This document shows, one piece after another, positions 1 through 36,042 of a DNA stretch of 36,042 bases. Position numbers and translations under genes: made by a program. The notes beneath the pieces were generated by a model that worked only from the letters and a program-made list of their open reading frames with translations, was not told where the DNA came from and searched no databases. How positions within the stretch are numbered: the first letter of the stretch is position 1; every line of letters starts with the position of its first letter. Origin of the DNA: Candidatus Nitrosopumilus sp. (GTDB lineage Archaea; Thermoproteota; Nitrososphaeria; Nitrososphaerales; Nitrosopumilaceae); contig JAPFBP010000010.1 of NCBI GenBank assembly GCA_029250275.1, positions 1 through 36,042 on the forward strand, written 5' to 3'.

Positions 1-1
1 A

Positions 2-559
2 ACATCTGAACCAAAAATTACTCAAATTAGTCCTGAACCAGAACCTGCCATAGTATCACAACCAATTTGCGATAAGGGAACAATAGAAAAAGATGGAAAG
101 TCTGTAGTTAAAATAAAATCAATTCCAAAAAAGTCTTCATGCAGATCTTAGAGTAGGAGAAGGCACAACTATCATAATTGATAGTGATCTGAAAGGTAAT
201 GAGATAAAGACAATTTTATCTAATTTGAAATCATATGTATCAGGCAACGGATATTTGACAATTAGCTCAGATGATGAATTGCAAAATCATTTTAACGAGC
301 AAGATATAGATTTTGAATCAAGTTGAGAGTTTACAATCACATACTTGAACCAAGTAAGAGTGGTAAATCAGTCATTTTTAAGATAAATGTAGAAGATGTG
401 TATGGAAAGCAAACCATAAACTATTCCTCGGTGTCAGGGTGGCGATGTCGACTAGCGCTACGATATTTGGTATTTAATTCAGAAGAATGGACTAATGATG
501 TGACAAGAAAGTTAGTCAAAACCTTCAGGCGGTCTTTGAACAAAGACATTACAAATTAG
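2..559 (+). pseudogene. broken gene, left part outside the window
   Basis: Three open segments follow one another in different frames. The first (2-151) is a Pro/Glu-rich linker followed by a PICDKGTIEKDGK stretch resembling the C-x-x-GT-x-x-K-DG repeats of exported thaumarchaeal proteins. The second (about 117-326) has no start codon of its own and reads VGEGTTIIIDSD onward. The third starts with a TTG at 323 that overlaps the previous stop and runs to 559. The simplest reading is one gene with at least two frameshifts, near 130-150 and near 315. The last 48 bases overlap the convergent gene 512-805. I do not recognise the protein. The third segment could instead be a small separate gene. 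Confidence 0.45.
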
Positions 560-805
560 TGCATCTGTATTTTCATCTCTATATTGCACATTGCATGAAA
601 CAAATTTTCCTTTTAGTGCACGTTCTAAATCCTCTTTTGTTTTTTCTTCATATTGTGGTTGTTCAGGATCATCGATTTTACTCATAATGATTTTTTCTAC
701 TTTTCCATATTGATCCTGATTGTCTTTTCTAGTGTGACTAACTAGTAATTCAAAAGCATTGTTTGTAAGAATCGAAAGAACTGCTCCACCTATACCATCT
801 CCCAT
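512..805 (-). CDS. conserved hypothetical protein, 97 aa
   Basis: Soluble protein of unknown function. It begins MGDGIGGAVLSILTNNAFELL, has a charged middle rich in Lys/Asp/Glu and ends RPPEGFD. No known motif is visible. It lies 25 nt downstream of the MqnA/MqnD-family gene on the same strand, so the two may be cotranscribed. Its 3' end overlaps the broken gene at the left edge by 48 nt. The ATG at 805 is the only sensible start. Confidence 0.7.
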   Translation of the reverse strand: MGDGIGGAVLSILTNNAFELLVSHTRKDNQDQYGKVEKIIMSKIDDPEQPQYEEKTKEDLERALKGKFVSCNVQYRDENTDALICNVFVQRPPEGFD

Positions 806-830
806 AATTAGGATTTTTTTTGTTCCTTAA

Positions 831-1658
831 TTACTTGTTGGCAATACTGATTTCAAAGTCTGGAACAAGTCCTTTCTCTTGAGCCATTTCAAATAATCTT
901 CTGATGGATTCTTCACCTGGTTCTCCCATGTTTACTGTAACTTTATTTACATACATTTTTACAAATTTCTCAATTAAACTGCGCTCTTTTCCTCTAGCAT
1001 ATTGCATTGCATATTCAATTGCATCATCAAAGTGTTCAATTCCAAACTCAATTGATTCTTGTAGATATTTGTCAAATTTTACGATTGTTTCCATGCCTAG
1101 GTTTGTTTTCATTACATTGATTCCAAGTGGAACTGGCAAACCATTAGTAGTCTTATCCCACCATTCTCCAACATCTAAAATTTTTACATTTCCTTCTTGT
1201 TCGTAAGATAATTGAGTCTCGTGAATTACTAGTCCTACATCCACTTTACCTGATTTTACAGCTTCTGGAATATCGCTGAAGTTCATTTCTTCATAATCAA
1301 ATTTTCCAATCATTAGTTGTAATAACAAGAAAGCTGAAGTCATTTTTCCAGGAATTGCAATTTTGCATTTTTTTATCTCATCAAGTGTCATCTGTTTTCT
1401 AGCGGTAACTATTGGACCATAATTAATTCCAAAACTTCCACCACTTCTCAATATCGTATATCCTGGAATGTAAGCACATGCATGAACTGAAACTGCAGTT
1501 ACATCAAGTACTGGATCTGTTGCTTTACGATTTAGTTTTTCAATATCTTCAATAACATGATTTACTTTAAAATCAGGTGATGATACTTTACCAGTAAACA
1601 TTCCATAAAACATGAATGCGTCATCTGAATCAGGTGTATGTCCAACAGAAATTTCCAT
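831..1658 (-). CDS. MqnA/MqnD-family protein (menaquinone futalosine pathway type)
   Basis: Periplasmic-binding-like fold protein of the VitK2_biosynth family, whose members act in the futalosine route to menaquinone as MqnA (chorismate dehydratase) or MqnD (1,4-dihydroxy-6-naphthoate synthase). The N-terminal GHTPDSDDAFMFYG is the family signature, followed by AVSVHACAYIPGY, RSGGSFGINYGPIV and GLPVPLGIN. No signal peptide is present, which argues against an ABC-transporter binding protein despite the fold. The start is placed at the ATG at 1658, where the signature begins, rather than the hydrophobic upstream extension to 1697. Menaquinones are known from Thaumarchaeota, so a biosynthetic role fits. 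I cannot separate MqnA from MqnD by eye, though length and signature favour MqnD. Confidence 0.8.
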   Translation of the reverse strand: MEISVGHTPDSDDAFMFYGMFTGKVSSPDFKVNHVIEDIEKLNRKATDPVLDVTAVSVHACAYIPGYTILRSGGSFGINYGPIVTARKQMTLDEIKKCKIAIPGKMTSAFLLLQLMIGKFDYEEMNFSDIPEAVKSGKVDVGLVIHETQLSYEQEGNVKILDVGEWWDKTTNGLPVPLGINVMKTNLGMETIVKFDKYLQESIEFGIEHFDDAIEYAMQYARGKERSLIEKFVKMYVNKVTVNMGEPGEESIRRLFEMAQEKGLVPDFEISIANK

Positions 1659-1790
1659 GCTTATTTTCCAAATTATCGTAATAAATATCACAACCAATTT
1701 GATGGGGTCAAAAGCAAATGAATGATAATTTTTTTGTATGTTGAAAAAGATTATGAGGTTTCAAATCATATATGATCTAGAAGAAGGCTA

Positions 1791-1802
1791 AGATTTAATA
1801 CC
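1791..1802 (+). promoter_or_regulatory. TATA box of the EF-2 gene
   Basis: AGATTTAATACC is centred about 28 nt before the ATG at 1824, the spacing expected for an archaeal TATA box of a leaderless or nearly leaderless transcript. No Shine-Dalgarno sequence is visible before the ATG. Confidence 0.5.
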
Positions 1803-1823
1803 TGAATCCAAAGTTTTTCGAAT

Positions 1824-4016
1824 ATGACAAAATTCAAGTCAACAGTTGAGGTTATGAAAATCATCAAGAATAAGAAAAACATCCGTAATTTTGGTGTTAT
1901 TGCTCACGTTGACCATGGTAAAACAACCATGAGTGACAGCTTATTGGCATATTCTGGAATTATTGCCCCATCTGCTGCTGGAAAAGCACTTGCAATGGAC
2001 TTTGATAAAGAAGAACAAGCAAGAGGAATTACAATTTACCAAGCTAACGTGACTTTATTGTTTAATCAAAAAGGTGAAGAATATGTCATTAACATGATTG
2101 ATACACCAGGACACGTAGATTTCAGTGGAAGGGTTATTCGAAGTCTTAGAGCAATTGATGGTGCAGTTGTAGTGTGTGATGCTGTTGAAGGTATCATGAC
2201 TCAAACTGAAACTGTCACTAGAATGGCACTTGAAGAGAGAGTGAGACCTGTTTTGTTTATCAACAAAGTAGATCGACTCATCAAAGAACTACGATTAACT
2301 CCAGAAAAAATGCAAGAACAGCTAGTGGAAGTCGTTACTAATTTTAACCAATTAATTGACACATATGCGGAACCTGAATACAAAGAAAAATGGAAAGTAT
2401 CTATTCAAGATGCTAGTGTAACATTTGGTTCTGCAAAAGATAGATGGGCAATTAACATTGATATTATGAAAGAGAGAGGAATTACATTCAAAGATGTAAT
2501 CGATGCATATACTAATGAAAAAGTTTCAGACCTTGTAGAGAAAGCCCCACTGGCTGACGCTGTACTTGGGATGGTTGTAAAACATCATCCATCCCCTCCT
2601 GAAGCAGTAAAGTATAGAATTCCACAAATTTGGAAAGGTGATTTGGAATCTGATATTGGAAAAGCATTACTTGCATGTAGTGATGACGGTCCAACAATTA
2701 TGATGGTTGTAAACATGGTTTTAGATCCTGCAGCTGGACCTGTAGCAATTGGAAGATTGTTTTCTGGTACTATCAAAGATGGTCAAACTCTCAATATCAT
2801 AGATCAAAAAAGAGAGGGGCGGGTTCAATCTGTTAATTTCTTTATGGGTAACCAAAGAGAACAGGTTGGAGAACTGGGAGCAGGAAATATTCCTGCATTA
2901 TTGGGGTTAACTGAATGTAGGGCAGGAAATACTTTATCTTCAGTAAAGGGCATTCAAATATTTGAAGGTGTCAAATATGTTTCAGAACCTGTTGTACAAA
3001 TTGCAATTGAACCAAAACATCCTAAAGATTTACCTAAACTTGTAGATATTCTAAGGCAATTAACTATTGAGGATCCAAATCTTATTGTAAAAATTGATGA
3101 AGAAAGTGGTGAGACCATCATTGCTGGAATGGGTGTATTACACTTGGATGTTGCAATACATAGAATCCAAGATACAAAATGTGAGATTATAACTTCTGAA
3201 CCTCTGATTAACTACAGAGAAACTGTAAAGGGTGGATGTGAACCAATCATGGCAAAATCCCCCAACAGACATAATAAAATTTTCATGAAAGTAGAGCAAC
3301 TAGAACCTGCAATTGCACATATGCTAAGAACTGGTGAAATCAGTGATTTGAAAGACAAAAAGGTTGTATCTGATTTACTTAAAGGAGCCGGTTGGGATAC
3401 TGATACAATAAAGAGAGTAATGAAATTTGATTCACGTGGAAATGTTTTGATTAATGGAACAAAAGGTGTTCAGTTTGTTCAAGAATCAACTGACTCTATA
3501 AATTCTGGATTTGAAGATGTAATGAAAGAAGGCCCACTATGTAAAGAACAGATGAGAAATTGCAAGTTTATCTTTACTCACTTTGTTCCTCACGAAGACG
3601 CCGCACATAGAGGTCTATCTCAATTAGGTCCTGCATCAAGAAGAGCATGCATGGGTGCATTACTAACTGCTGGAACTGCAGTTTTAGAGCCAACATTGGC
3701 AATTGAAGTTCGTGTACCTACTGATTTAGTTGGAAACGTTGCAACAATTCTTTCCGGTAAACGTGGTAAAGTACTTGACATGTCCCAAAAAGGCATATCA
3801 AGTATTATCATTGGCGAAATCCCCGCCTCTGAAACATTTACTTTATCAGAAGCAATGAGAGGTCAAACTGCAGGTCGTGCAACATGGAATACTTCTTTTA
3901 AGGAATGGACTGAAGTTCCAAAATCAATGCTTGCAACAGCTGTTGCTGATATTAGAAAGAGAAAAGGTTTAGCCCCAGAACCACCAGGTATTGGCGAATA
4001 TATCGATAAAGAATAA
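1824..4016 (+). CDS. fusA: translation elongation factor 2 (aEF-2)
   Basis: GTPase that drives translocation of tRNA and mRNA on the ribosome. The G domain shows AHVDHGKT (residues 27-34), the switch region around QARGIT, DTPGH (94-98) and NKVD (148-151). Domains II-V follow, and the total of 730 aa is normal for archaeal EF-2. The domain IV loop reads DAAHRGLSQ, and His595 in it is the position that becomes diphthamide and is the target of diphtheria-type toxins. The C-terminus (RKRKGLAPEPPG) is typical of the family. The gene stands alone with its own TATA box. Identification is secure. Confidence 0.98.
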   Translation: MTKFKSTVEVMKIIKNKKNIRNFGVIAHVDHGKTTMSDSLLAYSGIIAPSAAGKALAMDFDKEEQARGITIYQANVTLLFNQKGEEYVINMIDTPGHVDFSGRVIRSLRAIDGAVVVCDAVEGIMTQTETVTRMALEERVRPVLFINKVDRLIKELRLTPEKMQEQLVEVVTNFNQLIDTYAEPEYKEKWKVSIQDASVTFGSAKDRWAINIDIMKERGITFKDVIDAYTNEKVSDLVEKAPLADAVLGMVVKHHPSPPEAVKYRIPQIWKGDLESDIGKALLACSDDGPTIMMVVNMVLDPAAGPVAIGRLFSGTIKDGQTLNIIDQKREGRVQSVNFFMGNQREQVGELGAGNIPALLGLTECRAGNTLSSVKGIQIFEGVKYVSEPVVQIAIEPKHPKDLPKLVDILRQLTIEDPNLIVKIDEESGETIIAGMGVLHLDVAIHRIQDTKCEIITSEPLINYRETVKGGCEPIMAKSPNRHNKIFMKVEQLEPAIAHMLRTGEISDLKDKKVVSDLLKGAGWDTDTIKRVMKFDSRGNVLINGTKGVQFVQESTDSINSGFEDVMKEGPLCKEQMRNCKFIFTHFVPHEDAAHRGLSQLGPASRRACMGALLTAGTAVLEPTLAIEVRVPTDLVGNVATILSGKRGKVLDMSQKGISSIIIGEIPASETFTLSEAMRGQTAGRATWNTSFKEWTEVPKSMLATAVADIRKRKGLAPEPPGIGEYIDKE

Positions 4017-4154
4017 TCTTATTTTAGACAGACTTTTTTACTTTAATTCAAATTTTCTTTTCACAATAATTTTTCATGATCTAAATTTTGAAATATTTGT
4101 TTGAACAACCACCATTGAATGTATTTACGAGCCTAAATCACTCATTGTTTACCG

Positions 4155-4174
4155 CTCATTACCACTCATTACCA
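4155..4174 (+). repeat. tandem 10-bp repeat upstream of the phasin-like gene
   Basis: CTCATTACCA occurs twice head to tail. A degenerate CTCATTGTTT copy begins 14 nt earlier at 4141. The array ends just before the TATA box at 4177. One repeat per helical turn on the same face is what a multimeric activator or repressor site would look like. Confidence 0.5.
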
Positions 4175-4176
4175 AT

Positions 4177-4189
4177 AGTATATATATCC
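4177..4189 (+). promoter_or_regulatory. TATA box of the phasin-like gene
   Basis: AGTATATATATCC is centred 25 nt before the ATG at 4208, implying a leaderless transcript. The tandem repeat lies directly upstream. Confidence 0.55.
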
Positions 4190-4207
4190 GTCATATAATA
4201 TGCTGAT

Positions 4208-4621
4208 ATGAGTACACAATCTCAAACCAGTGACGCATTTGCAATGTACAAGCAAAATGTTCAAAAATATTTTGAAAATATTTCCAAACTAACACCACAA
4301 TATTTTCAATCTGCAACAGAATTGCAAAACGAATGTATGAACACTTGTCAAAAAACAATTAACGCTGCTGTATCAATACAACAAGAATTTACAAAGAAAG
4401 CCGGAATCAACACTGAAATTCAAGATTCTGCAAAAACTGCAATCGTTGATACCAACAAGCAAATTGTTCAAGCAAGTACAGTAAATAATCAAATGGTAAA
4501 AACTACTATTGATACAACTGTTCAAAATTTCAAAACATTTAACGACAACGTTAATGCATTCACTGAATTAAACAAAAACATTATCCAAACTTGGATAACC
4601 CCTTTCACACACACAAAATAG
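4208..4621 (+). CDS. phasin-like protein, probable polyhydroxyalkanoate granule protein
   Basis: Small (137 aa), almost entirely helical and rich in Gln, Asn, Thr and Lys, with no Trp until the last ten residues. The composition and heptad-like spacing (MYKQNVQKYFENISKL, later NNQMVKTTIDTTVQNF) match phasin-type proteins that coat polyhydroxyalkanoate granules. Thaumarchaeota carry PHA synthase genes, but none is in this window. There is no signal peptide or membrane segment. It has its own promoter with a tandem repeat and a T-rich 3' end. The family call rests on composition and helical pattern, so a different helical bundle protein is possible. Confidence 0.55.
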   Translation: MSTQSQTSDAFAMYKQNVQKYFENISKLTPQYFQSATELQNECMNTCQKTINAAVSIQQEFTKKAGINTEIQDSAKTAIVDTNKQIVQASTVNNQMVKTTIDTTVQNFKTFNDNVNAFTELNKNIIQTWITPFTHTK

Positions 4622-4653
4622 TGTGTTTGATTTTTCTTTTTTTATTTTTCTAG
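4622..4653 (+). terminator. T-rich terminator after the phasin-like gene
   Basis: Immediately after the stop codon comes a run of T tracts (TTTTTCTTTTTTTATTTTTC), the usual form of an archaeal intrinsic terminator. No strong stem precedes it. Confidence 0.45.
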
Positions 4654-5044
4654 TTTAGAATAATTCATGCAATTTGATGATTTCTCATCAAACTCCACGG
4701 TGTGTTAGGTGATTTGTATTTCAAAATTTGTATTTAACCCTGATGGATAAATTCTTAGTAAAAATTGGAATTGATGACTTTCATACATGTTAAAATAAAA
4801 TAAATTAGAACCATTGATCATATGAAAATAATCCCGTAATCTTGGCATGTTGGAAGAGATCATTTTTAAACTTCTCCAACATATTTTGAATTATATCGTG
4901 AAATATTATTGAGAGAAACACTTCAAAAAAATTTGTTGAAAGGAAGATAAACTCAAATGGGGAATTATGTAAATTGCTCATAAAAAACCCTGGGGTTAAG
5001 AGATTCTGAGATTTAATTTTAATTTAAAAAACACCTATGATACT
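4654..5044. other. intergenic region, no convincing gene
   Basis: About 390 bases with only very short open frames on both strands. An 8-bp inverted repeat ATGTTGGA/TCCAACAT (4847-4854 and 4875-4882) and a short AACCC-TG-GGGTT hairpin near 4987 are visible. I see no RNA gene or conserved promoter here. Confidence 0.4.
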
Positions 5045-5070
5045 TTATTCAAATCAGTATGTTTGAATAA
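5045..5070. promoter_or_regulatory. inverted repeat, operator candidate
   Basis: TTATTCAAA (5045-5053) and TTTGAATAA (5062-5070) form a perfect 9-bp inverted repeat with an 8-nt spacer. It ends 51 nt before the start of the winged-helix gene at 5122, close to where regulatory proteins bind upstream of an archaeal promoter. Confidence 0.4.
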
Positions 5071-5106
5071 ATTTTCGATACTAATTAATAGTTGTCCTGT
5101 ATTATC

Positions 5107-5118
5107 TAGGTCGACCTA
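5107..5118. promoter_or_regulatory. 12-bp perfect palindrome before a winged-helix gene
   Basis: TAGGTCGACCTA is a perfect palindrome, GC-rich for this genome, ending three bases before the ATG at 5122. A site there would cover the transcription start of a leaderless gene, a classic autorepression position. The assignment is by position and symmetry only. Confidence 0.4.
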
Positions 5119-5121
5119 TAT

Positions 5122-5703
5122 ATGATAAGTCATTATGAGCCTAACTTGAAATTATATGAGCGTGAACGAATAGTCTTTCAGACTATAAAGAATAATCCAA
5201 ATTCACATCACAATGAATTGATAAAACAAATTGTTCCAGAATTTATGGCAAAAACTACTTTTGAGAAAACAAGGGATTCTTTGTTGGATAAAGACATCAT
5301 TTTTGTAAAAAAACAAGGAAATATGAAATTTTATCTTCCAACTGAAAACTATGAGGAGAAACTACAACACAAAATAGAACAAAATACTAACAATTCATAC
5401 CATGATTTAAAATTGAAAATTAAAAAATTAGATCTTGATTATTCTCACAAAGATGTTGATGAAAAGATATCTATTGCAAATTTTCTATTAAGAAATTTAA
5501 TACGTGCAGATAATGGATTTACTCTTTTAGATTCTGTAAAAAATCCAAAAAAGACATTATATCATGATGAGCATTTAACGATTCAACAATTAATCAATAA
5601 CGTTTTTGAGATTATTAGAAAAGACAATGATTTTGAAATTATATTCCCCACAATTGTGAGTAATTTAGAAATTCTCACTTTTCAAGGATCACTGGATAAA
5701 TAG
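5122..5703 (+). CDS. winged-helix DNA-binding protein, 193 aa
   Basis: The N-terminal 75 residues read as a winged helix: ERERIVFQTIKNNPNSHHNELIKQI (helices 1-2), a recognition-helix region TTFEKTRDSLLDKDIIFV, then a beta wing KKQGNMKFYLP. The remaining 120 residues are charged and helical (HDLKLKIKKLDLDYSHKDVDEKI), possibly a dimerisation or effector domain. Two palindromes lie just upstream, so it may regulate itself. No ligand-binding motif is recognisable. Likely a transcription factor; its targets are unknown. Confidence 0.7.
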   Translation: MISHYEPNLKLYERERIVFQTIKNNPNSHHNELIKQIVPEFMAKTTFEKTRDSLLDKDIIFVKKQGNMKFYLPTENYEEKLQHKIEQNTNNSYHDLKLKIKKLDLDYSHKDVDEKISIANFLLRNLIRADNGFTLLDSVKNPKKTLYHDEHLTIQQLINNVFEIIRKDNDFEIIFPTIVSNLEILTFQGSLDK

Positions 5704-5746
5704 TATTTCATCTAGTTATTTATTCAGGTCTTTCTATCCATAATTT

Positions 5747-5983
5747 ATGGGTCTTCTATATACAAAATTTCACATGGATTTTGATAATGATGAATGGATA
5801 CAAATCTCCAATGATCCTTTAATTTTTCAAACTATCAAAGACGATGTCAGCATAGAAGTCGAGGATACTTCGAATAAATCTTACAAACTTCATTTCAAAG
5901 AAGGGGGGAAACTCCACATGTTTAGAGTCACTGGAAAGTTTCGTTTAACTTGGGATAATGAAGATTTATCAAAACCTCTATAA
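5747..5983 (+). CDS. hypothetical protein, 78 aa
   Basis: Small acidic soluble protein with a predicted beta-rich pattern (MDFDNDEWIQISNDPLIF, KLHFKEGGKLHMFRVTGKFRLTWDN). I do not recognise a family. The ATG at 5747 is used; the internal Met at 5774, where the acidic region begins, is an alternative. It follows the winged-helix gene on the same strand after 43 nt and precedes another small gene after 29 nt, so the three may be one transcript. Confidence 0.55.
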   Translation: MGLLYTKFHMDFDNDEWIQISNDPLIFQTIKDDVSIEVEDTSNKSYKLHFKEGGKLHMFRVTGKFRLTWDNEDLSKPL

Positions 5984-6012
5984 AATAATAATGAGAATAT
6001 TTGATTAATCCA

Positions 6013-6243
6013 ATGTCTTTAGAAGATCAAATAAATAAAATTACGAATGATTTTGAAAATACACCTCCTGAAAAAATTCTTGATATTTTAAATCAAATAA
6101 AACCTCATTTCAAAAATGGACTTATTTCTGAATATTTACAAGGCAAAATACAAAAAATTCAAGATTCTATGGACGAACATGATAAGAAAAAACAATGCAA
6201 GGCATTGTTACCCTATTTTGATTGGTATGTGCAAGGATTGTAA
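6013..6243 (+). CDS. hypothetical helical protein, 76 aa
   Basis: Entirely helical, charged, soluble protein (MSLEDQINKITNDFENTPPEKILDILNQ...). The ATG at 6013 is preferred over an in-frame TTG at 6001. No family is recognised. It is the last of three small genes on this strand and ends two bases before the convergent gene's stop. Confidence 0.55.
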   Translation: MSLEDQINKITNDFENTPPEKILDILNQIKPHFKNGLISEYLQGKIQKIQDSMDEHDKKKQCKALLPYFDWYVQGL

Positions 6244-6245
6244 AA

Positions 6246-6671
6246 TTATTCTGAAAAATGATTAATTTTTTCCAATGCTTTCTTGATAGTTTTTAGATCT
6301 TTTCTTCCCTGTTCCATATCTCCAACTAATTTTACAAAATATTCATGTCCTGTATCTTCTGCTTTGTGGATATCTGACTCATAACATGATAGAGCTTTCT
6401 CTAAAAATTGTTTTTCTTCTTCTAAAGCATTCATGTCATGAATATCTTTTAGGCCACTGTGAACTTTTTCAATAACCTCATTAATCTTTGGAACTATTTT
6501 TCTTGCTTGTTGATTCAAGACTGATGCAAACATTGCAGCTGACTCTTTTAATTCTGGACTGTCGTTAAGTGTTTTTAATCTAATTTTATAATGATTTAGC
6601 GATTTCAAAATTATCTCATAACCTCCTTCATCTTTAACATATATCCCTCCCAACCAAATTTTTCCAGTCAT
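6246..6671 (-). CDS. conserved hypothetical protein, 141 aa
   Basis: Soluble. It opens with a short beta region (GKIWLGGIYVKDEGGYEIIL), then long charged helices probably forming a coiled coil (residues about 25-140). No catalytic motif is visible. The start ATG at 6671 is followed by an MTGKIWLGGIYVKDEGG N-terminus that looks authentic. It converges with the small gene at 6013 with two bases between the stops. Confidence 0.6.
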   Translation of the reverse strand: MTGKIWLGGIYVKDEGGYEIILKSLNHYKIRLKTLNDSPELKESAAMFASVLNQQARKIVPKINEVIEKVHSGLKDIHDMNALEEEKQFLEKALSCYESDIHKAEDTGHEYFVKLVGDMEQGRKDLKTIKKALEKINHFSE

Positions 6672-6793
6672 CTATCCTTGAGATTTAGGTGTGTTATTAT
6701 AATTTAGTTCTTAATTTTAGAACTATTGTGAATTTTACTTATTTGTAAGAGTTGTAAATTTGTAATTACAGTAGATGAATAGATATTTCTATG

Positions 6794-7018
6794 TTAAACA
6801 TCCGAGTGGTCTTTAATTGGTGGCTCATTTTTGTTAATCAAATATAATAAAACACCTGCAAGACAAACACCCATTCCACTAATTCCTACAAATGTACCTG
6901 TGTTTTTAATAAATCTCAGCAAGGTATCTGTTTGTCCTAATTCAACTGAATAGAACATTATCAATCCAGATCCAAACATCAGAATTCCTATGATTGTTAT
7001 TCCTACAGACATTTTCAT
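6794..7018 (-). CDS. small membrane protein, 74 aa, two TM segments
   Basis: Two hydrophobic helices, about residues 5-26 (VGITIIGILMFGSGLIMFYS) and 43-62 (TFVGISGMGVCLAGVLLYLI), joined by a polar loop, with a charged C-terminus KNEPPIKDHSDV. Function unknown. It stands apart from neighbours with about 120 nt on one side and 480 nt on the other. Confidence 0.6.
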   Translation of the reverse strand: MKMSVGITIIGILMFGSGLIMFYSVELGQTDTLLRFIKNTGTFVGISGMGVCLAGVLLYLINKNEPPIKDHSDV

Positions 7019-7298
7019 ATTTTAATTATTTTTTCCTGATTAATAAATAACAACAGCAAAAATTTGTGTCGTTATTATGCTAGGAATGTCTATATTTCAA
7101 ATCCTAATTTTTAGTCAAATCTTCAATTAAATCAAATTCTACAATTGTTTCAGAAATTAGGTTGGAAAACAAAAATCATACGATCAACTAAAAAAATCAA
7201 TCCAAAAAAGACTATTAAAAAACCATGAAGTAAAAAATCATTAAATAGTAATTAGTTGATCTTTATTGTAATTTCTTCACTATTGTTTATGGGGATTG
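7019..7298. other. intergenic region, nothing recognised
   Basis: AT-rich stretch with short homopolymer runs and no open frame of useful length, no stable stem and no repeat shared with the rest of the window. Confidence 0.4.
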
Positions 7299-7400
7299 TT
7301 ATTGTTTGAAGTCTATGGCTTGTTTTAGATGATCTATGAATTTTTCAACTGATAATTTCATTTTTAATTCTTTGAAAATCATTTCAATAGATTTTTTCAT
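7299..7400 (-). CDS. possible 33-aa helical peptide
   Basis: An ATG-started frame encodes MKKSIEMIFKELKMKLSVEK and thirteen further residues ending HLKQAIDFKQ, a well-formed amphipathic helix pattern. It lies in a long gap with an A/T-rich ATATAAGA stretch directly upstream. Without conservation data this remains a possibility only. Confidence 0.25.
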   Translation of the reverse strand: MKKSIEMIFKELKMKLSVEKFIDHLKQAIDFKQ

Positions 7401-7501
7401 CTGATCTTATATTTTTTAGCAAATTTATCTCTGTTTTGTAAGATTAGTTTTTTTAAAAAATTTGATAGATTATATTTAGTAAATCTTCTTCTAAAATTAG
7501 A

Positions 7502-7879
7502 ATGACATCCAAAAAAGTTGACATGCTTGATATAATTCAAAAAATACTAAAGTTAGACACAAAGATGAGATTTGCAGCTATTATTGATCCTAAAGGCAAT
7601 ATTCGAGAAGCCATTATGAAAACAGGAAAAACTAATTTAAAAAGTCAAAAAGAAGAAGAGCATTTTTGTAATCAAGTTGCCCAAAGACGTTCTATGAGAA
7701 AAGAATTTGATAGATCCCTTGGAAAAGTGAGATATGTTCATGTTGAAAGAGAAAAAGTTTCTCAGATGGTAATTTACACAAAAAGAAATATTGTATATTT
7801 TACAATGGAGCCTGAAATGCCAATTAGTACAAAAATTAGATTAATTACAAAAGTCAAAAAAATTACTGCTGACCTTTAG
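7502..7879 (+). CDS. DUF6659-like protein, 125 aa
   Basis: Resembles the thaumarchaeal DUF6659 family: an N-terminal helix, then MRFAAIIDPKGNIREAIMKTG, a central helix QVAQRRSMRKEFDRSLGKVRYVHV, REKVSQMVIYT and a closing strand NIVYFTMEPEMP. The alternation of strand-helix-strand recalls profilin/roadblock-like folds, which is inference. A second copy lies at 8947. No function has been assigned to the family as far as I know. Confidence 0.7.
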   Translation: MTSKKVDMLDIIQKILKLDTKMRFAAIIDPKGNIREAIMKTGKTNLKSQKEEEHFCNQVAQRRSMRKEFDRSLGKVRYVHVEREKVSQMVIYTKRNIVYFTMEPEMPISTKIRLITKVKKITADL

Positions 7880-7910
7880 GTTTTTTTAAAGACTATGTAT
7901 TTTAGATTTC

Positions 7911-8264
7911 ATGATGTTTCACAAATATCTTGGTGATTCTAAGATGTTTGAATATGACAAACATTATCGTAATTGTCAACAACAAAATAAGCCGTTTATC
8001 AAAGCAAAAATAAATCCTACCCATGGAAATTATTACGTTCAATTGGATTTGATGACTTGTAATTATGATTTATCTAATAATATGATGGAGCAAATTAACA
8101 AATCAGTGCAAGATGAAGTAAACTATGTTAAATCAAACTTAAAATATATTTTTAAAGATTTTAGTATTGACAAAGAACTTGCATGGTTTGATGGTGTATC
8201 TTCTGAACACGTTGATGCCTTTTGTAATTTTTTATATGATTTAACCCAGAATAATTCTAACTAA
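7911..8264 (+). CDS. hypothetical protein, 117 aa
   Basis: Soluble mixed alpha/beta protein (KMFEYDKHYRNCQQQNKPFI, NYYVQLDLMTCNYDLSNNMM). Three Cys are not arranged as a metal site. No family recognised. Start could be the ATG at 7911 or the adjacent one at 7914. Its last eight bases overlap the convergent gene at 8257. Confidence 0.55.
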   Translation: MMFHKYLGDSKMFEYDKHYRNCQQQNKPFIKAKINPTHGNYYVQLDLMTCNYDLSNNMMEQINKSVQDEVNYVKSNLKYIFKDFSIDKELAWFDGVSSEHVDAFCNFLYDLTQNNSN

Positions 8265-8466
8265 ATCGTATCAGATTTTTCAAAACTTTATCAATTACTT
8301 TAATTTCTTGTTTTCTCTCTTTTATCGTTGATTGATTCCAATCTTTTGCAAATTCTGATTGCTTATCTATTTTTTCTAAAATTTCTATATATTTTACAAG
8401 ATGAATTTTGTATTCATGAAGTAAATCTAGATGTTTGTTGTGGTTGTTCTCAGTTGGTGTGACCAT
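8257..8466 (-). CDS. small helical protein, 69 aa
   Basis: Charged, all-helical protein (KHLDLLHEYKIHLVKYIEIL, TIKERKQEIKVIDKVLKNL), a likely coiled coil. It overlaps the upstream gene 8450-8683 by 17 nt on the same strand, so translation is probably coupled. Function unknown. Confidence 0.5.
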   Translation of the reverse strand: MVTPTENNHNKHLDLLHEYKIHLVKYIEILEKIDKQSEFAKDWNQSTIKERKQEIKVIDKVLKNLIRFS

Positions 8467-8683
8467 TCCATTCCTCTTCTTTGATATCTGGAAACATCTC
8501 TCTTATTCTTTTTTTATCTTTCTCTATTGCGTCTATCCTACTATCTAAATGACTCTTGACTGCTGGTTCGCCTTCTTGTTCTTTTTCTTTTTGAATTTCT
8601 GAGATTACTCTACATAATGATTTATAATATAAAATGTGATTTTTTTTAGATTCTTCTGATGTATCTTCTTCTTTTACATCCAA
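8450..8683 (-). CDS. small helical protein, 77 aa
   Basis: Highly charged helical protein beginning MDVKEEDTSEESKKNHILYY with a Glu/Lys-rich heptad pattern and ending PDIKEEEWNGHTN. It is the first gene of a two-gene unit with 8257-8466, with which it overlaps. No known family. Confidence 0.5.
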   Translation of the reverse strand: MDVKEEDTSEESKKNHILYYKSLCRVISEIQKEKEQEGEPAVKSHLDSRIDAIEKDKKRIREMFPDIKEEEWNGHTN

Positions 8684-8795
8684 TGTACTTTATCCAATTC
8701 TTGAAAATAAGTACTTGATGTTCCCTCCCATTTGTCGTTAATCCTTTGATTCTAAATTACAATATGTTTAAGTTCATTATTCTTGCAGAAAATTT

Positions 8796-8903
8796 ATGAA
8801 TATAGCATGGAATGATAGAAAGACCGTGATTGCAAGTATGGGATTGTTAATCATTATTGGTGTTTATGTCACAATTAAATATTTACAGGGTGATTTTCCA
8901 TAA
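8796..8903 (+). CDS. single-TM small protein, 35 aa
   Basis: ATG-started frame MNIAWNDRKTVIASMGLLII then GVYVTIKYLQGDFP. A positively charged N-terminus is followed by one hydrophobic helix (residues about 11-28) and a short polar tail, so it should insert in the membrane. Similar single-TM miniproteins occur at 11980 and 20173. It precedes the second DUF6659-like gene by 43 nt. Confidence 0.5.
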   Translation: MNIAWNDRKTVIASMGLLIIIGVYVTIKYLQGDFP

Positions 8904-8946
8904 ATGAAATTATATTAAATATAATGAAATTGCAATTAATTTGTAA

Positions 8947-9342
8947 ATGACTGATCCAGAATTACCTATTGAAGAAATAAAAAATAAAATAAGCAATATT
9001 TTATTAGAACCTGAAATCCGATTTTGTGGCCTTGTTGATAGTTCTGGAGAATTAATTGTAGGTGATATGAAAAGTGGGATAATTCCTTTTGAGAATGATG
9101 CTAGAAGAAAACAAATGTTTCAGGAATTAGCACATCGAGTGGCAAATAGGACCGGATTTGACGCTAATTTCGGTCGAGTAAAATATTCTTCATCTAGGAG
9201 AGAAAAAGTTGTAATGATGAGTTTTCCTCTTGGAAAATATATCGTATTAGTAATTGCAGAACCCAATGTTAACATAGATAGACTTGGTTGGAAAATAATC
9301 GATAAACTTGGAAATCAGTGGTCTGAATTTCACGGATTTTAA
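8947..9342 (+). CDS. DUF6659-like protein, 131 aa
   Basis: Second DUF6659-like member in the window: IRFCGLVDSSGELIVGDMKS, LAHRVANRTGFDANFGRVKY, SRREKVVMMSFPLGKYIVLV, AEPNVNIDRLGWKI. It aligns end to end with the protein at 7502, with the same F-D-x-x-(F/L)-G-(R/K)-V-(K/R)-Y core and REKV motif. The copies are clearly diverged, so this is an old paralogy rather than a recent duplication. Confidence 0.75.
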   Translation: MTDPELPIEEIKNKISNILLEPEIRFCGLVDSSGELIVGDMKSGIIPFENDARRKQMFQELAHRVANRTGFDANFGRVKYSSSRREKVVMMSFPLGKYIVLVIAEPNVNIDRLGWKIIDKLGNQWSEFHGF

Positions 9343-9457
9343 GTTTAACTAGAATTAATTTATTTTAGATGAAAAATATGCTTTTTTGTAACTCACAATT
9401 TTGTACTCATCATATTGAATGTTTTACACTAATATTGAAATTAAATAATTAATTAAT

Positions 9458-9733
9458 ATGAAAATTCTAGTTGATGAAAATTTAGATGGGATGGATGAGA
9501 GACTAAAAGACCTAGGCTATGATGCCTATAGTGTGCGGAAACTGCAAATGGAGGGAAAAAAACTTGCATCTGATTATTCTATAATTAACTATGCTCGTGA
9601 ACATGATATGATCATAGTTACTAAAGATACTGAATTTCGCAAGGCTAGCGAAGAGAATAATTTTGCATTGATTTTACTTGATAATGAAGAAATCCTCAAA
9701 ATGATTGTTGAAAAATTAAAATTTTTTAATTGA
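9458..9733 (+). CDS. DUF5615 family PIN-like protein, toxin-type
   Basis: The N-terminal MKILVDENLDGMDERLKDLG and DMIIVTKDTEFRKASEENNF carry the conserved acidic residues of the DUF5615/Mut7-C-like branch of PIN nucleases (D6, E7, D58 region). Such proteins are often toxins paired with a DUF433 antitoxin, but no antitoxin-like gene is adjacent. The length of 91 aa is near normal. Its 3' end overlaps the convergent gene at 9726 by 8 nt. RNase activity is inferred from the family only. Confidence 0.7.
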   Translation: MKILVDENLDGMDERLKDLGYDAYSVRKLQMEGKKLASDYSIINYAREHDMIIVTKDTEFRKASEENNFALILLDNEEILKMIVEKLKFFN

Positions 9734-10292
9734 CATTTTTTGTATCTATATGTGATATTCTTAAATTTGAAAGAACTTCATTAAGAAAATCTACTTCTTG
9801 TTGATGGGCAATACTACTCATAATTGATTCCCAACAATCATCTATTTTTCTAATAATCTGTGAATACATTTTGTCTTTTTTGAAAGCAGGATAATATGAC
9901 AGTAATTTCATGATTCCGTCTGTTGATTGTACTATGTGAATTTGATGAATAATTGATCTTAGTCTTTCATGATATGAAAAATTCTCTTCTTTCACGGTTG
10001 TTTCAAAATTAGATATTTCTTCATAAACCACATCTATTTCTCTATGTAAATTCTTTAATTGATTATTTACTGATTCTGAGAGATTGATTAATTCATACAC
10101 AATATGAGACCTACTGTGAACTTTTTTATCTATTTCTCCGGATTCAACCAGAGCACTAATTTCTCGATAAACTATTTTCTCATTGCCTACTTTCTCTATT
10201 ACTCGTTTGGCAAGTTCAGTACCTCTAGTCTTTCCATTTTCATTTAAGATTCTAATAATTTCTGTTTTAATAATTTCTGAATTTTTATCCAT
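9726..10292 (-). CDS. winged-helix protein with coiled-coil domain, 188 aa
   Basis: The N-terminal 70 residues form a winged helix (IIKTEIIRILNENGKTRGTE, VYREISALVESGEIDKKV, wing SHIVYEL), followed by a long coiled coil (SVNNQLKNLHREIDVVYEEI) and a helical C-terminal region. Likely a DNA-binding regulator. It follows the small gene 10301-10540 on the same strand after 8 nt, so they should be one operon. Effector and targets are unknown. Confidence 0.65.
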   Translation of the reverse strand: MDKNSEIIKTEIIRILNENGKTRGTELAKRVIEKVGNEKIVYREISALVESGEIDKKVHSRSHIVYELINLSESVNNQLKNLHREIDVVYEEISNFETTVKEENFSYHERLRSIIHQIHIVQSTDGIMKLLSYYPAFKKDKMYSQIIRKIDDCWESIMSSIAHQQEVDFLNEVLSNLRISHIDTKNVN

Positions 10293-10300
10293 TTTTTTCC

Positions 10301-10540
10301 CTAGTTTTTGTTTTGATATTTATTTAACACTGCTTCTTGTCCTGACTCGTTAATTTCCATTACTAACCCCTCTAAAATTTTTATTCCGTTAATTATTGGT
10401 GCTTTCACTATATCCTTATGTTCTAATTTTTGTTTTAGTACCATTCTTTCATTATTTATAAAACTCAAAAGTGGAACATTTTCACCCATGTTTAGATTTA
10501 TGAAAAAATCAATATACTCTTCAGTTGATTTTATTACCAT
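10301..10540 (-). CDS. hypothetical protein, 79 aa
   Basis: Soluble helical protein (STEEYIDFFINLNMGENVPL, IINGIKILEGLVMEINESG). No family recognised. It is first in an apparent two-gene operon with the winged-helix gene at 9726 and is divergent from the gene at 10611, with a 70-nt shared promoter region. Confidence 0.55.
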   Translation of the reverse strand: MVIKSTEEYIDFFINLNMGENVPLLSFINNERMVLKQKLEHKDIVKAPIINGIKILEGLVMEINESGQEAVLNKYQNKN

Positions 10541-10610
10541 GATTTACCTTCTTTATTCCAGTATTTGTTTGAAGGTATATGGTCTAGGTTTAATTAGATT
10601 TTAATCAAAT

Positions 10611-10865
10611 ATGAATATGGATAGTTGTGATACTAGAATTCGGGCATACAAAAACGGTAAAACTTTTGATCAATGTCGTGATATTGCTGAATCAATGAAT
10701 CCTGATTTTAAAAAATACATTGAAGATGAGGGAAAAATTTTCTGGACTCAAATTTTAGATCAGGTGGATCATGATGAGATAATTTACAAATTAACGCTCA
10801 AATACTTACGACGTGACGGTTATGATATTGGTAATCATAAAATTCCTGAAGTAAAAAAATTCTAG
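10611..10865 (+). CDS. hypothetical protein, 84 aa
   Basis: Small charged soluble protein (MNMDSCDTRIRAYKNGKTFD, DEIIYKLTLKYLRRDGYDIG). Unknown family. A second Met two codons in (10617) could also be the start. Its stop overlaps that of the convergent membrane-protein gene by 4 nt. Confidence 0.5.
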   Translation: MNMDSCDTRIRAYKNGKTFDQCRDIAESMNPDFKKYIEDEGKIFWTQILDQVDHDEIIYKLTLKYLRRDGYDIGNHKIPEVKKF

Positions 10866-11683
10866 GGATTAAATTTACAACTACCATCTGCATTTCGTAA
10901 TTTTTTTGCCATGATATATGGAGTCACAAGTAATATTGGTATTGAAATAGCAATAAAAAATGTTTGTAGTTGTGTCAATGCAATTGATAATGCTATTCCA
11001 CTTGCAGTTCCAATAAAAACTGATAAAAATGATCCTGCACAAGTTGGACATGCAATAAATAATCCTGCTATTGCTCCTATACTACTTGCTCCTCTACCTT
11101 TTTTAGAAATTGTGTATGCATTTACTGCAATTGCAGTATTTAATCCAACCAAATATGAAACGATAATTTGTAACACTAGATTAATCGGTATTATGTTTAA
11201 TCCTATATGTTCTGTAAGATAAATAATAATTTGTGGCATATATCCTGGTTCATCACAACATGGAGCAACAAATCCTGATGGGATAGTAGCTCCATAATGA
11301 TATGAAAAACTAACTTCTGGTTGATATACTAGTGTTCCAGAAACTAGTGAAAAAAATATCCCGTATCCAATAAATGTTGCAACAAATATTTTTCGAGATT
11401 TTGAATTCCATGTGGTTAATGCAATAATTGAAGCAAGATCTTTTCCTTTGTTTTCTACTTTTTCTCTATGGTATCTATACATACCAAAAGCAATGGCTCC
11501 AAATGATACTAGCAGAATAATGTAAAATCCATAGGCGATTCTTTGTATGGTGTCTATTGCACTTGGAGTTAACAATTCGGGATCTTGATATCTTCCATAC
11601 ATTAAAAATAAAATTACAATAGTTACAAATCCTAATACGATTAGTTTTTTGCCCCGATTGGCACTTTTGTTCTCCACAGTCAT
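10862..11683 (-). CDS. polytopic membrane protein with PCCDEPG and CPTC motifs
   Basis: 273 aa with about seven hydrophobic helices. A short segment APCCDEPGYMPQ lies in a loop that should face outside. FIACPTCAGSFLSVF places a CxxC pair inside or at the edge of a later membrane helix, reminiscent of CcdA-like thiol carriers but without clear homology. The cysteines suggest thiol redox chemistry or copper binding, which is inference. A 78-bp piece of its promoter region is found again, inverted, at 20969-21046. No operon partner. Confidence 0.65.
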   Translation of the reverse strand: MTVENKSANRGKKLIVLGFVTIVILFLMYGRYQDPELLTPSAIDTIQRIAYGFYIILLVSFGAIAFGMYRYHREKVENKGKDLASIIALTTWNSKSRKIFVATFIGYGIFFSLVSGTLVYQPEVSFSYHYGATIPSGFVAPCCDEPGYMPQIIIYLTEHIGLNIIPINLVLQIIVSYLVGLNTAIAVNAYTISKKGRGASSIGAIAGLFIACPTCAGSFLSVFIGTASGIALSIALTQLQTFFIAISIPILLVTPYIMAKKLRNADGSCKFNP

Positions 11684-11717
11684 GACTTACTATCTATGAA
11701 ATTAAATTCTATCTTAA

Positions 11718-11795
11718 CTGAGTTTAGTCTGTTTTATTATTTATACATAATTTAACAATGAAACTTTATTCTAAACCTGAAATTTAACCCTAAAT
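11718..11795 (-). repeat. 78-bp promoter-region repeat, copy 1
   Basis: On the minus strand this lies upstream of the membrane-protein gene starting at 11683 and contains its TATA-like ATGTATAAAT. The reverse complement recurs at 20969-21046 with 3 mismatches in 78 bases by my alignment. It also contains GTTTCATTGTTAA, which matches 10 of 13 positions of the palindrome TTAACATTGTTAA found repeatedly further right. Confidence 0.8.
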
Positions 11796-11979
11796 CTGAT
11801 TTTTATCTTTATTTGACAATAATCTATGATTAGAGGTAAAAACCACTAAAATTACAATTACCATAATATTTCTATTTGAATAGACAAAATTAGGATTTAG
11901 TCATATGAATTTCAGATTACAACATGTTCCATTGGGTTACTAGTATCTTATTAGAGAAAGACCGCCCTATAGTATTGTA

Positions 11980-12090
11980 ATGAAAACTAAGCAAAATAAC
12001 AAAATGCACTTGCCATTAAATAGAATCATCTATTATGTAATGGTTGGAATTTGTACTGCTGCAGTGATTGTTCTCACCTTAATACTATAA
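11980..12090 (+). CDS. single-TM small protein, 36 aa
   Basis: ATG-started frame MKTKQNNKMHLPLNRIIYYV then MVGICTAAVIVLTLIL. A basic N-terminus is followed by one C-terminal membrane helix, so it should be a tail-anchored miniprotein. The stop lies 6 nt before the Usp gene at 12097, suggesting cotranscription. Confidence 0.5.
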   Translation: MKTKQNNKMHLPLNRIIYYVMVGICTAAVIVLTLIL

Positions 12091-12096
12091 TTAAAT

Positions 12097-12567
12097 ATGT
12101 ATACTAAAATTCTTGTTCCTCATTCTGGAATAGTTGCTGGCGATGAAACACTACGCCATGCAATACAATTTGTCAAGGGAACATCATCCAAAGTCATTGT
12201 TTCACATGTAATAGAAAAAGCGATGACTCCAGGTTCAATATCTCTATCTTCATCTGAATCTGAAGAACTAGAAAAATTGCTAGATCAACCAAACAATGAA
12301 ATAAAAAAATACATGGAAGAAGAAATTGAAAAAAAGATTCAGATATACAAAGAAGACAAAGTTGAATCTGAAATCAGAGTTGTAATAGGCTATACCAACA
12401 AGGTTATTCTTGACATAGTTGAAAAAGAGAGAATAGATCTAATCGTAATGGCAAAAAGAAGAAAAATGAAAGGATTGCAGAAATTGCTATCTTTAGGTAG
12501 TGTTTCACAAAAAATTATTGAAAATGTAAAATGTCCAGTAACTTTAGTTGATATAGAAGATCTTTGA
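12097..12567 (+). CDS. universal stress protein (UspA family)
   Basis: UspA fold: N-terminal strand TKILVPHSGIVAGDETLRHA, VIVSHVIEK, the second half VVIGYTNKVILDIVEKERID, LIVMAKRRKMKGLQKLLSLG, SVSQKIIENVKCPVTLVD. The ATP-binding G-2x-G-9x-G(S/T) loop is degenerate (MAKRRKMKG replaces the usual GSRG), so nucleotide binding is doubtful. 156 aa is normal. It is followed after 10 nt by a second Usp-like gene, and HtpX comes next, suggesting an envelope/general stress operon. Confidence 0.9.
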   Translation: MYTKILVPHSGIVAGDETLRHAIQFVKGTSSKVIVSHVIEKAMTPGSISLSSSESEELEKLLDQPNNEIKKYMEEEIEKKIQIYKEDKVESEIRVVIGYTNKVILDIVEKERIDLIVMAKRRKMKGLQKLLSLGSVSQKIIENVKCPVTLVDIEDL

Positions 12568-12577
12568 ACTAACAACA

Positions 12578-13021
12578 ATGTCCAAAATATTTAAAAATAT
12601 AGCAGTGGCAATTATTACTCCAACGCATACCAAAAAATCATTTGATATAGGATTAGAATTGGCTAAAAGGATTGATTCTGACTTGACCGTCATTGAATGC
12701 ATGTTTAAAATTCAGCCTAAACTGTATTTTTTTGAAACAAAGTCTGATAAAAAAATTGCTCAAGGGCAGATTTCTAAACTAAAAACAGAATTAGAAAATT
12801 GGAAAAAAATTGCGAAAAATGAAGGAATCAATATAAAAACAAAATTTGCTTTAACTGACTCCATTGCGCATTGGGTAATTGATTATGTAAAAGATAACAA
12901 AATTGATCTGTTAATTGTAGATTATCCTAAACTATCCCCGATAGAAATGTCACTTTATGACGACATCATAAACACCATTCATCATGAGTCTCATTGTCAT
13001 CTTTTAACAACAAAACAATAA
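12578..13021 (+). CDS. divergent universal stress protein-like protein
   Basis: Usp-type order of strands and helices: NIAVAIITPTHTKKSFDIGL, DSDLTVIECMFK, GINIKTKFALTDSIAHWVID, IDLLIVDYPKLSPIEMSLYD. The nucleotide-binding loop is absent, so it is probably a non-ATP-binding Usp. Its last 35 bases, including the stop, recur near-identically at 14628-14662. Confidence 0.75.
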   Translation: MSKIFKNIAVAIITPTHTKKSFDIGLELAKRIDSDLTVIECMFKIQPKLYFFETKSDKKIAQGQISKLKTELENWKKIAKNEGINIKTKFALTDSIAHWVIDYVKDNKIDLLIVDYPKLSPIEMSLYDDIINTIHHESHCHLLTTKQ

Positions 13022-13023
13022 CA
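12989..13023 (+). repeat. 35-bp repeat, copy 1 (3' end of a Usp gene)
   Basis: Coding end and stop of the second Usp gene. It matches 14628-14662 with a single difference (TCATTGTCAT versus TCATTGCCAT at its left part). Confidence 0.8.
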
Positions 13024-13094
13024 ATTAGTATATCCCAAATGAAAATTAATATATTTTCGAACAATTATATCTCAACAAAAATGGATGAATTAGT

Positions 13095-14042
13095 ATGATC
13101 AGGGGACTTGTAATATCTATGAGTATTACAATGGTCTTAGTTTTTGGTTTACTTTTTGCATTACTCGCAGGTTTGAGTTTCTATTTCAATCTCGGAATTT
13201 TTGCAACAGTTGGATTGGCTATTGGTTTAGGTGTGTTCCAGTGGGCAATAGGACCATCAATAGTTAGATGGAGTACAAACATGAATCCATTAAACAGAGA
13301 GGAATTTCCATGGATTGAAGAAACAACTCATGACATATGCATCAAAAATAATGTCAAAATTCCAAAAATTACAATAGCAAATACCAGCATGCCTAATGCA
13401 TTTGTATTTGGAAGAACAAGTAATTCTGCAACATTAACACTAACTCGCGGATTGTTAAACACATTGACTAAAGATGAAGTTAGAGGAGTAATCGCACATG
13501 AGATTGGTCATATAAAACATAATGATATGGTTGTAATGACGATAATTTCTGTGATTCCGACAATTGCATATTTTATTGCGTTATCCACTATGTTTGGTGG
13601 AAGATCAAGAAATCAAGGAGGGGCTGCGGTACTAATTGGAGTTGGTGCATTTGCAGTGTATTTTATAACAAATCTTTTGATTCTATACTTTTCACGTCTT
13701 AGAGAATTTTACGCAGATAATTTTGCAGGAAGACAAGTAAAGCCATCTATTTTGGCTAATGCATTGGCAAAGATTACCTATGGGTTAAGCTTGCAAAAAC
13801 AAGAAGCGAAAAATTCCACATTACGTTCATTTTATGCCGTAGATCCTATCTCATCGAGTTATGAAGTTACAAAATTTTCATCATACTATAAAGATCAGCA
13901 TATTTCAGAAGTTGAAGTAAAAAATGCCATGGATTGGGAACGAAAGAGTATTTTTAGCAAATTTGGAGAGATATTCAGAACACATCCATTGACGTACAAA
14001 AGAATTGATAAATTATATCAAATGGAAAAAGAATTTTCTTAA
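13095..14042 (+). CDS. htpX: HtpX-type M48 membrane metalloprotease
   Basis: Zinc protease of the membrane that degrades misfolded membrane proteins. Two N-terminal membrane helices (residues about 8-30 and 34-55) precede the protease domain. HEIGH at residues 135-139 supplies two zinc ligands and the catalytic Glu136; Glu204 in RLREFYADN is the third ligand. Further helices lie around 147-165 and 177-198. The length of 315 aa is typical. The ATG at 13095 is chosen because the ATG at 13081 runs into a stop after five codons. It follows two Usp genes, in keeping with a stress role. Confidence 0.93.
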   Translation: MIRGLVISMSITMVLVFGLLFALLAGLSFYFNLGIFATVGLAIGLGVFQWAIGPSIVRWSTNMNPLNREEFPWIEETTHDICIKNNVKIPKITIANTSMPNAFVFGRTSNSATLTLTRGLLNTLTKDEVRGVIAHEIGHIKHNDMVVMTIISVIPTIAYFIALSTMFGGRSRNQGGAAVLIGVGAFAVYFITNLLILYFSRLREFYADNFAGRQVKPSILANALAKITYGLSLQKQEAKNSTLRSFYAVDPISSSYEVTKFSSYYKDQHISEVEVKNAMDWERKSIFSKFGEIFRTHPLTYKRIDKLYQMEKEFS

Positions 14043-14107
14043 ATCTAAATATACATTTTCAGGTAGTTAATTGATTATTGTGGATTTTGTTTGATTTAGG
14101 TTCGTTT

Positions 14108-14585
14108 TCACAGGAGGTTATCTGTATCCACTAACAATATTGAACAGTCATCTTCACTTGCACTTTTTTGCAGTATCGCCTATCTTAAAGAGGGATTTGT
14201 AACCAATAGATTTTTTTCTTTTTAGTGATAACTATAGATCTATATTTTCCTCATTTGCATATTTTATAATCAAGTTTGCTGGATTTCCAGACCTAAAAAT
14301 TACTTCACCTGTCAAGTCCTCTTTTCTACACTGTACAACCAGTTCTGCCAAGAATTTTCTAACATGGCAATTCCATGTTTGCCATAATTGACTCTATTTG
14401 ATTACGTGCAGTATCGCCACCATCAGGCAATTCCTCAAAGAACGGATTTGACCACGGCACAAGTACATTTAGAATGATTATTTTTGAAGAGTTTGTTTTT
14501 ACTATGTGTTTAGCATGTTTTAGTGCTTGATCTCCTGCAGGTATTCTCATCATTTGGAACGAGAATAATGTCATATATTGGAGAT
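14108..14585 (-). pseudogene. decayed universal stress protein gene
   Basis: Usp pieces follow one another on the minus strand in shifting frames: PIYDIILVPNDE (N-terminus, near 14580), then PAGDQALKHAKHIVKTNSSK, then LTGEVIFRSGNPANLIIKYA ending IDL at an in-frame TAG (14232), then KSIGYKSLFKIGDTAKK and finally ASEDDCSILLVDTDN before a stop at 14108. At least three frameshifts and one nonsense codon separate them. The order matches a full-length Usp, so this is a dead relative of the neighbouring genes. The longest intact piece (14359-14574) could be mistaken for a gene. Confidence 0.8.
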
Positions 14586-14627
14586 AGAGTCTTCTAATTG
14601 AAATTTACATGTTTTGCTAATTTTTAA

Positions 14628-14662
14628 TCTCATTGCCATCTTTTAACAACAAAACAATAACA
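14628..14662 (+). repeat. 35-bp repeat, copy 2
   Basis: Near-exact copy of the 3' end and stop codon of the Usp gene ending at 13021, now detached from any reading frame and 34 nt before the gene at 14697. It marks one edge of a duplication or rearrangement around the decayed Usp gene. Confidence 0.8.
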
Positions 14663-14696
14663 GAATCATAATAATAGGCCATATCTATCAAAATCT

Positions 14697-15218
14697 ATGT
14701 TCAATATTTTGAATGGTGTGTATCTTCAAATCATTCAACAGCCATTAGAGATGCCAGTTTTAGCAGTAATGATTAGTTCTGTAACTATGACTATTTTTGC
14801 AATTACATTATGTATAACTTGGAAAACTACTAAGGAGAATACACGAGCCACCTATGCACAGTTATTGAGATCATTTCATGAAGACCTTACTAAGCGGCTA
14901 GAAAAAAACACCATTTTACAAACAACAGAGGATTGTGAAAGATATGCAAACGATTATCTCAACACACTTGATGAAATTGCTTTTCTTACATTAAAGGGTA
15001 AAATTCCAACTGAGATAGGAACATATCTACGACGTTTTTTTGGATACGGTCTTATCATTATTGACTGGTATGATAAAATGATACATGATGATTTTGGAAG
15101 AATTGCAAAAATAAACTGGCCAAACAATTTTGAATTTTGTAAAAAATATGATATACAGAAAAATTGTGATGACAAGTTACCAAAAATAATGCAAGATTTT
15201 AATAAAAAAGAAGATTGA
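14697..15218 (+). CDS. membrane-anchored protein of unknown function, 173 aa
   Basis: One N-terminal membrane helix (residues about 20-42, MPVLAVMISSVTMTIFAITL) followed by a charged helical cytoplasmic domain (NTRATYAQLLRSFHEDLTKR, DYLNTLDEIAFLTLKGKI). The layout resembles DUF4760-type proteins, but I cannot confirm that. It is preceded by the repeated Usp 3' end and ends in a bidirectional hairpin. Confidence 0.6.
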   Translation: MFNILNGVYLQIIQQPLEMPVLAVMISSVTMTIFAITLCITWKTTKENTRATYAQLLRSFHEDLTKRLEKNTILQTTEDCERYANDYLNTLDEIAFLTLKGKIPTEIGTYLRRFFGYGLIIIDWYDKMIHDDFGRIAKINWPNNFEFCKKYDIQKNCDDKLPKIMQDFNKKED

Positions 15219-15225
15219 AATAAAA

Positions 15226-15250
15226 ATAGACAGAGGTAATCTCTGTCCTA
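15226..15250. terminator. bidirectional hairpin terminator
   Basis: GACAGAG (15229-15235) and CTCTGTC (15241-15247) form a perfect 7-bp stem around GTAAT, extended outward by AATA/TATT with one bulged base. It sits exactly between the stops of two convergent genes (15218 and 15269) and is flanked by A- and T-rich DNA, so it could end both transcripts. Confidence 0.6.
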
Positions 15251-15268
15251 TTATCAATATTATGAAAA

Positions 15269-15403
15269 TTAAATATTGGTTGCAATAAATGCACCAATAC
15301 CCATCACAACACCTGTTGCCATACAGATAAGATCAAATTTTATGACCTTTGTAAATGGGGCATGAACCATTTTATCCAAATTTGAGGTTGATTGTGTTTT
15401 CAT
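15269..15403 (-). CDS. small membrane protein, KMVHAPF family, 44 aa
   Basis: Encodes MKTQSTSNLDKMVHAPFTKV, then IKFDLICMATGVVMGIGAFI and ATNI. A basic amphipathic N-terminus is followed by one membrane helix. It is a paralogue of the protein at 22889: both share KMVHAPF-x-KV-x-KF-x-L followed by a Gly-rich helix. The other copy is translationally coupled to a nucleotide cyclase. The function is unknown. Confidence 0.65.
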   Translation of the reverse strand: MKTQSTSNLDKMVHAPFTKVIKFDLICMATGVVMGIGAFIATNI

Positions 15404-15557
15404 GATTAGTAATAGGAATAGTTGTACTTAGAATATGGTCAGTTAACTAGATAATTCTGTATATGAAAAGGATAAAAATTTGAAGTTTAAATTTACAAAA
15501 CTCAATCAAATTCTGATTAAAGATCTAGAACATACTGTGTTCAAAGATAAAGACAGG

Positions 15558-15570
15558 TTAACAATGTTAA
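15558..15570. promoter_or_regulatory. TTAACAWTGTTAA palindrome, copy 1
   Basis: TTAACAATGTTAA within the larger perfect inverted repeat GGTTAAC-AAT-GTTAACC (15556-15572). It overlaps the stop codon of the minus-strand gene 15567-15878. Unlike the other six copies it has no start codon at the usual distance on either side, so it may be an orphan or relic site. Confidence 0.6.
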
Positions 15571-15878
15571 CCATAATTTATCATCTTTATTCTCACATCA
15601 CTACCTTTAGTTTCAAGATAATGTCCTATGAAATTAGTCATCTGCTCTCCAATTTTACGCCCTAACGCACCTTTCATCATACTTGATTCTTCGATGGCTT
15701 TTGTCATTTCTTCACTGATTTGAATATTGAAAAATGTCCAACCAAATTTTGTAAATGACTCTTCAATTTTATAGCCATTTTGTACTTTACATTCTAATTC
15801 TAAATCTATTAGTGCTTGTCTAACTAGTGGAATTTCTTTTTCATAGCTTCTTGTACTTAGTTGAAATAATGGATTCAT
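15567..15878 (-). CDS. hypothetical protein, 103 aa
   Basis: Soluble alpha/beta protein (MNPLFQLSTRSYEKEIPLVR, GYKIEESFTKFGWTFFNIQI, KGALGRKIGEQMTNFIGHYL). No family recognised. It follows the 41-aa gene 15890-16015 after 11 nt, so both probably share a transcript. Its stop codon lies inside a TTAACAATGTTAA palindrome. The opposite-strand open frame at 15480-15665 is a shadow. Confidence 0.6.
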   Translation of the reverse strand: MNPLFQLSTRSYEKEIPLVRQALIDLELECKVQNGYKIEESFTKFGWTFFNIQISEEMTKAIEESSMMKGALGRKIGEQMTNFIGHYLETKGSDVRIKMINYG

Positions 15879-15889
15879 AATTTATCTGA

Positions 15890-16015
15890 CTATTCTTCCT
15901 TGATTTCTTTTTTAAGTTCATTTAACGATTCAAGATATTCCTTTTTCATTAAATTCTTAGGCTTTATCTTGTTATTCTTGTTCTTTTCTGGTGCTTTCTT
16001 TTTTGTTTCTGTCAT
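15890..16015 (-). CDS. lysine-rich small protein, 41 aa
   Basis: Reads MTETKKKAPEKNKNNKIKPK, then NLMKKEYLESLNELKKEIKEE. A basic disordered half is followed by an amphipathic helix, so it may bind nucleic acid or a partner protein. It lies just upstream of the 103-aa gene on the same strand. The evidence is the clean ATG frame, operon-like spacing and composition. Confidence 0.5.
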   Translation of the reverse strand: MTETKKKAPEKNKNNKIKPKNLMKKEYLESLNELKKEIKEE

Positions 16016-16071
16016 GATGTAATATGACACATGTTAGTTATATTCTTGATATGAGCAGACAATAATGAGAT

Positions 16072-16206
16072 ATGTCCCAGAAAAAAGAGTTTTGTATGAA
16101 TTGTCCTTTTCATAATGATGTGAAACTCATTCATACAGAATTGGGTGATGGTACAACTAAAGATTATTGTCCAAATTGTGAGGAATTATTTGGAGAAAAA
16201 ATTTGA
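16072..16206 (+). CDS. small zinc-ribbon protein, 44 aa
   Basis: Frame MSQKKEFCMNCPFHNDVKLI, then HTELGDGTTKDYCPNCEELF and GEKI. Two Cys pairs, CMNC and CPNC, separated by 22 residues with a His near the first, form a rubredoxin-like zinc knuckle. Function unknown; proteins like this often act as partners of larger enzymes or as regulators. Confidence 0.6.
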   Translation: MSQKKEFCMNCPFHNDVKLIHTELGDGTTKDYCPNCEELFGEKI

Positions 16207-16276
16207 TTGTGAGATTCTAAATTCTAAAATTTATTAAAATTTTTTAAGAAAATAACATACATGTATTACCCTAACT

Positions 16277-16815
16277 TTACAATGATTTTTTTAAGATTCT
16301 TGTTGTGACAACATGTAAGGTCATGCTGGAAATAATATGTGATATTTTTCGTATATCTTTTGTAATGATGTTATTTAATATTGTATTGTTTGGTGCCTCC
16401 ACCTTATAGATAACATCGTATAATCCAAAGATTACATTAGCTTCTTTAACTTCTGTAATATGACTAAGATCTTTTAAAACACTATATTCTTCTCCTTTGG
16501 TACAATGAATCACAACATAAGATTGAATAAGATTTTGTCCAAGTATCAATCCAATTAACTTCTCAGATGTTTGAAATAATTCTCCTGATTCAGAACGAGT
16601 TAAAGTCATAGTGGAGTTGGATTTTTGGCATCTTTCTAATAACTCCAGTGACAATATTTTGGATTTGTTCTTCAGAATTTGATTCGATTTGTGCAATAAT
16701 ATCATAGACCGAGTGTACCATGAGCCTCTTTAACACCATTAATTTTTTTTAATGATGAAATAACTTCTTTTTCAGAACCTAGTTTGCAATTCATTAAAAT
16801 GTAAGATTTGGACAT
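16277..16815 (-). pseudogene. decayed double-domain Lrp/AsnC ligand-binding (RAM) protein
   Basis: Three frames together spell a protein with two RAM domains and no HTH. MSKSYILMNCKLGSEKEVIS to KEAHGT (start 16815) runs into a stop. The next frame continues GVYDIIAQIESNSEEQIQNI to IRKMPKIQ. A third frame continues STMTLTRSESGELFQTSEKL to the end at 16277, with the second RAM domain SYVVIHCTKGEEYSVLKDLS. Two frameshifts, near 16703 and near 16605, separate them, and neither lies in a homopolymer run. The intact 3' frame (16277-16705) might still give a truncated product. It lies 2 nt after the zinc-finger gene 16818-16991 and would share its palindrome-controlled promoter. Confidence 0.75.
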
Positions 16816-16817
16816 TT

Positions 16818-16991
16818 TCAATGATCTTGTTTTTCACGTTTTGGCTTTGAATGAGCTTTTATCATATGCTTTTTTGTTCTTTCTGGATCTTCAAATTTTA
16901 GTCCACAAATTTTACATTTGTTTGTAAATACCGTGTCTTTTTTAAAAATATTTTTTATTCCAATTTTTCCAAATGAAAAATTTGATTCCAT
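16818..16991 (-). CDS. C2H2 zinc-finger miniprotein, 57 aa
   Basis: The core CKICGLKFEDPERTKKHMIK then AH gives C-x2-C-x12-H-x4-H, a classical C2H2 finger, followed by a basic tail SKPKREKQDH. Archaeal proteins of this kind are likely DNA- or protein-binding. The start ATG at 16991 is 35 nt from the palindrome at 17027, with TATA-like CTTATAATG between them (on this strand), so the promoter is leaderless. It is divergent from the winged-helix gene at 17092. Confidence 0.75.
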   Translation of the reverse strand: MESNFSFGKIGIKNIFKKDTVFTNKCKICGLKFEDPERTKKHMIKAHSKPKREKQDH

Positions 16992-17026
16992 ACAAAACGA
17001 GTTAATTATTCATTATAAGGCGTTGC

Positions 17027-17039
17027 TTAACATTGTTAA
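17027..17039. promoter_or_regulatory. TTAACAWTGTTAA palindrome, copy 2
   Basis: TTAACATTGTTAA between the divergent zinc-finger gene (start 16991, gap 35 nt) and the winged-helix gene (start 17092, gap 52 nt). TATA-like boxes lie about 12 nt to the left on the minus strand and just to the right (TGATATTCA) on the plus strand. Confidence 0.8.
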
Positions 17040-17091
17040 TTGATATTCAATTCCACTAATAGTTAAAGTAGCAAATATCTTAAAGAAAAAC

Positions 17092-17406
17092 ATGGCAGAT
17101 CCTAAAAAATATAGGGATAGAATCTACATTGTAAAAGATATTATTTTAACTCTATCTGAGTATGGCCAGCTTAATCAAACGTCATTGTTTAGTTTTTGTG
17201 GATTAAACATTACAAAACACAAACAAATTCTAGATAATTTAGAATTAAATGAAATGATACAAAGAATTGAAACTGTAGAAGGCAAAAGAACCATTACAAT
17301 TTTTAAAGTTACTCAAAAGGGAATGGTTTTTTGTAATGAAATTATAGAACCGTTTGAAAAATTATTCCCAAGGGGAGGTAGACCTAGTACTTTTAATCTT
17401 GAGTAA
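17092..17406 (+). CDS. winged-helix regulator, candidate reader of the TTAACAWTGTTAA sites
   Basis: 104-aa winged helix: YIVKDIILTLSEYGQLNQTS (helices 1-2), LFSFCGLNITKHKQILDNLE (recognition helix), then the wing MIQRIETVEGKRTITIFKVT and a C-terminal helix. Shape and size fit dimeric archaeal regulators that bind 13-20 bp palindromes. It lies inside the palindrome cluster and carries a copy in its own promoter, so it is the best local candidate for the factor that binds all of them. One free Cys in the recognition-helix region (SFCGLN) might allow redox or metal sensing, which is speculation. Confidence 0.75.
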   Translation: MADPKKYRDRIYIVKDIILTLSEYGQLNQTSLFSFCGLNITKHKQILDNLELNEMIQRIETVEGKRTITIFKVTQKGMVFCNEIIEPFEKLFPRGGRPSTFNLE

Positions 17407-17778
17407 CTATTCTTCAGTATCCAGATGATATTTTGATGTAATATCTTTATCCAAATCTTCTCGTTTCTTCAAATAATTACAATATCTTTTGTTCCATGAA
17501 CTCAGTGATCTAAATTGCTGTATTCCTGCAACCAGCCAAATTCCAGAAGTGACTAGAACCACCGTAAGCAACACTGTCAATAGTATTGCAAATTCTCCCT
17601 CCTGTTCTATTAAACGGAGAAAATTTGGATGTGTGAATAGATATAATGAAATTATTATTGCTAGTGGAGCTAAAATAACGGCTGAAAATGAAACCCCAAG
17701 CATAATCCCTTTAAGCTGTTGAATTTTATCAATGAAAAGATCCATTGAACTTAGAATGCTATTTCCACTATCAAGCAA
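17407..17778 (-). CDS. two-TM membrane protein, 123 aa
   Basis: Two membrane helices (about residues 26-48, MLGVSFSAVILAPLAIIISL, and 63-85, ILLTVLLTVVLVTSGIWLVA) flanked by charged regions, the C-terminus acidic. The frame opens with a TTG at 17778 that overlaps the stop of a possible 32-aa gene; an ATG at 17745 is the alternative start. Function unknown. Its stop abuts that of the winged-helix gene. Confidence 0.6.
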   Translation of the reverse strand: MLDSGNSILSSMDLFIDKIQQLKGIMLGVSFSAVILAPLAIIISLYLFTHPNFLRLIEQEGEFAILLTVLLTVVLVTSGIWLVAGIQQFRSLSSWNKRYCNYLKKREDLDKDITSKYHLDTEE

Positions 17779-17869
17779 ATTCTCTTACCTCTAAAATATT
17801 CGAACAAATTTCATTCATACTTGTTATTCGGTTTACAGTAAAAGGGCTATTAAAATTTCTCCAGAACAT
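17771..17869 (-). CDS. possible 32-aa peptide under palindrome copy 3
   Basis: ATG-started frame MFWRNFNSPFTVNRITSMNE, then ICSNILEVREFA. It begins 40 nt from the palindrome at 17910, with a TATA-like box about 12 nt from the palindrome on this strand, and its stop overlaps the TTG start of the next membrane-protein gene. Placement is the main support. Confidence 0.35.
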   Translation of the reverse strand: MFWRNFNSPFTVNRITSMNEICSNILEVREFA

Positions 17870-17909
17870 CACTATACCATGTTGATTATCTTTAGTATTT
17901 AGCAAATAC

Positions 17910-17922
17910 TTAACAATGTTAA
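17910..17922. promoter_or_regulatory. TTAACAWTGTTAA palindrome, copy 3
   Basis: TTAACAATGTTAA, 35 nt before the ATG at 17958 on the plus strand with TATA-like GTTTTATTA centred 27 nt before that ATG. On the minus side a possible 32-aa gene starts 40 nt away. Confidence 0.8.
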
Positions 17923-17957
17923 TTTAGTTTTATTAGAAATTCCCCCCATCTATCTTT

Positions 17958-18062
17958 ATGAAACAAGAAAAAGAGTATGATGAAGAAAATCTTGCAATTA
18001 AAAGAAATGAGGATTGGTGGAGGTTAGAAAAGTTTCAGATTGGCAGGAGTAGATTTCCATAA
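17958..18062 (+). CDS. small charged protein, 34 aa
   Basis: Frame MKQEKEYDEENLAIKRNEDW, then WRLEKFQIGRSRFP. Acidic first half, a WWRLEKF patch and a basic end. It starts 35 nt after palindrome copy 3 and its stop lies 2 nt before the zinc-ribbon gene at 18065, so it heads a two-gene leaderless operon. Function unknown. Confidence 0.55.
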   Translation: MKQEKEYDEENLAIKRNEDWWRLEKFQIGRSRFP

Positions 18063-18064
18063 CC

Positions 18065-18304
18065 ATGACTTTTTGCTGTAAGGGTATTTGTGAAACACTA
18101 GAGATAGATGTAGTTCCTACTGGATTGAAGTATGAATCAGGACAAAAAAGATGTACGATGTGTGATATTTTTGTCAAAACTACTGAGATAGGATGTCCTT
18201 GTTGCGGGGTTCGTCTTAGAACAAAATCAAGACACAAACGATCTAGAAAAAATTCTTCCCTTAACATTGTTAAGCGTATTCTAAATATCAATAAATCTAA
18301 TTAG
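18065..18304 (+). CDS. zinc-ribbon protein of the GQKRCT-x-C-IFV family, 79 aa
   Basis: Cys pattern CCKGIC, CTMC and CPCC with the family core YESGQKRCTMCDIFVKT and VRLRTKSRHKRSRK. A paralogue with the same core (YEIGQKRCTFCGIFV, VLRTKPRSRK) is at 31854, and a dead one at 23715. The basic C-terminus suggests nucleic-acid binding. It is the second gene of an operon driven by palindrome copy 3. A further palindrome lies inside its 3' end. Confidence 0.75.
   Translation: MTFCCKGICETLEIDVVPTGLKYESGQKRCTMCDIFVKTTEIGCPCCGVRLRTKSRHKRSRKNSSLNIVKRILNINKSN
18261..18273. promoter_or_regulatory. TTAACAWTGTTAA palindrome, copy 4 (inside a gene)
   Basis: TTAACATTGTTAA, extended to the 15-bp palindrome CTTAACATTGTTAAG, within the 3' end of the zinc-ribbon gene. 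A TATA-like CTAAATATC follows at 18281-18289 and an ATG at 18310, 36 nt after the palindrome, reproducing the spacing of the other copies. It could drive a small transcript starting near 18310. Confidence 0.65.
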
Positions 18305-18309
18305 ATTTA

Positions 18310-18402
18310 ATGCAGAGGCAACTCACTCCAGAGAGGAAAGACATGACTATGAATCGTTATTCTAGTTTTCATTTACACTCAAGACACTTGATACTTTCCT
18401 AA
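18310..18402 (+). CDS. possible 30-aa basic peptide
   Basis: Frame MQRQLTPERKDMTMNRYSSF, then HLHSRHLILS. Composition is unremarkable apart from many Arg/His. It is listed because its ATG sits 36 nt after palindrome copy 4 and 25 nt after a TATA-like box, exactly like its neighbours. The transcript could instead be non-coding. Confidence 0.3.
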   Translation: MQRQLTPERKDMTMNRYSSFHLHSRHLILS

Positions 18403-18438
18403 TGCTTCTGCATTATTTTTTATTGTAATGTTTGGGAG

Positions 18439-18451
18439 TTAACATTGTTAA
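18439..18451. promoter_or_regulatory. TTAACAWTGTTAA palindrome, copy 5
   Basis: TTAACATTGTTAA followed by TCGAAGTATATTACTT, a BRE/TATA-like pair; the TTG start at 18490 is 38 nt after the palindrome. The downstream stretch (TCGAAG then TATTACTT) is shared with copy 7, showing that the promoter core as well as the palindrome is conserved. Confidence 0.8.
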
Positions 18452-18489
18452 TCGAAGTATATTACTTACAAATTTAAAAAAAATTGTAA

Positions 18490-18651
18490 TTGGTAAAACT
18501 AAGCTGTAATAACTATGGGTTTGAGTGTGATTTTACAGTAGAAGGGGAAGTGGAGAATGTACTTAAGGAATTTGGAAAACATACTGATGAAGAACATGGA
18601 ATAGACTATTCAAAAGAGGCACTAATGCAGTTTATTCTGAGAAAATCATAA
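18490..18651 (+). CDS. DUF1059 family small protein, 53 aa
   Basis: Starting at TTG: MVKLSCNNYGFECDFTVEGE, VENVLKEFGKHTDEEHGIDY, SKEALMQFILRKS. This matches the DUF1059 family, with its early C-x5-C (C6, C12) and conserved GKHTEEEHG region carrying two His; together these could form a metal site. Function of the family is unknown. The TTG is the only start after the upstream stop and sits 38 nt from palindrome copy 5. It is followed after 25 nt by the insertase gene. Confidence 0.8.
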   Translation: MVKLSCNNYGFECDFTVEGEVENVLKEFGKHTDEEHGIDYSKEALMQFILRKS

Positions 18652-18676
18652 ACTAACTGTGGGATGGGGGCATTGA

Positions 18677-19333
18677 ATGATTGATTATTTAGATTACAAT
18701 TTCATCTTGTTTTTCCTTGATAATGTATTGCTACAAGGAGATGATGGTGGAATTTTTTCATTTATGAGCCAAAATAGACAAGCATTAGGAAGTGGTGATC
18801 CAATAGTAAAGGGAGTAATTCTAACTCTATTTGGAGTAACTGGATTTGGAGTTGTTCTTAATTTGTTTAATTCTGCAGTTAGAAAGAAAATGATTGATCA
18901 AGATAAGCTAAAACGAATAATGAAGGAAACCAAGGGATGGCAAAAAGAAAGAATGTCTGCCATGAGATCTAAAGACCAAGCCAAAATTGTTGAACTAGGA
19001 AAAAAATCATACTACATGAACAAAATGTCAATGGAGATGATGCAGATGAACATGAGACCAATGATGATAACATTTGTTCCTTTAATTTTGATTTTTTATC
19101 TTGTGTTACCACAACTATTTGCTTATACTGTGGCCTTTTCCCCAATTCCACTAAATGTAATTCCAGGGGATATGTTCCAACTAACATGTACTGCAGAACA
19201 AGCACTAGATGTTGACCATATTTGCTTTGGTAAAGAAAATGCATTGTATCTTTGGGCTTGGTATTTTCTTTCATCTATTTCATTTAGTGGGATGATTATG
19301 AAACTAACAAAAACTTCTATGAATTTAAGTTAA
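18677..19333 (+). CDS. DUF106/EMC3-TMCO1 family membrane insertase (archaeal YidC-like)
   Basis: Oxa1-superfamily insertase of the archaeal branch. Layout: N-terminal helix (about 40-62, VKGVILTLFGVTGFGVVLNL), a cytosolic coiled coil (KKMIDQDKLKRIMKETKGWQ to about 115), the Met-rich segment MNKMSMEMMQMNMRPMM typical of this family, then two further helices (about 132-152 and 193-212). 218 aa is normal. The Met-rich cytosolic face guides substrates into the membrane. Thaumarchaea usually have a housekeeping copy elsewhere, so this may be a second, regulated insertase. It shares a transcript with DUF1059 under palindrome copy 5. Confidence 0.85.
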   Translation: MIDYLDYNFILFFLDNVLLQGDDGGIFSFMSQNRQALGSGDPIVKGVILTLFGVTGFGVVLNLFNSAVRKKMIDQDKLKRIMKETKGWQKERMSAMRSKDQAKIVELGKKSYYMNKMSMEMMQMNMRPMMITFVPLILIFYLVLPQLFAYTVAFSPIPLNVIPGDMFQLTCTAEQALDVDHICFGKENALYLWAWYFLSSISFSGMIMKLTKTSMNLS

Positions 19334-19419
19334 TTATCTAGTTCATTAAAGCACTCTGAAGAGCAAACATCGTCACACCAATGCTCAAATGGTTTACCAC
19401 AAAGAATACATTTTCTCAT
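19330..19419 (-). CDS. zinc-knuckle miniprotein, 29 aa
   Basis: MRKCILCGKPFEHWCDDVCS then SECFNELDN: CILC plus C-x3-C-x3-C around the centre, a compact zinc knuckle. Its stop overlaps the stop of the convergent insertase gene. It lies 19 nt downstream of the C2H2 gene 19439-19591 on the same strand, so it should be the second gene of that operon. Confidence 0.55.
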   Translation of the reverse strand: MRKCILCGKPFEHWCDDVCSSECFNELDN

Positions 19420-19438
19420 ATCTTAATTTCTCCAACAA

Positions 19439-19591
19439 TTAATCACTTCTAAAAGACCACTTTATTTCCACTTCAGTTTTTACAAATTCTTCAGGAGGGA
19501 TTTTGGAATGACTGTTTTTGATATGTGACATGTAAGTGACAAGCGAAAAAAAATTTTGTTTACATAATGGACATATTCTACCAAATGCCAT
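19439..19591 (-). CDS. C2H2 zinc-finger miniprotein, 50 aa
   Basis: CPLCKQNFFSLVTYMSHIKN then SH gives C-x2-C-x12-H-x4-H, the same spacing as the finger at 16818. The tail is acidic rather than basic. The ATG at 19591 is 35 nt from the palindrome at 19627 and 25 nt from a TATA-like box on this strand. Divergent from the cupredoxin gene. Confidence 0.75.
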   Translation of the reverse strand: MAFGRICPLCKQNFFSLVTYMSHIKNSHSKIPPEEFVKTEVEIKWSFRSD

Positions 19592-19626
19592 GTATTATTT
19601 TAGGGATTATTCCTTTTAGTGGTTCC

Positions 19627-19639
19627 TTAACAATGTTAA
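19627..19639. promoter_or_regulatory. TTAACAWTGTTAA palindrome, copy 6
   Basis: TTAACAATGTTAA placed symmetrically between divergent start codons: 35 nt to the C2H2 gene (19591) and 34 nt to the cupredoxin gene (19674). TATA-like TGTATATATC lies on the right and CCTTTTAGT on the left. Confidence 0.85.
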
Positions 19640-19673
19640 TTATTGTATATATCCATGAAAATCACTTTAATGC

Positions 19674-20162
19674 ATGCAAAAGAAAAAGCAAAAATCTAGT
19701 AACCTTTCAAAAGGAAAAATTATTTCATTCGGTGTTGTTTTAGGCGTAATTGTTTTGACTGGATTCTTCACCATTAATTCATTCAGTCCAGTTAATTCAG
19801 ATACTCTTATTTTTGCACCATCAACGAACGTTTTCCTAAAGGGAGTAAAGTCTCCAAATGGAAATTATCACTATCAGTATGCAAAGGGAGGAAAGACTAT
19901 GTTTGCCGAAGGCACGTCCCCCACAATCTCAGTATCGCAAGGAAATTTAATCCAATTACATTTGATTAATGAAGAAAAAAATCAATATGATAATCCTTCA
20001 AAACATAATATTAACATCGATAAATTTAATGTCCATACAAATGATCTTGGATATTTTCAAAGTGAATCAATTACATTTCTAGCAGATAAGGTAGGTACAT
20101 TTGATTACTATTGTACAATTCATCCAGAAATGAAAGGCATTATTACTGTAAATGCAGGTTAG
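19674..20162 (+). CDS. membrane-anchored cupredoxin (blue copper protein)
   Basis: 162 aa. A basic N-terminus and one membrane helix (about 16-36, IISFGVVLGVIVLTGFFTIN) anchor an external cupredoxin domain. Its C-terminal type 1 copper loop reads YYCTIHPEMKG, with Cys147, His150 and Met153 as ligands; the fourth ligand should be a His around SKHNINIDKFNVHT. Thaumarchaeota use many small blue copper proteins as electron carriers in ammonia oxidation and respiration, so electron transfer outside the membrane is likely. The promoter is palindrome copy 6, 34 nt before the start. Confidence 0.88.
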   Translation: MQKKKQKSSNLSKGKIISFGVVLGVIVLTGFFTINSFSPVNSDTLIFAPSTNVFLKGVKSPNGNYHYQYAKGGKTMFAEGTSPTISVSQGNLIQLHLINEEKNQYDNPSKHNINIDKFNVHTNDLGYFQSESITFLADKVGTFDYYCTIHPEMKGIITVNAG

Positions 20163-20172
20163 TCTGATTCTA

Positions 20173-20250
20173 TCATAGTAAAATTATACCAAATGCTTGA
20201 ATGAGAATTGCAACGATTGCAACAATTATAATTTTAATTCCTAATCCCAC
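20173..20250 (-). CDS. single-TM peptide, 25 aa, GTG start
   Basis: GTG-started frame MGLGIKIIIVAIVAILIQAF then GIILL: one membrane helix and little else. Alone it would be ignored, but the GTG is 34 nt from palindrome copy 7 and 25 nt from a good TATA box (TTTATAAAATA on this strand), the same geometry as the neighbouring genes. Confidence 0.45.
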   Translation of the reverse strand: MGLGIKIIIVAIVAILIQAFGIILL

Positions 20251-20284
20251 ATGGCTAATTCTCTAAATATTTTATAAACATGGA

Positions 20285-20297
20285 TTAACATTGTTAA
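20285..20297. promoter_or_regulatory. TTAACAWTGTTAA palindrome, copy 7
   Basis: TTAACATTGTTAA, 34 nt before the ATG at 20332 on the right and 34 nt from the GTG at 20250 on the left. To its right TCGAAGATTATTACTT closely matches the promoter core after copy 5. Confidence 0.85.
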
Positions 20298-20331
20298 TCG
20301 AAGATTATTACTTGTGGTATGTATTAGATTT

Positions 20332-20778
20332 ATGGAAAAATTGGAATATAAAGACTCAAATAAAAAACCTAGTATAAATGATAACGCAATTACAAAATTA
20401 TCTGTTTGTGGAGTTATAAAAGATCATACATTGGATGTACTTCAAAAATTAGAATCAGAAATGCCTTCTGTTTTTCAATCATATTCCGATTTGTATGTAA
20501 GGTATTTACATTCTGTACGAGATATTTTTGGAACTTGTAGTTTGGCTGAAAAGCAGTATTTTGACAAAACAAAAATTGATCAAAATACTCTAAAAATATT
20601 TGATAGTTATTTAGAATCTGTCACAAATATTTTGGAGTCTCAAATTGATTTCTCAAATAGTCTTACAAGAACATACATGCAGTTGAGATTATCGTCTATT
20701 GATTCTTGGGATAAATACATGCATTTTTGTGTAGACATGTATGCTAAATCAATGGCATCATTTTCCTCAAAAGAGTAA
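20332..20778 (+). CDS. helical protein of unknown function, 148 aa
   Basis: Soluble, all-helical protein with regular hydrophobic spacing (TLDVLQKLESEMPSVFQSYS, KIFDSYLESVTNILESQIDF, YMHFCVDMYAKSMASFSSKE). Resembles phasin-like granule or scaffold proteins in general build, but I see no clear homology to the one at 4208. The ATG at 20332 is chosen over a GTG at 20314 because it stands 34 nt from palindrome copy 7. Confidence 0.65.
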   Translation: MEKLEYKDSNKKPSINDNAITKLSVCGVIKDHTLDVLQKLESEMPSVFQSYSDLYVRYLHSVRDIFGTCSLAEKQYFDKTKIDQNTLKIFDSYLESVTNILESQIDFSNSLTRTYMQLRLSSIDSWDKYMHFCVDMYAKSMASFSSKE

Positions 20779-20968
20779 ACATTGAAATTAAATAATTCTC
20801 TACCCCTTGGGAATAGTTGATCCAGATTTAGAGATGTTATCTGATGATGATTTTGACTAAATTTTCTTTTTTATTCTAGGCATTGAATTTGCATTAATTT
20901 TATCTACAATTTGTTGGAGGGATCATAGTGAAGAAATTACAATATGAGTAAATTTAAGAAAAAAATGA
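20779..20968. other. intergenic region, nothing recognised
   Basis: AT-rich DNA with only short frames. It leads into the duplicated promoter segment that begins at 20969. Confidence 0.35.
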
Positions 20969-21046
20969 ATTTAGGGTTAAATTTCAGGTTTAGAATAAAG
21001 TTTCATTGTTAAATTATATACAAATAGTAAAACAGACTAAACTCAG
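20969..21046 (+). repeat. 78-bp promoter-region repeat, copy 2 (orphan)
   Basis: Reverse complement of 11718-11795 with three differences, so on the plus strand it reads like the promoter of the membrane-protein gene at 10862-11683, TATA-like element included. No gene follows: after 78 bases it passes directly into the 37-bp repeat at 21047. Confidence 0.85.
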
Positions 21047-21083
21047 CTAAAAGATAACTAACTAAATCCTAATCAAAGATTTT
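21047..21083 (+). repeat. 37-bp repeat, copy 1
   Basis: Exact reverse complement of 24268-24304, which spans the stop codon and 3' flank of the CBS-TrkH gene. Here the sequence directly abuts the orphan promoter repeat, as if the gene between promoter and 3' end had been lost or never acquired. Confidence 0.85.
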
Positions 21084-21123
21084 AACATCAAATTTCAATT
21101 TAATAATAATCCATAATTGTAGA

Positions 21124-22896
21124 TTATTTTCGAGTAACAAGAAAAACGGAATAAATTGGCTCGGTTTCTTCTGAGGTATTCATATTTTGAAACTTATAAT
21201 CCTTAAAATTTTTGACCATTTCATAGATATCACTTCCAAGAATCACCCCATTTGGTATGGCAAATCTGTTAATTTTTGAGCATCGGTTAACAGTAGCACC
21301 AAAAATATCATCTACTGATGATGACGATACTTTTGCAATGCTGACAGAACCATAAGTAATGCTAGTTCGATAAGCTATCCCAGGAAGATTCTCTTTATTC
21401 ATTTTTTTGTTTACTTCTGAATTTGAATCACCAATTGTCAGGCAACACTCTATTACATTTTTTAAATAATCTTGTTCATTATCATCCATTTCTTTGAAAT
21501 AAAACAATAAAGAATCTCCAATATTTTTTACTACAATTCCATTAAATTTTTTTACAATCTCTGCCATTGAATTTATGAAAATTCCATAGAAATCTTTAGT
21601 CTGCTCATCTGATAATTTTTCTGTGAGCATAGTAGATTGTATAATATCAATTATGCATACACAGCATTTTTCATTTTTTTCAGAAAACTGTAAAAGAATG
21701 TCTTCTTGTTGTTTTATGATCTTCTCTCTTAGATTGATGGCAATCAATGATTCTTGAAGTTTTTTGGACATGGTATCAAATGATGAAGAGAGATAGCCTA
21801 TTTCATCACGTGTTTTTATGTTAGTTTTTACATTAAAATTTCCTTTAGCAATTTCATTGGCAGCGTCTCCAAGTTTTTTTATGGGCTCTGAAATACGTTT
21901 TGAAAGAAAGAAAGTTACACCGCTTACTATGAGCATTAATAGAATTCCAACAAAAATTACTTTTTCTTGTAAATCAAAGAGTGGTTGTAAGATTTCTTCT
22001 TCATCCATTTCAGTTAATAAAACAAAACCTCTGGTGGAGTCACAGAAAGAAATACCTAAGATTTTAATGCCTCTATAATCTTTGTAGATGCCACTGTATC
22101 TTTGGTCATTATCAAAGCATTCAGAAACAGGTATTGTATCAACTCTTTGATTAAAAGGAGCGTTTTTAACGAAAATGGATTCTGTAACCATAAAACGTTC
22201 TTCATTAACTAAATAGATCTCTCCAGTGGTTTCAAGCCCATTTCTATTGGACATGATGTGATCTAATTCCCTTACATTGGCAAATGCAACTATGTGGCCT
22301 ATTATCTTTGGTGAATTAGTATCTGAAGCATACAGTGGTGCGTATATCAACATCTGTCTTACCCCATTTGCACTATCTTGAATTAATTTAACTGTAGATA
22401 CGGAATCATTAGCAAAGTTTAGTTCATCTACTAATTTTTTATGTTCTTCAGATTCGTTTAAAGAGAAAAACAACCTTCCATTTTTATCCAATATTAGTAC
22501 ATCCTCTAGACCCAATGTTAGTCCATATGTTATCTGGAAGTTTCTAATTTCAACAGATAGAATAATTTTATGTTCTAAAAGTTTAGAATTGAGAGTTTTC
22601 TCATCCGTAATTTTGTTTATGTCTAATAATGATTTTTGAATGTGTGGATTTTGTGCAAGATTAATTACTTGTTGTGTTTTATCCTCAAAAAGCCTTGTAA
22701 CTATTTCTCTTCTTTGATTTGATTGTCCTTCTAATTGATTTAGGATGTCTTCTTTTAACATAGAATTAGCAAAATTAAATGACAAAAATGTAATTGCTAA
22801 AATTGAAGTTAATGACACACTCAATACAAGTACAAGCATTTTTCTGTTTAAACTAAAGCTAATTGATTTAGACATGGTATCAGTAATATCAAACAT
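21124..22896 (-). CDS. membrane receptor nucleotide cyclase (sensor domain, HAMP, class III cyclase)
   Basis: 590 aa. A membrane helix (about 18-43) leads to a large external sensor region of dCache/CHASE type (to about 315, containing YGLTLGLEDVLILDKNGRLF and GEIYLVNEERFMVTES), a second helix (about 317-337), HAMP (SKRISEPIKKLGDAANEIAK) and a C-terminal class III adenylate/guanylate cyclase domain. The metal-binding aspartates appear in CCVCIIDIIQST and NIGDSLLFYF, and the dimer-interface DDIFGATVNRCSKINRFA is present. It should make cAMP or cGMP on sensing an external signal. The start overlaps the upstream small membrane gene by 8 nt. Whether the catalytic residues are complete cannot be settled by eye. 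Confidence 0.88.
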   Translation of the reverse strand: MFDITDTMSKSISFSLNRKMLVLVLSVSLTSILAITFLSFNFANSMLKEDILNQLEGQSNQRREIVTRLFEDKTQQVINLAQNPHIQKSLLDINKITDEKTLNSKLLEHKIILSVEIRNFQITYGLTLGLEDVLILDKNGRLFFSLNESEEHKKLVDELNFANDSVSTVKLIQDSANGVRQMLIYAPLYASDTNSPKIIGHIVAFANVRELDHIMSNRNGLETTGEIYLVNEERFMVTESIFVKNAPFNQRVDTIPVSECFDNDQRYSGIYKDYRGIKILGISFCDSTRGFVLLTEMDEEEILQPLFDLQEKVIFVGILLMLIVSGVTFFLSKRISEPIKKLGDAANEIAKGNFNVKTNIKTRDEIGYLSSSFDTMSKKLQESLIAINLREKIIKQQEDILLQFSEKNEKCCVCIIDIIQSTMLTEKLSDEQTKDFYGIFINSMAEIVKKFNGIVVKNIGDSLLFYFKEMDDNEQDYLKNVIECCLTIGDSNSEVNKKMNKENLPGIAYRTSITYGSVSIAKVSSSSVDDIFGATVNRCSKINRFAIPNGVILGSDIYEMVKNFKDYKFQNMNTSEETEPIYSVFLVTRK

Positions 22897-23113
22897 TATA
22901 AAAAAGAAATGCGTTGCAGCCTAAAATTCCACTAGCAACAAGATAAGCTCCTGTACCAAGGCCAAAGATTACTCCGATTCCCATATAAATAAGATTAAAT
23001 TTTACAACCTTTCTAAATGGGGCATGAACCATTTTATACAATGTGCTGATTTTCTGTGTTTGCATATTTTTCCCCATCATATCCATTATGTTCATATCAT
23101 TCATATCTACCAT
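22889..23113 (-). CDS. small membrane protein, KMVHAPF family, 74 aa
   Basis: A Met/Asp-rich N-terminus, then MQTQKISTLYKMVHAPFRKV, VKFNLIYMGIGVIFGLGTGA and a hydrophobic end. Paralogue of the 44-aa protein at 15269; by that comparison the true start could be the Met at MQTQ (23065) rather than 23113. It overlaps the cyclase gene by 8 nt, so the two are translationally coupled and it may modulate or anchor the cyclase. Confidence 0.65.
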   Translation of the reverse strand: MVDMNDMNIMDMMGKNMQTQKISTLYKMVHAPFRKVVKFNLIYMGIGVIFGLGTGAYLVASGILGCNAFLFYNV

Positions 23114-23140
23114 ATGGACATTGGCAGCACATGAAAAACA

Positions 23141-23225
23141 CTAGTTGTTTTAGAACTATATTCTAATCTTGTAGAATCTCTAGTTGTTCTAGAACTATAT
23201 TCTAATCTTGTAGAATCTCTAGTTT
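23141..23225. repeat. 39-bp tandem repeat between divergent genes
   Basis: A 39-bp unit starting CTAGTTGTT occurs at 23141-23179 and 23180-23218 with one difference, followed by the first bases of a third unit. Each unit holds TTCTAATCTTGTAGAA, an inverted repeat TTCTA-N6-TAGAA; the second also has the palindrome GTTCTAGAAC. Located between the cyclase operon and a winged-helix gene, it looks like a duplicated operator. Confidence 0.75.
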
Positions 23226-23254
23226 TTTTAAATGACTGATAGGTTCTCAAATTT

Positions 23255-23602
23255 TTGTTGATAAAAAAACAAAATATTTTGCTTGCAGAAAAATATGATA
23301 TATCACATAAAGTTTTAAATGAACTTGTAAATTTAGAATCAAGACATATATTATTTACAATAATTAAATATCCTAAATCTATTCAAGACATTTCAAAAGA
23401 ACAAAAAATTCCTCTAAGTTCTGTATACAAAAGAATTGAATCGTTAAAAAAATGTTCTTTAATTCATGAAAAGATAGATTTTGGTAAAAATGGGCACATC
23501 ACCAGATATTACCAAAGCAAAATCAAAGATATTGAAATAAGCATTACAAAGTTTGAACCAAAAATTAGTTTTACAAAAAATAATCTGGTGAAAAATGACT
23601 AA
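23255..23602 (+). CDS. winged-helix transcription regulator, 115 aa
   Basis: ArsR/MarR-like winged helix: LNELVNLESRHILFTIIKYP, SIQDISKEQKIPLSSVYKRI (HTH), then the wing KIDFGKNGHITRYYQSKI and a short tail. Starts at TTG (23255; 23252 is also possible), as no ATG is available. It is divergent from the cyclase operon across the tandem repeat, so it probably controls that operon and itself. A 38-aa zinc-ribbon gene overlaps its end by 8 nt. Confidence 0.7.
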   Translation: MLIKKQNILLAEKYDISHKVLNELVNLESRHILFTIIKYPKSIQDISKEQKIPLSSVYKRIESLKKCSLIHEKIDFGKNGHITRYYQSKIKDIEISITKFEPKISFTKNNLVKND

Positions 23603-23711
23603 TCTAACATCTTTGAAAATATGTGTTCTGTGTGGAGGAATTTTTAGCATTTATGCAATGGCAAAGCAAAAGCAATCATGTCTAAAATGTCAGGGACTTT
23701 TGGTACCGTGA
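23595..23711 (+). CDS. small zinc-ribbon protein, 38 aa
   Basis: MTNLTSLKICVLCGGIFSIY, then AMAKQKQSCLKCQGLLVP: two CxxC pairs 15 residues apart, a minimal zinc ribbon. Overlaps the regulator gene by 8 nt, so it should be cotranslated with it. Confidence 0.6.
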   Translation: MTNLTSLKICVLCGGIFSIYAMAKQKQSCLKCQGLLVP

Positions 23712-23714
23712 GAA

Positions 23715-23870
23715 ATGGCCTGCAGAGGAATTTGTGAACGATAAAGATCTAAAAATCAAAGATACCGTCAAGGTATCAAGAGATGTACTTGTGAGACATA
23801 TCTAGAACATGATGGTGTACAATGACAATGTTGTAGAACTCAGATTAGATGTAAAATAAAAAGTAAATAA
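23715..23870 (+). pseudogene. dead zinc-ribbon gene of the GQKRCT family
   Basis: One frame reads MACRGICER, a TAA, RSKNQRYRQGIKRCTCETYL to DGVQ, a TGA, then QCCRTQIRCKIKSK and the final stop. The pieces line up with the intact paralogues at 18065 (CCKGICETLE, GQKRCTMC, CPCCGVRLRTK) and 31854. Two in-frame stops and a shortened CxxC mark it as a pseudogene. It starts 3 nt after the 38-aa zinc ribbon. Confidence 0.75.
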
Positions 23871-23975
23871 AAAAAGGTTTTTGATTAATCTAGTTTTGCT
23901 TTGGCTTTTTTTATTTGTCTTGTTTATTCAGACAGATGTTTTTTGAGTAATCTTTCATGATCTTTTTTGTGTACA

Positions 23976-24152
23976 CTATACTTTGTTTAGGGCTTGCTTT
24001 GTTTTTGCCTTTTTCATTGCATTAGTAATTTTTTTGTGAATTGTATTCACTTGTGCTGCATAACTTGCAATGTTTTGATCTTGATGACATAGTAAATTAA
24101 TATTAATCTCTAAAGACTTGAACTTTTCATGGCATGAAAATTGATACAACAT
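23976..24152 (-). CDS. possible small helical protein or gene remnant, 58 aa
   Basis: Frame from ATG 24152: MLYQFSCHEKFKSLEININL, with a basic helical end KKITNAMKKAKTKQALNKV. Directly downstream in another frame the minus strand reads VHKKDHERLLKKHLSE, a stop, then TRQIKKAKAKLD, which looks like a continuation. So this may be the front of a gene broken by a frameshift and a nonsense codon. A TTG at 24191 would extend the frame to 71 aa. Confidence 0.35.
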   Translation of the reverse strand: MLYQFSCHEKFKSLEININLLCHQDQNIASYAAQVNTIHKKITNAMKKAKTKQALNKV

Positions 24153-24267
24153 ACGATCTAAATAATTCACAAAAAACAAACTGCAAAACAATATCCTAAA
24201 ATGACAAAAATAAAAAATTCTTTTTTTCTAAAAAAAGTAGTTAGGATAGAAAAAATTTCTAGGCGTG

Positions 24268-24304
24268 AAAATCTTTGATTAGGATTTAGTTAGTTATCTT
24301 TTAG
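24268..24304 (-). repeat. 37-bp repeat, copy 2 (3' end of CBS-TrkH gene)
   Basis: Exact inverted copy of 21047-21083. On the minus strand it covers the last codons' stop and about 30 bases of 3' flank of the TrkH gene. Confidence 0.85.
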
Positions 24305-26115
24305 ATGAGTTTGGGAACAAAAATATAGATAATTGCAATTATTTCTAATCTACCAAATATCATCAAAAACCCTAGAACTATTTTTGTTGTAGGATCTGTA
24401 TCAATATCAATTACTCCTGCAGATAGCCCTCCGGTAGTAATTATTGATACAGCTTCAAAAAATGCATTTTGAAATGAAACATCTTCTATATTTGCTAGAT
24501 GTGCCCCTACAATTGCTGCAATTATTGGAAATAATGCCAAAATTATGAGTGCTGATATAACTTCTTTTTTTGTTTGATCTGATAGTTCTGCTCTTTTTAC
24601 TTTGCTAAATAATGCTATTGCATTTTTTAGATGGAACAATCTAAATATTTTCAATCCTCCTGCGGTAGAAAATCCACAACCTCCAATGATCATCAAAATT
24701 ATCAGAATGGCATGTGCCCCTCCATTCAATCCTTCAAGACTCTCCATTTGCAATCCTGCAGTAGTACTTGCAGATACAGAATAAAATGCACTTTGTATTG
24801 GTTCTAAACCACTAATTGCGATAAATAGAATTATTGCACTACCTAAAATTGTAAAGTATGCCAAAACTTCTTTTCCAAGTTTTGGTGATAGGAATTTTTT
24901 TCTTACAAATGCATAGTGGAATGTAAATGGTAATGCACCTAGTATCATTGCACCCATTAAGATTACCTCTTCTTGCCATAGCAAATCATCAAGAATTGTG
25001 GATGTTGGTAAGAATCCTCCAGTAGCAAGAGTACTCATCGCCAATGAGAAATTATCAATAATATTGTCTTCACCAAATACATACAACAAGGATGCAACAA
25101 TTACAATGTAAATTACAAAGATAACTGTGATGGTTAAGAATAATTCTTTCATGTGTAGCGTTCTACCTGAAATAAAACCACGCATTGATTGTAATTTGGA
25201 TTCTGGATAAAATGCTGTAGTTACCAGGTAAATGAAACTCATTCCTCCAACTAGTTGGGTATAGCTTCGAAAGAATGTGAAACTTTGAGAAAGATTTTCT
25301 GGCTCATCAAATAATGATATTCCTCCTGTGGTAAATCCTGCTGCACTAGAAAAGAATGCATTGCTAAATTTCTCTACGCTAGTTTCAGTACTTGGTAAAA
25401 CGTAAAGATATGGAATTGTCCCAAATAATGTTAGTAAAAATATGCTTGCAAACACCAGAATTGATGCTTGTTGTAGATTCAGACTAGATTTTTCACCATA
25501 TGAATTCAAGAAAAATCCTGTAACTAGTAAAAGCACTGTAGTCAGGTAAATTCCTGTCGCCGATGTAGTGTCTTCAAGTATTGTGGCAACTAAGGCTGGA
25601 ACAATTAGTAAAACTCCTGCAAATTGTAAAACAAAACCTAGATTTCCTAACACTGATTTCATTGGTGGACTTAATAATCTAGGATTAGTGGATGTTGCAG
25701 TTCTGATGACGTTTGCAATAACTGTTTGATAAATAATTCCAATTACTATATTTTTCTTTGATAATACCGGAAGTTTTCTAATATTGTTATCTCGCATTTT
25801 GTATAATGCATCTTGTAATGTTGCTTTTTCATTAATCGTAATTAATGGAGTATTCATAATATCTTTCAATATTGTAGATTCTGTGTAAACTCTTGTGTCG
25901 CCAACTTTGTTTAGAATGTCTTTATCTGTAACAATTCCAATTGGTACATTATTTTTATCTATAACGATAATATCATCTGTTTCATAGTTCTGTATCATCC
26001 TTGCTGCTTCTCTAGTTTGTGTATTTGGTCCGAGAATCAATACATCTTTGTTCATGTAATTTGTAACGTATTTGCTTAGAACATATGATACAGCTTTTTC
26101 TGAATCACTTGACAT
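24301..26115 (-). CDS. trkH: TrkH-type potassium uptake channel with N-terminal CBS pair
   Basis: 604 aa. Residues about 20-145 form two CBS modules (VTNYMNKDVLILGPNTQTRE ... GIVTDKDIL; LKDIMNTPLITINEKATLQD ... GIIYQTVI), which usually bind adenine nucleotides and regulate transport. The rest is a TrkH/KtrB fold with four pore repeats, recognisable by their filter segments AAGFTTGGIS, STLATGGFLP, ASTTAGLQ and SIITTGGLSAG. TrkH normally needs TrkA; here the CBS domains, fused directly, may take its regulatory role, and no trkA is nearby. The stop and 3' flank are duplicated at 21047. Confidence 0.92.
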   Translation of the reverse strand: MSSDSEKAVSYVLSKYVTNYMNKDVLILGPNTQTREAARMIQNYETDDIIVIDKNNVPIGIVTDKDILNKVGDTRVYTESTILKDIMNTPLITINEKATLQDALYKMRDNNIRKLPVLSKKNIVIGIIYQTVIANVIRTATSTNPRLLSPPMKSVLGNLGFVLQFAGVLLIVPALVATILEDTTSATGIYLTTVLLLVTGFFLNSYGEKSSLNLQQASILVFASIFLLTLFGTIPYLYVLPSTETSVEKFSNAFFSSAAGFTTGGISLFDEPENLSQSFTFFRSYTQLVGGMSFIYLVTTAFYPESKLQSMRGFISGRTLHMKELFLTITVIFVIYIVIVASLLYVFGEDNIIDNFSLAMSTLATGGFLPTSTILDDLLWQEEVILMGAMILGALPFTFHYAFVRKKFLSPKLGKEVLAYFTILGSAIILFIAISGLEPIQSAFYSVSASTTAGLQMESLEGLNGGAHAILIILMIIGGCGFSTAGGLKIFRLFHLKNAIALFSKVKRAELSDQTKKEVISALIILALFPIIAAIVGAHLANIEDVSFQNAFFEAVSIITTGGLSAGVIDIDTDPTTKIVLGFLMIFGRLEIIAIIYIFVPKLI

Positions 26116-26226
26116 TAAGCTACATTAGTTGTTGATTTTAAATAATTTTTGATTACGCCTGAGAATTGATCGTTAAAAATAATTTATCTTTTGAAATTAT
26201 TAAATTTGATCTCAAGAATTTGCTAT

Positions 26227-26236
26227 CTTTATAAGC
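26227..26236 (+). promoter_or_regulatory. TATA box of the BFN-domain gene
   Basis: CTTTATAAGC lies 27-36 nt before the ATG at 26264, placing the transcript start a few bases before the start codon. Confidence 0.45.
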
Positions 26237-26263
26237 ACTGAAGAGGAAGTTGTACGTATTATC

Positions 26264-26692
26264 ATGGAAATTGATCAAGCACAAGAGCCTGATTATGACT
26301 CTGTAAAAATTGATTATGTTGGGTTCGTTGATCCCTATGCTGTTGAAGGTATGGTTATTCTAAAATCTGACAACGGGAAGGAATTCCATATGAGGGCATT
26401 TTCTGGTGAGGTTGCAAAACATATCTCAAGTTTTGGTGATACCAAAGGCGAGGCAGCTCCATCAATTTACAAAATGATTGAAGAAATATGTGAACAAAAT
26501 GAATTAGTTCTAGTTAAAGTCAAAATCTATGAAAGTGGAGAGGTGTTACGTGCTAATCTATACTTTACAGGTAAGAAAGACCTTGTATTGAGAAATTATC
26601 GTGCTTCGGATGCCATGGCATTAGGCGCCTTTTACAACATTCCAATACTTGTTAGGAAAAATCTTCTAAAAGAAAGCATGGAAGCTGAATAA
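26264..26692 (+). CDS. BFN-domain (DUF151) protein, bifunctional nuclease family
   Basis: 142 aa covering one DUF151/BFN domain: VKIDYVGFVDPYAVEGMVIL, KEFHMRAFSGEVAKHISSFG, PSIYKMIEEICEQNELVLVK, and the typical end NYRASDAMALGAFYNIPILV. In plants a member has DNase/RNase activity; prokaryotic function is unsettled. A single-copy gene with its own promoter; a 45-aa gene follows after 48 nt. Confidence 0.85.
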   Translation: MEIDQAQEPDYDSVKIDYVGFVDPYAVEGMVILKSDNGKEFHMRAFSGEVAKHISSFGDTKGEAAPSIYKMIEEICEQNELVLVKVKIYESGEVLRANLYFTGKKDLVLRNYRASDAMALGAFYNIPILVRKNLLKESMEAE

Positions 26693-26740
26693 TTTCTTTT
26701 TTAATTAGAACAGTTTTTCTTCGTGTTAGGATAAAAAATT

Positions 26741-26878
26741 ATGGATGACAAAGAACATCTAATGGATAACCTACTAAATGTTGATTATGAGATAACTGAT
26801 GTTGTACGAGAATTACATCAAAGTAATTTGGATTCTACATTTCTGAAACAACAAGTTGGAGATTTGCTAAAAATTTGA
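26741..26878 (+). CDS. small helical protein, 45 aa
   Basis: MDDKEHLMDNLLNVDYEITD, VVRELHQSNLDSTFLKQQVG, DLLKI: an acidic, two-helix protein. It follows the BFN-domain gene on the same strand. No family recognised; the clean amphipathic pattern and operon-like spacing are the support. Confidence 0.5.
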   Translation: MDDKEHLMDNLLNVDYEITDVVRELHQSNLDSTFLKQQVGDLLKI

Positions 26879-26959
26879 GATGAAATGGTGAAATAACTAA
26901 TATCATTAAATGACGGTGATCATTTTTGTGATTGTTGTCATGATAATGCTCATGAATAT

Positions 26960-27166
26960 TTAATTTAATTCTTCAAAAAAGTTATCTGGAAATTTTTTCT
27001 TAATTTTAATAATTTCTAATTCGTAATTTTGAATTTTTAATTGAATTTCTTTTTCTTCTTCTCCTTGAAGATTTTCTTTATCTTTTTCCAATTTCTTAAT
27101 TTGATTTGATAACGTCTTGTACATTATTGAAAATTCTGGAAAATTCTTAGGAATTTCCTTATCCAT
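26960..27166 (-). CDS. coiled-coil protein, 68 aa
   Basis: From ATG 27166: MDKEIPKNFPEFSIMYKTLS, then NQIKKLEKDKENLQGEEEKE and IQLKIQNYELEIIKIKKKFP. Long heptad repeats over residues 15-60. Eight further codons to 27190 are possible but would overlap a gene relic on the other strand. Function unknown. Confidence 0.5.
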   Translation of the reverse strand: MDKEIPKNFPEFSIMYKTLSNQIKKLEKDKENLQGEEEKEIQLKIQNYELEIIKIKKKFPDNFFEELN

Positions 27167-27199
27167 AGATAGATTAAACACACATCCCACTAATACTGG

Positions 27200-27592
27200 T
27201 TATGAAAATTCTAATGTTTTCACTATTGGTGATGGCTTTTGGGTAGGCACTGATTTTGCTGATCCTATAACTGCACAGATTTTTTCTAATGAGAAAATTC
27301 ATTTTGTAGATGAACAAATTATGATAATGTCAGATATCTCAAATAATCAAGATACACAACAAAATTTTACATATCTTACACAAGTTAGAACAGTGATAAT
27401 GTTGTAATTTCATTTTCCTGGTTGACTGGTTCTTTGTCTCCAAGACAATCTTTTTCCCCTGCTCAATCTTGGATACCTGCTGAATCTGGAATATATCCTG
27501 TTGAAGTATTTGTTTGGGAAAGCATTGACAAACCATCATCTTTGTCTCCTCAATTATCAATGACTGTTAATGTCAGTGAACGACAAACTTGA
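27200..27592 (+). pseudogene. fragment of an exported Ig-like domain protein
   Basis: The first frame gives NSNVFTIGDGFWVGTDFADP and VDEQIMIMSDISNNQDTQQN through FTYLTQV; after a one-base loss near 27385 a second frame continues NSDNVVISFSWLTGSLSPRQ, SFSPAQSWIPAESGIYPVEV, FVWESIDKPSSLSPQLSMTV to a stop at 27592. This matches the beta-sandwich modules common in secreted thaumarchaeal proteins. No signal peptide or start precedes it, so it is a truncated and frameshifted relic. Confidence 0.65.
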
Positions 27593-27750
27593 TTAATTAA
27601 AATATGCTTCATAATTCGGCAATCTCATCATCTATCAGTATAGCTTAGAAGGTTGATTAATCATCAGCGTTTTCTTCTACATCTTATGGTATATTATTAT
27701 TACATATGACAAATCAGAACCTTTTTGATGTGATGTGATATCATTATGAT

Positions 27751-28002
27751 ATGGTCAATTTTGAAAAGGTCTACCAAAGGGTTGCGTTTCAAGTAATCCA
27801 AAGATGTCATGGCGCAATCAAAATTACTAAACATGGAAAAATTATTGAAGTTTATGATACCAAACGTCATATTTGGAGTGATGGGTTGGCAGGTCTAATC
27901 CTTAAAGAAGAATGTCGTAATGCGGATTTAAAAGATTGGGAATTTGCAAATGTTAGAACTTATGTTATAAAGGAATTACTTGGAAAAACTGATAATCAAT
28001 AA
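27751..28002 (+). CDS. hypothetical protein, 83 aa
   Basis: Small soluble protein with a basic N-terminal half (MVNFEKVYQRVAFQVIQRCH, GAIKITKHGKIIEVYDTKRH) and a KELLGKTDNQ end. The family is not recognised. It overlaps the convergent zinc-ribbon gene by 7 nt. Confidence 0.55.
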   Translation: MVNFEKVYQRVAFQVIQRCHGAIKITKHGKIIEVYDTKRHIWSDGLAGLILKEECRNADLKDWEFANVRTYVIKELLGKTDNQ

Positions 28003-28256
28003 ACAACTTTTCTAATTAAATGAGGCTCTTTTAACATAATTGTATCATCTTTAATTGATGATAAATCAACTTGCTTTAGATTGTGATTGGTGATTACAAT
28101 TAAAGCCTCACATCTAGTGCACAATATTGTCTTTCCATTTGAGCGTCCCTCTCTAACCACATCTTTTTCTAGTCTATCTTCTTTTTGGCATGTAGGACAC
28201 AGTCTGGGTTCTTTTAGAATGGTGATTATTTCCTTAATGAAAATTGATTTTCCCAT
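27996..28256 (-). CDS. zinc-ribbon protein, 86 aa
   Basis: CPTCQKEDRLEKDVVREGRS then NGKTILCTRCEALIVI: CxxC pairs 26 residues apart in a typical zinc ribbon, preceded by a helix (IFIKEIITILKEPR) and followed by about 35 residues. Probably binds nucleic acid or a protein partner; exact role unknown. Confidence 0.65.
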   Translation of the reverse strand: MGKSIFIKEIITILKEPRLCPTCQKEDRLEKDVVREGRSNGKTILCTRCEALIVITNHNLKQVDLSSIKDDTIMLKEPHLIRKVVY

Positions 28257-28745
28257 GTATTGTGATTTACAATTACCATTAAAAAATTATAGTGTTAATT
28301 GGTATCAGCAATCCATTTTGAATGTCAAACCGCTTTAATCATTCAAAATTAGATCGAATGGTATTCAGTATATTTCCAATCTAACCAATTAACATTATTT
28401 CATGAATTTTCTTAAAAATATATTTTTGTACGTCTAGATGACTTAACAAATTATTAACTGCGTTAGAATAGATGTACGTTGAATTTTCTTTCTGCATTGT
28501 TTTAGATTGATACTGTCAATCTTCTTATCTAGTCATCTTGAATCATTATTGTTACTGTCTTGACACGGTGCATAATCCCCACCCATCATATACGCAGTTA
28601 TTTTTTTACTAAGTTTGTTTTCTAATTAAAATTATATGTAATTTATAATATTTTACTACTTTTCTTGAAATTAATCATATAAAATCTTAAATAGTTATTT
28701 GTCTTATACAATATTATGTCGTTAGTTATAAAATCTGGCGATTAG
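28257..28745. other. long intergenic region upstream of a structured RNA
   Basis: No convincing coding frame on either strand. AGATTGA-TACTG-TCAATCT (28504-28522) is a perfect 7-bp hairpin. A TATA-like TTATAAAA at 28726-28733 lies about 20-25 nt before the 5' edge of the RNA candidate that follows. TTAACATTATTTC near 28394 is only a half match to the palindrome found at 15-20 kb. Confidence 0.4.
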
Positions 28746-28848
28746 ATTGCGCTACCCCGCAGAACAAAAAAGGCAATCAAACGTTTAGACGTTTGACCAC
28801 GAGAGGAAATCTCTCCGAGTTCTGCAGTTAGGGGTTTGCGCCTTTTAT
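28746..28848 (+). ncRNA. structured non-coding RNA candidate, about 95-100 nt
   Basis: The ends pair over a long interrupted stem: GCGC (28749-28752) with GCGC (28838-28841), CCCC (28755-28758) with GGGG (28831-28834) and GCAGAAC (28759-28765) with GTTCTGC (28819-28825). Inside are two hairpins: TCAAACG (28777-28783) with CGTTTGA (28790-28796), and GAGAG (28801-28805) with CTCTC (28811-28815) around a GAAAT loop. The result is a three-way junction. It is far more GC-rich than its surroundings, has a TATA-like box upstream and T tracts right after (CCTTTTATTTTCTTT). I do not recognise the class: no tRNA, SRP, RNase P, 5S or hammerhead core is present. Confidence 0.7.
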
Positions 28849-28894
28849 TTTCTTTAGATAATGTCATGTGATTTTAGAAAAATAAAAAAAAAAA

Positions 28895-29248
28895 TTATGG
28901 TGAGAACCCTTTGCCGTTGACACTACTGTCCCATGCATCTACCATTGGGTTTTGTCTTCTTTCAAGTTCTTCCAAGTATCCGTTTGCTTCTCCTGCAGGA
29001 ATGTAAAATGTTGCAGAAACAATATCTCCAACACTTGCATCACAGTTTGAAACAACAACTGATCTTCCAAGACTTGACTCACCTACACAACCATAATCCG
29101 TTACAGCGATAACTGATACATCTTCAGTAACTAAAGTTGGAAGTACATTCCAGGGAGCTACTGTGAAAACTAGTATCACTGAAGCTGCGACAGATACAAT
29201 TGCTAGAAATTTCAGTTGTGGTGTTTTCTTGTATTTTGTTTGTTGCAT
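28895..29248 (-). CDS. exported membrane-anchored protein, 117 aa
   Basis: A basic N-terminus and one membrane helix (about 14-33, FLAIVSVAASVILVFTVAPW) are followed by a small external domain with two Cys (YGCVGESSLG, VSNCDASVG) that could form a disulfide, and a polar end. GAGGAG before the ATG may be a ribosome binding site. On the minus strand its promoter has two CTAG-containing elements and TATA-like TTTATATC. The same element occurs at the photoprotection-type cluster to the right. Confidence 0.6.
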   Translation of the reverse strand: MQQTKYKKTPQLKFLAIVSVAASVILVFTVAPWNVLPTLVTEDVSVIAVTDYGCVGESSLGRSVVVSNCDASVGDIVSATFYIPAGEANGYLEELERRQNPMVDAWDSSVNGKGFSP

Positions 29249-29285
29249 TTCTCCTCAATGACATTAACACTTTATTTGATATAAA

Positions 29286-29313
29286 CTAGTGACCATTTTT
29301 GAACTAGTGCTAA
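29286..29313 (-). promoter_or_regulatory. TTAGCACTAG-type element pair before the exported protein gene
   Basis: On the minus strand TTAGCACTAG (29304-29313) is followed 18 bp later by GGTCACTAG (29286-29294) and then directly by TTTATATC. The same element in similar tandem spacing (19 bp) precedes the desaturase-like gene at 33960. Confidence 0.55.
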
Positions 29314-29317
29314 TAAT

Positions 29318-29437
29318 TTAAAATGTCCAACTTTTTTTACAGTTCTTACACTGTAAAAATTCAATACTGTTATCTAAATTATTTTTCATTTTTGATAATC
29401 CATATTTCTTTGATCCACACGTCGGACATCTGTCATC
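29318..29437 (-). pseudogene. zinc-ribbon segment in frame after the TGA of the flavin-type protein
   Basis: Directly past the TGA at 29438 the same frame continues DDRCPTCGSKKYGLSKMKNN, then LDNSIEFLQCKNCKKSWTF to TAA at 29318. CPTC and CKNC form a complete zinc ribbon. No start codon lies between the TGA and the ribbon. So the ribbon is either a former domain cut off by a nonsense change (TGG to TGA would restore a KDVWDDRCPTC reading) or a small gene without a start. Confidence 0.55.
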
Positions 29438-29872
29438 TCAAACATCTTTCATTCTTTTTGAATAGTGATAATTGAAGATATTTTGAGGTGTAATTTCAAG
29501 TGCCACTTCAGTTTCCAAATTACTGTTCAAATATTTTGATAATGTTGATTCTTTATTTCCTAAATATTTTTTCATTAAAATTTTAAGAATTTCTTGCCCT
29601 TGATTTTCAACAATTTTTATATTCCCTGTTTCACGTGTACCTTTGTATGGTGGTTTATCAGTTACTATCTCAAATCCACATTTTGGATTATTTTGAAGAT
29701 ATGTGACAATTTTTGCTGTTCGTTTTGTTGCACAATAAATTTTTCCTCCAATTTGTTCATACCATAATGATATGATGCTGGGAGTTCCATCTGGTTTTAC
29801 AAAAGTAATTCTTATTGGAATTTTTGAATCTGAAATGAATTTATCAATTTCAACTGTTTCTACTTGATGCAT
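29438..29872 (-). CDS. pyridoxamine 5'-phosphate oxidase-like split-barrel flavoprotein
   Basis: 144 aa with the FMN-binding split-barrel pattern: IPIRITFVKPDGTPSIISLW, EQIGGKIYCATKRTAKIVTY, NNPKCGFEIVTDKPPYKGTR, and the usual end FNYHYSKRM. Members bind FMN, F420 or haem; which applies here is not visible. The start overlaps the 3' end of the gene 29850-30038. A zinc ribbon follows in frame after the stop. Confidence 0.75.
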   Translation of the reverse strand: MHQVETVEIDKFISDSKIPIRITFVKPDGTPSIISLWYEQIGGKIYCATKRTAKIVTYLQNNPKCGFEIVTDKPPYKGTRETGNIKIVENQGQEILKILMKKYLGNKESTLSKYLNSNLETEVALEITPQNIFNYHYSKRMKDV

Positions 29873-30038
29873 AGTAAATCCTCAATTTGGTTAATGATGA
29901 TTTTTGTGTAACAATAGTTGCAAGACCACTCATAAAATTATTTTCCACAACTACTACATCTTTGAATTCCAAATCTTTTCCTAGTAAAATTTGTTTTCTC
30001 TCTATATGAAGAACATCTTTAATTCTCTCTAGTGCCAA
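29850..30038 (-). CDS. hypothetical protein, 62 aa, TTG start
   Basis: MALERIKDVLHIERKQILLG, KDLEFKDVVVVENNFMSGLA, TIVTQKSSLTKLRIYYASSR: an alpha/beta segment without known motif. It overlaps the flavin-type gene by 23 nt, suggesting coupling. The start (TTG 30038) overlaps the alternative start region of the divergent gene, so the call is moderate at best. Confidence 0.4.
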   Translation of the reverse strand: MALERIKDVLHIERKQILLGKDLEFKDVVVVENNFMSGLATIVTQKSSLTKLRIYYASSRNS

Positions 30039-30088
30039 TATGGAAAAAATTATCCGTAGTTAAAATACAGATTCTCCAAAACACACTT

Positions 30089-30736
30089 GTGAAAAAAATA
30101 CTATTTTTATTTTTCGTAATTCTTGTTTCACTAAATCCTGCATATGGGCACAAATTAATCAGCCATGATGATACTCACAGAAATTTTGAATCAGCACTCA
30201 AAATTCCAGATCATAAACTTTCTTGGGCAATTTATGAAAATTTAGGTAAAACTGAAGCAAAATTTTACACTTTTGATGCCAATAAAGGGGATTCATTTTA
30301 TGCCAGTATTGCAGTTCCTAAAATTGAGGGTTTAGAAGAATATTCTCCAACTCTTGTTTTAGTAGGTGATGTTAATTTTGAAACGAAAAAAATTAATTAT
30401 GAAAAAAATTTCCCTGGGAATGAATTCTATGAGCCGTTTGGGCAAATAACCTATTGGGAAAGACAGGAATTAAAAACAGAAATCCCTGTGGATGCAAGAT
30501 ATTTTCTTGTTGTAATGGATGAAAAAAATCAAAGTGGAAAATATAGTTTAGCTATAGGGACTATTGAGGATTTTTCACTTGTTGACTTTTTCACTATTTT
30601 ACCCAAAGCCTGGGTGGACACAAAATTATTTGTAAATGACTACCATTCAATTGTATTATCTATTTTAATTTCGATTGGATTGTTTGCTAGTTCAACATTA
30701 ATAATATTCAGAAAAAAATTGATAAAGATCAAATAA
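30089..30736 (+). CDS. secreted, C-terminally anchored protein, 215 aa
   Basis: The GTG at 30089 gives a clean signal peptide (VKKILFLFFVILVSLNPAYG then HKL), making it a better start than the GTG at 30032. An external domain follows (DHKLSWAIYENLGKTEAKFY, GDSFYASIAVPKIEGLEEYS, PVDARYFLVVMDEKNQSGKY), then a C-terminal membrane helix (SIVLSILISIGLFASSTLII) with a basic end. The external domain is beta-rich and unknown to me. It is divergent from the 62-aa gene. Confidence 0.7.
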   Translation: MKKILFLFFVILVSLNPAYGHKLISHDDTHRNFESALKIPDHKLSWAIYENLGKTEAKFYTFDANKGDSFYASIAVPKIEGLEEYSPTLVLVGDVNFETKKINYEKNFPGNEFYEPFGQITYWERQELKTEIPVDARYFLVVMDEKNQSGKYSLAIGTIEDFSLVDFFTILPKAWVDTKLFVNDYHSIVLSILISIGLFASSTLIIFRKKLIKIK

Positions 30737-30923
30737 ATAGACTTTACTGTTTTAATCCATCTTGAATACTGTGGTTATCAGACTGTTTTAATTACATCTT
30801 TTGTATTTGTTGAAGTAATAGATAATGATTGGATTTTTTTCCTAAATGAGAGTTTGTAAAATATCAAAATCCCAATATCTCAGCATATTCCATAAATTTG
30901 ATTGTGTGAAGATATAATAGATA
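30737..30923. other. intergenic region, nothing recognised
   Basis: AT-rich DNA without coding frames, repeats or stable stems, leading into the relic at 30924. Confidence 0.35.
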
Positions 30924-31440
30924 TCAATTTACTTCTTGATCAATTGATGCCATTGCTGCACTCATTTGAGGAAATACTGTCATCATGGCATATGGTATAA
31001 TCAAAAAATTATTGAACCCATCATTTATTTCCCAATCTTCGCTTTGTTTTAGAACTTGTGAATTAGAAGAAAAATTTGGATTATTTTACAATTCTAATTC
31101 TGAATAATTTGAATTCTCTTGATCAATTGCAAAAATCATTCCGCCTAATAATATGAGAAGAAAAATTGATTCTCCAACAACTAAAACTTCGCATTTGCCT
31201 TTTTGAAATTTAAATATTTGATGTTCAAGAATTGGTCAAAAGAAACCTGATTTTTTCTTTTTTGCAAGAATTATGATGGAAATAGAACTTATTGAAATTA
31301 CTCCTACTGAACCTAGATAATCGTCTAACACATATTCCACAAAAAGTAACCTTGCAGGTAAAAGTAGTCCTCACATTATACCAAAAAAAGAAGAGATTCA
31401 AAAATACTCTTCAAGCTGATTCCCTTTGAATTGACATACT
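30924..31440 (-). pseudogene. decayed membrane-protein gene
   Basis: Minus-strand pieces in order: GIM, TGA (31371), GLLLPARLLFVEYVLDDYLG and SVGVISISSISIIILAKKKK to GFF, TGA (31236), PILEHQIFKFQK; then after a one-base loss GKCEVLVVGESIFLLILLGG to SELEL and a TAA; then after another frameshift QVLKQSEDWEINDGFNNFLI to a stop at 30924. Several membrane helices are evident. Both TGA codons sit where Trp would fit (TGG to TGA). With two nonsense codons and two frameshifts it cannot make its original protein. Confidence 0.7.
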
Positions 31441-31527
31441 AATAGAATTCATTTTCTTTTTGCATTTAACCTGAACTTTAATTTTGTTCTAGTGTTAACT
31501 ATATCTTATTTTAATTTTACCTAAAGT
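31441..31527. promoter_or_regulatory. lone TTAACACTAG element
   Basis: On the minus strand TTAACACTAG (31489-31498) differs at one base from the TTAGCACTAG element seen at 29304, 32991 and elsewhere. It lies upstream of the decayed membrane-protein gene on that strand, so it may be the leftover promoter element of that gene. Confidence 0.4.
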
Positions 31528-31857
31528 TCAAACTTTACATTGACATTCTTTTTGTTTTAGTATCTGAATTTGTATTGACGGGATGTCTACAAACACATCT
31601 TGTTTTGATTTCCCAGTTGCATTTTTTATCTCTAATGGACTTTGATGATTATATCCCCTGTGTTCCATCTCTTTTACTTGTTCATCATGTCTAAGATACA
31701 TGGCCTTTAATTTTCCAATCCAACGAATAGTTTCAGGATGTTTAGAATATCCTTTTTTGTTTTGTGTGATTACAACCCACATGGCATGTAACTCACGATG
31801 CTCACCTAGTAGATGGTTTCTACATAGTTTTTCAACAGGAATGTCCCAAATCCTCAT
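31528..31857 (-). CDS. pyrimidine-dimer DNA glycosylase (T4 endonuclease V-like)
   Basis: 109 aa matching the Pyr_excise family: MRIWDIPVEKLCRNHLLGEH, RELHAMWVVITQNKKGYSKH, PETIRWIGKLKAMYLRHDEQ, VKEMEHRGYNHQSPL. By alignment with T4 endonuclease V (EYREL motif) Glu22 corresponds to its catalytic Glu23. Such enzymes cut at UV-induced cyclobutane dimers. The start overlaps the upstream zinc-ribbon gene by 4 nt, and that gene overlaps TFB, so all three form one operon, fitting a light/UV response. Confidence 0.85.
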   Translation of the reverse strand: MRIWDIPVEKLCRNHLLGEHRELHAMWVVITQNKKGYSKHPETIRWIGKLKAMYLRHDEQVKEMEHRGYNHQSPLEIKNATGKSKQDVFVDIPSIQIQILKQKECQCKV

Positions 31858-32039
31858 TTGGCTTTCCTAGATCTTGGTTTTGTTCTAAGTACTGCTTTAC
31901 AACACATACATCTAGCGTCATTTGATAATACAAAAATTCCACAGAATGTACATCTTTTTTGGCCTATTTCATACCTAATCTTATTGGGAGCCGGTACTGC
32001 CCTATGTCTTTCACAGATATTGTTACATGTTCTACCCAT
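31854..32039 (-). CDS. zinc-ribbon protein of the GQKRCT-x-C-IFV family, 61 aa
   Basis: MGRTCNNICERHRAVPAPNK, IRYEIGQKRCTFCGIFVLSN, DARCMCCKAVLRTKPRSRKA. Three Cys pairs and a basic tail as in the paralogue at 18065. The ATG at 32039 is chosen because it lies 5 nt after a strong Shine-Dalgarno sequence GGAGGTGA (32045-32052) inside the end of the TFB gene, showing translational coupling. Possibly a DNA-binding or TFB-partner protein. Confidence 0.75.
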   Translation of the reverse strand: MGRTCNNICERHRAVPAPNKIRYEIGQKRCTFCGIFVLSNDARCMCCKAVLRTKPRSRKAK

Positions 32040-32943
32040 TGATTTCACCTCCAATATTTTCATTAATTTCTTTAGACCTACTTCTAATCGTTACTGCACT
32101 AATGCCTGATGCTTCTGAAATTTTTATCTGAGTAACTTTTTCATTATTCATTACTGATGCAAGATTGATTGCAGCAGCCGCCATTGACATTGGATTTTTA
32201 CTAGCTGAAATATTTTGCTTTTCAGCAATTGTTAATATTTTAAAAGCTAATCTTTCAGTTTTCTCTGATAATCCTACTGCTTTTGAAACACGCGTAACAA
32301 ATTCCATTGGATTGTAAGTCTTAGGATATAATTCCAATTCTTTCATTAAAAATCTATACACTCCCTGTAAAATTTTCTTTTTTATGTTTCCAGCATTGGA
32401 TATGTCTTGTAGTGTTCTTGGAGTATTAGTTAATCTGCAAGTCATGTATACTGTAGCACATAATATGGATGATGTGGATCTTCCTGCAAGAATTTTCTTT
32501 GCAGCAATTTTTCTAAACAAGTATGCTGTATCTTCTACTACTGATTCAGGTAATGCTAATTTTGAGCTAATTCCATCTAATAATGTAAATGCTTTCTGAA
32601 ATGATTTAATGGATATCGATGAACGACTGTTTCTATCCCACATTCTGAGACGATAAAACATTCTGCGATTTTCAATTGACAATCTTTTACCTGAAGAATC
32701 TTTATCTTGAGATTCCATGATTGTAGATAATCCCCTGTCTGCCATCTTTAGTGATGTCTTCATACCTACTCTGGAATTATTTTGATAATCTTGTGCACTA
32801 AACGCGCTGAATTCTGCAGCCGTATCAATTATTTCTTCTAAAGAAACGGCTCCACAATTACTGCATGCTATTTCACCTGTACCAAAATCAGTAATCATAC
32901 TATTTTTTTTACAATTTTTTTGATGTAGTAATTCAGTTAACAT
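32032..32943 (-). CDS. tfb: transcription initiation factor B (TFB) paralogue
   Basis: 303 aa. The N-terminal zinc ribbon (EIACSNCGAVSLEE with an upstream HQKNC) has only three Cys; a His may be the fourth ligand. The B-finger/linker (SVGMKTSLKM-like, here VGMKTSLKMADRGLST) is followed by two cyclin folds: FQKAFTLLDGISSKLALPES to NIKKKILQGVYRFL and YNPMEFVTRVSKAVGLSEKT to ISEASGISAVTIRSRSKEIN. The second repeat ends in the HTH that contacts the BRE. Thaumarchaea have several TFBs and paralogues can serve special promoters. It heads the TFB, zinc ribbon and dimer glycosylase operon under a TTAGCACTAG element. Confidence 0.92.
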   Translation of the reverse strand: MLTELLHQKNCKKNSMITDFGTGEIACSNCGAVSLEEIIDTAAEFSAFSAQDYQNNSRVGMKTSLKMADRGLSTIMESQDKDSSGKRLSIENRRMFYRLRMWDRNSRSSISIKSFQKAFTLLDGISSKLALPESVVEDTAYLFRKIAAKKILAGRSTSSILCATVYMTCRLTNTPRTLQDISNAGNIKKKILQGVYRFLMKELELYPKTYNPMEFVTRVSKAVGLSEKTERLAFKILTIAEKQNISASKNPMSMAAAAINLASVMNNEKVTQIKISEASGISAVTIRSRSKEINENIGGEING

Positions 32944-32990
32944 GCTGAAATTATTGTTTTAAATTATTTAAGGCACCCATATTTTTAAAT

Positions 32991-33043
32991 CTAGTGCTAA
33001 AATAAACTTCTATTTAGCTCAGATAAAATATTTTTGGCACTAG
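32991..33043. promoter_or_regulatory. inverted TTAGCACTAG elements between divergent TFB and 33093 genes
   Basis: CTAGTGCTAA (32991-33000) is TTAGCACTAG on the TFB strand and is followed at once by TATA-like ATTTAAAAATAT. TTGGCACTAG (33034-33043) faces the gene at 33093, whose TATA-like TGTATAAATAA is at about 33060-33070. The two form an inverted pair with 33 bp between them. Confidence 0.6.
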
Positions 33044-33092
33044 GATATTTTTCCAACTTTGTATAAATAAAATTAAATTAAAAAGATCAATA

Positions 33093-33452
33093 ATGCCTCA
33101 TATTGTTTTAAATCAACAAGTAGATCTTTTAGAATTTTCAAAATCATTTTCATCTTATTTTCAAAAATCACCACTCGTACGAATTTCAAGTATTTATGTT
33201 GAAAATAATGGATTGAGTGCATTATTACCTATAGTCGTAATTGATGAATTACATCAAGAATTCTTTATTCAAATATCTACAAGTCCTAAAAAAACAACTA
33301 TTAGATTATTACCTCTAACTGATCCTGAAAAAACAGATTCTGTTAAGAAATCCTTAACTTTGGTTTATTCACTAATGAAGAAATTTGATTCTAGTCTAAT
33401 TGTTACAAAATCAAACCTGTGGGAGTATATTAAAATGGACGTGTTATCATGA
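33093..33452 (+). CDS. hypothetical protein of the light/UV cluster, 119 aa
   Basis: Soluble alpha/beta protein (PHIVLNQQVDLLEFSKSFSS, SALLPIVVIDELHQEFFIQI, TIRLLPLTDPEKTDSVKKSL). I do not recognise it; the strand order recalls small SRPBCC/START-like folds. The ATG is 28 nt after a TATA-like box, so it is leaderless. It overlaps the next gene by 4 nt and should act with it. Confidence 0.65.
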   Translation: MPHIVLNQQVDLLEFSKSFSSYFQKSPLVRISSIYVENNGLSALLPIVVIDELHQEFFIQISTSPKKTTIRLLPLTDPEKTDSVKKSLTLVYSLMKKFDSSLIVTKSNLWEYIKMDVLS

Positions 33453-33904
33453 CTGTTTTTAATTTGTCTGGAACATCATCATTAAATCGTGAAGTAGTTT
33501 TTAAGATTAACACTGATGTAAAAAATTTTCATAATATTATGCCAAATTATTTTAAATCATTAGATATTCTTAGTGATGATCTATCTGGTATAGTTATTTT
33601 AGAAAAAATTAATTTTTTAGGACAATCTGTGAAAGTTAAAACAAAACATCTTGTTCTGCCTCCAAATATACATAAAGTATCTATTTTGACAGGTCCATTA
33701 AAAGGAACTTTTTTCATTGAATACTATGAGCCTTCTTCATCTGGCACTTTTATTTCAATTTCTGTAAATTTAAAAATAAATCGTCTTCTAAAGTGTATTC
33801 CATTTATTGAGAAAATTCTTAGGAAAAAAATGAGTTCTGTAATGCTTGAATTCATTAATTGTGCCGAAAAATATTCCGTTGATCATAAATTATCAATAAG
33901 TTAG
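33449..33904 (+). CDS. START/SRPBCC-like lipid-binding protein, 151 aa
   Basis: The pattern FNLSGTSSLNREVVFKINTD, VKNFHNIMPNYFKSLDILSD, then four strands and a long C-terminal helix (KIFLRKKMSSVMLEFINCAE-like) fits SRPBCC/COQ10-type folds, which bind hydrophobic ligands such as quinones or polyketides. A ligand such as a carotenoid or quinone would fit the adjoining desaturase-like gene, but this is inference. Cotranscribed with 33093 (overlap ATGA). A TTAGCAC element covers its stop codon. Confidence 0.6.
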   Translation: MTVFNLSGTSSLNREVVFKINTDVKNFHNIMPNYFKSLDILSDDLSGIVILEKINFLGQSVKVKTKHLVLPPNIHKVSILTGPLKGTFFIEYYEPSSSGTFISISVNLKINRLLKCIPFIEKILRKKMSSVMLEFINCAEKYSVDHKLSIS

Positions 33905-33940
33905 CACTATTTTAATTAGTTAGCACCTGTATATATAATA
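33901..33940 (+). promoter_or_regulatory. two TTAGCAC elements and TATA box of the desaturase-like gene
   Basis: TTAGCACTAT begins at 33901 and TTAGCACCTG at 33920, 19 bp apart, followed directly by TATA-like ATATATAATA (33931-33940), centred 25 nt before the ATG at 33960. Tandem spacing of about two helical turns mirrors the arrangement at 29286-29313. Confidence 0.6.
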
Positions 33941-33959
33941 TGTTTTTGCTAAAAAGTAC

Positions 33960-35306
33960 ATGGATATGCCTATAATGGTGATTGGTGCAGGCGTGGGGGG
34001 ACTCACCACTGCTGCATTATTGACATCTCAAGGCCACAAAGTTCGAGTTTTAGAAAAGTCATCAAAATTGGGAGGGCGGACTGCGTCTATGAAATTTAGA
34101 AATCATATACTTGATAACGGGTTTCATATAATGCCATTTTATAAAAAATCTGCAATTTTCACTGTTCTGAAAAAATTAAAGATTGAGTCTCATTTGAAAC
34201 TTGCAAAAGTAGATGACATTGCATTTTATTCTACTGATGGATTTCATGGTTATCCTAAAGGTATTTTGGATTTACTCAAACTTTCATTGTTACCTTTTAA
34301 AAGCAGGGTGAAACTTTTAAAAATCCTACTTCCTTTAGCATTCACTTCTATGGCAAAGACTGAATTGTGGGATGATACTCCGCTAACTGACATTACTAAT
34401 AATCTAGATTCTGATACAAATGCTTTTTTTGAATCTGTTTGCATGTTGGCATTTGCAGATACTGCAGATCATATATCGCTAGGTGAATTTGCTCGTACTA
34501 TGATTAGAGCAAATCCGTTTAAAGGAGGAACTAGTGAATTTGCATATCCCGATAAGGGAGGATATGATTCTATTTCTCATGTTTTATCGGATTATATTTT
34601 ATCCAAAAATGGAGAAGTTGATACACAGCAATCTGTCAAAAAAGTTATTATTGAAAATTCAAAGGTAACTGGTATAATTATTAAAGATGTGGGAGGATCT
34701 GAACAATTAATCCCTACAAATTGTGTTGTTGTCTCATATCCTGCATATCATGCATTAAATCAATTGTTTGAAAAAAATATCATTGATGATAAATTTATTC
34801 AAAAAATTAACAAATTAAACAAGACTACTTCTGTTGTTGAGGTTCATTTTGCACTGAAATCAAAAATTGATTCACGACAAGTAGTATTTCCAGTTGGCAA
34901 AGAATACGTCACCAAAGGTATATTCTTTATTTCTAATATCGCCCCCTCTGTTTCCCCTCCTGGCGAGCACTTGATTATTGCAGGAACTCCTGTAAATCCT
35001 CAGGTCACTGATGACTCAATTGCTATCAAAAGTATTGTTGATAAAATGAGGAGTGAGATCTCGTCAATTTATCCAAAATTTAAGACCGAATTAATTTGGG
35101 AACGCCCTATGGCCTGGAAATTAGTTGAATCAGTAGTAAAGGAACCTGGAAAAGTTTGGAAATCAAAAATGCCTCATCAAATTCCTGGGATTGACGGATT
35201 ATTTTTTGTTGGTGATTCAACTATTAGTTATGGTATTGGAACTGATTCAGCTGCACATAGTTCTATCTTATGCCATCCAAAAATTGAATCTTTTTTAAAA
35301 TCTTAA
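33960..35306 (+). CDS. phytoene desaturase-like FAD oxidoreductase
   Basis: 448 aa. The N-terminal dinucleotide-binding motif MVIGAGVGGLTTAALLTSQG, the GGRT segment (KLGGRTASMKF) and the C-terminal FAD contact GLFFVGDSTISYGIGTDSAA mark the phytoene desaturase/amine oxidase superfamily. Candidates are carotenoid desaturase or isomerase. It is shorter than typical CrtI, and a protoporphyrinogen-oxidase-like or other role is not excluded. The CarH-type regulator that converges on it and the dimer glycosylase nearby favour a carotenoid, light-protection role. Leaderless promoter with two TTAGCAC elements. Confidence 0.75.
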   Translation: MDMPIMVIGAGVGGLTTAALLTSQGHKVRVLEKSSKLGGRTASMKFRNHILDNGFHIMPFYKKSAIFTVLKKLKIESHLKLAKVDDIAFYSTDGFHGYPKGILDLLKLSLLPFKSRVKLLKILLPLAFTSMAKTELWDDTPLTDITNNLDSDTNAFFESVCMLAFADTADHISLGEFARTMIRANPFKGGTSEFAYPDKGGYDSISHVLSDYILSKNGEVDTQQSVKKVIIENSKVTGIIIKDVGGSEQLIPTNCVVVSYPAYHALNQLFEKNIIDDKFIQKINKLNKTTSVVEVHFALKSKIDSRQVVFPVGKEYVTKGIFFISNIAPSVSPPGEHLIIAGTPVNPQVTDDSIAIKSIVDKMRSEISSIYPKFKTELIWERPMAWKLVESVVKEPGKVWKSKMPHQIPGIDGLFFVGDSTISYGIGTDSAAHSSILCHPKIESFLKS

Positions 35307-35315
35307 TATTTTTAA

Positions 35316-36042
35316 TTACATATTTCTAATGATTTTTGGTAATTCTTCTAAATTTAATTCTGAAATTACTCTTCCATCAAACTTTGGTATTTTTTTAGTT
35401 TGCATGGCATATCCGCCAATTAAAATTGGAATCTTACATTCATCATTGATTTTTCTTACTAATCTTTGACCCGCTAGAATATTGTCTGGTAATGTAATTG
35501 AAATAAATACAATGTCTGGCTTATTACTTTCAATAAAATTAATGATAGATTCTGTTGGAATTGATGTTCCCATATTGTATACTTTGAATCCTTTTATTGA
35601 AAGATATGTTTCTAACACGTCGCATCCTAAATGGTGCTCTTCTCCCACTGGAACACAGATTAGAATTTTTTTCTTATTACCTGAACTTGAAACACCATCC
35701 ATAATTATTTTAACTAATGTTTGTGCAACATTACTTGCAACATGTTCTGTTGCTATACTTATTTTACTAGTTGCCCAGTGTTCTCCAATGTCATACATTA
35801 CTGGTTTTAAAATCCTATCAAAAAAATCTGCTGGATTAAAAATCTGTGTATACTCTTGGTATATTTTTATACACTCCTCTATGTTACCTTCTGTTAATTT
35901 CTTGTATAAGTGTTTTTTTGATTTCTTTGTAGACTCTTCTCTTTTTTTAATGTCTTTTGGATTGAATGATGCTAATACTGACAATACTTTATGGTTGTCT
36001 CTATATTCTACTGGAATATCGTCTTTCACAACTTCTGATGCT
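35316..36042 (-). CDS. CarH-type B12-binding regulator, N-terminus outside the window
   Basis: The open frame runs off the right edge, so the true start and any DNA-binding domain are not seen; a GTG at 36029 is an unlikely start. The visible part has the helical cap domain with WATSKISIATEH (W-x9-EH, as in CarH/LitR photoreceptors) and a Rossmann-type cobalamin domain with GEEHHLG (E-x-H-x2-G, His as lower cobalt ligand), then NMGTSIPTESIINFIESNKP, ISITLPDN and IPILIGGYAM. CarH proteins hold adenosylcobalamin and release DNA on illumination, controlling carotenoid genes. It converges on the desaturase-like gene. Confidence 0.85.
   Translation of the reverse strand, partial: ASEVVKDDIPVEYRDNHKVLSVLASFNPKDIKKREESTKKSKKHLYKKLTEGNIEECIKIYQEYTQIFNPADFFDRILKPVMYDIGEHWATSKISIATEHVASNVAQTLVKIIMDGVSSSGNKKKILICVPVGEEHHLGCDVLETYLSIKGFKVYNMGTSIPTESIINFIESNKPDIVFISITLPDNILAGQRLVRKINDECKIPILIGGYAMQTKKIPKFDGRVISELNLEELPKIIRNM

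Follow-up and report, generated by a model that had tools for sequence, protein, structure and literature searches.

A structured small RNA of Nitrosopumilaceae with a conserved, probably leaderless nine-codon micro-ORF: a candidate translation-gated RNA

Bacterial dual-function small RNAs, of which SgrS/SgrT is an example, join a small RNA with a short open reading frame (ORF). Among archaea, some small RNAs of Haloferax volcanii show ribosome occupancy without a detectable product (PMC12482152). In transfer-messenger RNA (tmRNA), a folded RNA contains a short reading frame whose stop is conserved, and in leader-peptide attenuators a short ORF is directly followed by a structured domain and a U-rich tract. 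Orphan structured RNAs, which have been discovered by comparison of sequence and structure, are restricted to particular lineages and have no assigned function (PMC2864571; PMC5069720); one of them, Tan1, is a 229 nt RNA of marine group II Euryarchaeota (PMC5069720). Nitrosopumilaceae are among the most abundant marine ammonia oxidisers, and we found no function described in the literature for their small RNAs beyond the housekeeping ones.

Here, we analyse an RNA encoded in a window of 36,042 nucleotides (positions 1-36,042 of contig JAPFBP010000010.1, assembly GCA_029250275.1) from Candidatus Nitrosopumilus sp. The RNA is predicted to extend over 28716-28848 plus a U-rich tail on the forward strand, approximately 133-135 nt in all. 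Its nearest known kinds are the dual-function small RNAs and the ribosome-associated archaeal small RNAs (PMC12482152), which it resembles as a small RNA with a short ORF or ribosome binding. Unlike in these, its ORF is predicted to be leaderless, is fixed at nine codons, encodes an unconstrained peptide and stops 3-5 nt from the basal helix P1 of a covarying three-way junction that is conserved across an archaeal family. As expected of a dual-function small RNA, it has a short ORF whose start and stop are conserved, whereas purifying selection on the peptide is absent; because the peptide is not conserved, membership in the classical kind fails. With tmRNA and attenuators the RNA has only isolated traits in common. 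It differs from tmRNA in lacking a tRNA-like domain (ARAGORN, Rfam), in having its own 5' AUG and in showing neither a resume codon nor tag conservation, and from attenuators in that its loci mostly have no downstream gene and its codons form no regulatory runs. The orphan structured RNAs are alike in their mode of discovery, restriction to a lineage and lack of an assigned function, and we found no comparable micro-ORF described for those compared (PMC2864571; PMC5069720).

Extent and distribution of the RNA

A sequence-only reading of the window had proposed that 28746-28848 holds an unclassified RNA with a three-way junction and with a promoter and terminator of its own. The element is real, but its 5' boundary was misplaced: in a strand-corrected alignment of homologs, conservation reaches approximately 30 nt further 5', to an ATG at 28716, where the RNA presumably starts. 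The T tracts noted downstream are indeed present, the DNA being T-rich from 28843 on, and the tract 3' of P1 (28843-28855, forward strand) is, from its sequence, the putative terminator and 3' end.

The unclassified status was upheld, since no Rfam 15 family matches. At the gathering threshold the window is without a match; a permissive search of 28600-28950 returned chance-like matches alone, none of which spans the whole RNA, and ten divergent homolog loci gave one unrelated tRNA and nothing else. ARAGORN detected no tRNA or tmRNA in the window. SRP RNA, RNase P RNA and 5S rRNA, which the earlier reading had also set aside, were rejected as the identity of the element because the genome's own copies are single and sit elsewhere (G000, C66:4972-5283, C79:472-750 and C48:26574-26693). 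In the open literature, a scope that leaves out most subscription papers, no earlier description of the RNA was found. The RNA and its nine-codon ORF are currently invisible to Rfam and to genome annotation, and their inclusion is warranted.

The distribution of the RNA was followed by BLASTN and by two covariance models. Most of 250 genomes of the family match by BLASTN, typically at two or three places each, and a second copy was found in this way on contig C66 of the window's own genome. The first model, built from 29 sequences of the window's genus, gave full-length matches in 175 of 400 genomes of the order, all of them in one GTDB family (f1) and spread over 17 genera; with laxer filters, it matched 34 of 39 selected genomes. 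The second model, built from 44 diverse sequences and applied to a class-wide sample, matched 202 of 221 f1 genomes, and only four genomes that are at least 90% complete were without a match. By its named matches, f1 is Nitrosopumilaceae: the named records that carry the RNA belong to Nitrosopumilus, Nitrosarchaeum, Nitrosomaritimum and other Nitrosopumilaceae. No convincing match was obtained outside f1 in the class-wide sample, which covered approximately 15 other families of the order. Two marginal matches outside f1 (L118 and L119; E 0.03-0.05) were attributed to chance, as both lack a promoter box and an ORF and the model fits them poorly. A copy scoring 121.7 bits lies on a contig labelled as a Hyphomicrobiales metagenome-assembled genome (L266, JABSRY010000148.1), probably a misbinned archaeal contig.

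Fold and covariation

Both the originally proposed element and the extended RNA are predicted to fold stably. The minimum free energy is -40.3 kcal/mol for 28740-28860 (z = -4.1; none of 200 shuffles as good) and -47.8 kcal/mol for 28716-28850 (z = -5.1). The stems named in the sequence-only reading all exist, and its three-way junction was borne out by their covariation. P1, the basal helix of the junction, pairs GCGC at 28749-28752 with GCGC at 28838-28841; 98% of cells are paired and CG to UA compensatory changes occur. P2 (CCCC 28755-28758/GGGG 28831-28834) is paired in 94% of cells, with four of four pairs changed on both sides, and P3 (GCAGAAC 28759-28765/GTTCTGC 28819-28825), which closes the three-way junction, in 96%, with seven of seven pairs changed on both sides. 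The two inner hairpins are P4 (28772-28773/28797-28798 and 28777-28784/28789-28796) and P5 (28801-28815; GAGAG GAAAT CTCTC). In P4, the two basal GG/CC pairs are paired in 75% of cells; the remainder of the hairpin covaries strongly, being paired in 90-95% of cells with double changes in all pairs. P5 is paired in 97% of cells, has a pentaloop of consensus G-N-R-W-U and retains the core AGG-N-R-W-UCU in 90 of 101 aligned sequences. Upstream of the junction, between the start and stop codons, a 5' hairpin (28719-28741; 28719-28725/28735-28741) lies inside the ORF; it covaries and has a mean z of -2.7 over 85 distinct ORF sequences. All of these helices are on the forward strand.

When 99 distinct sequences were compared, compensatory changes on both sides were seen in 33 of the 37 base pairs, and 89.9% of cells were paired compared with 36-48% in slid controls; no shuffle attained the observed values. 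The fit of alignments A2 and A3 to the covariance model biases them toward its pairs, and only 73% of cells in helix 1 are paired; the unfitted MAFFT alignment A1 has double changes in 8 of the 37 pairs, a result that none of 500 shuffles equalled. Unpaired nucleotides are variable except for the start codon, the stop codon and one loop, and the suggestion that the element might be ribozyme-like accordingly found no supporting evidence.

Some further features were seen by eye or tried as leads. In the window's genus, the junction segment AAAAAGGC (28766-28774) and the 3' end GCCTTTT (28841-28847) are mutually complementary, a possible pseudoknot or alternative pairing. P4 was also considered as a kink-turn or box C/D element, an idea dropped on inspection because tandem G.A pairs are missing. 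A Shine-Dalgarno reading of the P5 loop, in which AGG-N-R-W-UCU was compared with the 16S 3' end GGATCACCTCC, is a weak lead, as a perfect AGGUGAUC is found in just one of 101 sequences.

The putative promoter box and the micro-ORF

Upstream of the RNA lies a TATA-type box, TAAATA (as TTAAATA), at 28688-28693 on the forward strand, whose promoter function is suggested by its position and conservation. The box recurs in nearly all of the 126 distinct homologs, its start 27-31 nt and nearly always 28 nt ahead of the start codon, as in the window copy, and it is centred near -26 counting from the A of the ATG. The RNA therefore presumably begins at, or within approximately 2 nt of, this A, and would be leaderless; that it is transcribed at all, and its exact start, are predictions. 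The element thus does appear to have a promoter of its own, as the earlier reading held, although not the one it named: that TATAAAA (approximately 28728-28733) is not conserved and falls within the transcript, where it occupies the loop of the 5' hairpin.

The first 30 nt of the RNA (28716-28745, forward strand) form an ORF of nine codons and a stop, ATG TCG TTA GTT ATA AAA TCT GGC GAT TAG, encoding MSLVIKSGD, which argues against the purely non-coding nature implied at the outset. Across the 126 distinct homologs, the start codon is ATG in 121 and GTG in three; the ORF has nine codons in 117, eight in five, ten in three and 12 in one, all in frame, and ends with TAA in 72, TAG in 41 and TGA in 13. 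The ATG has been lost in the remaining two copies (L165 and L174), which retain a TTG at codon 2 and are possibly decaying paralogs. One genome carries tandem copies of the RNA at 1192-1314 and 1501-1622, approximately 300 nt apart (L075, G246:C184), one with an eight-codon and the other with a nine-codon ORF.

Substitutions in the ORF were counted on a tree built from the remainder of the RNA. For the stop codon, 22 changes were inferred, each to another stop and none to sense, and for the start codon three, always A to G to give GTG. T2, G3 and T28 did not change at all, and the nucleotides just 3' of the stop changed 25-43 times each. In codons 2-9, the first, second and third positions changed 124, 150 and 105 times, respectively; almost all codon changes replace the encoded residue, and no single amino acid is enriched. 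The lack of a third-position excess indicates that the peptide is not conserved, and across the family the peptides have no common residue after the methionine. Stops in the +1 and +2 frames are scattered. A search for the box followed by ATG, nine codons, a stop and GCG matched exactly three places in the window's own genome, which are its three paralogs, and the reversed-pattern control gave none. A looser promoter-ORF-GCG pattern matched a viral contig (L277) that has no covariance-model match and is not a homolog of the RNA.

Most members have the 5' hairpin, but class C, a divergent third class of paralogs, lacks it, and in some copies of genus g15 it has moved. Since the nine-codon ORF persists in both cases, it is not a by-product of the hairpin. 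Class C was observed in the window's genus (L127 at G000:C69:18481-18604, L126 and L128); the promoter spacing, the nine-codon ORF (MQYHVNYKE and similar) and P1 are unchanged in it, and the inner hairpins differ. Taken as a whole, the comparison of homologs establishes a new RNA family, its fold, its promoter-to-ATG spacing, selection on the start, stop and length of the ORF, and a peptide that is free to vary. Translation of the frame is on these grounds very probable.

Proposed translation gating and competing explanations

In 95 of 99 sequences, P1 begins 3-5 nt 3' of the stop codon. The leading edge of a ribosome usually lies approximately 15 nt past the first P-site nucleotide. With this footprint, an initiating ribosome would reach approximately nucleotide 16 and leave P1 untouched, and a terminating ribosome would reach approximately nucleotide 40 and have to open P1 (nucleotides 34-37). 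We therefore propose that the TATA-type promoter sets the transcript start at or next to the ATG, that a ribosome loads straight onto the 5' AUG and melts the ORF hairpin, and that it decodes exactly nine codons whose sequence is unconstrained and terminates at the stop before P1. The terminating ribosome would open P1, so that termination and the closed three-way junction would be mutually exclusive, and the folded domain would act in trans via a partner. The RNA would accordingly be a translation-gated, that is ribosome-sensing or ribosome-binding, small RNA in which initiation and termination are selected and the peptide is not, a reading to which we assign a probability of about 0.5. For the gating step itself, we regard the odds as roughly even. 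Translation, the opening of P1 and the role in trans are what we infer from the sequences and their geometry. Against this reading, the 5' hairpin would hinder leaderless initiation and the ATG is lost in two of the 126 copies.

The RNA occurs in nearly every member of Nitrosopumilaceae and bears an unusually clear mark of selection on translation and not on its product. Ribosome-coupled RNA regulation and leaderless initiation in archaea could be tested directly on it. More tentatively, and with the odds somewhat against it, it might represent a new class of cellular RNA: abundant, family-wide and recruiting ribosomes to a leaderless micro-ORF of fixed length and irrelevant peptide, so that the basal helix of its three-way-junction effector domain would be switched with every cycle of initiation and termination. 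If so, ammonia-oxidising archaea would have in it an RNA that gauges or regulates the availability of ribosomes.

An unread ORF is the premise of one alternative, a purely non-coding structured RNA in which AUG and URR are conserved unpaired motifs, such as an initiator sequence and a protein-binding site, flanking the 5' hairpin. The hairpin, conserved in most members, would then fix the distance from ATG to stop, and the free peptide would be expected; however, motifs of this kind do not account for three stop codons that interchange 22 times and never become sense, for GTG in place of ATG, for ORFs of eight, ten and 12 codons that stay in frame or for ORFs kept where the hairpin is absent or moved, and we consider this alternative unlikely. 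Conserved start, stop and length would equally suit a functional nonapeptide (a signal, modulator or toxin) whose message is stabilised by a structured 3' UTR, and within clades the peptides do resemble one another (MPKDIIPID, MRKD.NPID, MQKD.KSTA). This too is improbable, given codon changes that lack third-position bias and nearly all alter the residue, the absence of any family-wide residue after the methionine and a 3' domain that makes up approximately three quarters of the RNA and is more conserved than the ORF.

The genomic neighbourhood bears on two other explanations. A short ORF followed by P1 and a U-rich tract has the anatomy of a cis-acting leader or attenuator, in which translation of the micro-ORF would control a terminator formed by P1 and the U tract and hence a downstream gene, and a co-directional gene does lie 70-134 nt downstream at eight of 68 loci. 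At 59 of the 68, however, the downstream neighbour is convergent, which mostly leaves no gene for regulation in cis; this holds at the window locus, where the convergent gene occupies 28895-29248 on the minus strand and no co-directional gene follows closely. Neighbours also differ among copies and no amino acid is enriched in the codons, so that a general attenuator is quite unlikely; the eight co-directional loci mean that a cis role could apply in some lineages. Judged from these surroundings, the element is a stand-alone small RNA gene that forms its own transcription unit at most loci, as the translation-gated reading supposes. The dispersed copies in each genome, with one tandem pair, might instead be those of a small mobile or repeat element spreading without a cellular function. 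We hold this to be very improbable: copy number is low and stable (1-3 per genome in most, rarely up to six), covariation among the copies preserves the fold, the match on a viral contig is not a homolog and, in much of the family, copy B keeps a syntenic position flanked by the same genes. The neighbours of copy B, named by eye, are a short-chain dehydrogenase, a CysQ-like phosphatase and an adenylylsulfate kinase-like protein.
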